A stretch of 64,000 nucleotides of DNA from Arthrobacter sp. OVS8. GTDB lineage: Bacteria > Actinomycetota > Actinomycetes > Actinomycetales > Micrococcaceae. This document shows, one piece after another, positions 1 through 64,000 of this stretch; within the stretch, counting starts at the first letter, position 1; every line of letters starts with the position of its first letter. The DNA lies in contig CP116670.1 of the NCBI GenBank assembly GCA_028370155.1, positions 3,100,001 to 3,164,000 of the forward strand, written 5' to 3'. The notes beneath the pieces were generated by a model that did not search any database, was not told where the DNA came from, and saw only the letters and a program-made list of their open reading frames with translations. Made by a program: the position numbers and the translations under genes.

Positions 1-250
1 TGTCGTTCTCGTGCATAAGATGCGCGGCGGCACCGTTGATCCCGATCACGCCTGAACCGCGCTCGCCGGCAATCGTGTAGGTCTCCAGCCGGGCGCCGTT
101 GGTGACGTCGACAATCGAGACCAGTTCGCCGGGCAGGATGTCGGCCGCTTCCAGCAGGTCCAGGTCCACGGTGACCGAACCGACATAGTGGAGGTCCGCG
201 TGCGTGACCGTGGCGCGGTGGATCTTGGACTTGAATATTGTGCGATTCAT
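1..250 (-). CDS. panD: Aspartate 1-decarboxylase (partial, 3' end outside window)
   Basis: PanD decarboxylates L-aspartate to beta-alanine for pantothenate and CoA synthesis in the cytoplasm. The reverse strand from the ATG at 248-250 reads [20 protein letters not shown] and then HYVGSVTVD. The Gly24-Ser25 pair is exactly where PanD proenzymes self-cleave to make the pyruvoyl cofactor. The segment with INGAAAHL near the window edge is also family typical. About 83 codons are present of the usual 125-140; the C-terminus lies before base 1. The visible reading frame is unbroken. No partner gene (panC, panB) is in view. Identification is firm. Confidence 0.96.
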
Positions 251-311
251 AACGGGACCAGTCTAACGCCGGCACGCCGACAGCGCTGTGAGCCAGCGAA
301 CACCCGCCGGC

Positions 312-1218
312 TCAGCCGGCGGGCGGGATGGACGCCGCAGTCTCGGCCAGGATCTCCCGTGCGGCCAGGATCGCCGGGCGCGTGGCGCTGGAGCGGCGCA
401 CCGAGGTGAAGATGGTCCGGTGCGGATCGCCCGGCAGGGTAATCAGCTGCGACGTCGTGCCCCTTCCGGTCCAGACGAGGTCCGGCATGAGGGCCACGGC
501 GTTCCCGGATTCGATCAGCCGGATCTGGGCCTGAAGATCAGCCGTCTCGAAGCGGACGTCGGGCTCGAAGCCCGCGCTGCGGCAAGCCTGCTCCGCCCAG
601 TGCCGGGACGCAGCCCCGCGGGGCTCCATCACCCACGCCAGCTCGGCGGTATCCGGAAGGAGGTGATCGCCGGCCGGCCGGGCCCGCGCGGCGGAACAGC
701 GAGGCGGATCGCATCGCTCGTAAGCCGGAGGCGGTCGAGTTCGGCATACCGGGGAGCCGCGTGTCCGGGGTACTGTTCGGCAATCACCAGGTCGAAGTCA
801 CGGGCCCAGGTCTCATGAAGCGCCGTTTCAGGTTCCCGCTGGGTCATTTCGATCCGCACCTCGGGGTAGCTGGACGCCATCCGAGTGAGGGCGTCCGGCA
901 TCAGGGCCAGCGCCGCGGACTGGAAGACGGCGATGCGGACCGTGCCTGTCACTGTGGTCAGGGACGCTGCCAGATCCGCCTCGGCCTGTTCCAGCGTTTC
1001 CAGGAGCTGGGCCGTGTGCGCCACCAGGACTTCGGCCTGCGGGGTGAGCTGGACCCGGCGCCCGGTCTTGCGAAGAAGTTCGACGCCGGCCTCCTTTTCC
1101 AGGAGGGCCAGCTGCTGGGAGACCGAGGAGGGCTGTACTGGAGCGCCTCGGCGACCTCGGCCAGGGTGCCCCTGATCTTCAGTTCGCGCAGCAGGCGCAA
1201 CCGCCGGACATCCAGCAT
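312..1218 (-). CDS. LysR-family transcriptional regulator (2 frameshifts in sequence)
   Basis: This is a LysR regulator of 302 residues once two single bases are restored, near 1131 and 675. The N-terminal winged HTH begins MLDVRRLRLLRELKIRGTL and continues through a SPSSVSQQLALLEKE recognition helix that the first break interrupts. The effector-binding domain follows (VTGTVRIAVFQSAALALMP, then EVRIEMTQREPETALHE). It is divergent from the amino acid permease at 1362. The gap carries an ATGCAA-N6-TTGCAT inverted repeat (1274-1291), a plausible LysR site that is largely repeated before putA. I infer that it controls the permease and putA in response to an amino acid. The ligand is unknown. Confidence 0.88.
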
Positions 1219-1264
1219 CGCTATTCCTTTGTGAATTCTAATGCTTATTGATTAGGAGAATTCA

Positions 1265-1295
1265 CTTTATCTAATGCAATCCGGGTTGCATACTG
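1265..1295 (+). promoter_or_regulatory. Promoter/operator element shared with putA (copy 1)
   Basis: These 31 bp lie upstream of the permease start and match 2972-3002 upstream of putA at 25 of 31 ungapped positions. Both begin CTTTATCT and end GCATACTG, with GG in the middle. Copy 1 contains the inverted repeat ATGCAA-TCCGGG-TTGCAT. The CTTTATC and CATACT blocks could be -35/-10-like. Shared sequence implies shared control, probably by the adjacent LysR protein. The binding protein is inferred. Confidence 0.6.
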
Positions 1296-1361
1296 TTGTC
1301 GTTAAGTTACCCCCATCACAGGGTGGATTGATGGGTGCCATACCTTGAGCAGGAGGCCCTG

Positions 1362-2822
1362 ATGACAAAAGACATAGACAGGTCGGTCATGCGGCGCAAG
1401 CCCATCGACGACATCGAAGAAGAGAACCTTCACAGCGGACTGATGAAGAGCCTGGGGTTCTGGCAACTAACGGCCATCGGCGTCGGCGGCATCATCGGCG
1501 TCGGCATTTTCTCCCTAGCGGGCCTCGTCGCCCACGGCAGCGAGTCCGAACCCGGTGTCGGCCCGGCAGTGCTGTTTTCCTTCCTGATCGCGGGCCTCGC
1601 CTCCGCGGCGGCCGCGTTGTCCTACGCTGAATTCGCCGGCATGATCCCGCGGGCGGGTTCCGCCTATACCTATGGTTACGTGGCGCTCGGCGAAATCATC
1701 GGCTGGTTCATCGGCTGGGACCTTTTGCTGGAATACATCGCGATCGTGGCCGTTGTGGCGATCGGCATTTCCGGCTATTTCGACGCTTTCCTCTCCGGCA
1801 TCGGCATCAACATGCCCGTCTGGATGACGTCGACGCCGGACGAAGGGCTCGGCGGCATCGTCAACATCCCGGCGATCGCCGTCTGCCTGCTCGTGACCTG
1901 GATCCTGTCCCGCGGCACCAAGACCTTCGGACGGTTCGAGCTCATCGCCGTCGGGATCAAGGTGGTTCTGATCCTGTTCATCATCGGCCTCGGCATCTTC
2001 TACATCGATACCGGAAACTACAACCCGTTTATGCCCAGCGGCTTCGGTCCGGTGGTGGCGGGAGCCGCCACGGTGTTCTTCGCCGTGTTCGGGTATGACG
2101 CGATGAGCACCGCGGCGGAAGAGGCGAAGGACGGCAAGAAGCACATGCCGAAGGCCATCATTATGTCCCTCATCATCGCGATGCTCCTGTATGTGGCGGC
2201 CACCCTGGTGCTCACCGGCATGCAGAACTACCAGGAGATTGACCCCAAGGCCGGCTTCGCCTCCGCATTCAACAGCGTGGGTCTGCCGGTCATCGCCACC
2301 ATCATTTCGGTCTTTGCCGTGCTGTCCATCCTGACCGTGATGCTCACCTTCCTGCTCGGCGTCACCCGCGTCTGGTTCTCGATGAGCCGCGACGGGCTGC
2401 TCCCCGGCTGGTTTGCCAAGACGGACAGCCACGGCACGCCGCAACGCGTCACCTGGATCGCCGGGATCGGCTCCGCCCTGCTGGCCGGCGTGTTCCCGAT
2501 CAAGGCCGTCGCCGACCTCACCAACATCGGCATTCTGGCCGCGTTCGTCGTCGTCTGCACCGCGGTCATCGTGTTCCGCTACAGGAAGCCCGAAGCCCCA
2601 CGCACTTTCCGGCTTCCCCTGATGCCGCTGGTTCCGGCGTTCGGTGTGCTGGCCTCGGCATTCCTGATGCTCCAGCTTCACTGGGAGACCTGGGCCCGCT
2701 TCGGCGTCTGGCTGATCATCGGCCTGATCATCTACTTCGGTTACGGCCGCAAGCACTCGCTGATGAACCCGGACAGCCCGCGGCATGAGGAACTCGTGGA
2801 GATGCACCGCCCCCTCAGCTAG
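1362..2822 (+). CDS. APC-superfamily amino acid permease (cationic amino acid transporter type)
   Basis: This 486-residue inner-membrane permease carries amino acids by a proton- or exchange-coupled mechanism. After a charged N-tail (MTKDIDRSVMRRKPIDDIEE) come about 12 hydrophobic segments. TM1 carries the APC signature GVGGIIGVGIFSLAG, and the AEFAGMIPRAGSAYTYGYV stretch in TM2-3 is typical of the CAT/YhdG-like group. The start is set by AGGAGG at 1351-1356, five bases before the ATG; an upstream in-frame codon at 1335 lacks a ribosome site. The frame is intact. It lies directly before putA and shares its promoter element, so proline or a related amino acid is the likely substrate, although the family does not fix this. 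Confidence 0.9.
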   Translation: MTKDIDRSVMRRKPIDDIEEENLHSGLMKSLGFWQLTAIGVGGIIGVGIFSLAGLVAHGSESEPGVGPAVLFSFLIAGLASAAAALSYAEFAGMIPRAGSAYTYGYVALGEIIGWFIGWDLLLEYIAIVAVVAIGISGYFDAFLSGIGINMPVWMTSTPDEGLGGIVNIPAIAVCLLVTWILSRGTKTFGRFELIAVGIKVVLILFIIGLGIFYIDTGNYNPFMPSGFGPVVAGAATVFFAVFGYDAMSTAAEEAKDGKKHMPKAIIMSLIIAMLLYVAATLVLTGMQNYQEIDPKAGFASAFNSVGLPVIATIISVFAVLSILTVMLTFLLGVTRVWFSMSRDGLLPGWFAKTDSHGTPQRVTWIAGIGSALLAGVFPIKAVADLTNIGILAAFVVVCTAVIVFRYRKPEAPRTFRLPLMPLVPAFGVLASAFLMLQLHWETWARFGVWLIIGLIIYFGYGRKHSLMNPDSPRHEELVEMHRPLS

Positions 2823-2837
2823 CCGCGCCCCACCCGA

Positions 2838-2898
2838 GATGCGCTATCACTTATGGCTCCCATTCACGCCGTTTGGGAGCCAAAAGCGATAGCGCATC
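2838..2898. repeat. Long imperfect inverted repeat between permease and putA
   Basis: Two 24-base arms (2838-2861 and 2875-2898) pair with only two mismatches around a 13-base loop. The outer part of each arm is GATGCGCTATC / GATAGCGCATC and the inner part TGGCTCCC / GGGAGCCA. It starts 15 bases after the permease stop. It could act as a terminator or attenuator, but there is no T-run. It also looks like an extragenic palindromic repeat. I see no second full copy in the window. Confidence 0.75.
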
Positions 2899-2971
2899 CG
2901 TGTGTTTGGGGTGGTTCCGGCCGGTTCCGGAACGTTCGATTTTTCTAACCAGTATTGCTCAGAAAACATCG

Positions 2972-3002
2972 CTTTATCTTATGAAAATCCGGTCGCATAC
3001 TG
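2972..3002 (+). promoter_or_regulatory. Promoter/operator element shared with the permease gene (copy 2)
   Basis: This is the second copy of the 31-bp element (25 of 31 identical to 1265-1295), ending 43 bases before the putA ATG. The ATGCAA half of the palindrome has become ATGAAA and the other half CGCAT, so the dyad is weaker here. The CTTTATCT and GCATACTG ends are conserved exactly. Confidence 0.6.
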
Positions 3003-3045
3003 AATCTTGAACGGTCCACATTTTGAGAAAGAACGAGTACCAGCC

Positions 3046-6000
3046 ATGACCAACATTTCAACGGAGTCCGGCGTGCACACTGGCAGCGAGGCCGGGCACG
3101 CACCCGTTTCGGAAGGCTCGCCGGTCCTCGAGGCTGCAGCCCTCGCCGAGGAGACCATCGGGCTGGTACGCCGCTGGCTCACCGAGGCAGCGAAGGTCCC
3201 GGTCGACGCCTCCGCCGAGCAGCTCGCCGGTGTCCTGAAGGATCCCAACGGACTGGAATTCACGGTCGGGTTCGTCGACGGCGTCGTCCGCCCCGAGGAC
3301 CTGCAGGTTGCCGCCCGGAACCTCGCCGCACTGGCCCCGAAAGTCCCGGCCTTCCTGCCCTGGTACATGCGCAGCGCCGTCCGCCTCGGCGGCACCGTGG
3401 CTCCGGCGCTGCCGCAGGTGGTCATCCCGATCGCCCGCCGCGTGCTCCGTGAAATGGTGGGCCACCTCATCGTCGACGCCACCGACGCCAAGCTGGGCCC
3501 CGCCATCGCGAAGATCCGCAAGGACGGCATCAAGCTCAACGTCAATCTCCTCGGCGAGGCCGTGCTGGGCGAACACGAGGCCTCCCGCCGCCTTGAGGGA
3601 ACCCACAAGCTCCTGTCCCGCCCCGACGTCGACTATGTCTCCATCAAGGTCTCCTCCACCGTCGCCCCCACTCGGCATGGGCCTTCGATGAGGCCGTGGA
3701 GCACGTGGTGGAGAAGCTCACGCCGCTCTTCGCGCGCGCAGCCTCCTTCGCCAGCGGCGGCCAGGCCAAGTTCATCAACCTGGACATGGAGGAGTACAAG
3801 GACCTGGACATGACCATCGCGGTCTTCACCCGGATCCTGGACAAGCCCGAATTCAAGGACCTCGAGGCCGGCATCGTGCTGCAGGCGTACCTGCCGGACG
3901 CGCTCGCGGCCATGATCCGCCTGCAGGACTGGGCCGCCGCCCGCCGCGCCGACGGCGGCGCCGCGATTAAGGTCCGCGTGGTCAAGGGCGCCAACCTGCC
4001 GATGGAACAGGTCGAGGCGTCCCTGCACGACTGGCCGCTGGCCACCTGGAACACCAAGCAGGACTCGGACACCAACTACAAGCGGGTCATCAACTACTCG
4101 CTGCACCCGGACCGGATCCGCAACATCCGGATCGGCGTCGCCGGCCACAACCTCTTCGACATCGCCTTCGCCTGGCTGCTCGCGAAACGGCGCGGTGTGG
4201 AATCCGGCGTCGAATTCGAGATGCTGCTCGGCATGGCCCAGGGCCAGGCCGAAGCCGTCAAGAAGGACGTCGGCTCGCTGCTGCTCTACACCCCCGTGGT
4301 CCATCCGGCCGAGTTCGACGTCGCGATCGCCTACCTGATCCGCCGGCTCGAGGAAGGCGCCAGCCAGGACAACTTCATGTCAGCCGTCTTCGAACTCAGC
4401 GAAAACGAAGCTTTGTTCGAGCGCGAGAAGCAGCGTTTCCTCGCCTCCCTGGCCCAGCTCGACGACGAGGTCCCGCCGCCCAACCGCCGGCAGAACCGCA
4501 GCCTTCCGGCCGAGACGATGCCGCGCGACTCCTTCAAGAACACACCGGACACCGACCCGTCGCTGCCGGCCAACCGCGACTGGGGCCGCGCCATCCTGGA
4601 GCGGGTCCCGTCCTCCACCCTCGGCAACGCCGCCGTCGAGGCCGCCACGATCAACGACGAGGCGACCCTCAACGCGGTCATCGACACCGCCGTCGAGAAG
4701 GGCAAGGCCTGGGGCGCGCTTTCCGGCGACGAGCGTGCGGCAATCCTGCACCGCGCCGGCGATGTCCTGGAGGCCCGCCGCGCCGACCTCCTCGAGGTCA
4801 TGGCCAGCGAAACCGGCAAGACCATCGACCAGGGCGACCCGGAAGTCAGCGAAGCTGTCGACTTCGCGCACTACTACGCCGAAGCGGCCCGCAAGCTCGA
4901 CGACGTCGACGGCGCGACGTTCGTCCCCGCCAAGCTCACCGTGGTGACGCCGCCGTGGAACTTCCCGGTGGCCATCCCGGCCGGCTCCACCCTGGCGGCC
5001 CTCGCCGCCGGGTCCGCCGTCGTCATCAAGCCCGCCAAGCAGGCGCGGCGCAGCGGTGCCGTCATGATCGAAGCGCTCTGGGAAGCCGGTGTCCCGCGCG
5101 ACGTGCTCACCATGGTCCAGCTGGGCGAGCGTGAGCTGGGCGGCAGCTGATCTCCCACCCGGCGGTGGACCGCGTGATCCTCACCGGCGGCTACGAGACG
5201 GCGGAACTGTTCCGTTCCTTCCGCCAGGACCTGCCGTTGCTGGCCGAGACCAGCGGCAAGAACGCCATCATCGTCACCCCCAGCGCCGACCTTGACCTCG
5301 CGGCCAAGGACGTGGCGTACTCCGCCTTCGGCCACGCCGGGCAGAAGTGCTCCGCGGCCTCGCTGGTGATCCTGGTGGGATCAGTGGCCAAGTCCAGGCG
5401 CTTCCACAACCAGCTGATCGACGCCGTCACCTCGCTCAAGGTGGGCTACCCCGAGGATCCCGCGAGCCAGATGGGTCCGATCATCGAACCCGCCAACGGC
5501 AAGCTCCTCAACGCACTCACCACCCTGGGCGAAGGCGAAAGCTGGGCGGTCGAGCCCCGGAAGCTGGACGGCACGGGCAAGCTCTGGAGCCCGGGTGTCC
5601 GCTCCGGCGTCCGCCGCGGTTCCTACTTCCACCTCACCGAGTTCTTCGGCCCCGTCCTGGGTGTGATGACCGCGGAAACCCTTGAGGAAGCCATCGCCAT
5701 CCAGAACCAGATCGAGTACGGGCTCACCTCCGGGCTGCACTCGCTGAACCCGGAGGAAGTGGGCCTCTGGCTGGACACAGTCCAGGCCGGCAACCTGTAC
5801 GTCAACCGCGGCATCACCGGCGCCATCGTGCAGCGCCAGCCCTTCGGCGGCTGGAAGAAATCCGCCGTCGGCGCCGGCACCAAGGCCGGCGGACCCAACT
5901 ACCTCGTCGGCCTCGGCGAATGGGTCAGCGCGCCCAGCACCGCGACCGGGGCCCCGGCTCACGCGGGGGTCCGCCGGATCGAACAGGCGGCCCGGGACTT

Positions 6001-6558
6001 CCTGGACGCCGTCGAGCTGGAATCGCTGGAGCGGGCCCTGGCGTCCGACGCCCTCGCCTGGACCGAGGAATTCGGCACAGCCAAAGACGTCTCCGGGCTG
6101 AGCGCCGAACGGAACGTCTTCCGCTACCGCGCGCTGCCGGTCACGGTGCGGCTTTCCGAGGGCGAGCCCTCGCCCGTCTGGTCCGCACGGTCTCCGCCGG
6201 TGTCCTGGCGGGCTCCGCGCTGACGGTGTCCACCGCCGTCGAACTCCCCGCCCGGCTGCGCACCGTGCTCTCCGGCCTCGGCATCGATGCCACAGTGGAG
6301 AACGACGCCGACTGGCTGGCCTCCGCGGGCAGCCTGGCCGGCACGGCCAGGCTCGCCACTTCACGGATCCGGCTCATCGGCGGAAACGCCAAGGCCCTGG
6401 CCGAGGCAACCGGCGGACGTCCCGACCTGGCGATCTACTTCCACCCGGTCACCGAAGCCGGACGCGTTGAGCTGCTGCCGTTCCTGCACGAGCAGGCCAT
6501 CAGCATCACGGCGCACCGCTTCGGTACGCCCAACTTCATCTCGGACGGCCTGATCTAG
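3046..6558 (+). CDS. putA: Bifunctional proline dehydrogenase / L-glutamate-gamma-semialdehyde dehydrogenase (3 frameshifts in sequence)
   Basis: PutA oxidises proline to P5C (FAD) and then glutamate semialdehyde to glutamate (NAD+). With one base restored near 3668 (C5 for C6), 5144 and 6164, it reads as 1171 residues. The first part is the PRODH barrel (DYVSIKVSSTVAP, then KVRVVKGANLPMEQ and GVAGHNLFDIAFAW). The second is the aldehyde dehydrogenase, with TPPWNFPVAIPAGSTLAAL, the catalytic Cys in GHAGQKCSAASL (about 5335-5370) and QPFGGWKKSAVGAGTKAGG. The C-terminus has the RFGTPNFISDG tail seen in long PutA proteins. There is no N-terminal DNA-binding domain, so PutA does not regulate itself here; the neighbouring LysR probably does. 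The ATG at 3046 is preferred over TTG at 3007. Confidence 0.95.
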
Positions 6559-6600
6559 GACACGCCCAGCTGTTCCGACTCCTCACGGGGAGACACAAAC

Positions 6601-6639
6601 GAGCCGGGCGGCCACCCTCCAATGGTGGCCGCCCGGCTC
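6601..6639 (+). terminator. Strong hairpin after putA
   Basis: A perfect 16-bp stem (6601-6616 with 6624-6639) closes a 7-base loop 42 bases after the putA stop. It is followed by GTTGTCTTTG, only moderately T-rich. It most likely terminates putA. Confidence 0.8.
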
Positions 6640-6687
6640 GTTGTCTTTGGGAGCTCGCTGTCTTTGGGAACTCGGTGCCTGCGGGAG
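6637..6687. repeat. Three 17-bp tandem repeats
   Basis: The unit CTCGYTGTCTTTGGGAR occurs at 6637-6653 and 6654-6670 with two differences. A degraded third copy lies at 6671-6687, and traces of a fourth run to about 6704. The array starts in the right arm of the putA terminator and ends at the stop codon of the convergent small gene. It looks like slippage-type expansion. Confidence 0.7.
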
Positions 6688-6703
6688 CTCGTCGCCCGCG
6701 GCC

Positions 6704-7062
6704 TCAGCCGAAATACCAGCCGGGCGGAACCCATGAGGCGGGCACCGCGTGCGCGGAGAAATCGTCACAACCGGAGCAGAAGTACGTGACTTCCCCAGCT
6801 TGTTGATGGAACCGTCCCTGTGGTGGGTCGCAGGGACAAAAGTCTCAAGGTAGATGAACTCGTCGGTCCCGCAGCGCTCGCAATACGGGCTGCCGACATA
6901 CTCGGCCTCAACCAGGGTGGTGGGATGCGGGTCCAGGCGTCCGAGGCTGGGGTGTTTGGCGGCGGTGCCGCGGCGCACTGCCTGGGTGAACGTGCCCACG
7001 GGTTTGAGACTGCGGGCTGTCGATGCTGCGGGAGTGTGGGGTCGGTTTATGGCTGGCGTCAT
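6704..7062 (-). CDS. Small conserved protein with two CxxC knuckles (1 frameshift in sequence)
   Basis: I do not recognise a named family. Restoring one G in the run at 6793-6796 gives a 119-residue protein from the ATG at 7062. The N-terminal half is basic (TARSLKPVGTFTQAVRRGT). The C-terminal half holds YCERCGTDEFIYLETFVP and, after the break, EVTYFCSGCDDFSAHAVP, ending VPPGWYFG. The two Cys-x-x-Cys pairs about 38 residues apart would make a zinc ribbon. It stands alone between convergent putA and the tail of a LysR gene. Without the repair the second CxxC would be lost, which supports the repair. A nucleic-acid or redox role is possible but unproven. Confidence 0.72.
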
Positions 7063-7295
7063 TGTCGGCCTATCCCGAACGCCTTCCGGAGGGCCGCCGC
7101 ACGGCAGGCACACAGGACAGCGTCCGTTACTCGAATCGTTGTCATAGGCCTCTGCTTGACCTTCAACACCCTCAAGGATATGTCAGGAATCCGAGTGGAT
7201 CAATGGTATGCGTAAGTACGCAATCCGAGTAGGTACATCGGCGAGTACGCAGGTTGCGGCGAGTACCGACCCGGCTGCAACGACGCCCGCGGGGC

Positions 7296-8148
7296 TCACG
7301 CAGGGCGTTTCAAGGTTCGGCCCGCGATCGTCTGGGTCAGGGCCTCGATCACCTCGGTGTTGGCCAGCGGGTTGCGGATCAGGGTGAAATCGACGTCGCC
7401 CACCGGCGGCAGATCGAAGCGTCGGGTGATGATCTTCAGGTCCTCCGGCACCAGCGAGGAGGGCATGACCGCCACTCCGATGCCGGCCCGGACCGCAGCC
7501 AGCACGCCGCTGATCTGCCGCGTGGTGCAGGTGATGCGCCAGGTCCGGCCGGCGGATTCGAGGGCGTCGATGGCCAGCTTCCGGCTCAGGCTGGGGAGGG
7601 ATAGGCAATCAGCGGCACGGACTCGGCGGGGTCCAGCGAGGTCTGTTCCAGGCCCACCCAGGCGAAGGAGTCCTGCTGCACCACCGTGCCGTCCTTGGCC
7701 CCGGCCACCCACTTGACGAACACGAGGTCCAGCTGGCCGGCGTTGAGCCGCTTGTAAAGCTGGTCGCTCTGGCCCACGGTGAGTTCCAGGTTGATCTGCG
7801 GGTAGACCTGCCGGAACTCCCGCAGGATCCTCGGCAGGCCCGTGATCGCGAGGTCGTCCGCCGTGCCGAAGCGCAGCCGGCCGCGCATGGCCGATCCGGA
7901 GAAGTAGCGGGAGGCGGCATCGTGGGCGGAGAGGATGCTGCGGGCGAAGCCGCCATGGCATCCCCGTTGTCGGTCAGGCGCACATCCCGGGTGTCCCGGG
8001 CCACCAGGATCCGCTTAGCAGCGGTCTCGAGCTTGCGCACATGCTGGCTGACCGTCGGCTGCGCGAGGCCAAGGCGCTCGGCGGCCTTGGTGAAGCTCAG
8101 TGTTTCGGCCACTGCCAGGAAGGATCGCAGCTGTGCTGGTTCGAACAT
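7296..8148 (-). CDS. LysR-family transcriptional regulator (2 frameshifts in sequence)
   Basis: With one base restored near 7952 and one in the C-run near 7597 this is a 284-residue LysR regulator. The HTH is clear (AQLRSFLAVAETLSFTKAAE, GLAQPTVSQHVRKLE). The effector domain follows (MRGRLRFGTADDLAITGLP, then LELTVGQSDQLYKRL). The start is the ATG at 8148 (MFEPAQLRSF); an in-frame codon at 8178 gives an atypical extension. It is divergent from the exporter at 8288, the classic LysR arrangement, so the exporter is the likely target. The gap contains AT-rich half-sites (TAGTTATGCGG, TGAATAATCTTCC) that could be its operator. The inducer is unknown. Confidence 0.87.
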
Positions 8149-8287
8149 GCGGGCTCCTGACCTGCGGCGGACTCCCACCGCATTGCGTTCCGTAATGCTA
8201 GTTATGCGGTGAATAATCTTCCATAATCCGCTGCGGCCAGCCTAGCGTTAAGGCATCCCACTCACCCGCTCCCTTGAGGACTTTTCC

Positions 8288-9658
8288 GTGGCACCCCTCC
8301 GCCGTTAGAGGCCAATGTAGTTGCACTGCCGGACACCAGCACTGCCCCGATCGCCGTCGTCAACGAGCCGCTGCCGTGGCGGCACACCTTCATTTCGCTG
8401 AAGGTCCGCAATTTCCGCATCTTTGCGATCGGGCACTTCGTTGCCGTCATCGCCCTGTGGATGCAGCGGATCGCCCAGGACTGGCTGGTGCTCCAGCTCT
8501 CCGGTTCCGTCACCGCCGTCGGGATTACAGTGGCACTGCAGTTCCTGCCCTCGCTGGTCCTTGGCCCGTGGGCGGGCATGATGGCGGACCGTTTCGCGAA
8601 GCGCAAGATCCTGCTGCTGTGCCAGTCGGCCGCCGCGGTGCTGGCGGCCATCCTCGCGGTGCTGGCGCTCACCCAGCGGATCGAGGTCTGGCACGTCTAC
8701 GTGATCGCCCTGGCCCTGGGCCTGGTCACGGTACTGGACCAGCCCGCCCGGCAGGTCTTCGTCAACGAGCTCGTGGGGCCGGCCTACCTCCGGAACGCCA
8801 TCAGCGTGAACTCCACAACGTTCCAGCTCGGCGGCCTGATCGGTCCGGCACTCGCCGGGCTGCTGCTCACGGCTGTGGGTGCCGGCTGGGCGTTCGCCGC
8901 CAACGCCGCCGCCTGCTGCTCCACCGTCGCGATGCTGCTCACGCTGCGGAAGGACCAGCTTCACATCAGCGCCCCGGCGCCCAAACGCAAGGGCATGCTG
9001 CGGGAAGGCCTGGACTATGCGCTGAGCAAACCCACCATCTACTGGCCCTGGCTGATGGCCGGTTTTGTCGCGGTGTTCGCGATGAGCCTGCCGGTGCTGC
9101 TGGCCGCCTTCGCGGACCGCGTGTACGACGCCGGCGCCGGCGGCTACGGCCTGCTCAACGCGCTCGTGGCCCTCGGGGCGCTGGCCGGGGCGATTACTTC
9201 CGCCCGACGGCGCGAACTGCGCCTGCGCTCGGTGATGCTGGGGGCGGCATGTACGGGCTGATGCTGTGCCTGGCCTCGCTGGCGCACTCCATGCTGTGGT
9301 TCGGAGCGGCGATGGTGCTGGCCGGGTTCTGGTGCCTCATGTTCCTGACCGCGGCCAACCAGCTGGTCCAGATCAGCTCCAACATGGCCATCCGTGGACG
9401 CGTTATGAGCCTGTACATCATGGTCCTGATCGGCGGGCAGGCCATTGGCGGGCCGATGATCGGCTGGCTGGCCGAGCATGTGGATCCGCACACAGCCATC
9501 CTGGTCTCCGGCGGGGTGCCGGCGCTCGCAGCGGCGACGGTCGCCGTCGTGCTGGCCCGCAAGGACCAGCTGATGCTCAAGGTGGACCTGAAAGACCGGC
9601 GCAGGCTGCTGAAGATTGTCCGGAACCAGGGCCGTCCGGGGCGGCTGCCACGCCCTAG
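8288..9658 (+). CDS. MFS exporter, EntS/DHA3-like (3 frameshifts in sequence)
   Basis: This is a 457-residue major facilitator protein once single bases are restored near 8298, 9246 (G5 for G6) and 9653. The start GTG at 8288 follows TTGAGGA. The N-half has TFISLKVRNFRIFAIGHFVA, the TM2-3 loop GMMADRFAKRKILL and then TVLDQPARQVFVNELVG, as in EntS-like and drug-exporting DHA3 members. The third repair turns CACGCCCTAG into a TAG stop at 9656-9658. That places the palindromic terminator downstream of the gene instead of inside it, a good independent reason to accept it; the unrepaired frame runs to 9761. The substrate is unknown. Confidence 0.85.
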
Positions 9659-9698
9659 CTTCGGCGCCGGGTTCCGCACCGAATTCTGCACCGAAATA

Positions 9699-9739
9699 GG
9701 ACAGCCGCTGCGTGGATCCACGCAGCGGCTGTCCGTTTT
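9699..9739. terminator. Bidirectional palindromic terminator
   Basis: A perfect 36-base palindrome (16-bp arms 9699-9714 and 9719-9734, centre GATC) is followed by GTTTT on the plus strand. It sits between the convergent exporter (stop 9658) and dehydrogenase (stop 9758) and serves both. Confidence 0.85.
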
Positions 9740-9757
9740 CGTCGCGGAAAACCGAAA

Positions 9758-10917
9758 CTAGTCCGTCAGCGGCAGGTGCGGGTACTCCGCTCCCCGCTGC
9801 TGGAACTGCAGCACATCGGGGTTGAGGACCACACCGTCGCGGATTTCGATGGCGCGGCGGATGGTCTCGTTCGCGGTCCAAGCCTCGGGGCCGGTGATCA
9901 CGGTTTCGAGGAACGGCAGCAGCGCCTCGCTGATTTCCCAGCTGGACGAGTTCCACAGGTAGGACGGGCTGTGGTCCACCGCGTAGTAATCGATGTGGTC
10001 CCCGACCTTGAACATCGGCTCGGCGAACGTGGTGGTTTTCGCCCAGCTGAAGCCCATGCCCTCGTCGCAGGAGACATCCACAATCAGGCTGCCGGGCCGG
10101 AACGCGTCCAGGTCCTCGGTGCGCAGGTACGTCAGCGGCGCGTTCGGGTCCTGCAGGGTGCAATTGACCACGATGTCGCGTTCCGCGAGGAACAGGGCGA
10201 GCGGCACGCGGCCGCGCTCGGTGATGACCTCGCTGAGGAACGGCGCTTTGTCGGCGTGGTCGAACTGCGCGATGCGTACCGAGTGGATGGGGGAACCAAC
10301 TGCTGCGACGCCGCGGTTGGTCAGCACCTGGACGTCGTGGATGCCGTGGGCGTTGAGGGCGGTCACCGCGCCGCGGGCCGTCGCCCCGAAGCCGATCACG
10401 ACGGCGCTCAGGCGCCGGCCGTAGTCGCCGGTGGAACCGGTCAGTGCCAGGGCGTGCAGGACCGAGCAGTAGCCGGCCAGCTCGTTGTTCTTGTGGAACA
10501 CGTGCAGGCCGAAGCCGCCGTCGCTGGCCCAGTGGTTCATCGCCTCGAAGGCGATCAGCGTGAGCTTCTTGTCGATCGCCAGCTGGGTGACGGCCCGGTC
10601 CTGGACGCAGTGCGGCCAGCCCCAGAGGACCTGCCCGTCCCGCAGTTCGGCGAGGTCTTCGGGCTGCGGCTTGGGCAGGAGGACGACGTCGGCCTCGGCC
10701 AGCAGTTGCGCGCGGGGGACAATGCGGCCCACAAGCGGGGCCAGCTGGGCGTCCGAGACGCCGAAACGCTCGCCGTAGCCCTCCTCCAGCATCATCTGCT
10801 GCCGGAGCTCCGGGGCGATGCGGTCCAGGTGGAGGGATGGATCGGGAGGCGCCGCTCGTCAGGCTTCCGCGTGCTGGCCAGGACTCCCAGGGTGAGAAGG
10901 TTCACGGTGCCGCTCAC
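9758..10917 (-). CDS. N5-(carboxyethyl)ornithine synthase-like / alanine dehydrogenase-fold enzyme (1 frameshift in sequence)
   Basis: This 386-residue protein belongs to the alanine dehydrogenase/transhydrogenase fold. It most resembles enzymes annotated as N5-(carboxyethyl)ornithine synthase, which reductively join pyruvate to the side-chain amine of ornithine with NADPH. The N-terminus reads NLLTLGVLASTRKPDERRLP. One base is restored near 10838 (IHPS then HLDRIAPELRQQM). The Rossmann glycine motif is SAVVIGFGATARGAVTALNA, followed by the active-site region IVDVSCDEGMGFSW and HIDYYAVDHSPSYLWNSSSW. The start is uncertain: GTG at 10917 or GTG at 10905. It overlaps the 3' end of the small basic gene. 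The true substrate is unproven. Confidence 0.78.
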
Positions 10918-11061
10918 TTCTTTTGGGACTCGCCGGCTTGGAGCTGGTGGCCTTTTCCATGGAGCTGGGCGGCGCTGCGGCGTTCCGCTTATCGGCGCGC
11001 TTTTCCTTGATGGACTTGCCGGATTTTTTGGATGCTGCTTGACGGGGGACTTGTCAGCCAT
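10859..11061 (-). CDS. Small lysine-rich protein (1 frameshift in sequence)
   Basis: The ATG at 11061 opens MADKSPVKQ. After one restored base near 11025 the frame continues ASKKSGKSIKEKRADKRNAA and SSMEKATSSKPASPKR. Short proteins starting MADKSPRQ with lysine-rich tails are common in actinobacteria and have no known function. The other frame from the same ATG is proline-rich and lacks this pattern. The natural end may be near PKR; the open frame runs on to a TGA at 10859 and overlaps the next gene, which suggests a further undetected change. Confidence 0.6.
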
Positions 11062-11196
11062 GATCGCTCCTGTAGCGGAACCGAAGAGGTTCCTGACTTC
11101 GAACGATACAGGTAGCGACCTAACGGCCCTTGGGACGTCCGTTGGAAGGAGTTGTGCACGGGAGGGCTTCACGGTGAGGTGCTGCGGGGGAGTTGG

Positions 11197-11267
11197 AGCG
11201 GCTGACGGGAATCGAACCCGCGTATCAAGCTTGGGAAGCTAGCGCTCTACCATTGAGCTACAGCCGC
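11197..11267 (-). tRNA. tRNA-Gly (CCC)
   Basis: The reverse strand folds as a 71-base cloverleaf. The acceptor is GCGGCTG/CAGCCGC with discriminator T, the D-arm GCTC/GAGC, and the anticodon loop TTCCCAA (anticodon CCC). The T-loop is TTCGATT on a GCGGG/CCCGT stem. The anticodon stem CTAGC/GCTTG has one T-T mismatch, which is unusual and could be a sequence error. CCA is not encoded. Confidence 0.92.
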
Positions 11268-11377
11268 AGTGGGACTGGCCAGAATGCTGGACCTGGTCCC
11301 GGGGAACAACGAGATTTACCTTACCCCAGCCGCGGGCGTTCTCCGAACAGGTCACGCGGTGGGCTAGGCCCGGCCAA

Positions 11378-12466
11378 TCACGGAATCCGGGCCGACTCGC
11401 CACCTCGACCTGGCTCCAACCGTTCCCTTAGCCATCCGAGGCACGCGGCCCCTTCCGCCTGCTGGAACGCGCGCAAGGTGGGAAGCCCCGGTGGCGAAGG
11501 CTTCCGGGCGTTATCAAGGAAATATCCAGCCAGCGCTGCCAGCACAGAATCCACCTGCTGCGGCTTGGCGGACGCGAAGACGGCATGCTCCCGGAGGGCT
11601 GTCTCCGTATTGCACGCTGGGTCGTTGACCCGCGCATCCACCAGCAGGGTGAGAGCGTCGAACCACGACGCTCCGTGTGCCGCCCACGGCCAGTCCACTA
11701 TGACAGCCCGCTCGTCGCGGTCGATGAGTACGTTGTCGGCTCGAAGATCAACGTGGGCGAGCCGATCACCGCCTACCGAATCAGCGGCGTCGGCGGACAG
11801 GGACTCCAGCAGGGCATGGTGCTCTACCGCCCGCGGGTCGAGCCCGGAGTGCGGGTCGTTCCGCAGTCTCGCCCAGCCCTCGAAAATGTCCCGCACCTCG
11901 TCGGTCAGTGACGGCAGGACCTCAAGTGCCGGCGGCGGCAACGGAAGTGCGGAGAGGGCGTCCACGGCATCGAGGACAGCGTGAAGATCGTTGCCCGACA
12001 GTTGCGGGTGCCGTCCCTCTACATCGCTGAACACCAGAGCGACCCACTCGCCGTCGTCATGCGTACCAATGAGGTGCGGGATGGGAAGGCCGGCGGGGAG
12101 CAACGTCATGATCCGTGCTTCCCTCCGATGCAACTGCGGCGACTCGGAGTTCAGTGAGCTGGTTACCGCCTTCACGAAAAAGCGGCTGCCGTTGGCCGTC
12201 ACCACGCGATCCGCACTGCCTGGGGAGTAGCCGCCGGATTGGGAGTGCGCGGCGATGACAGGACTGCCCACCAGGTGTTCGACGGCGGACCGTACGGTAT
12301 TCGGCAGGTCGGCCCACCGGACTCGGGAACGGCGTTCCTGCGTGGATTCAGGGCCAGGCAGCGGGGCCGGAACGCCCGGAGCGGAGGACTCGGCGTGGGG
12401 TTCTGCCGGGGCTGCAGTGGAGGCGTAGTTCGTGTCGGGGATCGGCTCCGGCGCAGGATCGCTCAT
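11378..12466 (-). CDS. Aminoglycoside phosphotransferase (APH)-family kinase
   Basis: This 362-residue protein has the APH/choline-kinase fold. The long N-tail is proline/alanine-rich (about residues 1-45). The nucleotide lysine lies in RFFVKAVTSSL, the Brenner catalytic motif is HVDLRADNVLID (Asp and Asn present) and the metal-binding motif is VIVDWPWAAHG. The last is close to the DWP variant of small-molecule kinases. Such proteins phosphorylate antibiotics or ordinary metabolites; the genome context does not tell which. It is intact and divergent from the PaaX gene across a repeat-bearing spacer. Resistance should not be assumed. Confidence 0.82.
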   Translation of the reverse strand: MSDPAPEPIPDTNYASTAAPAEPHAESSAPGVPAPLPGPESTQERRSRVRWADLPNTVRSAVEHLVGSPVIAAHSQSGGYSPGSADRVVTANGSRFFVKAVTSSLNSESPQLHRREARIMTLLPAGLPIPHLIGTHDDGEWVALVFSDVEGRHPQLSGNDLHAVLDAVDALSALPLPPPALEVLPSLTDEVRDIFEGWARLRNDPHSGLDPRAVEHHALLESLSADAADSVGGDRLAHVDLRADNVLIDRDERAVIVDWPWAAHGASWFDALTLLVDARVNDPACNTETALREHAVFASAKPQQVDSVLAALAGYFLDNARKPSPPGLPTLRAFQQAEGAACLGWLRERLEPGRGGESARIP

Positions 12467-12537
12467 GGAGTAACAGTAGCGACGGGCATGAGGTACTGCG
12501 GGAAGCCGTGGTCCTGTGCCCTAAGCCGGGGCTCCGG

Positions 12538-12609
12538 CCGGACGCTGCATGCGTCAGCCGGCCGGATGCTGCATGCGTCAGCCAGCCCGACGCTGCATGC
12601 GTCGGCCGG
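12538..12609. repeat. Three perfect-length 24-bp tandem repeats in a divergent promoter region
   Basis: Units at 12538-12561, 12562-12585 and 12586-12609 share CGCTGCATGCGTC (with one C/T change) flanked by CCGG and GCC. Copies 1 and 2 differ at two positions and copy 3 at two or three. They lie between the start of the phosphotransferase (12466, minus) and PaaX (12687, plus). Regular spacing of 24 bases (about two helical turns) would place bound proteins on nearly the same face. Confidence 0.85.
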
Positions 12610-12686
12610 CGGAGCGTCATGGCCGTCGGGGCGCCCAGACCTCTATAGCCTAGATCCATGACTGTTCTCCCAAGGGAAGGCCGACG

Positions 12687-13648
12687 GTGGTAAAAGACCC
12701 CGCGCTGCCGCTGGACGCCGAAACGGATCCCGAAACGGACGCCGGCACGGATGCCGAATTGGCCGCCGACCCGGCAGGCGAATCCGCCATTCCCCGGCCG
12801 ACCCCGCGGCACCAGCAGCTGATCGTCACGATCTACGGCCTCTACGGGCGCTCCAACGGCGGCGCGCTGCCTGTCTCGGCGCTGATTTCCATGCTGGACG
12901 ATCTCGGCGTCGAATCTTCCGGGGTGCGGTCCTCGGTGTCGCGGCTCAAGCGCCGCGGAGTGCTGGAAAGTGTCAGGCAGGGCGGAGTGGCCGCCTACCG
13001 GCTGGCCCCCAACCTGGAGGATGTTTTCCAGGAGGGTGACCGCCGCATCTTTTCGCCGCGGCGGGCGACGGCGGCAGACCGCTGGCTCCTCATCGCCTTC
13101 TCCGTCCCGGAATCCCAGCGCCACCTCCGCCACCAGCTGCGCAGCACGCTGACGCGGATGGGCTTCGGTTCCGTGACGCCCGGGCTCTGGATTGCCCCGG
13201 GCAACACCTATGAGGACATCAGCCACCAGCTCGAGCGGGCAGGGCTGACGGAATACGTGGAGTTCTTCAAGGCCGAGCACCTGACCGCCGGAGACGTCAA
13301 GGACAAGGTCTCCCGCTGGTGGGACCTGCCGCCCTGGAATCGCTCTACGCGGAGTTTATCGAACGCTTCGCTCCCGTGCTGGAGCGCTGGGAATCCCCGG
13401 TCGCACCGGCGCCCGGGGCCGACGCCGACCGGGCGGCCTTCGCGGACTACGTCCAGCTGCTCACCCAGTGGCGCCGGCTGCCGTATCTGGATCCGGGCCT
13501 GCCGGAGGAGTTCCTGCCGCCGGGCTGGCACGGGCTGACCGCGGAGCGGATCTTCGCGGAACTGCACCGTCTCCTGAACGGACCGGCCCGCCAGCATGCC
13601 GAGCGGCTGCTGGGGTCCTCAGGTGGGTCCGGTACTGCGCAGGCGTAG
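12687..13648 (+). CDS. PaaX-family transcriptional regulator (1 frameshift in sequence)
   Basis: This is a 320-residue PaaX-type repressor. These are winged-HTH proteins that respond to aryl-CoA thioesters such as phenylacetyl-CoA. After an acidic, low-complexity N-tail (DAETDPETDAGTDAELAADP) come the HTH region (QQLIVTIYGLYGRSNGGALP, SSVSRLKRRGVLES) and the PaaX core (DRWLLIAFSVPESQR, GLWIAPG). The C-terminal domain (ALESLYAEFIERFAPVLERW, RRLPYLDPGLPEEFLPPGW) follows a missing G near 13331. GTG at 12687 is backed by AAGGGAAGG six bases upstream. It heads the aryl-CoA catabolic island and probably senses its CoA intermediate. Confidence 0.9.
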
Positions 13649-13663
13649 CCCTCAGTCTGTGGC

Positions 13664-14065
13664 TTAGCCCTGGCCCGACACGACGGCGATGGCCTGGATC
13701 TCGATCAGCGCCTCGGCCTGCCAGAGCCGCGTGACGCCGACGCCGGCCATCGCGGGGTAGTCGGTGCCTGCCATCTCGCGCCAGATCCGCCCGATTTCGC
13801 GGCCGTTCTTCTGGTAGTCCTCGACGTCGGTCAGATAGATGGTGACGTTGACCAGGTCAGAGGGCATGCCCCCGGCTTCGGCCAGGGTGGCGAGGACGTT
13901 GGAGAAACACTGCCGGAACTGCTCCACGATGCCGCCGGGAACAATGTCCCCGTTGCTGTCCATGGCTGTCTGGCCGCCCAGGTACACGGTGTTGCCGGCC
14001 AGGATGCCGTGGGCGAAGCCGGAGGGCTTGGCCAGCGCTGCGGGGTTGATGACCTTGTGGTTCAT
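13664..14065 (-). CDS. RidA/YjgF-family enamine/imine deaminase
   Basis: This 133-residue RidA-family protein is intact. The fold is recognisable from AGNTVYLGGQTAMDSNGDIV, EQFRQCFSNVLATLAEAG and VNVTIYLTDVEDY, with a carboxylate-binding-type Arg in VGVTRLWQAEALIEIQAIAV. RidA proteins hydrolyse reactive enamines and imines to ketones plus ammonia. In this island a RidA makes chemical sense, because dearomatised 2-aminobenzoyl-CoA is an enamine. It is divergent from the FAH-led operon and convergent with PaaX. The exact substrate is inferred. Confidence 0.9.
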   Translation of the reverse strand: MNHKVINPAALAKPSGFAHGILAGNTVYLGGQTAMDSNGDIVPGGIVEQFRQCFSNVLATLAEAGGMPSDLVNVTIYLTDVEDYQKNGREIGRIWREMAGTDYPAMAGVGVTRLWQAEALIEIQAIAVVSGQG

Positions 14066-14172
14066 GGTGGCTCCTCATTGAGTCGGCGGTAATCGAGCGG
14101 GCGGGGTTCTGAAAGCGGTCTACCCAAACCGGTGAATCCGTGTTAACTTGAGCATATGTGACGACCGTAAAA

Positions 14173-14182
14173 ATGTCGACAT
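14173..14182. promoter_or_regulatory. 10-bp perfect palindrome upstream of the FAH operon
   Basis: ATGTCGACAT lies in the ridA/FAH divergent region about 90 bases before the operon start. It follows TTAACTTGAGCATATGTGACG, which could hold promoter hexamers. It is a candidate operator, but short palindromes occur by chance. Confidence 0.35.
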
Positions 14183-14267
14183 ACCCCAGGAGGGGATGGC
14201 GCAGCGGACACGTCACCGGGACCGGCAAAGGAGCCGGTTCCGCCGTCGAACCGGAAGTGAAGAAATC

Positions 14268-15133
14268 ATGCGCCTTGCGACCGTCATTACGGCAGCCCGC
14301 GACGCCAAGGATGGCTTGGCCACCCGCGCCGCCGTCCAGTCCGGGGACCGTTTCGTGCTCCTGCCCGCACAGGACCTCAGTGAACTGCTGGGACGTGCCG
14401 GCTGGCGGGAACAGGCGGAGGCCACCGCAGCGGAAGCGGCGGCGGCGCCCCGCACGAGTCCATCCCGGTCGGTGCCGCCCGGTTCGCCACCGTGCTGCCG
14501 CGTCCGTCCAAGGTCATCTGCTGCGGACTGAACTACGCGGACCACATTGCGGAAATGGGCCGGGAACTGCCGGAATACCCCACGTTGTTCGCCAAATACG
14601 CGGACACGCTGATCGGCGACGGCGAGGTCATCGACGCCGCCGGGCACGGGGATCGGCTGGACTGGGAAGCGGAACTGGCCGTCGTCGTCGGCGCTCCGCT
14701 CAAGGACGCCTCGCCGGAGGAAGCCGCGGCCGCGATCGCCGGCTACACCGTGGCGAACGACATCTCCATGCGGGACTGGCAGAGCCGAACCCTGCAGTGG
14801 TTCCAGGGCAAGGCCTTCGACCGCACCACCCCGCTGGGTCCCGTGCTGGTGACCCCGGACGAATGCGACCCCGAAGCCGGCGTCCGGGTCCGCTGCCTGG
14901 TCAACGGCGAAGAGGTCCAGAACGGCAACACCAAGACGCTCGTCTTCACCGCGGCCGCGCTGCTGTCCTACATCTCCACCTTCACCCGGCTGAGCCCCGG
15001 CGACGTCGTCCTCACCGGCACCCCCGGCGGCGTCGGCATGGGGGCCAACCCGCCGCGCTTCCTGCACGACGGCGACGTCGTCACCACCGAGGTGGAGGGC
15101 ATCGGCACCCTCACCAACACGGTCCGTCTCTAA
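14268..15133 (+). CDS. Fumarylacetoacetate hydrolase (FAH)-family protein (1 frameshift in sequence)
   Basis: This 288-residue FAH-fold enzyme has one base restored near 14448. The N-terminal part (MRLATVITAARDAKDGLATR) leads to the catalytic domain: VICCGLNYADHIAEMGRE, the metal ligands in DWEAELAVVVG and NDISMRDWQ, FDRTTPLGPVLVTPDE, and the glycine-rich VLTGTPGGVGMG. The family cleaves C-C bonds of diketo acids or hydrates/decarboxylates oxo-enoic acids with Mg2+. It is the first gene of the island operon and likely acts late, on a ring-opened product. An upstream ATG at 14196 lies too close (2 bases) to an AGGAGG to be preferred. Confidence 0.86.
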
Positions 15134-15178
15134 TCCCAGCAAGCCACCAAACCGACCGCCATACAGAGAGGTATCACC

Positions 15179-15616
15179 ATGACAGAACAGATCACAGACC
15201 AGGTTGTCCCCGTCGTGACCCGCAAGGGCGCCGAGCACCGCGACACCGGGCAGTCCGGCGGCGCCGTCCGGATCTCCGGCGTCAGCACGCAGCACACCCC
15301 TGCTACAAAGATTTGGTACGGCCAGGTCAGCAACGAACCCGGCTACCGCTCCTTCCCGCACCACCACGGCGAAGCCGAGACCGGCGGCTACGTGCTCCGC
15401 GGCCACGGCAGGATCTACTTCGGCGAGGACTACAAGGAATTCATCGACATGACCGAGGGCGACTGGGTGTTCGTCCCGCCGTACATGCCGCACGTCGAAG
15501 CCAACATGAGCGTCACCGAGGAACTCGTCTGGCTCACCGCACGCACCCCGGAGAACATCGTGGTGAACCTCGACGACGTCGACGACTCCACCCTCGAAGG
15601 GTACCGCCGGGTATGA
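15179..15616 (+). CDS. Single-domain cupin protein
   Basis: This is an intact 145-residue cupin. Motif 1 includes YRSFPHHHGEAETGGYVLRG with three consecutive histidines and a Glu that can bind metal. Motif 2 is GDWVFVPPYMPHVEAN. It is much shorter than the bicupin gentisate dioxygenases (about 350 residues), so it is not simply one of those. Small cupins of this type may be dioxygenases, isomerases or sensors. Its place between FAH and thioesterase, with the stop overlapping the next ATG (ATGA), shows it belongs to the pathway. Function unknown. Confidence 0.85.
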   Translation: MTEQITDQVVPVVTRKGAEHRDTGQSGGAVRISGVSTQHTPATKIWYGQVSNEPGYRSFPHHHGEAETGGYVLRGHGRIYFGEDYKEFIDMTEGDWVFVPPYMPHVEANMSVTEELVWLTARTPENIVVNLDDVDDSTLEGYRRV

Positions 15617-16483
15617 CTCCCACCTCGGAAATCCTCCTGTCCGCCCTCGAACTGACGCCGGTGGAGCCGGACTTCCTCGACGAGGCCTACACCGCCACCA
15701 CGCAGTACGTGCCGTGGCCCAAGGCGTACGGCGGGGACATGGTGGCCCAGGCCGCCGCCGCGGCGATGCGCTCGGTGGGGACGACCGCTCGCTGCACTCG
15801 ATGCACAGCTACTTCATGCGGCCCGCGGACATCGGCGCCGAGGTCCGCTACGAGGTGGAGCGGCTCCGCGACGGGCGGGGCTACTCCACCCGGCAGGTCC
15901 GCGCCTACCAGGGCGGCAGGACCGTCTACGTGGCCATGGCCTCCTTCCATGCGGAGGAAGCCGGCGAGGAATTCGCCCGGGCCATGCCCGCCGGGATCCC
16001 GGATCCGGAGTCGCTGCCGTCGTCCGCCGACGTGCTCGACGGCGTCGAAGGCGACGCCGCGGCCTACTGGTCCGGCGGCCGCAGCTTCGACATGCGGCAC
16101 GTTCCGGGGCCGTCTACCTCAGCGTCGAGGGGGAGCAGGTGCCGCACCAGGCCGTCTGGGTGAAGGCCTTCGACCGGCTGCCGGACGACCCGGACCTGCA
16201 GCGTGCAGCCCTGGCCTACGTCTGCGACTACACCATCCTGGAACCGGTGCTCCGGGTCCACGGCTACGCCTGGGGCGACCCGGGCCTGGTCACGGCCAGC
16301 CTGGACCACGCCATGTGGTTCCACCGCGAGGGCCGGGTGGACGACTGGCTGCTCTACGTCCAGGAGGCCGTTTCCGCCCAGGCCAGCCGCGGCCTGGCGC
16401 AAGGGCACTTCTACGACCGGCAGGGCAGGCTCCTCGCCACCGTGGTCCAGGAAGGCATGATCCGGATGTCGACTGCTCCGTAA
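15613..16483 (+). CDS. Acyl-CoA thioesterase II (TesB family) (2 frameshifts in sequence)
   Basis: Restoring one G in each of two G-runs near 15779 and 16108 gives a 290-residue double-hotdog TesB thioesterase. Recognisable blocks are YVPWPKAYGGDMVAQAAAAA, LHSMHSYFMRPADIGAEVRY, TRQVRAYQGGRTVYVAMAS and, in the second hotdog, SLDHAMWFHREGRVDDWLLY with GLAQGHFYDRQGRLLATVVQ. It hydrolyses acyl-CoA to acid plus CoA and probably releases a pathway intermediate or recycles CoA. Translation is coupled to the cupin by a 4-base overlap. Confidence 0.9.
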
Positions 16484-16569
16484 GTGCCCTTTTGGGCCGC
16501 CAAAACGGCCGCTTCGGAGCAATCGATGAGCTCTTCCCCTCCTATCAATGACGATATGAAAGGTCTGCA

Positions 16570-18216
16570 ATGGAACTGACGCCCTCGGCGCACCGGGACA
16601 CCTTTGCGCGTGACAATCTGCCGCCGGCGGAGCAGTGGCCCGCGCTGGAGTTCACCCTCCCGGAACTGCAGTACCCGCAGCAGCTCAACGCCGCCACCGC
16701 ACTGATTGACGACGCCGTCCGCAGCTTCGGTGCCGATCGTCCGGCCCTGCTCACCCCCGACGGCGGGTCCTGGAGCTACGGGGAACTGCAGCGCCGCGCC
16801 AACCAGGTGGCCCAGGTCCTCGTGGAGGACTTCGGGATCGTCCCCGGGAACCGCGTCATGCTGCGCTCGCCGAACAACCCGTGGCTCGTCGCGGCCTGGC
16901 TCGGGGTGCTCAAGGCCGGCGCGGTGGTGGTCACCATCATGCCGGCCCTGCGCGCCAACGAGATCCGGACCTTGCTGGAACTGACCCGGCCGTCCGCCGC
17001 CCTGTGCGACAGCCGTTTCCTCGATGACCTGGCCGAGGCCGCCGGAAGCGATGTGCCGGTGCTGGCCATGGGGGCAGCACCGGCACGGACCTCGCCGCAC
17101 GCTGCGCCGCCAAGAGCGGCGAGTTCAGCGACGTCGCGACGGCGGCGGACGACGTCGCGCTGCTGGGCCCGACGTCGGGCACCACCGGAACGCCGAAGAT
17201 CACGATGCACTTCCACCGGGACATCCTGGCCAACGCTGACACGTTCGCCCGGCACGTCCTCCGGCCGACGCCGGACGACGTCTTCGCGGGCTCCCCGCCG
17301 CTGGCCTTCACCTTCGGCCTGGGCGGCCTGGTGGTTTTCCCGCTGCGCTTCGGCGCCTCCGCGCTGCTGACCGAACGCGCCACCCCGCTGGAGCTGGCGC
17401 AGGCCGTGCACGCGGCGCAGGCCACCATCCTGTTCACCGCCCCGACCGCCTACAAAGCCATCCTCAAGGAAGGCGCCGAGGGGCTGCTCGCCAGCCTCCG
17501 CATCGCCGTCTCGGCCGGCGAGCACCTGCCGGCCGAGACCTGGCGCGCCGTCCACGAACGCACCGGGCTGAAGCTGGTCAACGGCATCGGCGCCACCGAA
17601 ATGCTGCACGTCTTTATCTCGGCAGCGGGGACGACATCCGCATCGGCGCCACCGGCACGGCCGTCCCCGGCTACCGTGCCACGGTCCTGGACGAGGACGG
17701 CCGGGAACTCGGCCCGAACGCCGTCGGACGCCTCGCCGTCATCGGCCCCACCGGCTGCCGCTACCTCAACGACTCCCGCCAGGCGGACTACGTCGTCAAC
17801 GGCTGGAACGTCACCGGGGACACCTTCAGCCGGGACGACGACGGCTACTTCTACTACCAGGCACGCTCCGACAACATGATCGTGTCCTCCGGCTACAACA
17901 TCGGCGCCCCGGAGGTCGAAGCAGCGATTGACCAGCACCCTGACGTGATGGAAAACGCCGTCGTCGGCCGCCCGACGCGGACCGGGGCAGCATCGTCTGC
18001 GCCTTCATCGTGCTGCGCGAGGGCGTCGAGGCCGATGACGCCAAGCGCAAGGAAATCCAGGACTTCGTCAAGCAGGCCATCGCCCCGTACAAGTACCCGC
18101 GCCAGGTGAACTTCGTTGACGGCCTGCCCCGCAACCCCAGCGGCAAACTCCAGCACTTCCGGCTGCGTGAGCAGCTGGCCGCTGACACCGCCGCCCCCGA
18201 ACACCAGAACGCTTGA
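16570..18216 (+). CDS. 2-aminobenzoate-CoA ligase-like aryl-CoA synthetase (3 frameshifts in sequence)
   Basis: This AMP-forming ligase has 549 residues after restoring G near 17073, 17628 and 17968. It activates an aromatic acid with ATP and CoA. The adenylation motifs are LLGPTSGTTGTPKITMHF (P-loop), NGIGATEMLHVFISA, and YQARSDNMIVSSGYNIGAPE, with the C-terminal catalytic lysine in NPSGKLQHFRL. The N-terminal LPPAEQWPALEFTLPELQYP resembles benzoate/2-aminobenzoate-CoA ligases. It directly precedes the anthraniloyl-CoA monooxygenase/reductase, which fixes the likely substrate as 2-aminobenzoate or salicylate-like. An 86-base spacer before it could hold an internal promoter. Confidence 0.88.
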
Positions 18217-18226
18217 GAGGCACCAC

Positions 18227-20608
18227 ATGAAAATTGCAATCATCGGCGGCGGTCCGGGCGGACTGTACTTCGCCGCCCTTATGAAGCAGCTGGACCCGAA
18301 GCACGAGGTCACTGTCTGGGAACGCAACGCCGCGAGCGACACCTTCGGCTTCGGCGTCGTCTTCAGCGACGAGACCCTCGGCGGAATCGGCAACGCGGAC
18401 ACTGTGATCGCCGAGTACATGTCCGAGCGCTTCGCCCGCTGGACCGACATCGACATCCACTTCCAGGGCCAGCAGCACACCGTCGGCGGCCAGGGCTTCG
18501 CCGCCATGAGCCGCAAGGAGCTGCTCGAGCTGCTGCAGCGGCGGTGCGCCGAACTCGACGTCGACCTGCGCTTCAGCACGCTGGCGCCCGACGTCGAGGA
18601 ACTCAGCCGGGACTACGATCTGGTCCTCGCCGCGGACGGCCTGAACTCCGCCGTCCGCTCCCGCTTCGCCGAGGTCTTCCGGCCCAGCCTGGACGTCCGC
18701 AAGTCCAAGTACATGTGGCTCGGCACCGACCTCGTCTTCGAGGCGTTCAAGTTCTTCGTCAAGGACACCGAGCACGGCGTAATGCAGATCCACGGCTACC
18801 CGTACTCGGACGAGGGCAGCACCTTCATCGTCGAAATGCATGAGGACGTCTGGCGGAGCGCCGGCTTCGACGCCACCGAGCACCAGGCATTCCGGCCCGG
18901 AGAAAGCGACGAGGCGGCCGTGGACGCCATCCGCACCATTTTCGCCGAGGAGCTTGAGGGCCACGAGGTCCTGGTCAACAACTCCAAGTGGATCAACTTC
19001 ACCACGGTCCGCAACGAGTCCTGGCGGCACGGCAACATCGTGCTCCTGGGCGACGCCGCCCACACCGCGCACTTCTCCATCGGGTCCGGCACCAAGCTGG
19101 CCATGGAGGATTCCCTCGCCCTGGCGGCCTGCCTGCACGAGCACTCCGAGCTGGAGGCCGCGCTGGAGGCGTACGAAACGGAGCGCCGGCCGGTGGTCGA
19201 ATCCACCCAGCGCGCCGCCCAGGCCTCGCTGGAATGGTTCGAGAACATCGGTATGTACAAGGACCAGAACCCGGTGCAGTTCTGCTTCAACCTGCTCACC
19301 CGCAGCCGCCGGATAACGTACGACAACCTCAAACTGCGCGACCCGGAGTTCGCCGCCCGGGTGGATGAGGAATTCGCCCGCACGCAGGGCATCGCCGGCA
19401 GCGCCCCGGCCATGTTCCAGCCGTACCGGATCGGCGGGCTGGAACTGAAGAACCGGATCGTCGTCTCACCGATGGACATGTACTCCGCCACCGACGGCGT
19501 CCCGGGCAACTTCCACCTGGTCCACCTCGGGAGCAAGGCCCTCGGCGGGGCCGGCCTGGTGATGACCGAAATGGTCTGCGTGTCGGAGACCGGCCGGATC
19601 ACGCCGGGCTGCAGCGGACTCTACACCGACGCCCAGCAGGAGAGCTGGCGCGAGATCGTCGACTTCGTGCACAGCCGTTCGACGGCGGCGATCGGCGCCC
19701 AGCTGGGGCACTCCGGCCGGAAGGGCTCCACCAAACTCATGTGGGAGGGCATCGACGAGCCGCTCCCCGAGGGCGGCTGGGAGCCGGTGGGCCCGTCGGC
19801 CATCCCCTACGGCCCGGGCAGCCCGGCGCCGCGCGAAATCAGCCGCGCCGAGATGGACCAGGTCCGGGACGAGTTCGTCGCCGCGACCGTCCGTGCGGCC
19901 GCCGCCGGGTTTGACCTGCTGGAACTGCACTGCGCGCACGGCTACCTGCTTTCGTCGTTCCTTTCGCCCCTGGCCAACCGGCGCGACGACGAATACGGCG
20001 GATCGCTCGAGAACCGGCTGCGTTACCCGCTGGAGGTGTTCGACGCCGTCCGCGCCGCGTGGCCCGCTGACAAGCCGCTCACCGTCCGGCTTTCGGCGAC
20101 GGACTGGGCACCCGGCGGCAACGATGAGCACGACGCCGTCGCGATTGCCCGGGCGTTCGTGGAGCACGGCGCCGACGGTGTGGACGTCTCCTCCGGCCAG
20201 GTGGTCAAGGAGGAGAAACCCGCCTACGGCCGCAGCTACCAGACCCCGTTCGCGGACCGCATCCGGCAGGAGGTGGCCCACAAGGCAGGCGTGGCGGTGA
20301 TCGCCGTCGGGGCGGTGTCCTCCTACGACGACGTCAACTCGATCCTGCTGGCAGGCCGCGCGGACCTCTGCGCCCTTGGCCGCACGCACCTGTTTGATCC
20401 GCAGTGGACCCTGCATGCGGCGATCGAGCAGGACTACCGCGGTCCCGGCGCCGACTGGCCGCAGCAGTTCCGGGCCGGCAGCCGGAAGCCGCCGGCAGCC
20501 CGCACCGACGCGGTCCGGCCCCGGCTGGCGCTGGTGCGGGAGCCGGAGATCGCCGAGCTGCCCACCCACCTGCGCTGGACGCCGGCGAAAGTGCCGGCGT
20601 CGGTGTAG
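18227..20608 (+). CDS. Anthraniloyl-CoA monooxygenase/reductase (fused FAD hydroxylase and OYE-type reductase)
   Basis: This intact 793-residue, two-domain flavoprotein is the core of the island. Residues 1 to about 385 are a class A FAD monooxygenase (KIAIIGGGPGGLYFAALMKQ, then LGDAAHTAHFSIGSGTKLAM). From about 390 it is an Old Yellow Enzyme reductase (PYRIGGLELKNRIVVSPMDM, HSGRKGSTKLMWEG, LHCAHGYLLSSFLSPLANRR). This architecture matches 2-aminobenzoyl-CoA monooxygenase/reductase of Azoarcus, which hydroxylates and then reduces the ring. Automated pipelines often call it bifunctional salicylyl-CoA 5-hydroxylase/oxidoreductase. GAGAGG lies 8 bases before the ATG. The substrate is inferred from the family and neighbours. 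Confidence 0.93.
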   Translation: MKIAIIGGGPGGLYFAALMKQLDPKHEVTVWERNAASDTFGFGVVFSDETLGGIGNADTVIAEYMSERFARWTDIDIHFQGQQHTVGGQGFAAMSRKELLELLQRRCAELDVDLRFSTLAPDVEELSRDYDLVLAADGLNSAVRSRFAEVFRPSLDVRKSKYMWLGTDLVFEAFKFFVKDTEHGVMQIHGYPYSDEGSTFIVEMHEDVWRSAGFDATEHQAFRPGESDEAAVDAIRTIFAEELEGHEVLVNNSKWINFTTVRNESWRHGNIVLLGDAAHTAHFSIGSGTKLAMEDSLALAACLHEHSELEAALEAYETERRPVVESTQRAAQASLEWFENIGMYKDQNPVQFCFNLLTRSRRITYDNLKLRDPEFAARVDEEFARTQGIAGSAPAMFQPYRIGGLELKNRIVVSPMDMYSATDGVPGNFHLVHLGSKALGGAGLVMTEMVCVSETGRITPGCSGLYTDAQQESWREIVDFVHSRSTAAIGAQLGHSGRKGSTKLMWEGIDEPLPEGGWEPVGPSAIPYGPGSPAPREISRAEMDQVRDEFVAATVRAAAAGFDLLELHCAHGYLLSSFLSPLANRRDDEYGGSLENRLRYPLEVFDAVRAAWPADKPLTVRLSATDWAPGGNDEHDAVAIARAFVEHGADGVDVSSGQVVKEEKPAYGRSYQTPFADRIRQEVAHKAGVAVIAVGAVSSYDDVNSILLAGRADLCALGRTHLFDPQWTLHAAIEQDYRGPGADWPQQFRAGSRKPPAARTDAVRPRLALVREPEIAELPTHLRWTPAKVPASV

Positions 20609-20612
20609 GCGG

Positions 20613-21049
20613 CTAGCCCATGCGGGCGGTGACTTTGGCCGTAAATTCCGCCGGCCACGGGGTGGCCGCCGTGCCGCCCTGGGCCACATGGGCCGTGACG
20701 AACGATCCGTGGGCGGCGAGGACCCGGGGTTCGCCTTGGAACTCCTCGCCCCACACGTCAAAGCTGAACGTCATGGACGTGCGGCCGATTTTCTCCACCA
20801 CTACGGTGGTGGTGACCTGCTGGCCGAAGTACAACTTCGCCCGGTAGTTGAGCTCGTGGCGAACCCGCGGCGCCAACGGGAAATACTCCGGCAGTTCCAG
20901 CTCCCGGAACAACTTGGCCTCGCAGGCTTCGACAAAGCGGAGCACAGCCGAATTGTGCTGGTGCCCCGCGGCATCCGTATCCACCCATTCAATGGTCCGG
21001 ACCAGGGTTGCCGTCGCACCGGCGCGGGGAGGGGCTGGGTGGGGTTCAT
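20613..21049 (-). CDS. Hotdog (4HBT-like) acyl-CoA thioesterase (1 frameshift in sequence)
   Basis: Starting at ATG 21049 (MNPTQPLPAP) with one base restored near 21030 gives 145 residues. The hotdog core is TIEWVDTDAAGHQHNSAVLR (acidic residue and His of the 4-hydroxybenzoyl-CoA thioesterase type), LNYRAKLYFGQQVTTTVVVE and FSFDVWGEEFQGEPRVLAAH. It is convergent with the monooxygenase gene, 4 bases from its stop. An alternative unbroken start at 21125 overlaps the divergent ThDP gene and adds a hydrophobic leader that looks non-native. It is a second thioesterase of the island, probably for a smaller acyl-CoA. Confidence 0.8.
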
Positions 21050-21109
21050 GGAGGCCGCCTGGAAGTTCGAAGAGCAGTACTAGTGCATTACTGAGTGGGA
21101 GGTAAGTCC

Positions 21110-22849
21110 ATGCTAGTAGTTTCACAAAGTTCCCAGGACGCGCCGGGGCAGGCCGTCGATGCCCCGCAGGAGACTGTGCCGGGGACCGTCGCCCAGCTAG
21201 TCGGGCGGACGCTGGCGGGGCTCGGCGTCGGGCACGTCTTCGGCGTGGTCGGCAGCGGCAACTTCGAGGTGACCAACGCCCTCCGCGAGGCCGGAGTGCC
21301 GTTCACCGCCGCCCGGCACGAGGGCGGCGCCGCCACAATGGCCGACGCCTACGCCCGGATGTCGGGCCGGGTGGGGTGGTGAGCACACACCAGGGTTGCG
21401 GGCTGAGCAACGCCGTTACGGGGATCGGGGAAGCTGCCAAGAGCCGCACGCCGCTGATCGTGCTCACGGCCGACACCCAGGCCTCCGCGGTCCGTTCCAA
21501 CTTCAAGATCGACCAGGACGCCCTTGCCCGGAGCGTCGGAGCCGTGAGCGAGCGCATCCACTCCCCGGCCACCGCCGTCGCGGACACCCTGCGGGCCTTC
21601 CGCACGGCGCGGAACGAACGCCGCACTGTGGTGCTCAACCTGCCGCTCGACGTCCAGTCCGCGCCGGCACCGGCCGCGCACCCCGCCGGGTACCCCGCAG
21701 CTGTCGCCGACGCCCAGCCGGTCCGCCCGGCGGCCGCCAGCGTTCGGCGTCTGGCGCACCTGATCAACGCCGCGGAACGCCCGGTCTTTGTGGCAGGCCG
21801 CGGAGCGCGGAACGCGCGCGAGGAACTGCTGGGCCTGGCTGCCCACGCGGGTGCGCTGGTGGCCACCTCCGCGGTGGCCAACGGGCTCTTCCACGACGAG
21901 GACTTCAGCCTGGGGATCTCCGGCGGATTCTCCTCACCGCTCAGCGCCGAGCTGATCCAGGGCGCCGACCTGATTATCGGTTGGGGCTGCGCCCTGAACA
22001 TGTGGACTATGCGGCACGGCCACCTCATCTCGGGCGGGACGGCCGTGGTGCAGGTCGACGTCGAGGATTCCGCTCTTGGCGCCAACCGTCACGTCGACCT
22101 GGGTGTGGTGGGGATGCCGCGCTGACGGCCGCGGATGTCCTCGCGGAACTGCGGACGCTCCAGCCGGACCCGGCCGAGCGGTACCGCACCCCGCGGATCG
22201 CCGCGGCCATCGCAGAACGCTCACGCTGGAACGACGTCGAAACGCCGGACCTCTCCGGCGGCGGACGGATCGACCCCCGCGTGCTGAGCCGCGAACTGGA
22301 CGCCATCCTGCCCGCGGACCGGATCGTCTCGATCGACTCCGGCAACTTCATGGGCTATCCCAGCACCTACCTGAAGGTCCCGGACGAGTTCGGCTTCTGC
22401 TTCACCCAGGCCTTCCAGTCGATCGGGCTGGGTCTGTCCACGGCGATCGGGGCCGCGCTGGCCCGGCCGGACCGGCTGCCGGTGCTCGGCGCCGGCGACG
22501 GCGGGTTCCTGATGGGCATCAGCGAATTGGAGTCCGCGGTCCGGCTGGGCCTGCCGCTTGTGTGCATCATCTACAACGACGCCGGCTACGGCGCGGAAGT
22601 CCACCACTTCGGCGCCGCACACGATGGCGGTCCCGCCGTCGATCTCGGTACCGTAACCTTCCCGGACACGGACATCGCCGCGATCGCCCGGGGCTTCGGT
22701 GCGGACGCAGTGACGGTCCGCGGCGTGGCCGACCTCGAGGCGGTCCGTGCCTGGGTGGGGAGCGTCCCTCCCGTCCGCTGGTCATCGACGCCAAGATCGC
22801 GTCCGACGGCGGCGCCTGGTGGCTCGCGGAAGCCTTCAAGGGCCACTGA
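21110..22849 (+). CDS. Thiamine diphosphate-dependent enzyme, acetolactate synthase-like (3 frameshifts in sequence)
   Basis: This 580-residue ThDP enzyme needs one G restored near 21374, 22119 and 22765. The N-terminal PYR domain has GVGHVFGVVGSGNFEVTNAL and the conserved glutamate in AARHEGGAATMADAYARMSG. The middle domain has RPVFVAGRGARNAREELLG. The C-terminal PP domain has VLGAGDGGFLMGISELESAV and IYNDAGYGAEVHHFG (GDG...N metal motif). Family members include acetolactate synthase, benzoylformate decarboxylase and cyclohexane-1,2-dione hydrolase. In this island a C-C lyase or decarboxylase acting on a ring-derived keto acid is likely. GGGAGG at 21097-21102 sets the start. Confidence 0.85.
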
Positions 22850-22870
22850 CGTCCGCCATAAAGTCTGACG

Positions 22871-22887
22871 ATCGTTACACAAACGAT
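22871..22887. promoter_or_regulatory. Inverted repeat operator candidate upstream of the aromatic acid importer
   Basis: ATCGTT-ACACA-AACGAT (6-bp perfect arms, 5-base spacer) lies 100 bases before the importer ATG, after the ThDP gene stop. The form suits a dimeric GntR- or PaaX-like repressor. Which regulator binds is not known. Confidence 0.5.
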
Positions 22888-22987
22888 ATATGCTGATTTG
22901 TTTACTGTCGGAATCAAAGCGTGACACAGTGGGCACAGCATGTGAGCTACCACACAATCCCATGACATCTCAACGAGAGGTACATCC

Positions 22988-24297
22988 ATGACGCAGTCAA
23001 TGTCGACTGAGTTGCGCAACGAGGCCACACCTCGCTGGAAGGGCCACGCGGTCCTCATCCTGTGCTTCGTGGCCATAGTTTTTGATGGCTATGACCTGGT
23101 GGTCTACGGTTCCACCGTTCCCACGATCCTGAAGTTCCAGGAATGGGGCGTCACCCCGGACAGGCAGGCCTGATCGGCAGCCTCGCCCTGGTCGGGATGC
23201 TGGTCGGCACGCTCTCCGTCGGCATCCTGACCGACAAACTGGGCCGCCGCCGCATCATGCTTGCCTGCATCGCGTGGTTCTCCACGTGCATGCTGCTCAC
23301 GGCTTTCGCGCCGTCCGCCGAAGTCTTCGGCTTCCTGCGGTTCCTGACCGGCCTGGGCCTGGGCGGCATTGTGCCGACCTGCATCGCGCTGACGGTCGAA
23401 TACGCCCGTAAGGAGCGCCGCCAGATCGCCAACGCCGTGATGTTCAGCGGCTACTCGGTGGGCGGCGTGGGCGCGTCGCTGCTCGCCATCAACCTCCTGC
23501 AGCACATCGACTTCCGCTGGATGTACGCCATCGGCGCCCTGCCGCTGGTCACCCTGCTCCCCATCGCCTGGAAGCTCCTCCCCGAATCGGTGGCCTACCT
23601 GGCCCGCAAGCAGCGCATCGAAGAAGCCAAAGCCACCGCGGACCGCTACGGCCTGGTCTACTCCGACATCGTCACCGCAGAGGACGTCAAGACCGGCGCC
23701 GAGGCACCCAAATCAGCCATGAAGACCCTGTTCACCCGCAAGTGGATCCGCTCCACGGTCCTGTTCGCACTCGCAAACTTCTGCGGGCTGCTGCTGGTCT
23801 ACGGGCTGAACACCTGGCTCCCGCAGATTATGCGCCAGGCCGGCTTCCAGCTCGGGGACGCCCTGACGTTCCTGCTGGTCCTCAACGCGGGCGCGATCGT
23901 CGGTTCCATCAGCGCCTCCGTGCTGGCGGACAAGATCGGGATCCGCAAGGTGGTGACGGCGTCCTTCCTCCTGGCCTTCGTGGCCATCCTCATGCTCAGC
24001 CTCCAGCTCCCGCTGGCCATGCTGCTGGTGATCGTCGCCTTCGCCGGCCTCGGCTCCGTGGGAACCCAGATCCTGGTGGGCGGCTACTGCGCCACCCACT
24101 ACCCTCAGTCCCTGAGCGCCACGGCCCTGAGCTGGTCCCTGGGCATCGGGCGCATCGGCGCCATCTGCGGACCGCTGATCGGCGGGCTGATCGCCGGCAT
24201 GGCCTTCGGCTGGCAGCTGAACTTCTATATGTTCGCGGCGTTCGCCGTCGTCGGTGCCATTGTGGTGTTCTCGGTGCCGAAGCTCACCGAGAAGTAG
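22988..24297 (+). CDS. Aromatic acid:H+ symporter, AAHS-type MFS importer (1 frameshift in sequence)
   Basis: This is a 436-residue MFS carrier with one G restored near 23158. The AAHS signature in TM1 is present as VAIVFDGYDLVVYGSTVPTI (the DGYD charge pair). The TM2-3 loop is GILTDKLGRRRIML and TM4 has FLTGLGLGGIVPTCIALTVE. AAHS carriers (PcaK, BenK type) import benzoates and similar acids with protons. As the last gene of the island, it probably brings in the 2-aminobenzoate-type substrate. A hairpin terminator follows at 24377. Confidence 0.9.
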
Positions 24298-24376
24298 CCG
24301 CTGCAGCCGCCCTGCAAAGGAGCCGCGGAACAGTACACGGTCGGTGCACAGTCCGGAGGCGCATAACTCTTCGATA

Positions 24377-24411
24377 AAGGCCCGTCCCCGCAGCCGCGCG
24401 GGACGGGCCTT
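24377..24411 (+). terminator. Hairpin terminator after the aromatic importer
   Basis: Twelve-base perfect arms AAGGCCCGTCCC (24377-24388) and GGGACGGGCCTT (24400-24411) flank an 11-base GC-rich loop. A short TGCTGTCT follows. It closes the catabolic island. Confidence 0.85.
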
Positions 24412-24491
24412 GCTGTCTATCCTGAAGGGGTTAGCTGCAGTTCAGGGGAAGCGGGCTACGCCCATCAGCTGTCCGCCGAACAAGGATTTTC

Positions 24492-24934
24492 GTGGCAATT
24501 GCAGAGTACGACGTCGTCATCCAACGGGATGCCATGAGCGTGTATGACTTCCTGCTCGACGCCCGCAACCTGCCAAGCTGGCGTGCCGGCGTCCGCAGCA
24601 TTGAACTTGAAGCCGGCGCTGCCGGAACCAAGGGCGCCGTCTACCGGCAGACCGTCGCGGGCCCCGGCGGACGCGCCGTCTGCGGCGATTTCGAGATCAC
24701 CGAGGCGCGGCCCGGGGCGGAAATCCAGTACAGGGCCCTGGCTGGGCCGGAGCGCACGCACGGCGGCTACTACCTGAGCACGGAAGGCGGCAACACCCGC
24801 GTCCGCTTTGCCCTGGAATGCGAGCCCCGGGGATCCTGGCCCGGCTGAAGTCCCCGTTCCGCCGGCGGATGAAGGCTGAAGTCTGCCAGTTGGAACAGCT
24901 CAAGTCGGTGCTGGAAAAACAGGCAGGGCTGTAA
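24492..24934 (+). CDS. SRPBCC-family (START-like) small-ligand-binding protein (1 frameshift in sequence)
   Basis: This is a 147-residue helix-grip protein, with one G restored near 24829. It shows the usual polyketide-cyclase/SRPBCC pattern: [40 protein letters not shown], and the long C-terminal helix [20 protein letters not shown] that lies only in the repaired frame. GTG start with AAGGA upstream. The ligand is unknown; the family covers toxin-like, cyclase and lipid-binding members. It lies 64 bases before dcd and could be co-transcribed. Confidence 0.8.
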
Positions 24935-24998
24935 CGGCGGCGCTGTAACACTGGGGCCCCGCACATCTCTTCACAGCGAGTACGGTAATTTTGAGACT

Positions 24999-25573
24999 GT
25001 GCTGATCTCCGACCGCGACATTCGCGCCGAAATTGACTCCCAACGGATCGTTCTGGAGCCGTTCGACCCCGCCATGGTTCAGCCATCGTCGGTGGACGTC
25101 CGGATCGACAAGTTCTTCCGTCTCTTCGACAACCACAAATACGCCCACATCGACCCGGCCGAGGACCAGCCCGAGCTGACGCGCCTGGTGGAAGTCGAGA
25201 CCGGCGAACCCTTTATCCTCCACCCCGGGGAATTCGTGCTGGGCTCCACGTACGAGACCGTGACCCTCCCGGACGACATCGCCGCCCGGCTCGAGGGCAA
25301 GTCCTCGCTGGGCGGCTGGGCCTGCTCACGCACTCCACCGCGGGATTCATCGATCCGGGCTTCTCCGGCCACGTCACCCTGGAGCTGTCCAACATGGCCA
25401 CGCTGCCGATCAAACTGTGGCCGGGCATGAAGATCGGCCAGCTGTGCTTCTTCCGGCTGACCTCGGCCGCCGAACACCCCTACGGCTCCGGAGAATACGG
25501 CAACCGCTACCAGGGCCAGCGCGGCCCGACGGCGAGCCGCAGCCACTTGAACTTCCACCGCACGGACATCTGA
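24999..25573 (+). CDS. dcd: dCTP deaminase (bifunctional DCD:DUT type) (1 frameshift in sequence)
   Basis: This is a 191-residue dCTP deaminase with one C restored near 25311. It matches the mycobacterial enzyme closely: [71 protein letters not shown] and [20 protein letters not shown]. The Mycobacterium type deaminates dCTP and hydrolyses dUTP to dUMP in one active site, making dUTPase redundant. I infer the same here from sequence similarity. GTG start at 24999 gives the family N-terminus exactly. Confidence 0.95.
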
Positions 25574-25608
25574 CCCCGCGCCCGACCCCAGCCCCTGAAC
25601 CCCGCGCA

Positions 25609-25624
25609 CGCCTGATTCCAGGCG
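25609..25624. terminator. Weak inverted repeat between convergent dcd and antiporter genes
   Basis: CGCCTG-ATTC-CAGGCG lies in the 100-base convergent gap. A looser outer pairing (AACCCC with GGGGTT at the gap edges) may extend it. There is no T-run, so a termination role is only suggested by position. Confidence 0.35.
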
Positions 25625-25673
25625 CGGCGGCGCTGTGTCAGTGTGCCGTGCCGCTACCGCCGCGCGCTCGGGG

Positions 25674-26870
25674 TTAGATCCCGTCCGCAGTCCGCACCGC
25701 AGGCGGCTTAGCCGGGCGGCGCAGCATCGCCACAATCGGCTCCACGTACCTGGCGGCGAGCGGGCCGGTCACGGCCATAATCAGCACGTAGGCGGTCGCC
25801 ATGGCCGCGAGCTCCGCGGGCACCACGCCGGAGGCCACGGCGAGTCCGGCAATGACGATCGAGAACTCTCCGCGCGCGATCAGCGCGGCGCCGGCGCGGA
25901 AGCGGCCCGGCACGCCGATCCCGGCGCGCTTGGCCGCCCAGATCCCGGTGAGCATCTTGGTGGTCGCCGTCGCGATGGCCAGCAGAATGGCCCAGCCGAG
26001 CACGGGCGGGATGGTGGAGGGGTCCGTGTTGAGGCCGAAGACCACAAAGAAGATGGCCGCGAAGAGGTCCCGCAACGGCTCCAGGATCCTCGTGGCGTTA
26101 TGCGCGGTGGCCCCCGAAATGGCGATTCCGAGCATAAACGCGCCCACCGCCGCGGACACCTGCATGGCCGCGGCCAGGCCGGCTACCAGCAGCGCAGCCC
26201 CCAGCAGGTTCAGGAGGAACACCTCTGAGTTCTCGCTGTGCACGGCCTTGGACACGTGGTGCCCGTGCCGCAGCGCCACCAGCAGGACCACGGTGACGAC
26301 GGCGAGTGAGATCCCGACGGTCTGCAGCCCCACGGCGAAGCTGACCCCGGCCAGGGTGGCCGTCAGGACCGGAAGGTAGATGGCCATGGCCAGGTCCTCG
26401 AACACGAGGATCGAGAGCACCACCGGTGTCTCGCGGTTGCCGATCCGGCCCAGGTCCGTGATCACCTTGGCCGCGATGCCCGACGAGGAAATATAGGTGA
26501 CGCCGCCCATCACCATGGCCCCCACGACTCCCCAGCCCAGCAGGACCGCGAGGATGGCCCCCGGCAGGAAGTTCAGGACGAGGTCCAGGACACCCGCCTG
26601 CCATGAGCGGCGAAGCCCCGTGACCAGCTCGGCGGCCGTATATTCCAATCCGAGCATAAGTAGGAGGAGGATGACACCGATCTCGCTGGAGAGATGTGCA
26701 AACTCGTGCATACCTTCGAGCTTGATAACACCGCCGGCTCCGAAGAACAGGCCACCGAGGAGGTACAGCGGGATGGGGGACATCCCGATCCGCCCGGCCA
26801 GCCTCGCCAGCATGCCGAGGCAAAAGACGACGGCCCCGAGTTCAATCAGGGTCAGTGCGAGCGGATCCAT
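25674..26870 (-). CDS. CPA2-family cation:proton antiporter, KhtU-like membrane subunit
   Basis: This intact 398-residue protein has about 12 membrane spans of the monovalent cation:proton antiporter-2 family. Typical segments are LYLLGGLFFGAGGVI, GVILLLLMLGLEYTAAELVT, TYISSSGIAAKVITDLGRIG, NRETPVVLSILVFEDLAMAI (ED pair of the transport core) and ALIARGEFSIVIAGLAVASG. It lacks a C-terminal RCK domain; that role is taken by the separate protein encoded 4 bases upstream. This split layout matches Bacillus KhtT-KhtU, which extrudes K+ in exchange for H+. Ion preference is inferred. Confidence 0.9.
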   Translation of the reverse strand: MDPLALTLIELGAVVFCLGMLARLAGRIGMSPIPLYLLGGLFFGAGGVIKLEGMHEFAHLSSEIGVILLLLMLGLEYTAAELVTGLRRSWQAGVLDLVLNFLPGAILAVLLGWGVVGAMVMGGVTYISSSGIAAKVITDLGRIGNRETPVVLSILVFEDLAMAIYLPVLTATLAGVSFAVGLQTVGISLAVVTVVLLVALRHGHHVSKAVHSENSEVFLLNLLGAALLVAGLAAAMQVSAAVGAFMLGIAISGATAHNATRILEPLRDLFAAIFFVVFGLNTDPSTIPPVLGWAILLAIATATTKMLTGIWAAKRAGIGVPGRFRAGAALIARGEFSIVIAGLAVASGVVPAELAAMATAYVLIMAVTGPLAARYVEPIVAMLRRPAKPPAVRTADGI

Positions 26871-26874
26871 GCCG

Positions 26875-27356
26875 TCAGCCGTTGCGCAGGATGCCGGCCG
26901 CCGTGTCGAGTCCTTCTTGCGTTCCTACCGCAACCAGGAGATCGCCCGGGTGGAGGACGACGTCGGGTCCCGGAGAGGGAGCACCTCGCCCTCACGCATG
27001 ATCGCGACGATCGAGGCGCCGCTCCGGGTCCGGATGGCGGCCTTGCCCATCGGCTGGTTGTGGAAAGGCGAACCGGCGGCGATGGAGAACTGCCGGGTGA
27101 CGATCCCCGGAACCTCGCGGTGGGCTTCGGAGAGCTGCATGGCCAGCCGCTGCCCGCCCAGCAGGTTTCCCAGCGCGGCGGCCTCATCCGCGGTCAGCGG
27201 GATGGACGCCTGGCAGGTGTCCGGATCATCCCAGGCGGAGACGATCAGTTCGGTCTGGCCCTCGCGGTATTCCACGACGCCGATCCGCCGCCCGGAGGCG
27301 GTCATGAAGTCCTTGCGCCGGCCCAGTCCCGGGAGGTCAGTTTCATCCACGTTCAT
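26875..27356 (-). CDS. TrkA-C (RCK_C) regulatory subunit of the antiporter, KhtT-like (1 frameshift in sequence)
   Basis: This is a 160-residue cytoplasmic protein with one C restored near 26970. The N-terminal half (DETDLPGLGRRKDFMTASGR, VVEYREGQTELIVSAWDD) matches KhtT-type subunits. The C-terminal half is an RCK_C domain (AAIRTRSGASIVAIMREGEV, LHPGDLLVAVGTQEGLDTAA). Such subunits bind nucleotides or c-di-AMP and gate the partner. The stop lies 4 bases before the antiporter ATG, so the two are translationally linked. The antiporter would be ungated if the frameshift were real. Confidence 0.87.
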
Positions 27357-27395
27357 TCCTCCAGCCTAGTGCGCCCCGCGACTTTTCGGGCGGCC

Positions 27396-28799
27396 TCAGA
27401 CAGCGGGGACGACGGCGATTTCCGTCTTGTCCGGGGCCTTCACCGGGAGGAGCAGCAGCAGGCCGGCGAGCAGAACCGCCATAATGCCGAGGATGCCCCA
27501 GCGCTGCGCCTCGCCGGGCTCCACCAGCGGGGCGGCAATGGCGATGCACAGCGTAAAGAGGGCGGGGGCGAGGAAGCTGACGGCCCGGCCGGTGGTGGCG
27601 TAAAGACCAAACAGCTCGCCGGATTCGCCTGCCGGCGCAAGCCGGGCCAGGTAGGCCCGCGAGGAGGACTGCGCGGGCCCCACAAAGAGGCACAGGAACA
27701 AGCCGAAGATCCAGAAGGTGGTGGTGCCGGCCCACTCCATGCCCAGGAAGGAATGGTTGTCGTTGCCGAGGACCAGGATCGCTGTGCCGGCGACCAGCAG
27801 GCCGATCAGCGAGCCGGTGATCACGGCCTTCGGCCCGATCCGGTCGTCGAGGAAACCGCCCAGGACGGCGCCCACCGCGGCAACGACGTTCCCGAAGATG
27901 GCGAAGAAGATGACGTCCTTGAGTTCAAAGCCGAACGTGCCCGCCGCGATGATGCCGCCGAAGGTGAACACTGCGGCCAGCCCGTCCCGGAAGACGGCGC
28001 TGGCGAGCAGGAAGTAGATGGTGTGCGGACTGGTCCGGTAGATCGCCTTGATCCGCCGCACCAGCAGGCCGTAGGAAGCCAGGAACCCCAGGCCGGCGGC
28101 CTGCTTGGACCTGGGAAGCTCCGGAACGGCGAACAGGACGGGCAGCGCGAAGATGAAGAACCAAAGGGCCGAGAACACCGCGACCAGGCGGATGTTCAGG
28201 CTGTCCGCCGTTGACGCGCCGAACCACTCGAAGCTGGGCTGGACGAAGAGCTGGAGCACCGCCAGGAGCGCCACGATGCCGCCGAGGTATCCCATGCCCC
28301 AGCCGAAGCCGCTGACTTTGCCGATGTTCTGCGGGGTGGAGATCTGGGTGAGCATGGCGTTGTAGTTCACGCCGGCAAACTCGAAGAACACATTCGCCAG
28401 GGCAATCAGAGTGACCCCGAGCAGCAGGAATTCCGGCCGGGGAAACACAAAGAAACACAGCGCGGTCAGGAGCGCCACGACCGCGGTGTTGACTCCCAGC
28501 CAGAGCTTCCGGTGCCCGCCGGTATCGGAACGCTGCCCGGTGACGGGTGCCAGCAGGGCGATGGCGGCTCCCGCGATGGCGAGGGCGCCGCCCAGCACGG
28601 CCGAAGCCTGGTCCTCGCCGCCGAAGGCATTGGAGGTCAGGTACACGGTGAAGACGAAGGTGGTCATGACCGCGTTGAAGGCAGCCGAGCCCCAGTCCCA
28701 GGCCGCCCAGGCGAGGATACGGCCCTTGTGGGAGACCTGGCTCCCGGATTCCAGTTCCGAGGCGGGATGCGTGGCCTCGGGGGCAGCGGCTGAGTTCAT
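27396..28799 (-). CDS. UMF1/Atg22-like MFS transporter
   Basis: This intact 467-residue MFS protein belongs to the UMF1 group (related to fungal vacuole effluxer Atg22). Signs are the N-terminal LAWAAWDWGSAAFNAVMTTF, GQRSDTGGHRKLWLGVNTAV, FEFAGVNYNAMLTQISTPQN with GKVSGFGWGMGYLGGIVALL, and ARLAPAGESGELFGLYATTG. Atg22 exports amino acids from vacuoles; the bacterial substrates are unknown. The start ATG at 28799 is chosen over an upstream in-frame codon because the protein then begins with a normal polar tail, although no strong ribosome site is visible. It lies 40 bases before the antiporter pair and may share its transcript. Confidence 0.85.
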   Translation of the reverse strand: MNSAAAPEATHPASELESGSQVSHKGRILAWAAWDWGSAAFNAVMTTFVFTVYLTSNAFGGEDQASAVLGGALAIAGAAIALLAPVTGQRSDTGGHRKLWLGVNTAVVALLTALCFFVFPRPEFLLLGVTLIALANVFFEFAGVNYNAMLTQISTPQNIGKVSGFGWGMGYLGGIVALLAVLQLFVQPSFEWFGASTADSLNIRLVAVFSALWFFIFALPVLFAVPELPRSKQAAGLGFLASYGLLVRRIKAIYRTSPHTIYFLLASAVFRDGLAAVFTFGGIIAAGTFGFELKDVIFFAIFGNVVAAVGAVLGGFLDDRIGPKAVITGSLIGLLVAGTAILVLGNDNHSFLGMEWAGTTTFWIFGLFLCLFVGPAQSSSRAYLARLAPAGESGELFGLYATTGRAVSFLAPALFTLCIAIAAPLVEPGEAQRWGILGIMAVLLAGLLLLLPVKAPDKTEIAVVPAV

Positions 28800-28966
28800 A
28801 GCAGGAATATTATCCGCAGCAGCTGCACGGCCCGGCGCACCGTGCCAGACGAAACCGTGCGAAAAGAATTTGTCCACGCTTGGTAAACTGTCCGGACTGA
28901 ACCTAACGAATGCCCCGCCTGCTCCAACTTTTTGACAATCGAATTCCTGACGTTGCGGAGATACCA

Positions 28967-31900
28967 GTGATCACAGTTCTTGCCGTGCACTTTGCGGTGG
29001 CTGCTGTGGCGCCGTTTCTCTTCCGGAAATTCGGCCGGAATTCGTTTTACGCCCTCGCGGCGGTGCCCGCCGGCTCGTTCGTCTGGCTGATCCTTCAGCA
29101 CGGAACGGTCTATTCCGAAGCACCCCAGTCCGGCACCCCTGCAACCGGCGTGTCCGAGGTCCTGCCGTGGATCCCCGAGCTGAAGATTGAGCTCGCCTTC
29201 CGGATGGACGCCCTGGCCTGGGTCATGTCCTTGCTGGTCCTCGGTGTGGGCGCGCTGGTCCTGGTCTACTGCGCCCGGTACTTCAAGGACAAGGACGACT
29301 ACCTCGGCGGATTTGGCGCCCAGCTGCTGGCCTTCGCGGGCGCCATGTTCGGCCTGGTGACGGCCGATGACCTGCTCCTGATGTTCATCTTCTGGGAACT
29401 GACCACGGTCCTGTCCTACCTGCTGATCGGCTACGCCCGGACCAGGCTCTCAGCACGTCGCTCCGCGCTGCAGGCCCTCATTGTGACCACCGCCGGCGGG
29501 CTGACCATGCTGGTCGGCCTGATCATCCTGGGCTTCAACGCCGGGACCTACCGGCTCTCCGCCATCCTCGAACAGGCGCCCGCCCTCATTACCGGGCCCG
29601 CCGCAGGTGCCGTCTCCGCCGCCGTCGTTCTCATCCTGGTAGGTGCCATCACCAAATCGGCGCTGGTCCCCTTCCACTTCTGGCTGCCTGGCGCCATGGC
29701 CGCCCCCACCCCGGTGAGCGCCTACCTGCACGCCGCGGCCATGGTGAAAGCCGGCATCTACCTCGTGGCGCGGTTGGCCCCGGATTCGCGGAAACCCCGT
29801 ACTGGCTGCCGGTGGTGCTGGGCCTTGGCCTGGCCACCATGCTGGTCGGCGGCTACCGGGCGCTGCGGCAGACGGATATCAAGCTCATCCTGGCGTATGG
29901 CACGGTCAGCCAGCTCGGCTTCCTCACCATGGTGGTGGGCCTCGGCGAACCCGACGCCGCCCTCGCCGGCCTTGCCCTGCTCCTGGCGCACGGGCTCTTC
30001 AAGGCCACCCTCTTCCTGGTGGTGGGCATCATTGACCACCAGGCCGGAACCCGCGACATCCGCAAGCTCTCCGGCGTCTTCAGGTCCTCACGCGCCCTCG
30101 CGATCGTGGCCGCGATCGGCGCCGCCTCGATGGCCGGCATTCCGCCGCTGGCCGGCTTCGTCGCGAAGGAGTCGGTCTTCGAAGCCTTTGTCCACTACGC
30201 CTCGGAGCCTGCCGCCGGCCTGTGGGGACCGGTCATCCTGGTCGGAGTGGTCCTGGGGTCCATCCTGACGTTCGCCTACAGCGCACGGTTCATGTGGGGC
30301 GCCTTCGCGGTCAAGCCCGGCGTCGATCCCACCCCGTTCAAACCGATCAAACCGGCTTTCCTGGCGGCCCCCGCCATCCTGAGCCTGCTGACCGTCGCCT
30401 ACGGCCTGTGGCGGCGCCGGTGGACGGCTGGATCCAGCCGTACGCGGCACTGTTCGTGCCGGCGGGCGAGGACCCGGCCGCCGCCGCCGGACACCTGGCG
30501 CTGTGGCACGGCGTGACCCCGCCCTGGGGCTGACCGCCATCACCTTCGCGCTCGGCCTGGTCATGTTCTACGGCCGCGACGCCGTCGCTCGACTGCAGGG
30601 CCTGGTGCCGGGGTGGATCGACGGCGACCGCACCTACCAGCTGACTATCGGCGCGCTCGACGACGTGGCAGTCTGGATCACCGGACGGACCCAGCGCGGT
30701 TCGCTGTACTTCTACCTGTCCGTGATCCTGTCCGTGGCGTTCGCCCTGCCGCTCACCGCGCTGCTGCTGGCCAACAAGCCGCTGCCCGCAGACCTCTACT
30801 TCATTGACCCCAACTCCCCGCTGCAGATCGTGGTGGGCGCCGGCATCGTGATCGGAGCACTCGCCGCCGTGCGGGCCAACAAGCGCTTCCTGGCGGTCCT
30901 CATGGTGTCCGTCACCGGCTACGGGATCGCCTTGATGTTCGCGCTGCAGGGCGCCCCTGACCTCGCGCTGACCCAGATGCTGGTGGAAACCATCATCCTG
31001 GTGGCGTTCGTCCTGGCCATGCGCAGCCTCCCCGCCGAGCTGCGGGACCGCACGGGCGGCCGATACCGGGTGGTCCGCGTCATCATCGGGGCGGCCTTCG
31101 GCATCACGATGGTGTTCGCCGCCATCTACGCCCTGGGCGCCCGCGTGGCCGCGCCCGTCTCGCTCGAATTCCCGCAGCTGGCGTACGAGGGCGGCGGCGG
31201 ACTGAACATCGTTAACGTGACCCTCGTGGACATCCGGGCCTGGGACACCTTCGGCGAGATCGCCGTGCTGGCCCTGGCGGCCACCGGCGTGGCCAGCCTC
31301 ATCTTCGTCCGCGGCCGGGGCGACAGGAGTCCGGCGTCGGCGAGCGTCGCCGAGGGCACTGTAGGGCGCCGGAAGCCCCGCGGCGCCGGCCGCGGCAACA
31401 CCCGCGACGACGCCGCGCTGGCCATGAGCCGCCGGTTTGCCGCCTCCACCCGCGACGCGTGGCTCGTGGCGGGGCGGACCCTGGCGCCGGAACGCCGGTC
31501 GATCATCTTCGAAGTGGTCACCCGGCTGATCTTCCATTCCCTGATCGTCTTCTCGATCTACCTCCTGCTGGCAGGCCACAATCTCCCCGGCGGGGCTTTG
31601 CCGGCGGTCTCACCGCCGGGCTGGCCCTCACCATCCGCTACCTGGCAGGCGGCCGGTTCGAGCTGCGCGAAGCCACCCCGGTCAGTGCCGGGGCGCTGCT
31701 GGGCATCGGCCTCGCCACCGCGGCGGCTTCCGGCGTCGCGCCGCTGCTGCTGGGCGGCCAGGTGTTCCAGACCGCCATCCTGGAGTTCTGGCTGCCCGTC
31801 TTTGGCGACATCAAGTTCGTCACCTCCACCATCTTCGACATCGGCGTGTACATCGTCGTCGTCGGCCTGGCGCTGGATGTGCTGCGCAGCCTGGGCGCCG

Positions 31901-32010
31901 AGATCGATGAGCACTTCGAGGAACACTTCGACGAACATCCAGGCGAACCTTCCGAAGACCAGGAAGCCGGCGAAATCCCGGCCGAAACCACAGCCAAGGG
32001 GAAAGCATGA
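28967..32010 (+). CDS. mnhA: Mrp-type Na+/H+ antiporter subunit A, with fused MnhB domain (4 frameshifts in sequence)
   Basis: This is a 1015-residue membrane protein after restoring bases near 29780, 30413, 30517 and 31602. The NuoL-like part includes FGLVTADDLLLMFIFWELTT (conserved Glu), TKSALVPFHFWLPGAMAAPT (Lys), HAAAMVKAGIYLVARLAPGF and LAYGTVSQLGFLTMVVGLGE. Then comes the MrpA-specific C-terminus (FALQGAPDLALTQMLVETII). The last 170 residues (IIFEVVTRLIFHSLIVFSIY, FDIGVYIVVVGLALDVLRSL) are an MnhB domain, so subunits A and B are one chain and no separate mnhB exists. GTG 28967 follows CGGAGAT. It heads the operon mnhACDEFG. Confidence 0.93.
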
Positions 32011-32584
32011 GCGTCAACCTGACCCTGCTGACGGTCATGGGGGCCTGTATGCCTGCGGCATCTACCTCATCCTGGAACGCAGCCTCACCCGGGTCCTGCT
32101 GGGCCTGATGATGCTGACCAACGCCACCAACCTGCTGATCCTCACCACGGGCGGCTACGCGGGCCTGGCGCCGCTGTTCAGCAAGGACACCGCTCCCGAC
32201 GAGTACAACGATCCGCTGCCGCAGGCCCTGATCCTCACCTCGATTGTGATCTCCTTCGCCGTCACGGCGTTTATGCTCGGCATCATCTACCGCACCTGGG
32301 TGCTGGCCCGCGAGGATGAGATCCAGGATGACGCCGAGGACCGGCGCGTCGCCAAGACCCCCAGCTTCGACGTCGAGGACGACTCCGTGATCCCCGTCGA
32401 AACCTCGGAATTCCCGTTGACGATGCTCGGCTCGGACGGCCAGTCCGTCTCTGATGCCCCCGACGGCGCCGACGCCACGGTCAAGGTGGCCGACCGCAAG
32501 CTGGACGCCGAGGAAGCCGCCTCGGAGGAACAACCCGGCTCCCTCAACATCACACCACCCAACAAGGAAGGAGGCGGACAATGA
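32007..32584 (+). CDS. mnhC: Mrp antiporter subunit C (1 frameshift in sequence)
   Basis: This NuoK-like subunit has 192 residues with one G restored near 32040 (G5 for G6). Three membrane helices are visible: GGLYACGIYLILERSLTRVL, GLMMLTNATNLLILTTGGYA and ALILTSIVISFAVTAFMLGI. A long charged C-terminal tail of about 80 residues (acidic and Ser-rich, ending TPPNKEGGGQ) goes beyond the usual 110-120 residues. It overlaps the A subunit stop and the D subunit start by 4 bases each. Confidence 0.92.
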
Positions 32585-34227
32585 ACATTGCCAGTTTCGC
32601 CCCGCTCGCCGTCCTCCTTCCCATCCTCGGCGCCGCCCTGACGTTCCTGCTGATCCGGCACTCGAAGGCGCAGCGGACCGTGAGCATCGTCGTCCTGTCC
32701 TTGACGCTGCTGCTCGAGTGCTGGCTGCTGGCCTCCGTCTGGGACGGCGGCACGTCCGCGGTCAACATCGGCGGCTGGCTCCCGCCCTGGGGCATCGTCA
32801 TGGTGGTGGACCAGTTCTCCTCACTGATGCTGGTGGTGTCCTCCTCCGTGAGCCTCGCCGTCCTGATCTACGCCACCGGGCAGGGTATGGCCGACGGCGA
32901 CCAGGACGCGCCGGTCTCGATCTTCCACCCCACCTACCTGATCCTGGTGGCGGGCGTTTCCAACGCCTTCCTCTCCGGGGACCTGTTCAACCTCTATGTG
33001 GGCTTCGAAATCCTCCTGACGGCGAGCTACGTGCTGATGACACTCGGCGGAACGGGCCCACGGATCCGGGCCGGAGTGACCTACGTGGTGGTCTCGGTGG
33101 TGTCCTCCGTGCTCTTCCTGATTGCGATCGCCATGGTCTACGGGGCCACCGGAACCATCAACATGGCCGACCTCGCCCTCAAGCTCGCCGAACTGGACCC
33201 GGGCACCCGGAACCTTCTGCACGTCATGCTGCTCGTGGCCTTCGGGATCAAGGCCGCCGTGTTCCCGCTGTCCTTCTGGCTGCCGGACTCCTACCCGACG
33301 GCGCCGGCCCCGGTCACGGCCGTGTTCGCCGGCCTGCTGACCAAGGTGGGCGTGTACGCCATGGTGCGGACCGAAACGTTGCTGTTCCCGGGCGACACCT
33401 TCAATACGCCGCTGATGGTCGCCGCCCTGCTGACCATGGTGGTGGGGATCCTGGGTGCCCTGGCCCAGAGTGACATCAAGCGCCTCCTGTCCTTCACCCT
33501 GGTCAGCCACATCGGCTACATGGTGTTCGGCCTGGCGATGTCCTCGGTGGCCGGGCTGGGCGCCGCGGTCTTCTACGTCGCGCACCACATCACCATCCAG
33601 ACCAGCCTGTTCCTGGTGACGGGCCTGATCGAACGCCGCGGCGGCAGTTCCTCCATGGACCGTGTCGCCGGCCTGGCCAAGCTGTCACCGGTGCTGGCGG
33701 TGCTGTTCTTCGTGCCGGCCATGAACCTGGCCGGCATCCCGCCGTTCTCCGGCTTCCTGGGCAAACTCGGCCTCCTGCAGGCCGGTGTCCAGCTGGGCAC
33801 CCCGCTGGCCTACGCCCTGGTCATCGGTGGTGTGCTGACCAGCCTGCTGACCCTGCTGGCCATCGCAAGGGTCTGGAACCGTGCCTTCTGGCGCAAGCCC
33901 GAGGACGCCGAACACCCCGACCCGGTGCTGCTGGCGGATCCCGCGGAGTCGGCCACGGGCGACAGGGCCGGAAAAGCCAACGTCACCCTCCTGCCAAGGA
34001 CCATGGTGGGTTCCACCCTGGGCCTGGTCATCTTCGGCGTCGGGCTGACGGTCTTCGCCGGGCCGCTGTTCCGGGTGGCGGACCAGTCCGCCCTCGTTAT
34101 GCTGGACCGCACCTCCTACATCCACGCCGTCCTCGGCGAGGACGCGCCGGTTCCGGCGCTCGCCCAGCCGGCACCGGGGCCGGACCCCGCCGGTGATCAG
34201 CCGGCCGGCGGGCAGGAGCGCAAATGA
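32581..34227 (+). CDS. mnhD: Mrp antiporter subunit D
   Basis: This intact 548-residue NuoN/NuoM-like proton-channel subunit has about 14 spans. Landmarks are NLYVGFEILLTASYVLMTLG (conserved Glu), FGIKAAVFPLSFWLPDSYPT (Lys), VFAGLLTKVGVYAMVRTETL and DIKRLLSFTLVSHIGYMVFG. The C-terminus is a proline/alanine-rich tail of about 30 residues. It works with subunit A in the cation/proton antiport complex. Confidence 0.95.
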   Translation: MNIASFAPLAVLLPILGAALTFLLIRHSKAQRTVSIVVLSLTLLLECWLLASVWDGGTSAVNIGGWLPPWGIVMVVDQFSSLMLVVSSSVSLAVLIYATGQGMADGDQDAPVSIFHPTYLILVAGVSNAFLSGDLFNLYVGFEILLTASYVLMTLGGTGPRIRAGVTYVVVSVVSSVLFLIAIAMVYGATGTINMADLALKLAELDPGTRNLLHVMLLVAFGIKAAVFPLSFWLPDSYPTAPAPVTAVFAGLLTKVGVYAMVRTETLLFPGDTFNTPLMVAALLTMVVGILGALAQSDIKRLLSFTLVSHIGYMVFGLAMSSVAGLGAAVFYVAHHITIQTSLFLVTGLIERRGGSSSMDRVAGLAKLSPVLAVLFFVPAMNLAGIPPFSGFLGKLGLLQAGVQLGTPLAYALVIGGVLTSLLTLLAIARVWNRAFWRKPEDAEHPDPVLLADPAESATGDRAGKANVTLLPRTMVGSTLGLVIFGVGLTVFAGPLFRVADQSALVMLDRTSYIHAVLGEDAPVPALAQPAPGPDPAGDQPAGGQERK

Positions 34228-34769
34228 GCCGGAAACGCATATCCCTGCGCCAGGAACTACCGCTCCTGGTTTGGCTGGTCATTGTCTGGGCCGCCCTGTG
34301 GCAGAACTTCAGTCCGGGCAACCTGCTCTTCGGCGCCCTCATCGCCGTGCTGGTGGCCCGGCTGTTCTACCTCCCGCCGGTGGAACTCGGCGGGCGGTTC
34401 AACGTGCTGCGCGCCATTCCCTTCGGCCTGCACTTCCTGACCAGAGTCGTGGCAGCGAGCTTCCAGGTCCTGTTCCTGGCCGTGGCACAAGGCCCCAAGG
34501 TGATCAGCGCCGTCGTCGCCGTCCCGCTGCGGAGCCACTCCGACCTCCTGGTCACCGCCACAGGCCACGTGACCGCGCTGATCCCCGGGTCACTGGTGGT
34601 GGAGGTGGACCGCTCCACGTCCACGCTCTACATTCACGGCATCAACGTCCGTAACGCCGAGGACGCCGCGCAGTTGCGCCAGGACGTCCGCAACACTGAG
34701 GCCGGGCTGATCAGGATCATGGGCACCAAAGCCGAACTGTCCGCCCTCAACCAGGAGCTGGGCTCATGA
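34224..34769 (+). CDS. mnhE: Mrp antiporter subunit E
   Basis: This intact 181-residue MnhE protein has two N-terminal helices (LPLLVWLVIVWAALWQNFSP, NLLFGALIAVLVARLFYLPP). A cytosolic domain follows with the family phrase SDLLVTATGHVTALIPGSLV and STLYIHGINVRNAEDAAQLR. It overlaps subunit D by 4 bases. Confidence 0.94.
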   Translation: MSRKRISLRQELPLLVWLVIVWAALWQNFSPGNLLFGALIAVLVARLFYLPPVELGGRFNVLRAIPFGLHFLTRVVAASFQVLFLAVAQGPKVISAVVAVPLRSHSDLLVTATGHVTALIPGSLVVEVDRSTSTLYIHGINVRNAEDAAQLRQDVRNTEAGLIRIMGTKAELSALNQELGS

Positions 34770-35044
34770 TGCAGCTTGTCCTGACCGTGACCGCCGTGGT
34801 GCTGTCCCTGGCCGCCGGAGGAGCGATCATCCGGATCGCGAGGGGCCCTTCGCTGCTGGACAGGGTGCTCGCCGCGGACGTGCTGCTGGCGATCGTGGGA
34901 GCGGCGCTGTGTATCGACATGGCCGTAAACCGGCACCTGAACAACCTCATGCTGCTGGTGGCGGTGTCCCTGATCGGATTCGTCGGCTCGGTGACGGTGG
35001 CCCGGTTCGTGGCCGACCGAAGGGAGCTGCCCCGTGAATCCTGA
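34766..35044 (+). CDS. mnhF: Mrp antiporter subunit F
   Basis: This intact 92-residue protein has three spans. The family core is IIRIARGPSLLDRVLAADVL followed by CIDMAVNRHLNNLMLLVAVS and IGFVGSVTVARFVADRRE. It overlaps both neighbours (4 bases with E, 11 with G). Confidence 0.94.
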   Translation: MMQLVLTVTAVVLSLAAGGAIIRIARGPSLLDRVLAADVLLAIVGAALCIDMAVNRHLNNLMLLVAVSLIGFVGSVTVARFVADRRELPRES

Positions 35045-35450
35045 AACGTTCTCCGGTAATGCCGTGATCGACGCCGTCTCGGCGGTCTTTATGGTGGTCG
35101 GCGCGCTGATGTCCCTCGCCGCGGCGGTGGGGCTGCTGCGCTTCCCGGACCTCATGACCCGGATGCACGCGGCCACCAAACCGCAGGTGCTGGGACTGTT
35201 CCTGCTGCTCTTCGCGCTGGGCCTTCAAATGCGCACCTGGTGGGTGTGGCCGGTGCTGGTGGTGGCCTGGATCTTCCAGCTGCTGACAGTGCCCGTATCG
35301 GCGCACATGGTGGGCCGGGCCGGTTACCGCACCAAGCACCTGCACCCGGAGCTGCTCAGCACCGACGAACTGGAGGCCGTGGTGCAGCAGGCGGCGGGCA
35401 AAAGCGGTTTCACCGAAGACGACGGCGACGCCGCCACCGACAGGCGGTAG
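35034..35450 (+). CDS. mnhG: Mrp antiporter subunit G
   Basis: This intact 138-residue MnhG has three hydrophobic segments with the family phrase AAAVGLLRFPDLMTRMHAAT followed by KPQVLGLFLLLFALGL. The C-terminal tail is soluble. GTG start inside the F coding region. It is the last gene of the operon, and no clear terminator hairpin follows, only the repeats at 35459. Confidence 0.94.
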   Translation: MNPETFSGNAVIDAVSAVFMVVGALMSLAAAVGLLRFPDLMTRMHAATKPQVLGLFLLLFALGLQMRTWWVWPVLVVAWIFQLLTVPVSAHMVGRAGYRTKHLHPELLSTDELEAVVQQAAGKSGFTEDDGDAATDRR

Positions 35451-35458
35451 CGGCTGGG

Positions 35459-35530
35459 CGATGCGCCCTCAACGAGGCGCTTTAGACCAGAACTCCTAAA
35501 CGATGCGCCCTAAACCAGAACTCGCTAAAC
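35459..35530. repeat. Short direct repeats after the Mrp operon
   Basis: CGATGCGCCCT occurs at 35459-35469 and 35501-35511. A related block ACCAGAACTC with flanking TAAA/CTAAAC occurs near 35485 and 35514. A small hairpin GCGCC...GGCGC lies within the first copy. The block sits between mnhG and the convergent DUF4235 gene and runs into the latter's stop codon. It resembles the GATGCGC ends of the repeat at 2838. Confidence 0.6.
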
Positions 35531-35788
35531 CAAATCCTGGGTTTTGGCGTAACGCGTTATTGCGCGCTGGGTGCCGCGGTTGGCGAGGACCTGGATGATG
35601 GCGCTGACAGACGCCGAGATCAGCGCGAAGGTCAGGGCCGAGTGCAGCGTGGTGGGAACGTCCTCGTCGTCGCCCTTGGGCGGCTTGCTGCCCGTGGACT
35701 TCTCCCAGATGGTGTCAACGAGCTTGGTGCCGACGTAGCCGGCAAGCAGGCTGATGCCGGCGCCGAACAGTTTGATGAAGAGGTTCAT
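35525..35788 (-). CDS. DUF4235 domain-containing small membrane protein
   Basis: This intact 87-residue protein matches DUF4235. An N-terminal helix (FIKLFGAGISLLAGYVGTKL) is followed by the family phrase VDTIWEKSTGSKPPKGDDE, and then a second helix (SALTFALISASVSAIIQVLA) with the closing NRGTQRAITR. It is a two-span membrane protein of unknown function, widespread in actinobacteria. It lies 41 bases after the stop of the UPF0303 gene on the same strand. Confidence 0.88.
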   Translation of the reverse strand: MNLFIKLFGAGISLLAGYVGTKLVDTIWEKSTGSKPPKGDDEDVPTTLHSALTFALISASVSAIIQVLANRGTQRAITRYAKTQDLV

Positions 35789-35829
35789 TCTTCGGACTCC
35801 TTGCGGGCGGAAACAGGGCTTCCCCTAGC

Positions 35830-36294
35830 CTAGCGGTCCTTGACCGGCGGTCCAGCCAGGGACGCAGTGCGGCCGAGGATGTCCGACAAAACCTCGACCA
35901 CCAGCTCGTGGTCGGCTTTCTGCGGCAGGCCTGACACGGTGACGGTGGCGACCATCCCGGTTCCGCGCACATAGATGGGGAAGGCGCCTCCGTGGGCGGC
36001 AAATTCCGTCTCGTCGAACCAGGCGTTGTCCTCGATCCGCCGCCCGGCGGCCCGGGCCCGGAGTCCCACCAGCAGGGACGGGACCTCGTACCGCACGGCC
36101 GTCCGCTGCTTGGCCCTGATCCAGCGTTCATTGTCCGGGGTGGCGCCCTCCAGCGCGGCGTGGAAGAGCACCTGTTCACCCTTGGTGATGTCGATGGCGA
36201 TCGGGTGGGAGCGCTGCCTGCCGAGTTCAACCAGGCGGAGCCCCAGATCCAGGGCGTCGTCCTTGCTGAAAGACGGGAACTGCAGTTCGTCCAT
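35830..36294 (-). CDS. UPF0303 / HbpS-GlcG-like (heme-degrading domain) protein
   Basis: This 154-residue protein of the UPF0303 group (PF03928 fold) shows SKDDALDLGLRLVELGRQRS, PIAIDITKGEQVLFHAALEG, DNAWFDETEFAAHGGAFPIY and VATVTVSGLPQKADHELVVE. Related proteins bind heme or act in redox stress, but this subgroup is uncharacterised. The open frame continues about 35 codons upstream of the ATG at 36294 with coding-like sequence (GSLAALIGRILAE), as in longer homologues, but has no standard start before a TGA. The 5' end may therefore contain one more sequence error. Confidence 0.82.
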   Translation of the reverse strand: MDELQFPSFSKDDALDLGLRLVELGRQRSHPIAIDITKGEQVLFHAALEGATPDNERWIRAKQRTAVRYEVPSLLVGLRARAAGRRIEDNAWFDETEFAAHGGAFPIYVRGTGMVATVTVSGLPQKADHELVVEVLSDILGRTASLAGPPVKDR

Positions 36295-36594
36295 CTCGGC
36301 CAGGATGCGGCCGATGAGCGCCGCCAGGGATCCGTGGGGCTGCGGTTCGGCGGAGTCCGGATCGAAGTCGGGGAAGACAGCGGTGAAGTGGTCAAGTCAT
36401 TCAGCTTCCGTTAGTGGCCGCCGCCGGGCGGCCGGCACACGGCGGCCTCCGGCGTTTTCCTGCGTTGCCGACTCTACCAAGCAGGACGTCCCAGGTCACC
36501 GGCGCCGGAACCGCCGGATTGTGACAACCGGCCCCGGAGATCAGGGCCCCACGGGTGTAAACTGGGCCACGCCCACAAGGGCGATATTCAGATA

Positions 36595-36718
36595 CGACAG
36601 GGGAGCGCCGCCGTCGGGCCTCACCGGAGAAATCCGGGGAATCACAGGTGGGCGCTGAGAGTGCGGACAGCCGCAGACCCTCGAACCTGATCCGGTTAGT
36701 ACCGGCGCAAGGGAGTCG
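36595..36718 (+). ncRNA. TPP (THI-box) riboswitch
   Basis: The conserved thi-box sequence is plain: GGGGAGC near the 5' end, GGCGCTGAGAGTGCGG, then GACCCTCGAACCTGATCCGG and TTAGTACCGGCGCAAGGGAG. P1 pairs CGAC (36595-36598) with GTCG (36715-36718). A variable stem (CCGGAGAAATCCGG) fills the P3a position. It lies 76 bases upstream of ykoE and should lower expression when thiamine diphosphate is high. TGTAAACT at 36556-36563 may be the promoter -10. Confidence 0.96.
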
Positions 36719-36770
36719 AGTTCTCAGAGTGCCCGGAGCGGCGGCGGAAGCCGCGGCCGGCAGGCACTCT

Positions 36771-36789
36771 CCTCCTGTTCCTCAGGAGG
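36771..36789 (+). promoter_or_regulatory. Hairpin sequestering the ykoE ribosome-binding site (riboswitch expression platform)
   Basis: CCTCCTG (36771-36777) pairs perfectly with CAGGAGG (36783-36789) around a 5-base loop. The AGGAGG Shine-Dalgarno of ykoE (ATG 36795) is thus buried. The anti-SD CTCCTCCTG can instead pair with CAGGGGAG at the 5' side of the aptamer (36598-36606). That gives a plausible ligand-free state with an open ribosome site. A larger stem (GAGTGCC/GGCACTC, about 36727-36769) lies between. Confidence 0.7.
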
Positions 36790-36794
36790 ACGAC

Positions 36795-37439
36795 ATGACT
36801 GATACATCTGCTGCATCTGCTGCCCGGCAGGCACGCACCAAACGCAGCTACAACTGGCGAGTGGTGGACATTGTGGTGGCCGCGTTGATCGCGGTGGCCG
36901 GCGGCGTGATCTTCTGGGCCTGGTCCCAGGGCGCCAACCTGATTTCCGCTCCCGTCAATGCTTTCTACCCGCCGCTCACCGGACTGTACGCCGGCGGCTG
37001 GATGATCCCTGCGGTGCTGGGCATGCTCATCATCCGCAAGCCGGGCGCCGCACTGTTCTGCGAAACCGTCGCCGCCACCGGCGAGCTGATCATGGGCTCG
37101 CAGTACGGCACCACGGTGCTCATCTCCGGGCTCCTGCAGGGCCTGGGCGCCGAACTGGTCTTCGCCGCGTTCGTATACAAGAAGTTCAACCTGCCCGTAT
37201 CCCTGCTGGCCGGAGCCGGCGCGGGCCTCTTCTGCGGGCTGAACGATTCGTTTATGCCCTGGGGCTGGAACATCGCCTACGCCGGCGGCGACAAGCTGGC
37301 GTACATCATCTTTACTGCCATCTCCGGCGCCGTGATCGCCGGCGGGCTGTCCTGGCTCGCCACCCGGGGCCTGGCCAGGACCGGCGTGCTGAGTTCCTTC
37401 GCCTCCCGCAAGGCGGCCACGGAGCCCGTCTTCTCCTGA
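36795..37439 (+). CDS. ykoE: ECF transporter S component, YkoE-type (thiamine/HMP precursor)
   Basis: This intact 214-residue membrane protein is the substrate-binding component of an energy-coupling factor transporter. Typical segments are NWRVVDIVVAALIAVAGGVI, PLTGLYAGGWMIPAVLGMLI, ETVAATGELIMGSQYGTTVL and QGLGAELVFAAFVYKKFNLP. YkoE proteins take up hydroxymethylpyrimidine or thiamine. The upstream TPP riboswitch and the downstream ykoD/ykoC genes agree with this. Stop and next start overlap (TGATG). Confidence 0.93.
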   Translation: MTDTSAASAARQARTKRSYNWRVVDIVVAALIAVAGGVIFWAWSQGANLISAPVNAFYPPLTGLYAGGWMIPAVLGMLIIRKPGAALFCETVAATGELIMGSQYGTTVLISGLLQGLGAELVFAAFVYKKFNLPVSLLAGAGAGLFCGLNDSFMPWGWNIAYAGGDKLAYIIFTAISGAVIAGGLSWLATRGLARTGVLSSFASRKAATEPVFS

Positions 37440-39085
37440 TGCCTGCCTTCAACACGTCCGCCAGCAGCGTCCGCCCGGCCGCGATCACCGCACGCGGCTG
37501 GGGCTGGCGGCACGCCGGCCGGCCCCGGCCCGCCGTCAGCGGACTGGACCTGGACATCCGGCCCGGGGAGCGTGTGCTGCTGCTGGGACCTTCGGGCGCC
37601 GGCAAGTCCACGCTCCTCCACGCCCTGGCCGGGGTGCTCGGTGACAGCTCCGCGGACGGCGCCGACAGTGAAGCGGGCGGCGGCACGGCCGATGACGCTG
37701 ACGAAACCGGCAGCCTGCTGATCGACGGCGCCCCGCCCCGGGCCCGGCGCGGCCGTGCCGGGCTGGTCCAGCAGGACCCGGAGACCCAGGTGGTGCTCTC
37801 GCGCCTCGGCGACGACGTCGCGTTCGGCGCGGAAAACCTGTCCGTTCCCCGGCCGAGATCTGGTCCCGCGTGGCCGAAGCGCTCGACGACGTCGGGCTGG
37901 GACAGCTGCCGCTGGACCACCCGACGTCGGCGCTCTCCGGCGGCCAGAAGCAGCGGCTGGCGCTCGCCGGCATCCTCGCGATGCGGCCGGGCCTGATCCT
38001 GCTCGACGAGCCCACGGCCAACCTGGACCCCGCCGGCGTCCTGGAGGTCCGGGACGCCGTCGGCCGCTGCCTGGAGAAAACAGGGGCCACCCTGGTGGTG
38101 GTCGAGCACCGGGTCGCAGTCTGGAAGGACCTCGTGGACCGGATCGTGGTGCTGCAGCCGGGATCCGCCACGGACTCCGCCGTGCTGATCGACGGGCCGC
38201 CCGACCAGGTCCTGGCGCAGGCACGGGACATGCTCACCGCGGCTGGCGTCTGGGTGCCCGGCTACGTGCCGGCTACCCGGGCGCGCGCCACACGGTCCGC
38301 CGGCCCAGCTTCTGCCGGCGAGGGTTCCGCCGCCGGCCCCGCCGGCCAGCTGCTGCTCGCCGCGGAGGGCCTGGCCGTCTCGCGGGAACGGCCGCGGCGG
38401 ACCGGTCTCCGCGGAGGCTTCGGTTCCGTTCCGCCGGAACCCGTACAGTCCGGCATTACGGCCCGGGTCCGCGCCGGCGAGGCGCTGACCATCACTGGCC
38501 CCAACGGTTCGGGGAAGTCCACCTTCGCACTGACCCTCGCCGGCCTGCTCGCGCCGGTCTCCGGCAGCGTGTCCGCCACCCTGGAACTGAGCGCGGGCGC
38601 CGGCATCGATCCCTACCGGTGGAAGGCGCAGCAGCTCATCGCCAGGATCGGCACCGTCTTCCAGGAACCCGAGCACCAGTTTGTCACCGGACGCGTGCTG
38701 GACGAGCTGATGTTCGGCCCCGGCACCTGGGCCGCGGCGAAGAACGCGTCGACGAACTTCTGGAGCGGCTCCGGCTGACGGAGCTGGTGGACGCCAACCC
38801 CTACACACTCTCCGGCGGGGAAAAGCGGCGCCTGTCCGTGGCCACCGTCCTCGCCGCCCACCCCGGGTGCTGGTCCTGGACGAACCCACCTTCGGCCAGG
38901 ACGCCAATACCTGGGCGGAGCTGGCCTCCTTCCTCTCGGAACTGCTCGACGACGGCACCGCCGTAGTGTCGGTGACGCACGACGCCGAATTCAGCGAGGT
39001 CCTGGGCGGCACCGAGCTGAGCCTCCGCGCCCCGGGACACCAGGACCGGGAACAACCGGAACGTGGCAAGGTCAAAGCACCATGA
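37439..39085 (+). CDS. ykoD: ECF transporter ATPase with two ABC domains, YkoD-type (3 frameshifts in sequence)
   Basis: This 549-residue protein has bases restored near 37853, 38741 and 38866. Domain 1 (about 1-260) has Walker A LLLGPSGAGKSTLLHALAG, the Q-loop GLVQQDPETQVVLSRLGDD, signature ALSGGQKQRLALAGILAMRP and Walker B GLILLDEPTANLD. Domain 2 (about 300-530) has ITGPNGSGKSTFALTLAGLL, TVFQEPEHQFVTGRVLDELM, YTLSGGEKRRLSVATVLAAH and VLVLDEPTFGQDANTWAELA. It couples ATP hydrolysis to the S and T components. It overlaps ykoC by 4 bases (ATGA). Confidence 0.92.
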
Positions 39086-39875
39086 GGCAGGAACTGACGC
39101 TGCGCGGCAACAATGCCGTCCTGACCCGCGCCAACCCGCTGGCGAAATTCGCCGCCGTTATGCTCATCACGATGGTGCTGGCATTGTCCATCGACTGGGT
39201 GTCCGCCTCCGTGGCGCTCGCCTTCGAGCTGGCGCTTCTTCCGCTGGCCGGACTGAACGTCGGACTGCTCTGGCAGCGCGGCTGGCCGCTGATCCTGGCC
39301 GCGGCCTTGGGCGGCTGGAGCACAACGATCCTGGCCCCGGACAGCGGGGCCATCCTGTTCGACGCCAGGATCTGGTCCATCAGCGAGGGTTCCCTGGAAC
39401 TCGGCCTCGGCTTTATGCTCCGCGGCCTGGCGATCGCGCTGCCGGCCGTGCTGCTGATGAGCTGTACGGATCCCACGGACCTGGCCGACGCCCTCGCGCA
39501 GAAAGCGAAGCTTCCGCACCGCTTTGTCCTGGGGACGCTGGCCGCGATGCGGCTGGTGGGACTGATGGCCGAGGAGTGGCAGACCATCGGCATGGCCCGG
39601 CGCGCCCGCGGCGTGGGTTCCCACGGGAACCCGCTGCAGCGGATGCGGGCCACCCTGGGGCAGAGCTTCGGGCTGCTGGTGCAGGCCGTCCGGCGGCCTC
39701 CCGGCTGGCAGTCACCATGGAAGCGCGCGGCTTCGGCGGAGGTGCCCGCACGTGGGCCCGGAAGTCGGTCTTCAGCGGACTGGACGTGTGGGTGTTCCTG
39801 GGCGGGCTGCTGATAGCCGGCGCCGCCGTCGCCTCTGCCCTGGCGGCGGGGACCTGGAACATGGTCTGGAACTGA
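39082..39875 (+). CDS. ykoC: ECF transporter T component, YkoC-type (1 frameshift in sequence)
   Basis: This is a 264-residue transmembrane T component with one G restored near 39693. N-terminal spans (RANPLAKFAAVMLITMVLAL) lead to the cytoplasmic coupling helices that bind the ATPase: LGTLAAMRLVGLMAEEWQTI with GMARRARGVGS and, after the break, AVTMEARGFGGGARTWAR. Both carry the Ala-Arg-Gly coupling motif. The last span is LDVWVFLGGLLIAGAAVASA. Without the repair the second coupling motif is lost. Confidence 0.9.
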
Positions 39876-39943
39876 CCGGCGGGGACTTTGTGCGCGCTAG
39901 TCCTTGTCGACGCTGGTCCTGTCCGCGCGGGCTTTCGTCCGCG

Positions 39944-40585
39944 CTAGCCTCGATTGCCGCCAGCGGTCGAAGCCGCCCGGACAGCTTCCGCGCGCGCCAC
40001 GAGGTCAAACCGCGTCCGCGTCAGCAGGGCCAGCTGCGCGTCCTTGTCCGCCAGCCGGATGACGGGACCCAGCTCGAAACACGTGGCCCGCAAGCGCTTG
40101 ATGGCCTTGGCGTTACGGGCATCCGGTTCCACGATGACGCGGTCCTTGGCGGGGTCCGAAAACATAAACCGGATGAGGGCCGAGACCAGCACCGGCGTGA
40201 AGTGCGGGATGTGCCGGGACGGCGGAGCCAGCAGCAGATGCATGCCGATGTCGCCAGGCAGGGCCGGGTAGGCCTCGCCGACGGGATCGTGCAGCGGTTC
40301 GTAGGTCTGGAACAGCCCCACCGGCTCTCCGGCCAGTTCGATCAGGTAGGCATGGTGGGTGTCCAGGCCGTCGAGGAATTCGTAGATCTCCAGCACCTGG
40401 GCCCGTGTGTGGGACCGCATGCCCCAGAAGCGGGCCCGCTCCTCCGACACCCAGCCGTGGATCAGGTCAACGTCGTCAGCGGGCACCACCTGCACCAGCC
40501 GCAGCCGTCCCCACCCCGGAAGTACCTCCTCGTAGGCGGCATCCGCCCGGCGGGACACGGCCGGCCCGGATTCAGCGGCGCTCAT
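39944..40585 (-). CDS. Siderophore-type GNAT acyltransferase (AlcB/IucB/DesC-like)
   Basis: This intact 213-residue GNAT protein is of the kind that acylates hydroxylamines in hydroxamate siderophore synthesis (IucB, AlcB, DesC, MbtK). Family features are DVDLIHGWVSEERARFWGMR (the HxWM/xxRxxFW block), YLIELAGEPVGLFQTYEPLH, GDIGMHLLLAPP and DRVIVEPDARNAKAIKRLRA. The gene overlaps the stop of the acylase gene by 14 bases and shares its transcript behind an iron box. No NIS synthetase or monooxygenase gene is in the window, so the siderophore is not known. Confidence 0.85.
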   Translation of the reverse strand: MSAAESGPAVSRRADAAYEEVLPGWGRLRLVQVVPADDVDLIHGWVSEERARFWGMRSHTRAQVLEIYEFLDGLDTHHAYLIELAGEPVGLFQTYEPLHDPVGEAYPALPGDIGMHLLLAPPSRHIPHFTPVLVSALIRFMFSDPAKDRVIVEPDARNAKAIKRLRATCFELGPVIRLADKDAQLALLTRTRFDLVARAEAVRAASTAGGNRG

Positions 40586-42654
40586 GGTTCTCCTTGGTCA
40601 GCAGGTCCCAGTCGGTGAGGACCGGGATGAGGTCTCCGGCGGCCCACAGGGGCAGCTGGCTGGCGAAATGCTTATGGTCGGGGACGCCCGAGGCCCCGAA
40701 CGGAACCACCCAGCGGCTGTTGTCCCGGTCAGCGAGGTCCCAGACATACCGGGCCACAGGGCCGCGGAAGGAGCTGTCGGTGATGCCGGGAAGGCTCTCC
40801 GTCGAGAGGACGCAGCCGGTGTCGCCGGACAGCTTGGTGGACGGAACCGCGGGGGCCCGGCCCGTGTCCGAGAGGGCATGCACGGGATGAAGCACGTGGG
40901 TGCCGCCCCAGGGAGTTTCGGCGCGCACCGCGGTTGACTCGAGGGCGTCCGCGGCAGCCCGGGCGACGTCGATGCCGTGACGGGCGCCGTCGTCGAGAAT
41001 CGTTTCCAGCGCGAACCCCACCCGGGACACCGGTGCGGTCCACGGCCCGAACAGGGCGGGAAAACCGGTGGGGGCGTGCACGCCCGCCAGCGCGTCATCG
41101 GCCGCGATTCCCCGCACCAGCGCGGCGCGCCACGCCGCGAACGCCCCGGCGTCCGGGCTGTCGGCGTCCATGCGTCCGTCCCAGCCCAGCAGCCGGTCCA
41201 GCAGGCCGACCGCGGGAGCGGACAGGCCCCCGCGGGCCAGGCCGGCGAGCAGTCTCCTCAAGGCCGGCCAGGGCCCCAGCTGCGTGTCGGAGTGGATCTG
41301 CTGCATGCCGGCCACATCCAGCCGGAGCCCTCCCGACGCGCCGGCTCCTTCAAGCAGTTCACGGATCCTGCGGGCGCGGTGGGCGGGCGCGAACTCCATG
41401 CCCAGGAGTTCGCCGCCGCCGGCAGCCCGGTCGTTGGCGCTGACGGCAAACGGGTGCGGGGAGGATGCCGGCAATTCCTCGTACCCGCCGGTCCACTGAT
41501 GCCGGGATGACCACGCGGGAACGGGCCAGCGGCGGTTTTCCCGGTCCCGGCGGGGCACCCGTCCGGCCACGAACTGAAGAATGCCGCCGGACGTGTCGGC
41601 CGCCAGCACGCTGTTGACCGGTTCCACCCACTGCCGCAGGGCTGCCTGCACGTCGGCGCAGGAGCGGCTCCGCAGGAGCGGAAGGAGGGCCTCGAAACCC
41701 AGCGTCCGCTCAACGCGCGCGGGCGTGCGCAGGCTCAACGCGGCGCCGTCGGGCTGTCCGCTGATGACCGGCCCGCGGGCCGTCTCGATGACCTCCACGG
41801 TGACCGGTTCCGCGCCGCGGACCGCCACAGTCTCGACCCGGGACGCCGCCGGCTCCCAGCCGGAGGATCCGCGGGCTTCGACGCCGGACGCGGTCCGGCG
41901 GAGCTCCTCGGAGAACAGGTCCTGGTAGTCGGACATCGCGTTGGTGATGCCCCAGGCGACGCTGCCGGCATGGCCGAAATGCGGAAGTCCGGGCACCCCG
42001 GGAAGGCGAGGCCGACGACGTCGATCTCCGGGCACGCGAGGCGGACCTGCTGGTAGACGCCGGGCAGCTCCAGCAGGCGGTGCGGATCGCCGGCCACGAG
42101 CGGCGCGCCCGACGCGGACAGGGAGCCGTGGACCGCCCAGGCGTTGCTGCCGGACCAGACGGGCGCTTCGATGCTGAACAGGTCCACGGCCCCGTGCCCC
42201 AGCGTGGCGGCGACGTGGGCGCGCCAGAGCTTGTTGGGAAAGCTCGCGAACAGGATGTGGTGGACCAGGAAGACCCCCAGCGGGGTCCACGGCTGCCAGG
42301 GCTCCGGAGAGGTGGCCGTTGCGGTGAACTCGGGGCTCCGCGCCTGCCGTCCTCGAGTGCCCGGTTCACGCCGTCGACGTAGGCCTCGCACCACCGGCGG
42401 GTTTCGGCGTCCAGCGCTGCGAAACATTGCCGGGCCGTGTCGTCCAGCCGCGACTGGCGGGCGAAGGTGTCCCACTCGATGCCGGACGCGCCGAATTGTT
42501 CGGCCGTCCTGCCCTCGGAGCGCCAGCGTTCCATCTCTATCTGCCAGGAACGGTCCGTGGCGGCGTTGCGTCCCTGCAGGAAGGCCAGCTCGTCGGCGGA
42601 ATCGGCGCGCAGGTGGGGGATGCCCCAGGAGTCGCGGAAAGTCTCAGCGGGCAT
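40572..42654 (-). CDS. Penicillin-acylase (Ntn-hydrolase) family protein, DesG-like context (2 frameshifts in sequence)
   Basis: This 694-residue protein has bases restored near 42346 and 41994. The alpha part starts [20 protein letters not shown] with [20 protein letters not shown]. The beta part begins at the conserved [20 protein letters not shown], whose Ser before Asn would be the autocatalytic N-terminal nucleophile. Further blocks are [19 protein letters not shown] and, near the C-end, [20 protein letters not shown]. There is no signal peptide, unlike secreted penicillin acylases, so it acts in the cytosol. The iron box and the linked siderophore acyltransferase suggest amide formation or cleavage on a siderophore, as proposed for DesG of Streptomyces. 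Confidence 0.85.
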
Positions 42655-42700
42655 GGATGGCCGGGATGTGGTGTGTCACGGAAGCGGAACCCTCAAGAAG

Positions 42701-42719
42701 TTAGGTGAGCCTTACTTGA
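42701..42719 (-). promoter_or_regulatory. Iron box (DtxR/IdeR/DmdR-type operator)
   Basis: TTAGGTGAGCCTTACTTGA matches the 19-base consensus TTAGGTTAGGCTAACCTAA at 14 positions, including the complete left half TTAGGT. It ends 46 bases upstream of the acylase ATG (minus strand). Binding of an iron-loaded repressor here would switch the acylase/acyltransferase pair on under iron limitation. Confidence 0.75.
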
Positions 42720-42764
42720 GCCCAAGATATCCGGGCCGGGGTCCGGATGCCAAAACTGTTGCGG

Positions 42765-42890
42765 TTATTGAACCCGCGGAGCCGCCAGCGCCCGGGCTGC
42801 CGCCCCGGGGCATAAATGCCGCGGTTATCGCACAGTGCGGGTATTGCTGTGAGATTAACGGCATTCCGGCGGGAATCCGCGGGTTAATAA
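42765..42890. promoter_or_regulatory. Cluster of repeated operator-like sites upstream of the HTH-MurA gene
   Basis: Three related sites occur. TTATTGAACCCGCGG (42765-42779) is the inverse of CCGCGGGTTAATAA (42877-42890) apart from one inserted base. CCGCGGTTAT (42819-42828) is a third half. A separate perfect dyad ATTCC-GGCG-GGAAT lies at 42863-42876. Repeats of this kind next to an XRE-HTH gene suggest autoregulation, and possibly control of the divergent acylase operon. Confidence 0.55.
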
Positions 42891-42913
42891 ATCATGCGTG
42901 ATATTTTCTTGGG

Positions 42914-44436
42914 ATGACTCAAGAGACTGCTGAACACGTCGGTGCCCTGCTCCGCGACGCCCGCGGCCAGAAGGGCTGGACCCAGGGGCAACTCGCTGCC
43001 GAGCTGGGAACCAGCCAGAGCGCTATCGCCCGTATGGAACAAGGCAAGCAGAACCTGAGCCTGAAAATGATCCAGCGGCTGGAGTCCATCTTCGGCCGGA
43101 GCATCGTCAAAGTGGGACGGCCCGCCATGACGCATCTCCGGGTCGAGGGCGGCCGCACCCTGTCCGGTGCCGTCGATGTGAACAGCAGCAAGAACGCCGG
43201 CGTCGCCCTGCTGTGCGCCAGCCTGATCAACCGCGGCACCACCACCCTGCGGCGGCTCGCCCGGATCGAAGAGGTCAACCGGATCGTCGAGGTGCTGACC
43301 AGCATCGGCGTCGAGTGCACCTGGCTCAACGCCAACGACCTGCAGATCCGCCGCCCCGCCGTGCTGGACCTGGACTCGATGGACGTCGAGGCCGCCCGCC
43401 GGACCCGCAGCGTCATCATGCTGCTGGGTCCGCTCCTGGACGAATCCAGCGAATACCGGCTGCCCTACGCCGGCGGCTGCGACCTCGGCACCCGTACCGT
43501 GCAGCCGCACATGCAGGCGCTGCGCCAGTTCGGCCTCAGCGTCGACGCGAAGTCCGGCTACTACGCCGTGAAGGCGCCGCCGTCGGACGGGCACGACCGC
43601 TCCTTCGTGCTCAGCGAACGCGGCGACACCGTCACCGAAAACGCCATCATGGCCGCCGCCCACCGCAGCGGCACCACCATCATCCGCAACGCCAGCCCCA
43701 ACTACATGGTGCAGGACCTCTGCTTCTACCTGCAGATGCTCGGCGTCGGGATCCAGGGCGTCGGAACCACCACCCTGAAGATCACCGGCCGCCCCGCGGT
43801 CGACGCCGACATCGAGTACTTCCCTTCCGAGGACCCGATCGAGGCGATGAGCCTGATCACCGCCGGGATCGTCACGGACTCGGCGGTCACCATCCGCCGC
43901 GTCCCGATCGAATTCATGGAGATCGAACTTGCGACGCTGGAACAGATGGGCCAGCGGCTCGAAGTGTCCGGCGAGTACCTGGCCCGCAACGGGCGCACCC
44001 GGCTGGTGGACGTCACCACCAAGCCCTCCGCCTTGCGCGCCCCGGAGGACAAAATCCACCCCATGCCCTTCCCCGGGCTGAACATCGACAACCTGCCCTT
44101 CTTCGCCGTCATCGCCGCCAATGCCGAGGGCCAGACCATGATCCACGACTGGGTCTACGACAACCGCGCGATCTATCTCACCGAGCTGAGCAAGCTGGGC
44201 GCCCGCGTGCAGCTGCTGGACCCGCACCGGATCTACGTCAACGGACCCACCAAATGGCGTGCGGCCGAGGTCGGCTGCCCCCGGCACTCCGCCCCGCCGC
44301 CTGCCTGCTGCTGGCGATGCTCGCCGCCCGGGGCGTCTCGGAACTGCGCAACATCTACGTGATCGAGCGCGGCTACGAGGACCTGGCCGAGCGGCTCAAC
44401 ACCATCGGCGCGAAGATCGAGTACTTCCAAGACTGA
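42914..44436 (+). CDS. XRE-family HTH fused to a MurA-like enolpyruvyl transferase (1 frameshift in sequence)
   Basis: This is a 507-residue fusion with one C restored near 44280. Residues 8-62 form an XRE/Cro HTH (GWTQGQLAAELGTSQSAIAR). Residues 72-507 form a full UDP-GlcNAc 1-carboxyvinyltransferase-like domain. Catalytic residues known from MurA appear conserved: Lys93-Asn94 in NSSKNAGVALL, Arg165 in RTRSVIMLLGPLL, Cys189 and Arg193 in GGCDLGTRTVQPH, Asp392 in GLNIDNLPFF and Arg460 in CPPALRPAA. MurA adds enolpyruvate from PEP to UDP-GlcNAc, the first step to peptidoglycan. The housekeeping murA has no HTH, so this may be a ligand-sensing regulator. Weak ribosome site at the ATG. Confidence 0.9.
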
Positions 44437-44516
44437 ATGCGCTGAATGCGCTGAATAGCGGCCCGGGGCCCGTCCCGCACGCGCCTGAGTCAAATGATGG
44501 TCAAATGACCCCGGGC
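44433..44516. repeat. Short repeats between the HTH-MurA gene and ybdK
   Basis: CTGAATGCG is repeated in tandem at 44433 and 44442 with a partial third copy; the first includes the TGA stop. GTCAAATGA occurs at 44489-44497 and 44500-44508, one helical turn apart. This pair is flanked by the inverted repeat GCCCGGGG (44461) / CCCCGGGC (44509). The GTCAAATGA pair could be an activator or repressor site for ybdK. Confidence 0.5.
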
Positions 44517-44547
44517 GTTTCGGCGGATCCTGCCGCACAATAGAGTC

Positions 44548-45731
44548 ATGCGCACTTTCGGCGTGGAAGAAGAACTGCTCATTGTGGATCCCGAAACAGG
44601 GATGCTGCTTGCCCTCGCCGATGTCATGCTGCCCGGCCTGGTGCCGCCGAAGCAGGACGCCGCCCAGCTTCTCCCGGGGCAGCAACCGGTCCACGACGGC
44701 GGCGCCGACTTTAGTTACGAGCTCAAGCTCGAGCAAATTGAGACCCAGACACGGCCTTGCCTGGACTACACCGAACTCCTCCGGCAGCTCAGGCAGGGCC
44801 GGGCACGGGCGGACCGCGCCGCCCGCGCGCACGGCGGCCGCGTCGCGGCCCTCGCCACCTCGCCCCAAGGTGCCGCCACGCATCTGACGCCCAATCCCCG
44901 CTATATGACCATGCAGCAGCGCTTCGGGCTCACGGTCCGGAACCAGCTGACCTGCGGCCTCCACGTCCACACCCTGGTGGACTCGCCGGAGGAAGGCGTG
45001 GCCGTGATGGACCGGATCCGGGACAAGCTGGCCGTGCTGATAGCCCTCAGCGCGAACTCCCCGTACTGGAACGGCGCCGAGACAGGATTCGAAAGCTACC
45101 GGACGCAGGCCTGGAACCGCTGGCCCGGGTCCGGTCCCACCATGATCTTCGGCAGCCTGCCCGTCTACCGGCGGCTGGTGACCCGGCTCGTGGAAAGCGG
45201 CGTCCTGATGGACGAGGGGATGGTCTACTTCGATGCCCGGCTGGCCCGGCACCATCCCACCGTGGAGATCCGTGTCGCCGACGTCTGCCTGCGGGCCGAG
45301 GACGCGGCGCTGATCGCCGTGCTGGTCCGCGCGCTCGTCGAGTCGGCGTCCCGGGAATGGAACGACGGCGTCGACCCCGCCCCCGTGCCCACGCTGCTGC
45401 TGCGGATGGCCGCCTGGCAGGCCAGCAACTGCGGTCTGCGCGGTGAACTGCTGGACTTCGGAACCTTCACCCCGGCCCCGGCCGCCGACGTGGTCCATGC
45501 CCTCGTGGACTTCGTCGCCCCCGTGCTGGAGGAGCAGGGCGAGCTGGAACTGGTCCGCGAGGGCGTCGAAAGGATCCTGGCGGAGGGTACGGGTTCGCAG
45601 TTGCAGCGGGAGCCGTTCCACACAGGCGGGTTGGCCGCCGTCGTCGAACGGGCCGTCGAAGTGACCACGGAGGAAGCGCCGCCGTGGAGACCGACCAGGA
45701 TTCGTCGCTGGGCGGGGCCTCCCGGACCTAG
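44548..45731 (+). CDS. YbdK-type carboxylate-amine ligase (glutamate-cysteine ligase 2 family) (1 frameshift in sequence)
   Basis: This 394-residue ATP-grasp-like ligase of the GCS2/YbdK family begins [20 protein letters not shown]. It has [52 protein letters not shown] and [20 protein letters not shown]. YbdK shows weak gamma-glutamylcysteine synthesis; in actinobacteria the real reaction is mostly unknown. A restored base near 45682 gives the C-terminus [16 protein letters not shown] and a TAG at 45729-45731. The unrepaired frame ends ten bases later inside the convergent metZ. The stops of the two genes then share the palindrome CTAG. Confidence 0.87.
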
Positions 45732-46936
45732 ACCTGCTTGAGCGCCTGGCCCAGGTCGCGGATCAGGTCCTCGATGTCCTCGAGTCCCACGGACAGGCGC
45801 ACCACGCCGTCGCTGAGCCCGATCGCCGCGCGGCCTTCCGGCCCCATGGCGCGGTGCGTCGTGGTGGCGGGATGGGTGATGAGGGACTTCGAATCGCCCA
45901 GGTTGTTGGAGATGTCGATGATCCGCAGGGCATCCAGCAGCGCGAAGGCGGCCTCCTTCGCGGAACGCCCGGCGGACGGGGCCAACTCGAAGGTCAGCAC
46001 GGTCCCGCCGGCCTTCATCTGCCGTGCGGCCAGTTCGTACTGCGGATGGGACGGCAGCAGCGGATACTTCACCCAGCCCACCGCGGGCTGCTGCTCGAGC
46101 CATTCCGCCAGCCGCAGCGCGGAGGCGGAGGAATGGTTGACGCGCAGGGCCATCGTCTCCAGCCCCTTGGTCAGCACCCACGCGTTGAACGCCGAGAGCG
46201 CCGGGCCGGTGTGGCGCATAAGCTGCTTGACCGGGCCGTCGATGAATTCCTTCGTGCCCAGGATCGCGCCGCCGAGCACACGGCCCTGGCCATCGATGTG
46301 CTTGGTGCCGGAGTAGACCACCACGTCCGCGCCGAGCTCCCCGCAGCGCTGGAGCAGGGGCGTGGCAAAGACGTTGTCGACGACCACCGTCGCCCCGGCG
46401 GCGTGCGCCAGTTCGCTGACGGCGGCGATGTCCACGATTTCCTGCATCGGATTCGACGGCGACTCGAAGAAGACCGCCGTCGTGGGTTCCGACAGCGCAG
46501 ACCGCCACTGCTCCAGGTCCGGGCCGTCCACAAACACCGTCTCCACGCCCCACCGGGGCAGGATCTCATTGAGGATGACGAAGCACGAGCCGAACAGCGA
46601 GCGGGCCGCGACAACCCGGTCGCCGGCGGCCAGCAGGGCGCCGAGGGCGGTGAAGACGGCGGACATGCCGGAGGCGGTGGCGAAGCAGGCCTCCGTGCCT
46701 TCGAGCAGCCGGAGCCGTTCCTGGAAGGTGGCCACGGAGGGGTTGCCGTAGCGGGAGTAAACGAAGCGTTCGTCCTCGCCGGTGAAGGCGCGCTCGGCGG
46801 CGGCCGCGGATTCGTAGACGAAACCGGAGTTCAGGAAGACGGGCTCGGAGGTTTCCTGGAATCCGGTGCGGTCGAGGCCGCCGCGGACGGCCTGGGTATC
46901 GGCGCTCCAGCCGGCGGCGTCAGGGTTGAAGGTCAC
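45728..46936 (-). CDS. metZ: O-succinylhomoserine sulfhydrylase
   Basis: This intact 402-residue PLP enzyme of the Cys/Met metabolism family makes homocysteine from an O-acylhomoserine and sulfide. The N-terminus [20 protein letters not shown] and [20 protein letters not shown] are typical. The PLP-binding lysine lies in [40 protein letters not shown] and [14 protein letters not shown] follow family patterns. The GTG start directly follows the TAA of the rhodanese gene. It is the third gene of a SAM-riboswitch-controlled operon, consistent with methionine biosynthesis. Confidence 0.94.
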
Positions 46937-47356
46937 TTAGTGCCTTCCGGGGTTGGTGGGCAGGCCGCGGTTCTTCCAGCCGTTTACGGTGCGGTCGCCG
47001 TGGCGGTCCGGCTCGCCCTCAAAGCCCTCCAGGACGTTGTAGGACGTGAAGCCGGCGTCCGTCGCGGCGATCGCGGCGGCGATGGACCGGGCGCCGGAAC
47101 GGCACAGGAAAACCAGCTCCGTGTCTTCGGCGGCGGGGGCCTGCTGTTTCAGCTGTTCGATGAACCGCGCATTGGGGATGCCGCCGGCCAGGGTCCACTG
47201 GATGAAGAGCGGCCCGTTCCGCGTGCTGCCCGCGTCCGCGGTGTCCGGGATGCCGATGTGGGCCCATTCGCCTTCGGTGCGGACGTCCACCAGGATGGCG
47301 CCGTCCTCCAGCTTGGCCCAGGCCTCCTGCGGGCTGAGGTCCCCGGCGTAGCTCAT
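46937..47356 (-). CDS. Rhodanese-like sulfurtransferase
   Basis: This intact 139-residue single rhodanese domain begins YAGDLSPQEAWAKLEDGAIL and has VDVRTEGEWAHIGIPD. The active-site loop is LVFLCRSGARSIAAAIAATD, with the persulfide-forming Cys in CRSGARS. The tail SYNVLEGFEGEPDRHGDRTV with GWKNRGLP is typical of the class found next to metZ. It may hand sulfur to, or remove it from, the sulfhydrylase pathway. It overlaps the upstream gene by 4 bases. Confidence 0.92.
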   Translation of the reverse strand: MSYAGDLSPQEAWAKLEDGAILVDVRTEGEWAHIGIPDTADAGSTRNGPLFIQWTLAGGIPNARFIEQLKQQAPAAEDTELVFLCRSGARSIAAAIAATDAGFTSYNVLEGFEGEPDRHGDRTVNGWKNRGLPTNPGRH

Positions 47357-47675
47357 GCGTGGCCCTCGCCGTCGAACTCAAGGTCATCCACGGCGTTGGC
47401 GACGGCGGCATCGGCGCTGGCGACCGCGGCCGGCAGCACCACGGCCTGGGCCACGATGACGTTGATGCCGTTGTACGTGGCGGACGGGTTGCCGTGCAGC
47501 ACATAGCCCTCGGCGAGGGCAGCCGAGACCCGCTCGCAGAAGTCCCGGTCATCGGGGCCGGTAAACAGGCGGTACGCCAGTCTCCCTTCGGCGGCACCGT
47601 CGGCGCCGGCGGGGACGGGGCTGGCACTGTACGGGTTGCTGTATCGGGGACAGCAGGTGCGGACGCGTCAGGCAC
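47353..47675 (-). CDS. DUF1737 domain protein (1 frameshift in sequence)
   Basis: This is a 107-residue protein from GTG 47675, preceded by AAGGAG six bases away. The N-terminal 30 residues are Pro/Ala-rich (TVPAPSPPAPTVPPKGD). One C restored near 47590 gives the DUF1737 core: LAYRLFTGPDDRDFCERVSA followed by GYVLHGNPSATYNGINVIVA. DUF1737 proteins have no known function. This is the first gene after the SAM riboswitch and overlaps the rhodanese start (ATGA), so it is probably linked to sulfur or methionine metabolism. Confidence 0.8.
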
Positions 47676-47722
47676 GACGGATCTCCTTCTTTCACGCTTG
47701 CAGCTCGAATTTTCGATGTGCC

Positions 47723-47804
47723 GAGTATTCACCTGAGGCACCCCGCCGCGAAAGGGAGGGTTGCCGACCGGCCAGTCAGGGCTTGGCGCCGGTTCTCATT
47801 ACTC
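47723..47804 (-). ncRNA. SAM-IV-like riboswitch
   Basis: On the minus strand the closing helix GAGTA/TACTC (47800-47804 with 47723-47727) encloses the core. That core is GGCGCCAAGCCCTGACTGGC, then CGGTCGGCAACCCTCC, a short CTTT link and GCGGCGGGGTGCC with CAGGTGA. The GGCAACCCTCC...GCGG.GGGGTGCC...GGTGA order is the signature of actinobacterial SAM-IV aptamers. It lies 47 bases before the DUF1737 start. Binding of S-adenosylmethionine should repress the metZ operon. Confidence 0.85.
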
Positions 47805-47951
47805 ACCAAGAACGTAACACCCGCGACGCCGGCCGGCACCGCCGCCGTCGTCATGTTAAGTAACGGAATCCGCCGGACCGCAGGGACCCAAACGGCGCCC
47901 CCGGGAGGATAATGACGGGAGATGCAGTCCCTTAACGCCGGATGAAATCAG

Positions 47952-49285
47952 GTGGCCGTGAACGCGTCGGATGCCCCTCGAATCAGCCCCATGCTGCATT
48001 TCGGCTGGTTCGTGGGCCACGGCTTCGGTGTGCAGGGCTGGGGAACCCCGGCTACGGAATCGGGTATGACTGGAAGAAACCGGCGCTGTACCAGGACGCG
48101 GTGCGGGCCTTTGAACGCTCCGGGCTGGACCTGTTCATCATCGAGGATTCCCTCACGGTCCCGGACACCTACGGCGGGAGCGCGGAAGTTTCCCTCGCCC
48201 AGGCGTCCTTTGCGCCCAAACACGATCCGCTGGCCCTGGTGCCGTACCTGTTCTCCGCCACGAGGCATCTGGGCATCGTGCCGACCATCAGTGCCTCCTT
48301 CTATCCGCCGTTCACCGCGGCGCGGCTGCTCGCCACGCTGCAGCACTTCTCCCACCAGCAGCTGGGCTGGAACGTGGTGACCTCCGGCAGCGACCTCGCG
48401 GCGCAGAACTACGGCCTTGACCAGCAAATCGAACACGACCGGCGCTATGAGAAGGCCGAGGAGTTCGTGGACGTGGTCCGGCGGCTCTGGCGCAGCTGGG
48501 AGCCGGACGCGATCCGGGAGGACGCCGAAGGCGGCGTTTTCGCGGACCACACCAAGGTCCACCCGATCAACCACGACGGCGAGTTCTTCAAGGTCCGCGG
48601 GCCGCTGAACACGGCACCGCTGCCCGAGGAACCCGTGCTGGTGCAGGCCGGGGCCTCCCCGCGGGGCAAGGCCTTCGCCGGGGGCAACGCCGACGTCGCG
48701 ATTGCGCTGGCACGGGGAGCGGACGGGATGAGAGCGTACCGGAATTCCATCCGGGCGGAAGCCGCCGCCGCAGGCCGGAACCCGGACGACGTCAAGGTGC
48801 TGTTTGTCCTCAAACCCACGGTGGTGGGCACGCGCGCCGAGGCGGAGGAGCTGAGGGCCCGGCGCCGGGAACTGACGCAGCGCGACATCGACAGCCAGCT
48901 CAACTCCATCTCCTATCTCTCCGTTATCGACTTCAAACAGTTCGACCTGGACGCCCCGCTGCCGGAACTCCACACCAACAGCAACCAGGGCACCCTCGAC
49001 CACTTCACCAAGGCCGGGCCGCCGGGCTCCACACTGCGACAGCTCCTCCAGGCCCGCAGCGGCGGGGCCGGGGACAGCATCATCGGCACGGCCGAGGAGA
49101 TCGCGGACTACCTCGAGGACACCGGCGCGCAGGTGGGCGGCGACGGCTTCCTCTTCTCCGGGTTCGTGGATCCCGTGACCGTCCACGGCGTCCTGGACCG
49201 GCTGACCCCCGTGCTGCGCCGCCGGGGGCTGTTGCGGACCGGCTACGGAGACGGCGGGTTCCGCCGGAACCTGTTGGACTTCTAG
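47952..49285 (+). CDS. NtaA/SnaA/DszA-family FMN-dependent monooxygenase (1 frameshift in sequence)
   Basis: This 444-residue luciferase-like flavin monooxygenase has one G restored near 48047. The N-terminus reads PMLHFGWFVGHGFGVQGWG. Then come YDWKKPALYQDAVRAFERSG, LDLFIIEDSLTVPDTYGGSA and LGWNVVTSGSDLAAQNYGLD, followed by HDRRYEKAEEFVDVVRRLWR. FFKVRGPLNTAPLPEEPVLV is characteristic of the NtaA/DszA group. These enzymes use FMNH2 and O2 to cleave C-N or C-S bonds (nitrilotriacetate, sulfones, dimethyl sulfide). It is divergent from the SAM-riboswitch operon and 4 bases before the lyase gene. A sulfur- or amine-containing substrate is inferred. Confidence 0.87.
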
Positions 49286-49289
49286 CGCC

Positions 49290-50931
49290 ATGCACGCCGC
49301 GGCAGCAACCTTCCTCATCGGCACGGCCCGGCTGCACGCCCGGGAGGTCGCAGCGGCTGCCGCCGACCCCTCGGTCCGGGTGGTCCTGAGCGAGCAGGCC
49401 CTCGAAGTGCTGGGCCGCTCCCGGGAAGTGGTCCAGCGGGCCATCGAGTCCGGCCACAAGGTGTATGGCCTCAATACGCTGCTGGGGTCCGGCCGCGACA
49501 CTGCCGTGGCCGAGGAGTCGATCCTCGCCTACCAGGTCCAAGTGGTCCGTTACCACGACAGCGGCGTCGGAGGGATGCTGGACGCCGCCGAAGCGCGCGC
49601 CACAGTCCTCGCCCGGCTGATCGGCTTCAGCCGCGGAGGCTCGGGCGTGCGCCCCGAGACGGCCCGCTTCTACGCCCGGCTGCTCAACCGCGGCGTGCTT
49701 CCCGCCATTCCGCGCGACGGTTCCGTGGGATCCTCGGACCTGACCCAGCTCGCCGCCGTCGCGGCCGTCGCCATCGGGGAGGGGCGGGTTCTCTCTCCGG
49801 ACGGGCCGCCCGTCCCCGGCGGCGAGGCGCTGGCCGCCGCCGGACTGGAGCCGCTGACCCTGGCGCCGGGGAGGCCCTGGCACTCGTAAGCGCCAACTCC
49901 TACTCGATCGGCGTGGGTGCGCTCCTGCTGGGGCGGCTCCTGGGCCTGGCGGATCTGGCCGACACCGCGCTGGCGCTCTCCCTGGAGGCCACTGCGCGGT
50001 ACGACGGCGGCGGGAACCTCAGCCCCTTCTCCGCGGCCGTGCAGGCGGCCAAGGCAGTCGACGGCCAGGCCGTGTCCGCCGGCAACGTCCGCCGGCTGGT
50101 GCGCGGCGGATGGCTGGAGCAGGACGGCCGTGACGTCTCGGTGCAGGATGCCCTGTCCTTCCGGGCCGCGCCGCAGACGCATGGCGCCTACCGCTGGCAG
50201 CTCAGCGCGCTCGAGGAAGCCCTCGAAGTGGAACTCAACGGCCAGGGCGACAACCCGTTGACCGACCTGGCCTCGGGGCGGATGGTGTCCGGCGGGAACT
50301 TCCAGCCCATGCAGCTGGCCCTGGCCTTTGAGGCCCTCCGGGTGGGCCTGGCCCACCTGGGCATCAGCAGCGAACGCCGGATTGCCAAGCTCTACCCGCC
50401 GCAGCGCCGGATCCGGCAGCAGCACCTTGCCGCGGCGCGGGACGGAACCGCCCTGGAACGCGAGGAACTGCCGGGTCTGCTGTGGTACTCGGCCGCCGGG
50501 CTGCTGGCCGAGCTGAAGACGCTCGCGGCGCCGGCCACGCTGGGGGCGCCCACCCTGTCCGCCGACGTGGAGGACCATTCCACCCTGGCGCCGTTGGCCC
50601 TGCAGCAGCTGGAACGCTCGGCGGAGGCCGCCGAGAAACTCTTGACCATCGAGGCGCTGACCGCGGCCTACCTGCTGTCAAGGGCGGGTGCCGGGGCGGC
50701 GGAGATGACAGAGCGGCGGAGCCGGCGGCGCGTCCGCTCGGGGCGGGGACCGGCATGATCCAGGCGCGCCTGGCCGGAGTCCTGGCCCACGGCGCGGACC
50801 GTGGCCTGCCGGCGTCGGAACTGCTGGACGCGGCGCGCGACGCTCTGCGTTCGGCCCTCGCGGAACCCGCTGCCGGGGAGGAGAGACGCCATGACGGGGA
50901 GGCACACGGTCGCGGAACTGCGGCCCAATGA
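49290..50931 (+). CDS. Aromatic amino acid ammonia-lyase homologue lacking the MIO triad (2 frameshifts in sequence)
   Basis: This 547-residue HAL/PAL-fold protein has bases restored near 49873 and 50698. Family blocks are present: HKVYGLNTLLGSG (catalytic Tyr), ARLIGFSRGGSGVRPETARF, the helix LEEALEVELNGQGDNPLTD and SGGNFQPMQLALAFEALRVG. However, GSVGASGDL, which forms the MIO cofactor, is GSVGSSDL here: one residue shorter, without the Ala-Ser-Gly. The usual LLNGT is replaced by VSANSYS. It therefore cannot be an ordinary MIO ammonia-lyase. MIO-independent relatives that eliminate better leaving groups (ergothionase is one) are a possible parallel. The C-end overlaps the next gene by 41 bases. 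Confidence 0.82.
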
Positions 50932-51913
50932 CGCGGACGCCGTCCTGGCCCAGGTGGGGAACACCCCGTTAGTGCGGCTGACCGCCGTCGCCCGCGGCGT
51001 GGCCAGCGCGGTCTACGTCAAACTCGAATCCGACAACCCGGGCGGGTCGATCAAGGACCGGACGGCCCTGAGTATGATCCGGGCCGCCGAGCGCAGCGGC
51101 GCGCTGCAGCCCGGGGCCACAATCGTGGAGAGCACCTCCGGGAACACCGGAATCGGGCTGGCCCTGATCGGGGCGCTGACCGGGCACCCGGTAGTGGTGG
51201 TGACGGGCGACTCGATTTCCGCCGAGAAGCTCGCGGCCCTGCACCGCTACGGCGCCCGCGTGGTGGTCACGGACTGGGATGCGCCGTCCGGATCGCCGGA
51301 GAACGCAAGGTCGGTGGCGGCGCGGATTACCGCGGAAACGCCCGGTGCGTGGCGGCCCCTGCAGTTCGACAACCCGGCCAACCCGCAGGCCCACTACGAC
51401 GCCACGGCGCCGGAGATCTGGGCGCAGACCGGCGGCACGGTCACGCACTTCGTGGCCGGAGTGGGCACCGGCGGGACCATCAGCGGCACCGGCCGCTTCC
51501 TCAAGGAACGATCGGCCGGACAGGTGGAAGTCATCGCGGCCGATCCCTTCGGCTCGGTGTACAGCGGCGGGCATGCGGGACCGATCCTGGTGGACGGGGT
51601 GGGGAACACCTGGCCCGAAGCCGACTGGCCCAAGGTCTTTGACCGCTCCGCGGTGGACCGTTTCCTGCGAATCCCCAATGACGAGGTGTACACCACCGCG
51701 CACCGGCTGCTGGACGAGGAGGGCCTCTCCCTGGGCCCGTCCTCCGGACTCGCGGTGGCCGCCGCGCTCCGCGTGGCGCTCGCCGCGCCGCACGGCTCGG
51801 TGGTGGTGGCCATAGCCCCCGACGCCGGCAGCAACTACCTGAGCAAGGCCTTCAACCCTGTCTGGCTGGCCGAAAACCACATCCATCTCACCGGGGCAGC
51901 CGTCGACGAATAA
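50891..51913 (+). CDS. Cysteine synthase-like PLP beta-synthase
   Basis: This intact 340-residue fold-type II PLP enzyme has the lysine motif ESDNPGGSIKDRTALSMIRA, the substrate loop VESTSGNTGIGLALIGALTG and the phosphate-cradling AGVGTGGTISGTGRFLKE. The late GLSLGPSSGLAVAAALRVAL is also typical. It resembles O-acetylserine sulfhydrylase/cystathionine beta-synthase, though the C-terminus (NPVWLAENHIHLTG) is its own. Encoded with the monooxygenase and MIO-less lyase, it may fix sulfide or another nucleophile released by them. A housekeeping CysK is expected elsewhere, so this one is probably specialised. Confidence 0.88.
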   Translation: MTGRHTVAELRPNDADAVLAQVGNTPLVRLTAVARGVASAVYVKLESDNPGGSIKDRTALSMIRAAERSGALQPGATIVESTSGNTGIGLALIGALTGHPVVVVTGDSISAEKLAALHRYGARVVVTDWDAPSGSPENARSVAARITAETPGAWRPLQFDNPANPQAHYDATAPEIWAQTGGTVTHFVAGVGTGGTISGTGRFLKERSAGQVEVIAADPFGSVYSGGHAGPILVDGVGNTWPEADWPKVFDRSAVDRFLRIPNDEVYTTAHRLLDEEGLSLGPSSGLAVAAALRVALAAPHGSVVVAIAPDAGSNYLSKAFNPVWLAENHIHLTGAAVDE

Positions 51914-52018
51914 TCGCCGGGCCTATGTCGTTCCTTTCCCGCGCCTGATGTCGTAGGCTCTCGGCTATCGCGTCTGGGAGCGGTGCATGACCACATCACA
52001 CAGGAACTGGGGACCTCC

Positions 52019-52771
52019 ATGAATCTACGAAGCATTACACCGGCCGCGCTCCTTCTCGCGACAACTTTGGCGCTCGCCGGTTGCGGCACGCCGTCAGCCT
52101 CCGGGGGCTCGTCCTCACCGGCTACGGGGGAATCGCTGGCGGCATCGCCGTCCGCCACGCCGACTCCCACACCGACTCCCACACCGAAGGCGTACGCGGA
52201 GAAGGAGCTGGCCGCGATCATCGCCGGGCTGAAAGACGCCGCAGGGCAGCCGCTGGCTGCCGTTTCGGCAAGTGAACTGGACCAGGGCATCGAAGCGGCC
52301 GGCGAGATGATGGCCGCCGCCAAGATCACCCCGGCGGAATGCGGCGCCCTTGCGGACACCAGCGCGCAGATTCCCGAGGGCAGCACCTACGCCGCCGGCG
52401 GCTCCGAATCGGCCAAGGAGGAAACCATCACGGTGCTCACCCTCGTGGCGGTCACGGACCCGGAGCTTTTGAGCAGCAACGTCGAGGCCTCACAGACGAA
52501 CAGCGCGAAGTGTTCCAACTTCACGTTGGAGCTCCAGGGCCAGAAGATCACGACCAAGACCGAAGTCCTGGACGTGAAAACAGCCGGAGATAACTCGTTC
52601 AGTTCCCTGTCCACCCAGACGCTGCCCTCCGGACAGAAGTTGTCCACCGTAGTGGTCATGGGAACTAAGGGGACGCTGTCGGCCTCGGCCGTGGCGTCGG
52701 GGACCGGGCTCACCTCGGATGCGTCAGTGGACCTGGCCCGTCTCGTCGACGCAGCCCTCGCCAAGGGCTGA
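52019..52771 (+). CDS. Secreted lipoprotein of unknown function
   Basis: This is an intact 250-residue protein. The signal peptide NLRSITPAALLLATTLALAG ends in a lipobox (ALAGC) with the acylated Cys near residue 21. A Ser/Thr/Pro linker (SPSATPTPTPTPTP) follows, then a soluble domain with DQGIEAAGEMMAAAKITPAE and CSNFTLELQGQKITTKTEVL. The domain resembles the sensor-like lipoproteins common in actinobacteria, but I cannot name it. A strong double hairpin follows immediately. Confidence 0.85.
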   Translation: MNLRSITPAALLLATTLALAGCGTPSASGGSSSPATGESLAASPSATPTPTPTPTPKAYAEKELAAIIAGLKDAAGQPLAAVSASELDQGIEAAGEMMAAAKITPAECGALADTSAQIPEGSTYAAGGSESAKEETITVLTLVAVTDPELLSSNVEASQTNSAKCSNFTLELQGQKITTKTEVLDVKTAGDNSFSSLSTQTLPSGQKLSTVVVMGTKGTLSASAVASGTGLTSDASVDLARLVDAALAKG

Positions 52772-52778
52772 CACCCGG

Positions 52779-52839
52779 AACGCGGGGTCACCACGCGCCC
52801 ATCCGGGGCGCCCGGATGGGCCGCAGCTGACCCCGCGTT
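52779..52839. terminator. Nested double hairpin between convergent genes
   Basis: The outer arms AACGCGGGGTCA (52779-52790) and TGACCCCGCGTT (52828-52839) are perfect. Inside them a second stem GCCCATCCGG/CCGGATGGGC (52797-52806 with 52812-52821) forms. It lies between the lipoprotein and pabC stops and probably terminates both. There is no long T-run. Confidence 0.8.
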
Positions 52840-52853
52840 GCAGGTCGCGGGCC

Positions 52854-53772
52854 TTACTCGATCGTGGCGTAGAGCGCGTTGAGCTCCGCCGTGAGCTGCC
52901 GGCGCAGCTCCGGGGTGCCGATTTCCTTGCCGTCGATGTGGTTGACGGGCGCCAGCAGCCGGATGCTTGAGATCAGCCAGACGGCGTCGGCGTCGTAGAG
53001 GTCGTGGGGTTCCAGCGGACCGTAGCCCAGTTCCCAGCCGGCGGCCTTGGCCGCGGTGAACAGGGCGCCCTGCGAGGTGCCGGGCAGAATCCCGCTGTCG
53101 AGCTGGGGGTGATGAGGCGCCGGATGGTGCGGACCCCGCCGGCGCCGTCGTCGGCGGTCTCCAGGTGCGCGAGCAGCACGGTCGACGTCGGACCCTCCAG
53201 GACCCGGCCGTCCGCGGAGGTGAAGATGACGTCGTCCGCGCCCTGGGCATGCGCGTACCGCAGGGCCGCCATGTTGACCGCGTAGGAAAGGGTCTTGGCG
53301 CCCAGGAGCAGCCACGGCGCCCGCTCGCCCACTTCGCTGTCGTAGCCGCGGTCCAGCAGGATGACATCGACGCCGGTCTCGCGCTGGCGCCGCCCGGCCG
53401 GGCCGGGGCGGACGCCTGGACCCAGCAGGTGGGCGTGGCGGATCCTTCGACGCCGCGGGTCACCAGCAGCTTCACCACGAGTTCGTCGTCAGCAACGGAC
53501 CCTGGCACGTGCTGGCTGCGGTATTCGCTGATGGCCGTTGTGATGGCGCGGCGCCAGGGCTCCTCCGCCGGGATGTCCAGCTCCAGGAGCCGGGCGGACC
53601 CGGCCAGGCGGTTCAGGTGCGCCTGGAGCTTGCGGGGCTGCCCGCCCACAGCCAGCAGCGACTCGAAAACACCATCGCCGCGGGTGGCGCCCTGGTCCGT
53701 CGCCATCAGCTGCGGCTTGGACGCATCGGCCAGCCGCCCGTCCTCGAACGCGGGGTCGAGGAAGACCAGCAC
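52854..53772 (-). CDS. pabC: Aminodeoxychorismate lyase / class IV aminotransferase (2 frameshifts in sequence)
   Basis: This 306-residue PLP fold-type IV enzyme has bases restored near 53400 and 53105. It begins LVFLDPAFEDGRLADASKPQ with the family phrase ATDQGATRGDGVFESLLAVG. The PLP lysine is in LLLGAKTLSYAVNMAALRYA, with DDVIFTSADGRVLEGPTSTV and PGTSQGALFTAAKAAGWELG downstream. It converts aminodeoxychorismate to p-aminobenzoate and pyruvate for folate. A pabB gene nearby (55415-57450) supports this over D-amino acid transaminase. The true start may lie upstream (an out-of-frame MTSPAAAPP begins at 53806). Confidence 0.87.
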
Positions 53773-53899
53773 CGTGGCGGGGAGGAGCGGCAGCAGGAGA
53801 AGTCATGGCTTCAGCTTAGTGCGGCGGGCAACGGGTTAGGATTTGACGGTTGCCCGTTCCGGAACTGTTCCGCGGGTCTGGAGCTTGAGGGGTTCGCCT

Positions 53900-55374
53900 G
53901 TGCTGTGGCCATTTTCGCTGGCGGAAACGCTGCCGTCCTGGGTGATCATGATCCTGACCGTGGTGGACCTCGCCATCCGGGTGCTGGCCCTTGGCATCAT
54001 CCCGGGAAACCGCCGCCCCACCACGGCCATGGCCTGGCTGCTGATCATCTTCTTCGTCCCGGCCGTAGGCCTGGTCCTGTTCCTGCTCTTCGGCAATTTC
54101 CGCCTCTCCCGCAAGCGCCGGGCGCAGCAGGACGCAGTGAACACCCGCGTGCGCGCCGGCACGGCCGACCTGGCCATGCTGGAGAGCCGCTACGACGGCC
54201 CGGAATGGGTGGGCTCCGCGGCGGAACTGAACAAGACCCTTGGCTCGCTGCCTATGGTGGACGGCAACCACGTGGAGCTCCTGCCCGGGTACCCGGACTC
54301 GATCAAGGCGATGGCGGCGGCAGTCCGTAAGGCCGAGACCTTCGTCAACGCCGAGTTTTACATCCTGAGCTCGGACCACGTCACGGACGATCTGCTGACG
54401 GCAATGGAAGAGGCAGCCGAACGCGGCGTCGAGGTCCGCCTCCTTTCGACCACCTGGGGACCCTGCGCATCCAGGGCTACAGCAAGCTGATCGCCCGGCT
54501 CAAGGCCGGCAAGATCCGATGGCGTCCCATGCTGCCGCTACGGCCGGTGCACGGGCAGTGGCGCCGGCCGGACCTGCGCAACCACCGCAAGATTATGGTG
54601 ATCGACGGCGAGGTTGCCTTCACCGGTTCGCAGAACCTGATCGAGCCCTCCTACAACAACCCGCGGCACCGCAAGGTGGGCCGCGAATGGGTCGAGCTGA
54701 TGGCCTGCCTGCGGGGGCCGATCGTCACGACGCTCAACGTCGTGTTCGCCACGGACTGGCTCAGCGAGACCGACGAATCGCTCGAGGAGCAGCTGGCGCA
54801 CCGTCCCGAACTGCACGCCGGCAACATCACGGCCCAGGTGGTGCCCAGCGGCCCCGGCTTCATCACGGAAAACAACCTGCGGCTCTTCAACACGCTGATC
54901 TACTCGGCGCAGCACAAGATCTCGATCTGCAGCCCCTACTTCGTCCCGGACGATTCGCTGCTGTACGCGGTGACGACGGCGGCGCAGCGCGGCGTCGACG
55001 TCGAACTGTTCGTCTCGGAAAAAGGCGACCAGTTCCTGGTCCACCACGCCCAGCAGTCGTACTACGAGGCGCTCCTCGAAGCCGGCGTGCGGATCTACCT
55101 GTACAAGGCCCCGTTTGTGCTGCACGCCAAGCACTTCACCATCGACAACGAGGTGGCGGTGCTGGGGTCCAGCAACATGGACATGCGCTCCTTCTCGCTG
55201 AACCTCGAGGTCTCGGTGATGCTCCTGGGCGAGGACATCGTGCGGCGGATCAGCACGGTGGAGGACACCTACCGGGGCATTTCGCGGGAACTGACCCTCG
55301 AGGACTGGATGAAACGGCCCATGGGGGTCAAATACGTGGACAACGTGGCCCGGCTGACGGCCACCCTGCAGTAG
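53900..55374 (+). CDS. cls: Cardiolipin synthase (1 frameshift in sequence)
   Basis: This is a 491-residue phospholipase D-family enzyme with one T restored near 54446. Two N-terminal spans (VIMILTVVDLAIRVLALGII, TAMAWLLIIFFVPAVGLVLF) anchor it. The two HKD motifs are LRNHRKIMVIDGEVAFTGSQ (first) and VLHAKHFTIDNEVAVLGSSN (second). It condenses two phosphatidylglycerols to cardiolipin at the membrane. GTG 53900 follows GAGGGG. It lies between pabC and pabB on the opposite strand, with no obvious functional link. Confidence 0.93.
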
Positions 55375-55414
55375 CCCGCGCCGCACTGGCGTCAGCCGGG
55401 TGACGGGGTTGCGT

Positions 55415-57450
55415 TCAGCCGGGCGGGAACTCCGCGCCAAGCGCCGAGAGAACCCCGAAGGCCTTGGTCCGGATCTCCTCGTACTCCTCCTGCGGCGAGG
55501 AATCGGCCGTAATGGCCCCGCCCACGCCCAGGCTCAGTCCGGTGCCGCCGCCGGCCCGCTCCCGGAGCACCAGGGTCCGGATCGCAACGGCCAGGTCGGT
55601 GGCGCCGTTGAGCGAAAAATAGCCGATCGCGCCGGAGTAAACCCCCGCGGCGCGCCCTCCAGCCGGTCCAGGATGGCCATGGTGCTGACCTTGGGGGCGC
55701 CGGTCATGGAGCCGGCGGGGAAACACGCCGCGACGGCCTCGGCCCGCGGCATCCCGGGCCTGAGCCGGGCATCGATGGTGCTCACCATCTGGTGGACCGT
55801 GGCGTAGCTTTCGATCGCGCAGAGCCGGCTGACCGACACCGTGCCGGGCACCGCGAAATGGCTGAGGTCATTGCGCAGCAGGTCAACGATCATGATGTTC
55901 TCGGCTCGGTCCTTCGGGGAGGACTCGAGTTCCTGCCGCAGCTGCGCGTCCCGCGCGGGGTCCGCGTCCCGGTGCCGGGTGCCCTTGATCGGCTCGGCGC
56001 GCATCCGGCCGTCGGCCGCGATCCGCAGGAACCGCTCGGGCGAGGTGCTCGCCACCGTGAGGTCCCCGAAGCGCAGATAGCTCGCGAACGGGGCCGGATT
56101 CCTCCGGCGCAGCGCCAGATAGGCCTGCCGGGGGTCCAGGGCCGAAGCCGGAAGTTCTGCCGTCAGCGCGGTGGTCAGGCAGACCTCGTAGGTGTTGCCT
56201 TCGGCGATCTGGTACTGGGCCTCGTTGATTTTGGCCTTGTAGGCTCCCTCCGAGTCCCGTGCGGTGAAGTCGGGGGCAGCGCCAGCGCCGGTGCCAGTAT
56301 CCGTCCCGGACGGTTCGACGCCGGCGCCGGTGACGGCGGTGCGGGCGGCCCCGAGCCAGTCCCCGGCGTCGGGGGTGTCCAGCGCCAGCAGCCAGACCGT
56401 CCGCTCCACATGGTCCAGCACCACGGCGCGCCCGGCGAACAGCAGGCAGGCATCGGGGGATTCGGCCGTGACGTCGCTGCCGCCGGTCTCGCGTTTGAGT
56501 TCGTAGCCGAGGTAGCCGAGCCAGCCCAGGGTGAACTCGCAGGGGTACCCTTCGGGGCCGCGGACGGCGCGGCCGCCCCAGACGCCGTCGAGCCACCGGA
56601 AGAACGGCTCCTCCGTCCGGACAGCGGCGTTGCCGACGGTCACCTGGGTGCTGCCCGCAGTGTGCCGGACCGACTGGCCGAACGGGCCGCCGTCGTCGGC
56701 CAGGATGCTGAACCGGCTCCGTTCCGCCGCGGCGCCTTCGTCCGGCGGCAGGGACGAGTCGAGCCAGACGGCGTTGGCTGAGCGGCCGTAGAGGGACTCG
56801 AACAGCCGGGCAGGATCCGGCGCGGCTGTGATTCGTTCGGCGCGGAGCTCCAGGCCGCGGCGGGCGGCGAGTTCCGGGAGCATCACCGTGGACAAGGCCG
56901 GGAGGTACTGGAGGGCCTGGAGCACTTCGGCCGGGGCGGCGCCGTCGGCCAGGTTAAGCACGCGGACATCGGCCTGGGCCGGAACGTCGTCCACGGCCAG
57001 CCACTCCTCTTCCTGGGCGGCCCACTCGTCCCAGTACGGTGCGTAGCTGTCGCCGTCCCGGGCCAGGGCCCTGCTGCGTCGGTCCTGTTCGGGAGAATCG
57101 GCCCAGATGACCGCGGACAGATAGGGGCGGGCTGCCGCCGCGGCCGCGCCCACGCCTTCCACCAGGACGATTTCGGCCGGCCGGGTGGTGCGGGTGTCGC
57201 CGTCGTAATGCGCGTTCCAGTCCCAGCTGACCCATTCGGCGGGTTCGCCGCGGTGCAGCGGGGCCAGAACGGTCGAGGCGTAGCGTTCGATGCCGGCCGC
57301 TAGCCCGTTCCAGCCGGGGTAGATGTCCTCGAGGTGAAAGAGGGACACCTTGTGGTGCTCGCGGAGCCGTGCCGCCAATTCGATCGCCAGGGTGGTCTTG
57401 CCTGCGCCGGAGCGTCCGTCGATGGCGATGATGACGGGTGCAGGACTCAT
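55415..57450 (-). CDS. pabB: P-loop kinase domain fused to aminodeoxychorismate synthase component I (1 frameshift in sequence)
   Basis: This is a 678-residue fusion with one G restored near 55650. Residues 1 to about 190 are a uridine-kinase-like P-loop domain (IIAIDGRSGAGKTTLAIELA, FHLEDIYPGWNGL, EIVLVEGVGAAAAAARP). The rest is PabB: ERSRFSILADDGGPFGQSVR, QIAEGNTYEVCLTTALTAEL, STSPERFLRIAADGRMRAEP with IKGTRHRDAD, ENIMIVDLLRNDLSHFAVPG and FPAGSMTGAPKVSTMAILDR. PabB makes 4-amino-4-deoxychorismate from chorismate and ammonia for folate. The kinase half has no known part in this. The ATG overlaps the stop of the upstream phosphatase gene. Confidence 0.9.
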
Positions 57451-58068
57451 GAAGTAGAGCGTACCGGCTGCCATGCATTGGGTTGATCATGGGGTTGATC
57501 ACTGCCCAGATGTTGCCCGTCCGGTCGCCGGAGCACGGCGAGCTCGGCCCGGACGTGCGCCACGATCCCGGGAAGTGCCGCGTGGATCAGGTTCCAGGTG
57601 ACGTCGAAGTCCGCGTGGCCGCCGTACCAGGGGTCTTCGATGCCCTGGTCGAGGGGTCCTTGCCCGCGACGGCCGGATCGAAGCTGCGCAGCATCCTGAT
57701 CTTGGACAGGGACTCGCGGTCCGGCGCCGCCTGCTGCAGCCAGCCGAAGTGGTCCACGTCCAGGGCGAGGATGAGGTCGCGGCTGTGGAACCATTCCGCC
57801 CGCCATTCGCGCGCCACATGGTGGTCCGAGGGGATGCTGTGGGCGGTGAGCTTGCGGGCGGCCCGGGGATCAATCGGCCGCCCACCTCGTAGGCAGTGGT
57901 TCCGGCTGAGTCCACGACGGCGCCGGCCAGGCCCGCGGCGGCCATGGCCTCCGCCAGCATCAGTTCAGCCATCGGCGACCGGCAAATGTTGCCGGTGCAG
58001 ACCGCGATGATCCGGTACTGGTCCGGCGGTGAGGTCCCCGGCGGTGGGGTCCTCGGCGGTGATGTCAT
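57447..58068 (-). CDS. Low-molecular-weight protein tyrosine phosphatase (2 frameshifts in sequence)
   Basis: This 207-residue LMW-PTP has bases restored near 57885 and 57656. The phosphate loop is IIAVCTGNICRSPMAELMLA (CX5R intact). The general-acid motif is IEDPWYGGHADFDVTWNLIH, reached only after the second repair. VARELRAE-like spacing is kept as DHHVAREWRAEWFHSRDLIL. It removes phosphate from tyrosine or arginine of proteins, for example in capsule export control. It has a 4-base overlap with the kinase-PabB gene, which makes a two-gene operon; whether the kinase and the phosphatase act on the same target is an open question. Confidence 0.9.
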
Positions 58069-58179
58069 AGTGCAAGCATGAATCATGCGGGTTCCCCTTG
58101 GCTAGTTTCCGGACAGTGAACATTACAAAGCTTGTCACACTTGTATTCCGGGCTGTCACGCGGGGCTGTGAGCGGAGCG

Positions 58180-58803
58180 TCAGTGAATGAGGGCCAGCAT
58201 GACGCCGACGGCCATAAACAGCACGCCGAACGTCCGGTTGAGGATCCGCTGTCCGCGGGCATCGTGCGTGAAACGCTGGAAGGACTTGGCCCCGGCGGCG
58301 AAGAAGAACCACATCACCAGGATGTCGATCACCACCACGGTGGCTGACAGGATCAGGTACTGCGGCAGCAGCGGGTCCTCCGGGCGGATGAACTGGGGCA
58401 TAAAGGCCAGGAAAAACACGATCGCCTTGGGGTTCAGCAGGTTGACCCACAGGCCGCGGCGGAACATGGAGAGGCCCGGCTCGTTGCGCAGCGCGGCAGT
58501 CTTCTCCTGGTCCAGGTCGGGTTTGCGCCGGAACTGCTGGATGCCCAGGTAGACAAGGTAGGCCGCGCCGGCGTAGCGGATCGCGTTGAAGGCGACCGGC
58601 GAGCTGGCCACCAGGACGCCGACACCCAGGGCCACGATCACAACGTGCACGATCAGTGCCGCCTGCTGCCCCAGGATTCCCCAGATGGCGCGCCGGAAAC
58701 CGGAGTTCAGCGAGTTGCTCATGGTGTTGATGGCGCCCGCGCCGGGCGTGAAGCTGATCAGGACGCCGGCGCCCGCCAGGGCCAGCCAAAGGGAGGGTTG
58801 CAC
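58180..58803 (-). CDS. LysE/RhtB-family amino acid exporter
   Basis: This intact 207-residue protein with about six spans is a typical LysE-superfamily exporter. It begins LWLALAGAGVLISFTPGAGA and has SGFRRAIWGILGQQAALIVH, the YAGAAYLVYLGIQQFRRKPD helix and FRRGLWVNLLNPKAIVFFLA. The ISFTPGAGAIN motif near the N-terminus is family diagnostic. The substrate (homoserine, threonine, leucine or other) cannot be told. Confidence 0.92.
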   Translation of the reverse strand: MQPSLWLALAGAGVLISFTPGAGAINTMSNSLNSGFRRAIWGILGQQAALIVHVVIVALGVGVLVASSPVAFNAIRYAGAAYLVYLGIQQFRRKPDLDQEKTAALRNEPGLSMFRRGLWVNLLNPKAIVFFLAFMPQFIRPEDPLLPQYLILSATVVVIDILVMWFFFAAGAKSFQRFTHDARGQRILNRTFGVLFMAVGVMLALIH

Positions 58804-58911
58804 GGAGCCAGTTTACGGCCGCGGGCGGGAGGAAGTTCCGGCAGGAGGGACATAGTCGTGTCACATTCCGCGCGGCACCGGCGGCTGGCCGGCGCCCGGG
58901 ACCGGCGCAGC

Positions 58912-59726
58912 TCAGGCCCGGGCGATGACCTCGCCGTTGGGGATCAGGAACCAGCCGTCGTCCGTGGAGCCCCAGCGGTGCCAGCCGGCCGAAATCCGGG
59001 CCAGATCGGCGGCGTTGGCGAAGCCGTACTCGAGCGCCTGGTCCGCGAAGGCCGAGTGCAGCACCCGTTCGCCCCACACCCGTGCCTGCCAGCGGCGCTG
59101 CTGGCCGGTGGCGTAGAGCCAGTTGCTGCTGGAGGGTGCGACGTCGGTGAACCCGGCGGACTGGGCCCAGGACACCAGGCGGCGGCCGGCGTCGGGCTCG
59201 GCCCCGTTGCGGCGTGCAATCCGCTGGTAGAGCTCCATCCATTCATCCAGCTCGGGGACGGCCGGGAACCAGCTCATGCCGTGGAAATCGGCGTCGCGCA
59301 CCGCCACGATCCCGCCGGGTTTGGCGACGCGGCGCATTTCCCGCAGGGCGGCGACCGGGTCCGTGAGGTGTTGCAGCACCTGGTGGGCGTGCACGACGTC
59401 GAACGTTTCATCCTCGAAGTCGAGGTCGTAGATGTTGCCGGCGACAAACTCGACATTCTGCACGCCGCGCTCGGCCGCGAGGGCAGTCGCGTGGCTGATC
59501 ACCTCGGGCGAGCGGTCCAGCCCCGTGACTTTCCCGGGGAGACGAGCCCGGCGAAATCGCACGTGATGCTGCCCGGACCGCAGCCGACGTCGAGCACCGA
59601 GGCTCCGGGCGTGAGGTGCGGGATCACAAAAGCTGCGGAGTTCTCCGCCGTCCGCGAGGCGTGGGCGCGGACCACCGACTCGTGGTGCCCGTGGCTGTAC
59701 ACATCTTCAGGCTGCTGCGCACTCAT
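58912..59726 (-). CDS. SAM-dependent class I methyltransferase (1 frameshift in sequence)
   Basis: This 271-residue methyltransferase has one base restored near 59540. Motif I is SVLDVGCGPGSITCDFAGLV. After the repair comes VTGLDRSPEVISHATALAAE (acidic end of beta-2), then NVEFVAGNIYDLDFEDETFD (motif II) and HQVLQHLTDPVAALREMRRV with AKPGGIVAVRDADFHG (post-I). The group resembles UbiE-like/small-molecule methyltransferases; the substrate is unknown. It stands alone on the minus strand. Confidence 0.88.
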
Positions 59727-59848
59727 AATGAAACGCTACCGCCACGGGCGGGCAAATCCGCGGAAGCGGGGAAGCAGCAGGGAGGAAGACGGCAGGATTT
59801 CATGCCTGCCCGTCTGTTTTGCCGCTTCTGCCCGGGGCCGTGGTGCGG

Positions 59849-61263
59849 ATGATTAGAGGAGTGAACATCAACAGCAGCAACCAGGCAGGGCTCGGGCTGT
59901 TCCGGGCGACCGGTATCTACGTCGGGGCGATCCTGGGCTCCGGCATCCTGGTCCTCCCGGCGATCGCCGCCAAGGAGGCGGGCCCGGCGTCGCTCCTGGC
60001 CTGGACCCTGCTGCTCGTGTTTTGCACCCCGGTGGCCTTCAGCTTCGCGGAGATGAGCCGCCAGCAGCCCGACGCCGGCGGAATCGCCCACTTCGTGACG
60101 CGCGCCTACGGGCGCCGCGCCTCGGCCGTGGCGGGCTACCTCTTCTACTTCGCCATTCCCTTCGGCGCTCCCGCGACGGCGGTCATCGGCGGCAACTACA
60201 TCGCCCACGCCCTGGGCGGGGACGCGCGACGGCGTTGGTGGCGGCCGCGCTGCTGCTGGCCGCCGCATTCGCGAGCAACGCCGTCGGGATCCGGATGTCC
60301 AGCGGCATCCAGCTGGTGCTGATGGTGCTGCTGGTCGGGCTGCTGGCGCTGGCGGTCGCCCTCGCCGCGCCGTTCGCCAGGGCCGAAAACTTCACGCCGT
60401 TCGCGCCGCACGGCTACTGGGCCGTGGGCGGGGTGGCCAGCCTGCTCTTCTTCTGCTTCGCCGGCTGGGAGGCGGTCACGCACCTTGCCGGGGAATTCCG
60501 CAATCCGGAACGGGACCTCAAGCGGGCCACATGGCTCACCCTGATCGTGGTGGGCGTGGTGTACATCGGCGTCGTGGCGGCCTCGGTGGCCGTGCTGGGT
60601 CCGGCCCTCCCCGGCAGCGATGTGCCGATCGCGCAACTGCTCGAAAAGGGGCTGGGCGGACTCGCCGCCCCGCTGACAGCCGTCGCGGCCGCGGTGCTGA
60701 CCTTCGGTCCGATCAACACCTTCGTTGCCGGTGCCAGCCGGTTGGGTGCGAGCCTGGCGTCCGACGGCGTGCTGCCACGGTCCCTCGCGCGGGCCGCCGG
60801 TCCGGGCCGGGTACCCGCGGCCAGCCTTGGACTGCTGGCCGTGATGACGTTCCTGTCCTTCGGGGCGGCCGTGGCCGGCTTGAGCAACATGCAGTTCCAG
60901 ATCGGGGCGGCCTCGGCCTGCTTCACAGCCGTGACGGCGTTCGGCCTGGTGGCCGGGATCCGTCTGCTGCCCGCCCGGACGCCGGCCTGGTACGGCGTTA
61001 TTGTGGCCGCCGTTGTGATGCTGGCCGTGCTGCTCTTCAGCGGCTGGGCGCTTGTGGTCCCCCTGGGCCTGGCCGCGGGGGCCGTCTGGGCGGCCCGCCC
61101 GGCGGGTTGGGGAGGGCTGAGGGGACTGCCGGCGGTCTGGGCGGGCCGGAGAGGGCTGCCGGCGGGGCGGAGATGGCTGCCAGCTGGGCGCCCGAAATCG
61201 GCGGCTACTGCGGGTCAGCTGGAGACGGTGCCGTCTGCTGCGCCGCCTCCTGTCCGGCCCTGA
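59849..61263 (+). CDS. APC amino acid permease, YjeH-like (1 frameshift in sequence)
   Basis: This is a 471-residue permease with one G restored near 60231. It has LFRATGIYVGAILGSGILVL (TM1 signature), SFAEMSRQQPDAGGIAHFVT, LFFCFAGWEAVTHLAGEFRN with PERDLKRATW, and TFGPINTFVAGASRLGASLA. YjeH of E. coli exports methionine and branched-chain amino acids, which suggests export here, though this is inferred. The C-terminal 60 residues are repetitive (GLPAVWAGRRGLPAGRRWLP) and coded by short GC-rich repeats at about 61120-61190. They overlap the convergent MarR gene by 59 bases, so the true end may be earlier. Confidence 0.85.
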
Positions 61264-61718
61264 CCGTCGCCTCGATCATCGACGTCATGAACCGGGTGGC
61301 GATCTCAAGCTCCTCCGGGGTGAATTCGGCCATCGCGGCGTCCATGTGGCGGGCCAGCGGAAGGAACATGGCGCCGCCGTCGCGGTAGGCCTTGGGGGTC
61401 ATCCGTAGCTGGACCTGGCGGCGGTCCGTGCCAAGCCGTTCCCGGACCACGTGCCCGGACTTATACAGCCGGTCGATCAGCGCCGTCGTGGCGGGGAGCT
61501 GAGGTGGAGTTCCTTGCGGAGCACCCGGGCGTGACGATCTGGTTCCGAGCGGTGTGTTGCATGATCACGGCCAGCGCGTTGAGGTCTGTGCGGTGCATAT
61601 CGTTGCGGCCGCCGGCGGAATCCACGTAGCGGTTGGCTTCGAGGCTGAACTCCTGGAGCAGGCGGACCAGCGGAGGCGGCCCGGACGATTCGGGGCGGCC
61701 CGACGGATCAACTGTCAC
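61205..61718 (-). CDS. MarR-family transcriptional regulator (2 frameshifts in sequence)
   Basis: This 171-residue MarR protein has bases restored near 61530 and 61507. The N-terminal helix reads LVRLLQEFSLEANRYVDSAG. The HTH spans DLNALAVIMQHTARNQIVTP, VLRKELHLSSPATTALIDRL, and the wing is GHVVRERLGTDRRQVQLRMT. The C-terminal dimer helix includes FTPEELEIATRFMTSMIEAT. GTG 61718 has AGGAGG upstream. It is divergent from the MMPL transporter and most likely represses it through the palindrome at 61849. Confidence 0.88.
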
Positions 61719-61848
61719 GGTGCACCCTCCTCTTCCTGTCGCTGTGTCGCCGCAGTTGGTGGCGCCCTCCGGAGTTTACTTCAGCAGGCTGACGCAGCGG
61801 ACCCGGACCGGTCGCGAAAGGATTCCCAAATTTTGGACACTTACGGGT

Positions 61849-61867
61849 TATCTCCATTGTGGAGATA
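61849..61867. promoter_or_regulatory. MarR-type operator in the MarR/MMPL divergent promoter
   Basis: TATCTCCA-TTG-TGGAGATA is a perfect 8-bp dyad with a 3-base spacer. A -10-like TATGAT follows at 61871-61876, so bound repressor would cover the -35/-10 spacer of the MMPL promoter. Confidence 0.75.
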
Positions 61868-61918
61868 GTCTATGATGGACTCAATTCTACTCCTCCGAGG
61901 ATTACATCAGAAGGTCAC

Positions 61919-64000
61919 ATGAAAAACTCCCAGCCCCCGCCGCCTTCGGAAAACCGCGGCGAAATCGGATCCCCGCACCCCGGTTCAGCAGCGCGGTCGT
62001 CCGAAAGCGGCGCAGCAAACCGAAAGCGACCCTTCTGGCTGCGCTGGCTGGTTCCCGTGCTGCTGGTTTTCACCTGGCTGGCCATCGCCGGGATCGGCGG
62101 ACCCACCTTCGGCCGTTTGGAGGAGGTCTCCTCGAACGACCAGGCGTCCTTCCTCCCGGCGGGGGCCGAGGCCACGGCGGCCCAGGACTGGCAGGCCAAG
62201 TTCCGCGACACCAATGAGATCCCCGCCGTCATTGTCATCGAGAGCGACTCCGCCTTCACCCCGGCCCAGCTTGGTGAGGTGGCAGCCCTCAAGGGAGATC
62301 TTGAGGCCGTGGGTGCCGGCAGTACTGTCATCGGCCCCATCCCGTCCGAGGACGGCAAGGCCGTGCAGTTCGTTGTGCCGATCGATTCGGCCGGCGAAGT
62401 GAAGGAAGTCGTCGCGGAACTCCGCGACGAGGTGCAGGCGTCCGCCCCGGAGGGCATGCAGACCTTCGTGACCGGCCCGGCCGGGCTGACGGCGGATCTG
62501 GTCAGCGCCTTCGCCGGCATTGACGGCATCCTGCTGCTGGTGGCTCTGGGCGCCGTCTTCCTGATCCTGCTCATTGTCTACCGCTCGCTGCTACTGCCGA
62601 TCGCTGTGCTGTTCACGTCCGTCTTCGCCCTGTGCGCCGCCATCCTGCTGGTTTTTGGCATGGCGAAACTGGGCTGGATCCAGCTCAACGGCCAGAGCCA
62701 GGGCATCCTGTCCATCCTGGTGATCGGCGCCGCCACGGACTACGCGCTGCTCTACGTGGCACGGTTCCGCGAAGCCCTGACGCACACCACCAACCGCACG
62801 GCAGCCGTACTGACCGCGTGGAAAAACTCCTGGGAACCCATCGTTGCCTCCGGCGCGACGGTCATCATCGCCCTGCTCTGCCTGCTGTTCTCCGACCTCA
62901 ACTCCAACAAGGCCCTCGGACCGGTGGCCGCAGCGGGCATCCTCTGCTCGCTCTTCGCCGCGCTGACCCTGCTGCCGGCGCTGATGGCGCTGCTGGGCCG
63001 CGCCGCTTTCTGGCCCTTCGTGCCCAAGCTGCTCCCGGAGACCGAGCGCGAGCCTGAACTCGTCACCGGCCTTGAAGGGCAGAAGGGCGTGTGGCGCGCC
63101 ACCGGCTCCCTCGTTTCCCGCCGGCCCCGGACCGTCTGGATCGCCTCCGTGCTGCTGCTCCTCGTGGCCTCGGCCGGCGTCCTGCAGCTCAAGGCCAACG
63201 GCGTCCCGCAGACCGACGTCATCCTCACCGCCTCCAACGCCGTCGACGGCCAGGACGCCCTGGCCCGGCACTTCGACGCCGGCTCCGGCAGTCCCGCCGT
63301 GATCGTCACCGACGAAGCGAAGGCCCAGGAAGTGCTGGAACAGACCAAGGCGACCGACGGCGTCGGGGACGCCTACCTGCTGGCCGACGGCGGCGCGCCG
63401 ATCACCGGCGCACCGGCTGCTCCCGGCGCTCCCGCGGCTCCCACGGAACCGGCGGTGCGGGACGGCAAGGTCCTGATCAACGCCACACTGAACTTCGCCG
63501 CGGACTCCAACGAGGCGGAAAACGTTGTGGTGGCCCTCCGCGAGGACCTCAAGAAGATCGACGACGGCGCACTGGTGGGCGGCGTGACCGCCACTGCCCT
63601 GGACACGAACACCACCGCCCAGCGCGACCTCGTCACCATCATCCCGGTGGTCCTCGCGGTCATCCTGGTTATCCTGATGCTGCTGCTGCGCTCGGTGCTG
63701 GCGCCGGTGCTGCTGGTGGCCTCGGTGGTCCTGTCCTACGGCGCCGCGATGGGCGTCTCCGCCGTCGTGTTCAACAACGTCTTCGGCTTCCCGGGAGCGG
63801 ACGCCACGGTCCCGCTCTTCGGGTTCGTCTTCCTCGTCGCGCTGGGGGTGGACTACAACATCTTCCTGATGAGCCGGGTCCGGGAGGAGTCCCTGAAGCA
63901 CGGCACCCGGTCCGGCGTCCTGCGCGGCCTGGGCGTCACGGGCGGGGTGATCACGTCCGCCGGTGTGGTGCTCGCGGCCACCTTCGCGGCCCTGGGCGTC
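61919..64000 (+). CDS. MMPL-family RND-type transporter (partial, continues past window end)
   Basis: 694 codons are visible in one unbroken frame from ATG 61919, with AGAAGG upstream. A proline/serine-rich cytosolic N-tail leads to TM1 (LRWLVPVLLVFTWLAIAGIG). A periplasmic domain follows (FLPAGAEATAAQDWQAKFRD), then five spans with the proton-relay region ILVIGAATDYALLYVARFRE. The second half repeats the plan: TM7 at RRPRTVWIASVLLLLVASAG and a second relay FVFLVALGVDYNIFLMSRVR. MMPL proteins export lipids, peptides or drugs using the proton gradient. The adjacent MarR gene suggests induction by a small toxic compound. The C-terminus lies beyond base 64000. Confidence 0.93.
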   Translation, partial: MKNSQPPPPSENRGEIGSPHPGSAARSSESGAANRKRPFWLRWLVPVLLVFTWLAIAGIGGPTFGRLEEVSSNDQASFLPAGAEATAAQDWQAKFRDTNEIPAVIVIESDSAFTPAQLGEVAALKGDLEAVGAGSTVIGPIPSEDGKAVQFVVPIDSAGEVKEVVAELRDEVQASAPEGMQTFVTGPAGLTADLVSAFAGIDGILLLVALGAVFLILLIVYRSLLLPIAVLFTSVFALCAAILLVFGMAKLGWIQLNGQSQGILSILVIGAATDYALLYVARFREALTHTTNRTAAVLTAWKNSWEPIVASGATVIIALLCLLFSDLNSNKALGPVAAAGILCSLFAALTLLPALMALLGRAAFWPFVPKLLPETEREPELVTGLEGQKGVWRATGSLVSRRPRTVWIASVLLLLVASAGVLQLKANGVPQTDVILTASNAVDGQDALARHFDAGSGSPAVIVTDEAKAQEVLEQTKATDGVGDAYLLADGGAPITGAPAAPGAPAAPTEPAVRDGKVLINATLNFAADSNEAENVVVALREDLKKIDDGALVGGVTATALDTNTTAQRDLVTIIPVVLAVILVILMLLLRSVLAPVLLVASVVLSYGAAMGVSAVVFNNVFGFPGADATVPLFGFVFLVALGVDYNIFLMSRVREESLKHGTRSGVLRGLGVTGGVITSAGVVLAATFAALGV

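Follow-up and report, generated by a model that had tools for sequence, protein, structure and literature searches.

Proteins in which an enzyme and a DNA-binding repressor are combined in a single polypeptide are known as trigger enzymes, with PutA, NadR and BirA as examples, and it is this arrangement that we propose for the protein described here, a fusion between a helix-turn-helix (HTH) domain of the XRE type and a MurA-like enolpyruvyl transferase. To our knowledge, none of these three is an enolpyruvyl transferase or carries out the committed step of peptidoglycan synthesis. What is known of how MurA is adjusted to the supply of precursors comes mainly from proteolysis and from feedback on the enzyme.

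By analogy, BzdR may be regarded as the nearest precedent for an enzyme that has become a regulator. According to the accessible part of the source (PMC3602430), BzdR/BoxR proteins carry an XRE HTH N-terminal to a metabolic enzyme fold (shikimate kinase-like), so that an enzyme has been recruited to transcription control; the genes that BzdR regulates serve the anaerobic degradation of benzoate, and its kinase-like domain has lost activity as an enzyme. The fusion differs in that its enzyme domain looks active as judged from its residues, that some genomes have no other MurA, and that the sole conserved target found is its own gene. It also falls outside the BzdR/BoxR group itself, as its C-terminal domain is MurA-like and PRK08154, the NCBIfam model for regulators of anaerobic benzoate metabolism, matches residues 5–65 only, below the cut-off.

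The gene is very probably the same as that known in Streptomyces as murA2 (SCO5998, sven5810, vnz_28735), because an aconitase gene is divergent to it, as in the SCO5998/SCO5999 pair, and a BldM-WhiI motif is found upstream. As far as the accessible text of the published accounts goes, murA2 is described as a second MurA under the control of BldM-WhiI, of DmdR1 (predicted) and of SigB, and to this we add an HTH, a palindrome and a predicted autoregulation. BldM-WhiI has been footprinted at murA2 (PMC4125116), a DmdR1 box is predicted between the murA2/aconitase pair SCO5998/SCO5999, with murA2 expression anti-correlated with dmdR1 (PMC12161575), and SigB drives a SCO5998 promoter as well (PMC8346170), while overexpression of murA2 in S. 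venezuelae did not mimic the phenotype of whiI overexpression (PMC11005364). In the literature searched, which covered few subscription journals and included several papers in part, we found no description of the HTH, the palindrome or an autoregulation of murA2. The initial annotation of this DNA knew of no described system of this kind; the gene is in fact known, and what stands, for the literature searched, is that no account of its HTH was found.

The fusion gene and its distribution

The window (the complete stretch of 64,000 nucleotides of Arthrobacter sp. OVS8 DNA that was analysed) contains an XRE-MurA fusion gene of the murA2 type on the plus strand at 42914..44436, with its start codon, an ATG, at 42914. 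The N-terminal part of the protein is a Cro/C1-type HTH (residues 13–65, 42950..43108, plus strand), which is detected by Pfam HTH_3 with an E-value of 7.9e-14 and with 51.9 bits compared to a cut-off of 23, and so qualifies as an XRE domain; its recognition helix, TSQSAIARME, comprises residues 33–42. From residue 77 onward follows a MurA-like enolpyruvyl transferase domain (43142..44433, plus strand), matched by Pfam EPSP_synthase at residues 77–445 of the window protein (E 2.6e-39), with its C-terminal part out of frame. With both domains assigned by Pfam, the HTH-MurA fusion noted in the initial annotation is real.

As deposited, the open reading frame extends from 42914 to 44362, and past approximately residue 453 it encodes an unrelated tail, while the conserved C-terminus is found in another frame that ends at 44436. 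An indel error in the deposited gene is likely, as the distance from the ATG to 44436 is 1523 nt, one base less than the 1524 nt in a 97% identical relative, the completeness score of the assembly is 79.7%, and the penicillin amidase gene beside the fusion is likewise split over two frames. It is because of this missing base that Arg460 and the C-terminus lie in the other frame. Elsewhere in the same genome, two equal-scoring matches to EPSP_synthase, AroA-like by appearance, are located at G000:C1:11744-12996 and 4149872-4151124, each in two pieces; as these split matches occur at both ends of the contig, the ends probably overlap and frame errors are present in the assembly.

The fusion is by no means restricted to this strain. 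Within the window's genus every one of the 37 genomes has it at full length, as do 5 of 22 genomes from the rest of the order; at E <= 1e-60 it occurs in 16 of 396 genomes of the phylum, including 11 of 11 from a genus with large genomes (g26), which we take to be Streptomyces on the strength of sequence identity with named loci. When genome contigs were scanned, at least 584 relatives appeared among at least 590 matched stretches, so that the statement that enolpyruvyl transferases are not normally tied to DNA-binding domains, which had been part of the initial annotation, is wrong for actinomycetes. All 80 relatives among the matches listed bear actinobacterial names, and the genera among the matches listed are Streptomyces, Kitasatospora, Nocardioides, Aeromicrobium, Ornithinimicrobium, Knoellia, Brachybacterium and Allokutzneria; HTH_3 was found in each of the 47 of these 80 that were scanned. 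A further family with the fusion, that of genome G269 (f24), has upstream sequences in common with Mumia and Nocardioidaceae records, which suggests that it represents the Nocardioidaceae. One genome has a second XRE-MurA copy (L041, G036:C35, 6491-8077) that is 76% identical, has a degenerate recognition helix and is without an operator.

The MurA-like domain

The AlphaFold model of the protein from Streptomyces mutabilis (L150) has a pLDDT of 86 and a pTM of 0.79, and its enzyme part adopts the MurA fold over the full domain, superimposing on MurA 5ujs with a Z-score of 44.0 and an rmsd of 2.2 over 413 residues. In the structure comparison, MurA entries mostly reached Z-scores of 41–44 (42.3 for 1uae), ahead of NikO (38.6) and AroA (about 34). 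The linker (residues 62–70) and a loop (residues 189–191) have a pLDDT <50, and such a linker, if the model is correct, would not favour a tight allosteric coupling between the two domains.

The likeness to canonical MurA extends from the fold to the catalytic residues, including the cysteine that is the target of fosfomycin. Positions K22, N23, R91, C115, R120, D305, R331, R371 and R397 (E. coli numbers), which we take to be those with catalytic and PEP-handling roles in E. coli MurA, are conserved throughout the 64 fusion rows of the alignment, although the counterparts of R371 and R397 lie beyond the frame break in the window itself. The relatives thereby bear out the earlier notion of an intact catalytic centre. 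Of the residues named for the window protein at that time, Lys93, Asn94, Arg165, Cys189 and Asp392 are right, but E. coli Arg120 corresponds to Arg194 rather than Arg193, and Arg460 is out of frame in the window.

Apart from its N-terminal HTH, the fusion is unlike canonical MurA in the stretches that bind UDP. Five replacements (S162G, V163D, G164T, E188N and D369P) are present in 64 of 64 fusion rows at positions that do not vary among the 46 canonical MurA rows, a few of the rows being duplicates and the D369 column being less surely aligned because of an extra residue in the fusion; positions 121, 123 and 124 are mostly different too. These replacements suggest that the UDP site has changed. 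The cut-off of the murA equivalog TIGR01072 (392.7 bits) is missed by the truncated window protein (249.6) as well as by a full-length Streptomyces protein (300), while the latter passes the cut-off of subfamily PRK09369 (297) with 313.5 bits. The Streptomyces fusion is 27% identical both to E. coli MurA and to the MurA of its own genome. At the fosfomycin-target position, 29 of the 46 canonical MurA rows have an Asp, and all 64 fusion rows have a Cys.

Predicted operators and recognition helix

The upstream regions of the orthologs have in common an 18-bp palindrome, TATCTCA-N4-TGAGATA. When identical sequences were collapsed, 208 loci gave 168 distinct upstream regions, 162 of which reach a palindrome score of at least 11/16, compared to about 1% of shuffled sequences and 7 of 166 far-upstream controls at the same threshold; in 151 of the 162 the palindrome ends 7–14 bp ahead of the start codon. 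This is a likely palindromic operator at the target promoter, as expected of an XRE regulator, and it covaries with the recognition helix as described below. In the window's genus the operator takes the form TA(A/G)CTCAT-N3-TGATAT, and the predicted operator O1 of the window (TAAATCATGCGTGATATT, 42888..42905, plus strand), a genus variant of TATCTCA-N4-TGAGATA, has one deviation from the strict genus pattern. In the family of G269 the operator is present in 23 of 24 loci, and in 20 of the 21 loci that were unseen when the motif was set, the exception being G580, which has an altered helix. The palindrome stays beside the fusion gene although the gene neighbourhoods change.

The initial annotation had placed the operators at other sequences in the same interval, three CCGCGG sites (42774, 42819, 42877) and an ATTCC-N4-GGAAT dyad (42863). 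These are literally there but are not conserved across the genus: of 43 distinct upstream regions, one has the dyad, one has CCGCGG more than once, and 7 have at least one CCGCGG. We have rejected them as operators, since the conserved elements are found elsewhere in the interval. Some Streptomyces-type loci (L096, L097, L099, L105, L113, L131, L141, L148, L162 and L172) carry additional palindromes ahead of the fusion, namely TATCTCGATGTCGAGATA (7 loci) and AATCTCATATCCGAGATA (3 loci), which may perhaps represent sites for another regulator or an extra operator.

A second operator, O2 (TATCGCACAGTGCGGGTA, 42826..42843, plus strand), is predicted 62 bp upstream of O1. An element of the O2 type (18 bp, TATC[GT]CA...) reaches at least 12/14 in 41 of the 43 upstream regions of the genus, versus 0.3% of shuffles. 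Its distance to O1 is 62–64 bp in 32 cases and 72–74 bp in 9, the two classes being one helical turn apart, and this spacing is what would be expected for dimers bound to one face of the DNA. The exact O2 sequence has a single match in the 4.18-Mb genome of the window; of 7 other genomes of the genus that were searched, 5 contain the same pattern once and 2 lack it.

The likely -10 box is TATTTT (42902..42907, plus strand), which overlaps O1 and is situated 6 nt ahead of the ATG. More generally, TANNNT is found at operator positions 17–22 in 96 of 126 non-redundant operators, with 6–7 nt to the start codon in 85 of the 96, and the box of the window's genus is shifted by 2 bases relative to this family-wide TANNNT. 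As the TA belongs to the operator, only the last T of the hexamer (24% expected) counts as independent evidence. From this we infer a leaderless promoter, the -10 box of which would be covered by the bound dimer.

The base sequence of the half-sites follows residue 39 of the recognition helix. Asn39 is associated with TC/TC half-sites (88 of 92) and Thr39 or Gly39 with AC/AC half-sites (6 of 6), while Ala39 goes along with mixed half-sites that are often asymmetric; these counts leave out six upstream regions with a score <11. Thr39, together with Gly36, is found again in another family (G573), with AC in one half-site. The helix consensus is lost in 4 of 81 rows (L041, L067, L107 and G580), and the operator is gone in the same four; L130 has lost the operator with a normal helix, and L024 and L089, like L130, combine a normal helix with an operator score <11. 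On a tree of the 81 rows, independent losses of the helix are accompanied by loss of the operator in 3 of 3 cases (p 0.25, with small counts and related sequences that are not independent), and the Thr39/Gly trait forms 2 supported pairs, in 1 of which the strict operator label follows, too few for significance. As far as these alignments indicate, the palindrome covaries with the recognition helix of the fused HTH and is absent where the helix is degenerate.

The operator is also largely specific to the fusion gene. In the Streptomyces-type genomes (g26), the core pattern occurs in 37 of 41, once in 31, twice in 6 and not at all in 4, with a count of 0 for the reversed control. Of 30 fetched Streptomyces-type sites, 28 lie 11–12 bp ahead of the fusion; the exact sites that lie elsewhere are L180 (G477 has one further site besides it) and L185 (G488 has no other). 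The strict genus pattern occurs in 35 of 61 genomes of the window's genus, at 36 sites (control 0), the 26 genomes without a match including the window's own, and all 30 fetched loci with this pattern adjoin the fusion. When one mismatch was allowed, six g26 genomes gave 1–3 extra sites each, which differ from genome to genome. At the same tolerance 69 of the 396 phylum genomes have a match, but 56 of these 69 are without the fusion at E 1e-60, and 3 of the 16 fusion genomes of the phylum set have no match, so that a match at this tolerance is not enough to identify an operator; in G194 the match is located elsewhere. These distributions suggest that the one conserved target found is the fusion's own gene, with a site that is close to unique per genome, and that minor further targets are possible.

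Genomes without another MurA candidate

In the window's genus, the match table lists a canonical MurA alongside the fusion in 37 of 37 genomes. The window's own genome, for which the initial annotation had suggested a check, indeed has a second, HTH-free murA (G000:C1:219702-220964; 408 bits, above the murA cut-off). Among 41 genomes from the family of G269, 18 contain AroA and the fusion only, all of which are >=90% complete and <=5% contaminated and 7 of which are single-contig, and 10 contain a canonical MurA as well. The remaining 13 have lower completeness or higher contamination, are split, or do not have one of the two; three of these 13 (G569, G576 and G587) show no MurA-like match whatever, for which reason absences in draft genomes are weak evidence. 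With G045 (91% complete, 6% contaminated), G049 and G361, which also have AroA and the fusion only, there are 21 such genomes in all.

The other member in all 21 genomes is AroA, with 124–187 bits to E. coli AroA and no more than 50 to MurAs. MurB was found in 13 of 13 genomes tested (10 of the 18 together with G045, G049 and G361). Because the fusion is the sole MurA candidate and MurB is present, the fusion must supply MurA in such genomes, and from genome content we infer that it makes enolpyruvyl-UDP-GlcNAc; the altered pocket should then be compatible with a MurA role. In G580 (L380) the fusion is the only MurA candidate and both the helix and the operator are lost, a natural uncoupling in which the enzyme has outlived its regulation.

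Neighbouring genes

Divergent to the fusion in the window lie a GNAT acetyltransferase gene (Acetyltransf_8) and the penicillin amidase gene that is broken over two frames (39944-42654, minus strand), preceded by an iron-box-like site (42701-42719) that matches 14 of 19 positions of the iron-box consensus. Only 2 of the 43 upstream regions from the window's genus, and 4 of 125 others, have an iron box of at least 14/19, and we have rejected it as a general feature of the fusion; as it is so rare upstream of the fusion elsewhere, we assign it here to the divergent genes. In the 97% identical relative (L037), a different gene is directly upstream of the fusion, according to crude gene calls. Given this, and given conserved operator sites that occur almost only at the fusion gene, the idea that the fusion controls the divergent iron-boxed operon finds no support.

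Clustering of the neighbouring genes, which rests on the same kind of crude gene calls (in which the fusion of L038 went uncalled), returned clade-bound partners, and conserved operon partners were rejected on this ground. The most widespread partner is aconitase, present in opposite orientation in 40 of 105 neighbourhoods and directly divergent within 1.5 kb in 19, with AcnA identified in L099. The BldM-WhiI motif (at least 10/12) occurs in 37 of 75 Streptomyces-type upstream regions, 36 times at -56 to -60, compared to about 2% of shuffles. In three non-Streptomyces loci that are among the 40 (L085, L088 and L108), an aconitase gene is found on the far side, 6-8 kb downstream of the fusion start, which may be due to chance or reflect an older link. 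The gene downstream of the fusion in the window (44548-45741, plus strand) resembles glutamate-cysteine ligases of the GCS2 family and is a neighbour only in loci of the window's genus among those displayed.

Discussion

We consider it probable that the fusion is an active MurA that carries its own repressor and acts on its own gene. The autoregulation, which the initial annotation had already suggested, now has support from a conserved palindrome and from its covariation with the recognition helix. The protein would consist of an XRE HTH, a short and poorly predicted linker, and a MurA-fold domain with PEP-handling and catalytic residues. Dimers of the fusion would bind the operator or, in the window's genus, two operators on one face of the DNA 62-64 or 72-74 bp apart, and the bound dimer would block RNA polymerase at the -10 box, so that the protein limits its own synthesis, while the enzyme domain would make enolpyruvyl-UDP-GlcNAc. 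Occupancy by substrate, or the cysteine-PEP adduct, may weaken DNA binding, which would provide more MurA when UDP-GlcNAc accumulates or the enzyme is inhibited; we give this step, the least certain of the model, roughly equal chances of being right or wrong.

It is precisely this step that is missing from the strongest alternative, to which we attribute a substantial though less than even probability, namely that an active MurA represses its own promoter simply according to its concentration, with no effect of any metabolite. A linker with pLDDT <50 at residues 62–70 is in line with such a level control, and a sole conserved target that is the gene itself would be enough for negative feedback on the enzyme level, but feedback of this kind would not need the enzyme itself as the repressor. 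A more radical departure, which we regard as unlikely, is that the MurA domain no longer makes enolpyruvyl-UDP-GlcNAc and has become either a sensor in the manner of BzdR or an enolpyruvyl transferase for another acceptor. NikO illustrates that MurA-like enzymes can use other acceptors, and with its fold match to the L150 model (Z 38.6) it may be a functional parallel; the fixed changes at 162–164, 188 and probably 369, the altered stretch 121–124, and a score below the murA equivalog cut-off point in the same direction. However, the catalytic residues are kept in 64 of 64 rows, and the genomes without another MurA weaken a different-substrate reading, as 21 genomes offer no MurA candidate besides the fusion, MurB is present in all 13 of them that were tested, and those of their fusions that were aligned have the same pocket changes.

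The palindrome might also be bound by another regulator, the fused HTH being vestigial. Operators by themselves do not name their protein, and L024, L089 and L130 have a poor site although their helix is normal; the covariation between residue and base, the joint loss of helix and operator, and the persistence of the site beside this gene in changing neighbourhoods make this very improbable. Least credible of all is the original model, a precursor sensor that acts via the CCGCGG and ATTCC sites and controls itself together with the divergent iron-boxed operon. The sites are literally present, and a predicted DmdR1 iron box lies next to murA2 in Streptomyces as well (PMC12161575), but the dyad and the paired CCGCGG each occur in 1 of 43 regions, and the iron box in 2 of 43 in the genus and 4 of 125 elsewhere.

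In species with a second MurA, a self-repressing fusion would be a conditional extra enzyme, and in Streptomyces, according to the literature, murA2 is turned on by BldM-WhiI during sporulation. The broadest form of our interpretation, which we put forward tentatively and rate only a little below even, is that in a large part of the actinomycetes one protein carries out the committed step of peptidoglycan synthesis, monitors how far it is engaged in catalysis (the UDP-GlcNAc/PEP load or the cysteine adduct) and sets its own transcription accordingly, and that in many Nocardioides-type bacteria it is the sole MurA.

A MurA with its own operator would give Streptomyces and other actinomycetes a direct transcription route for adjusting MurA level, and within the family of G269 there are 18 genomes where this route would apply to the only MurA candidate. 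With an operator, a recognition helix, and natural variants that are without either, the proposal is testable at once in Streptomyces, where it predicts that inhibitors of the fosfomycin type may alter the expression of murA2.
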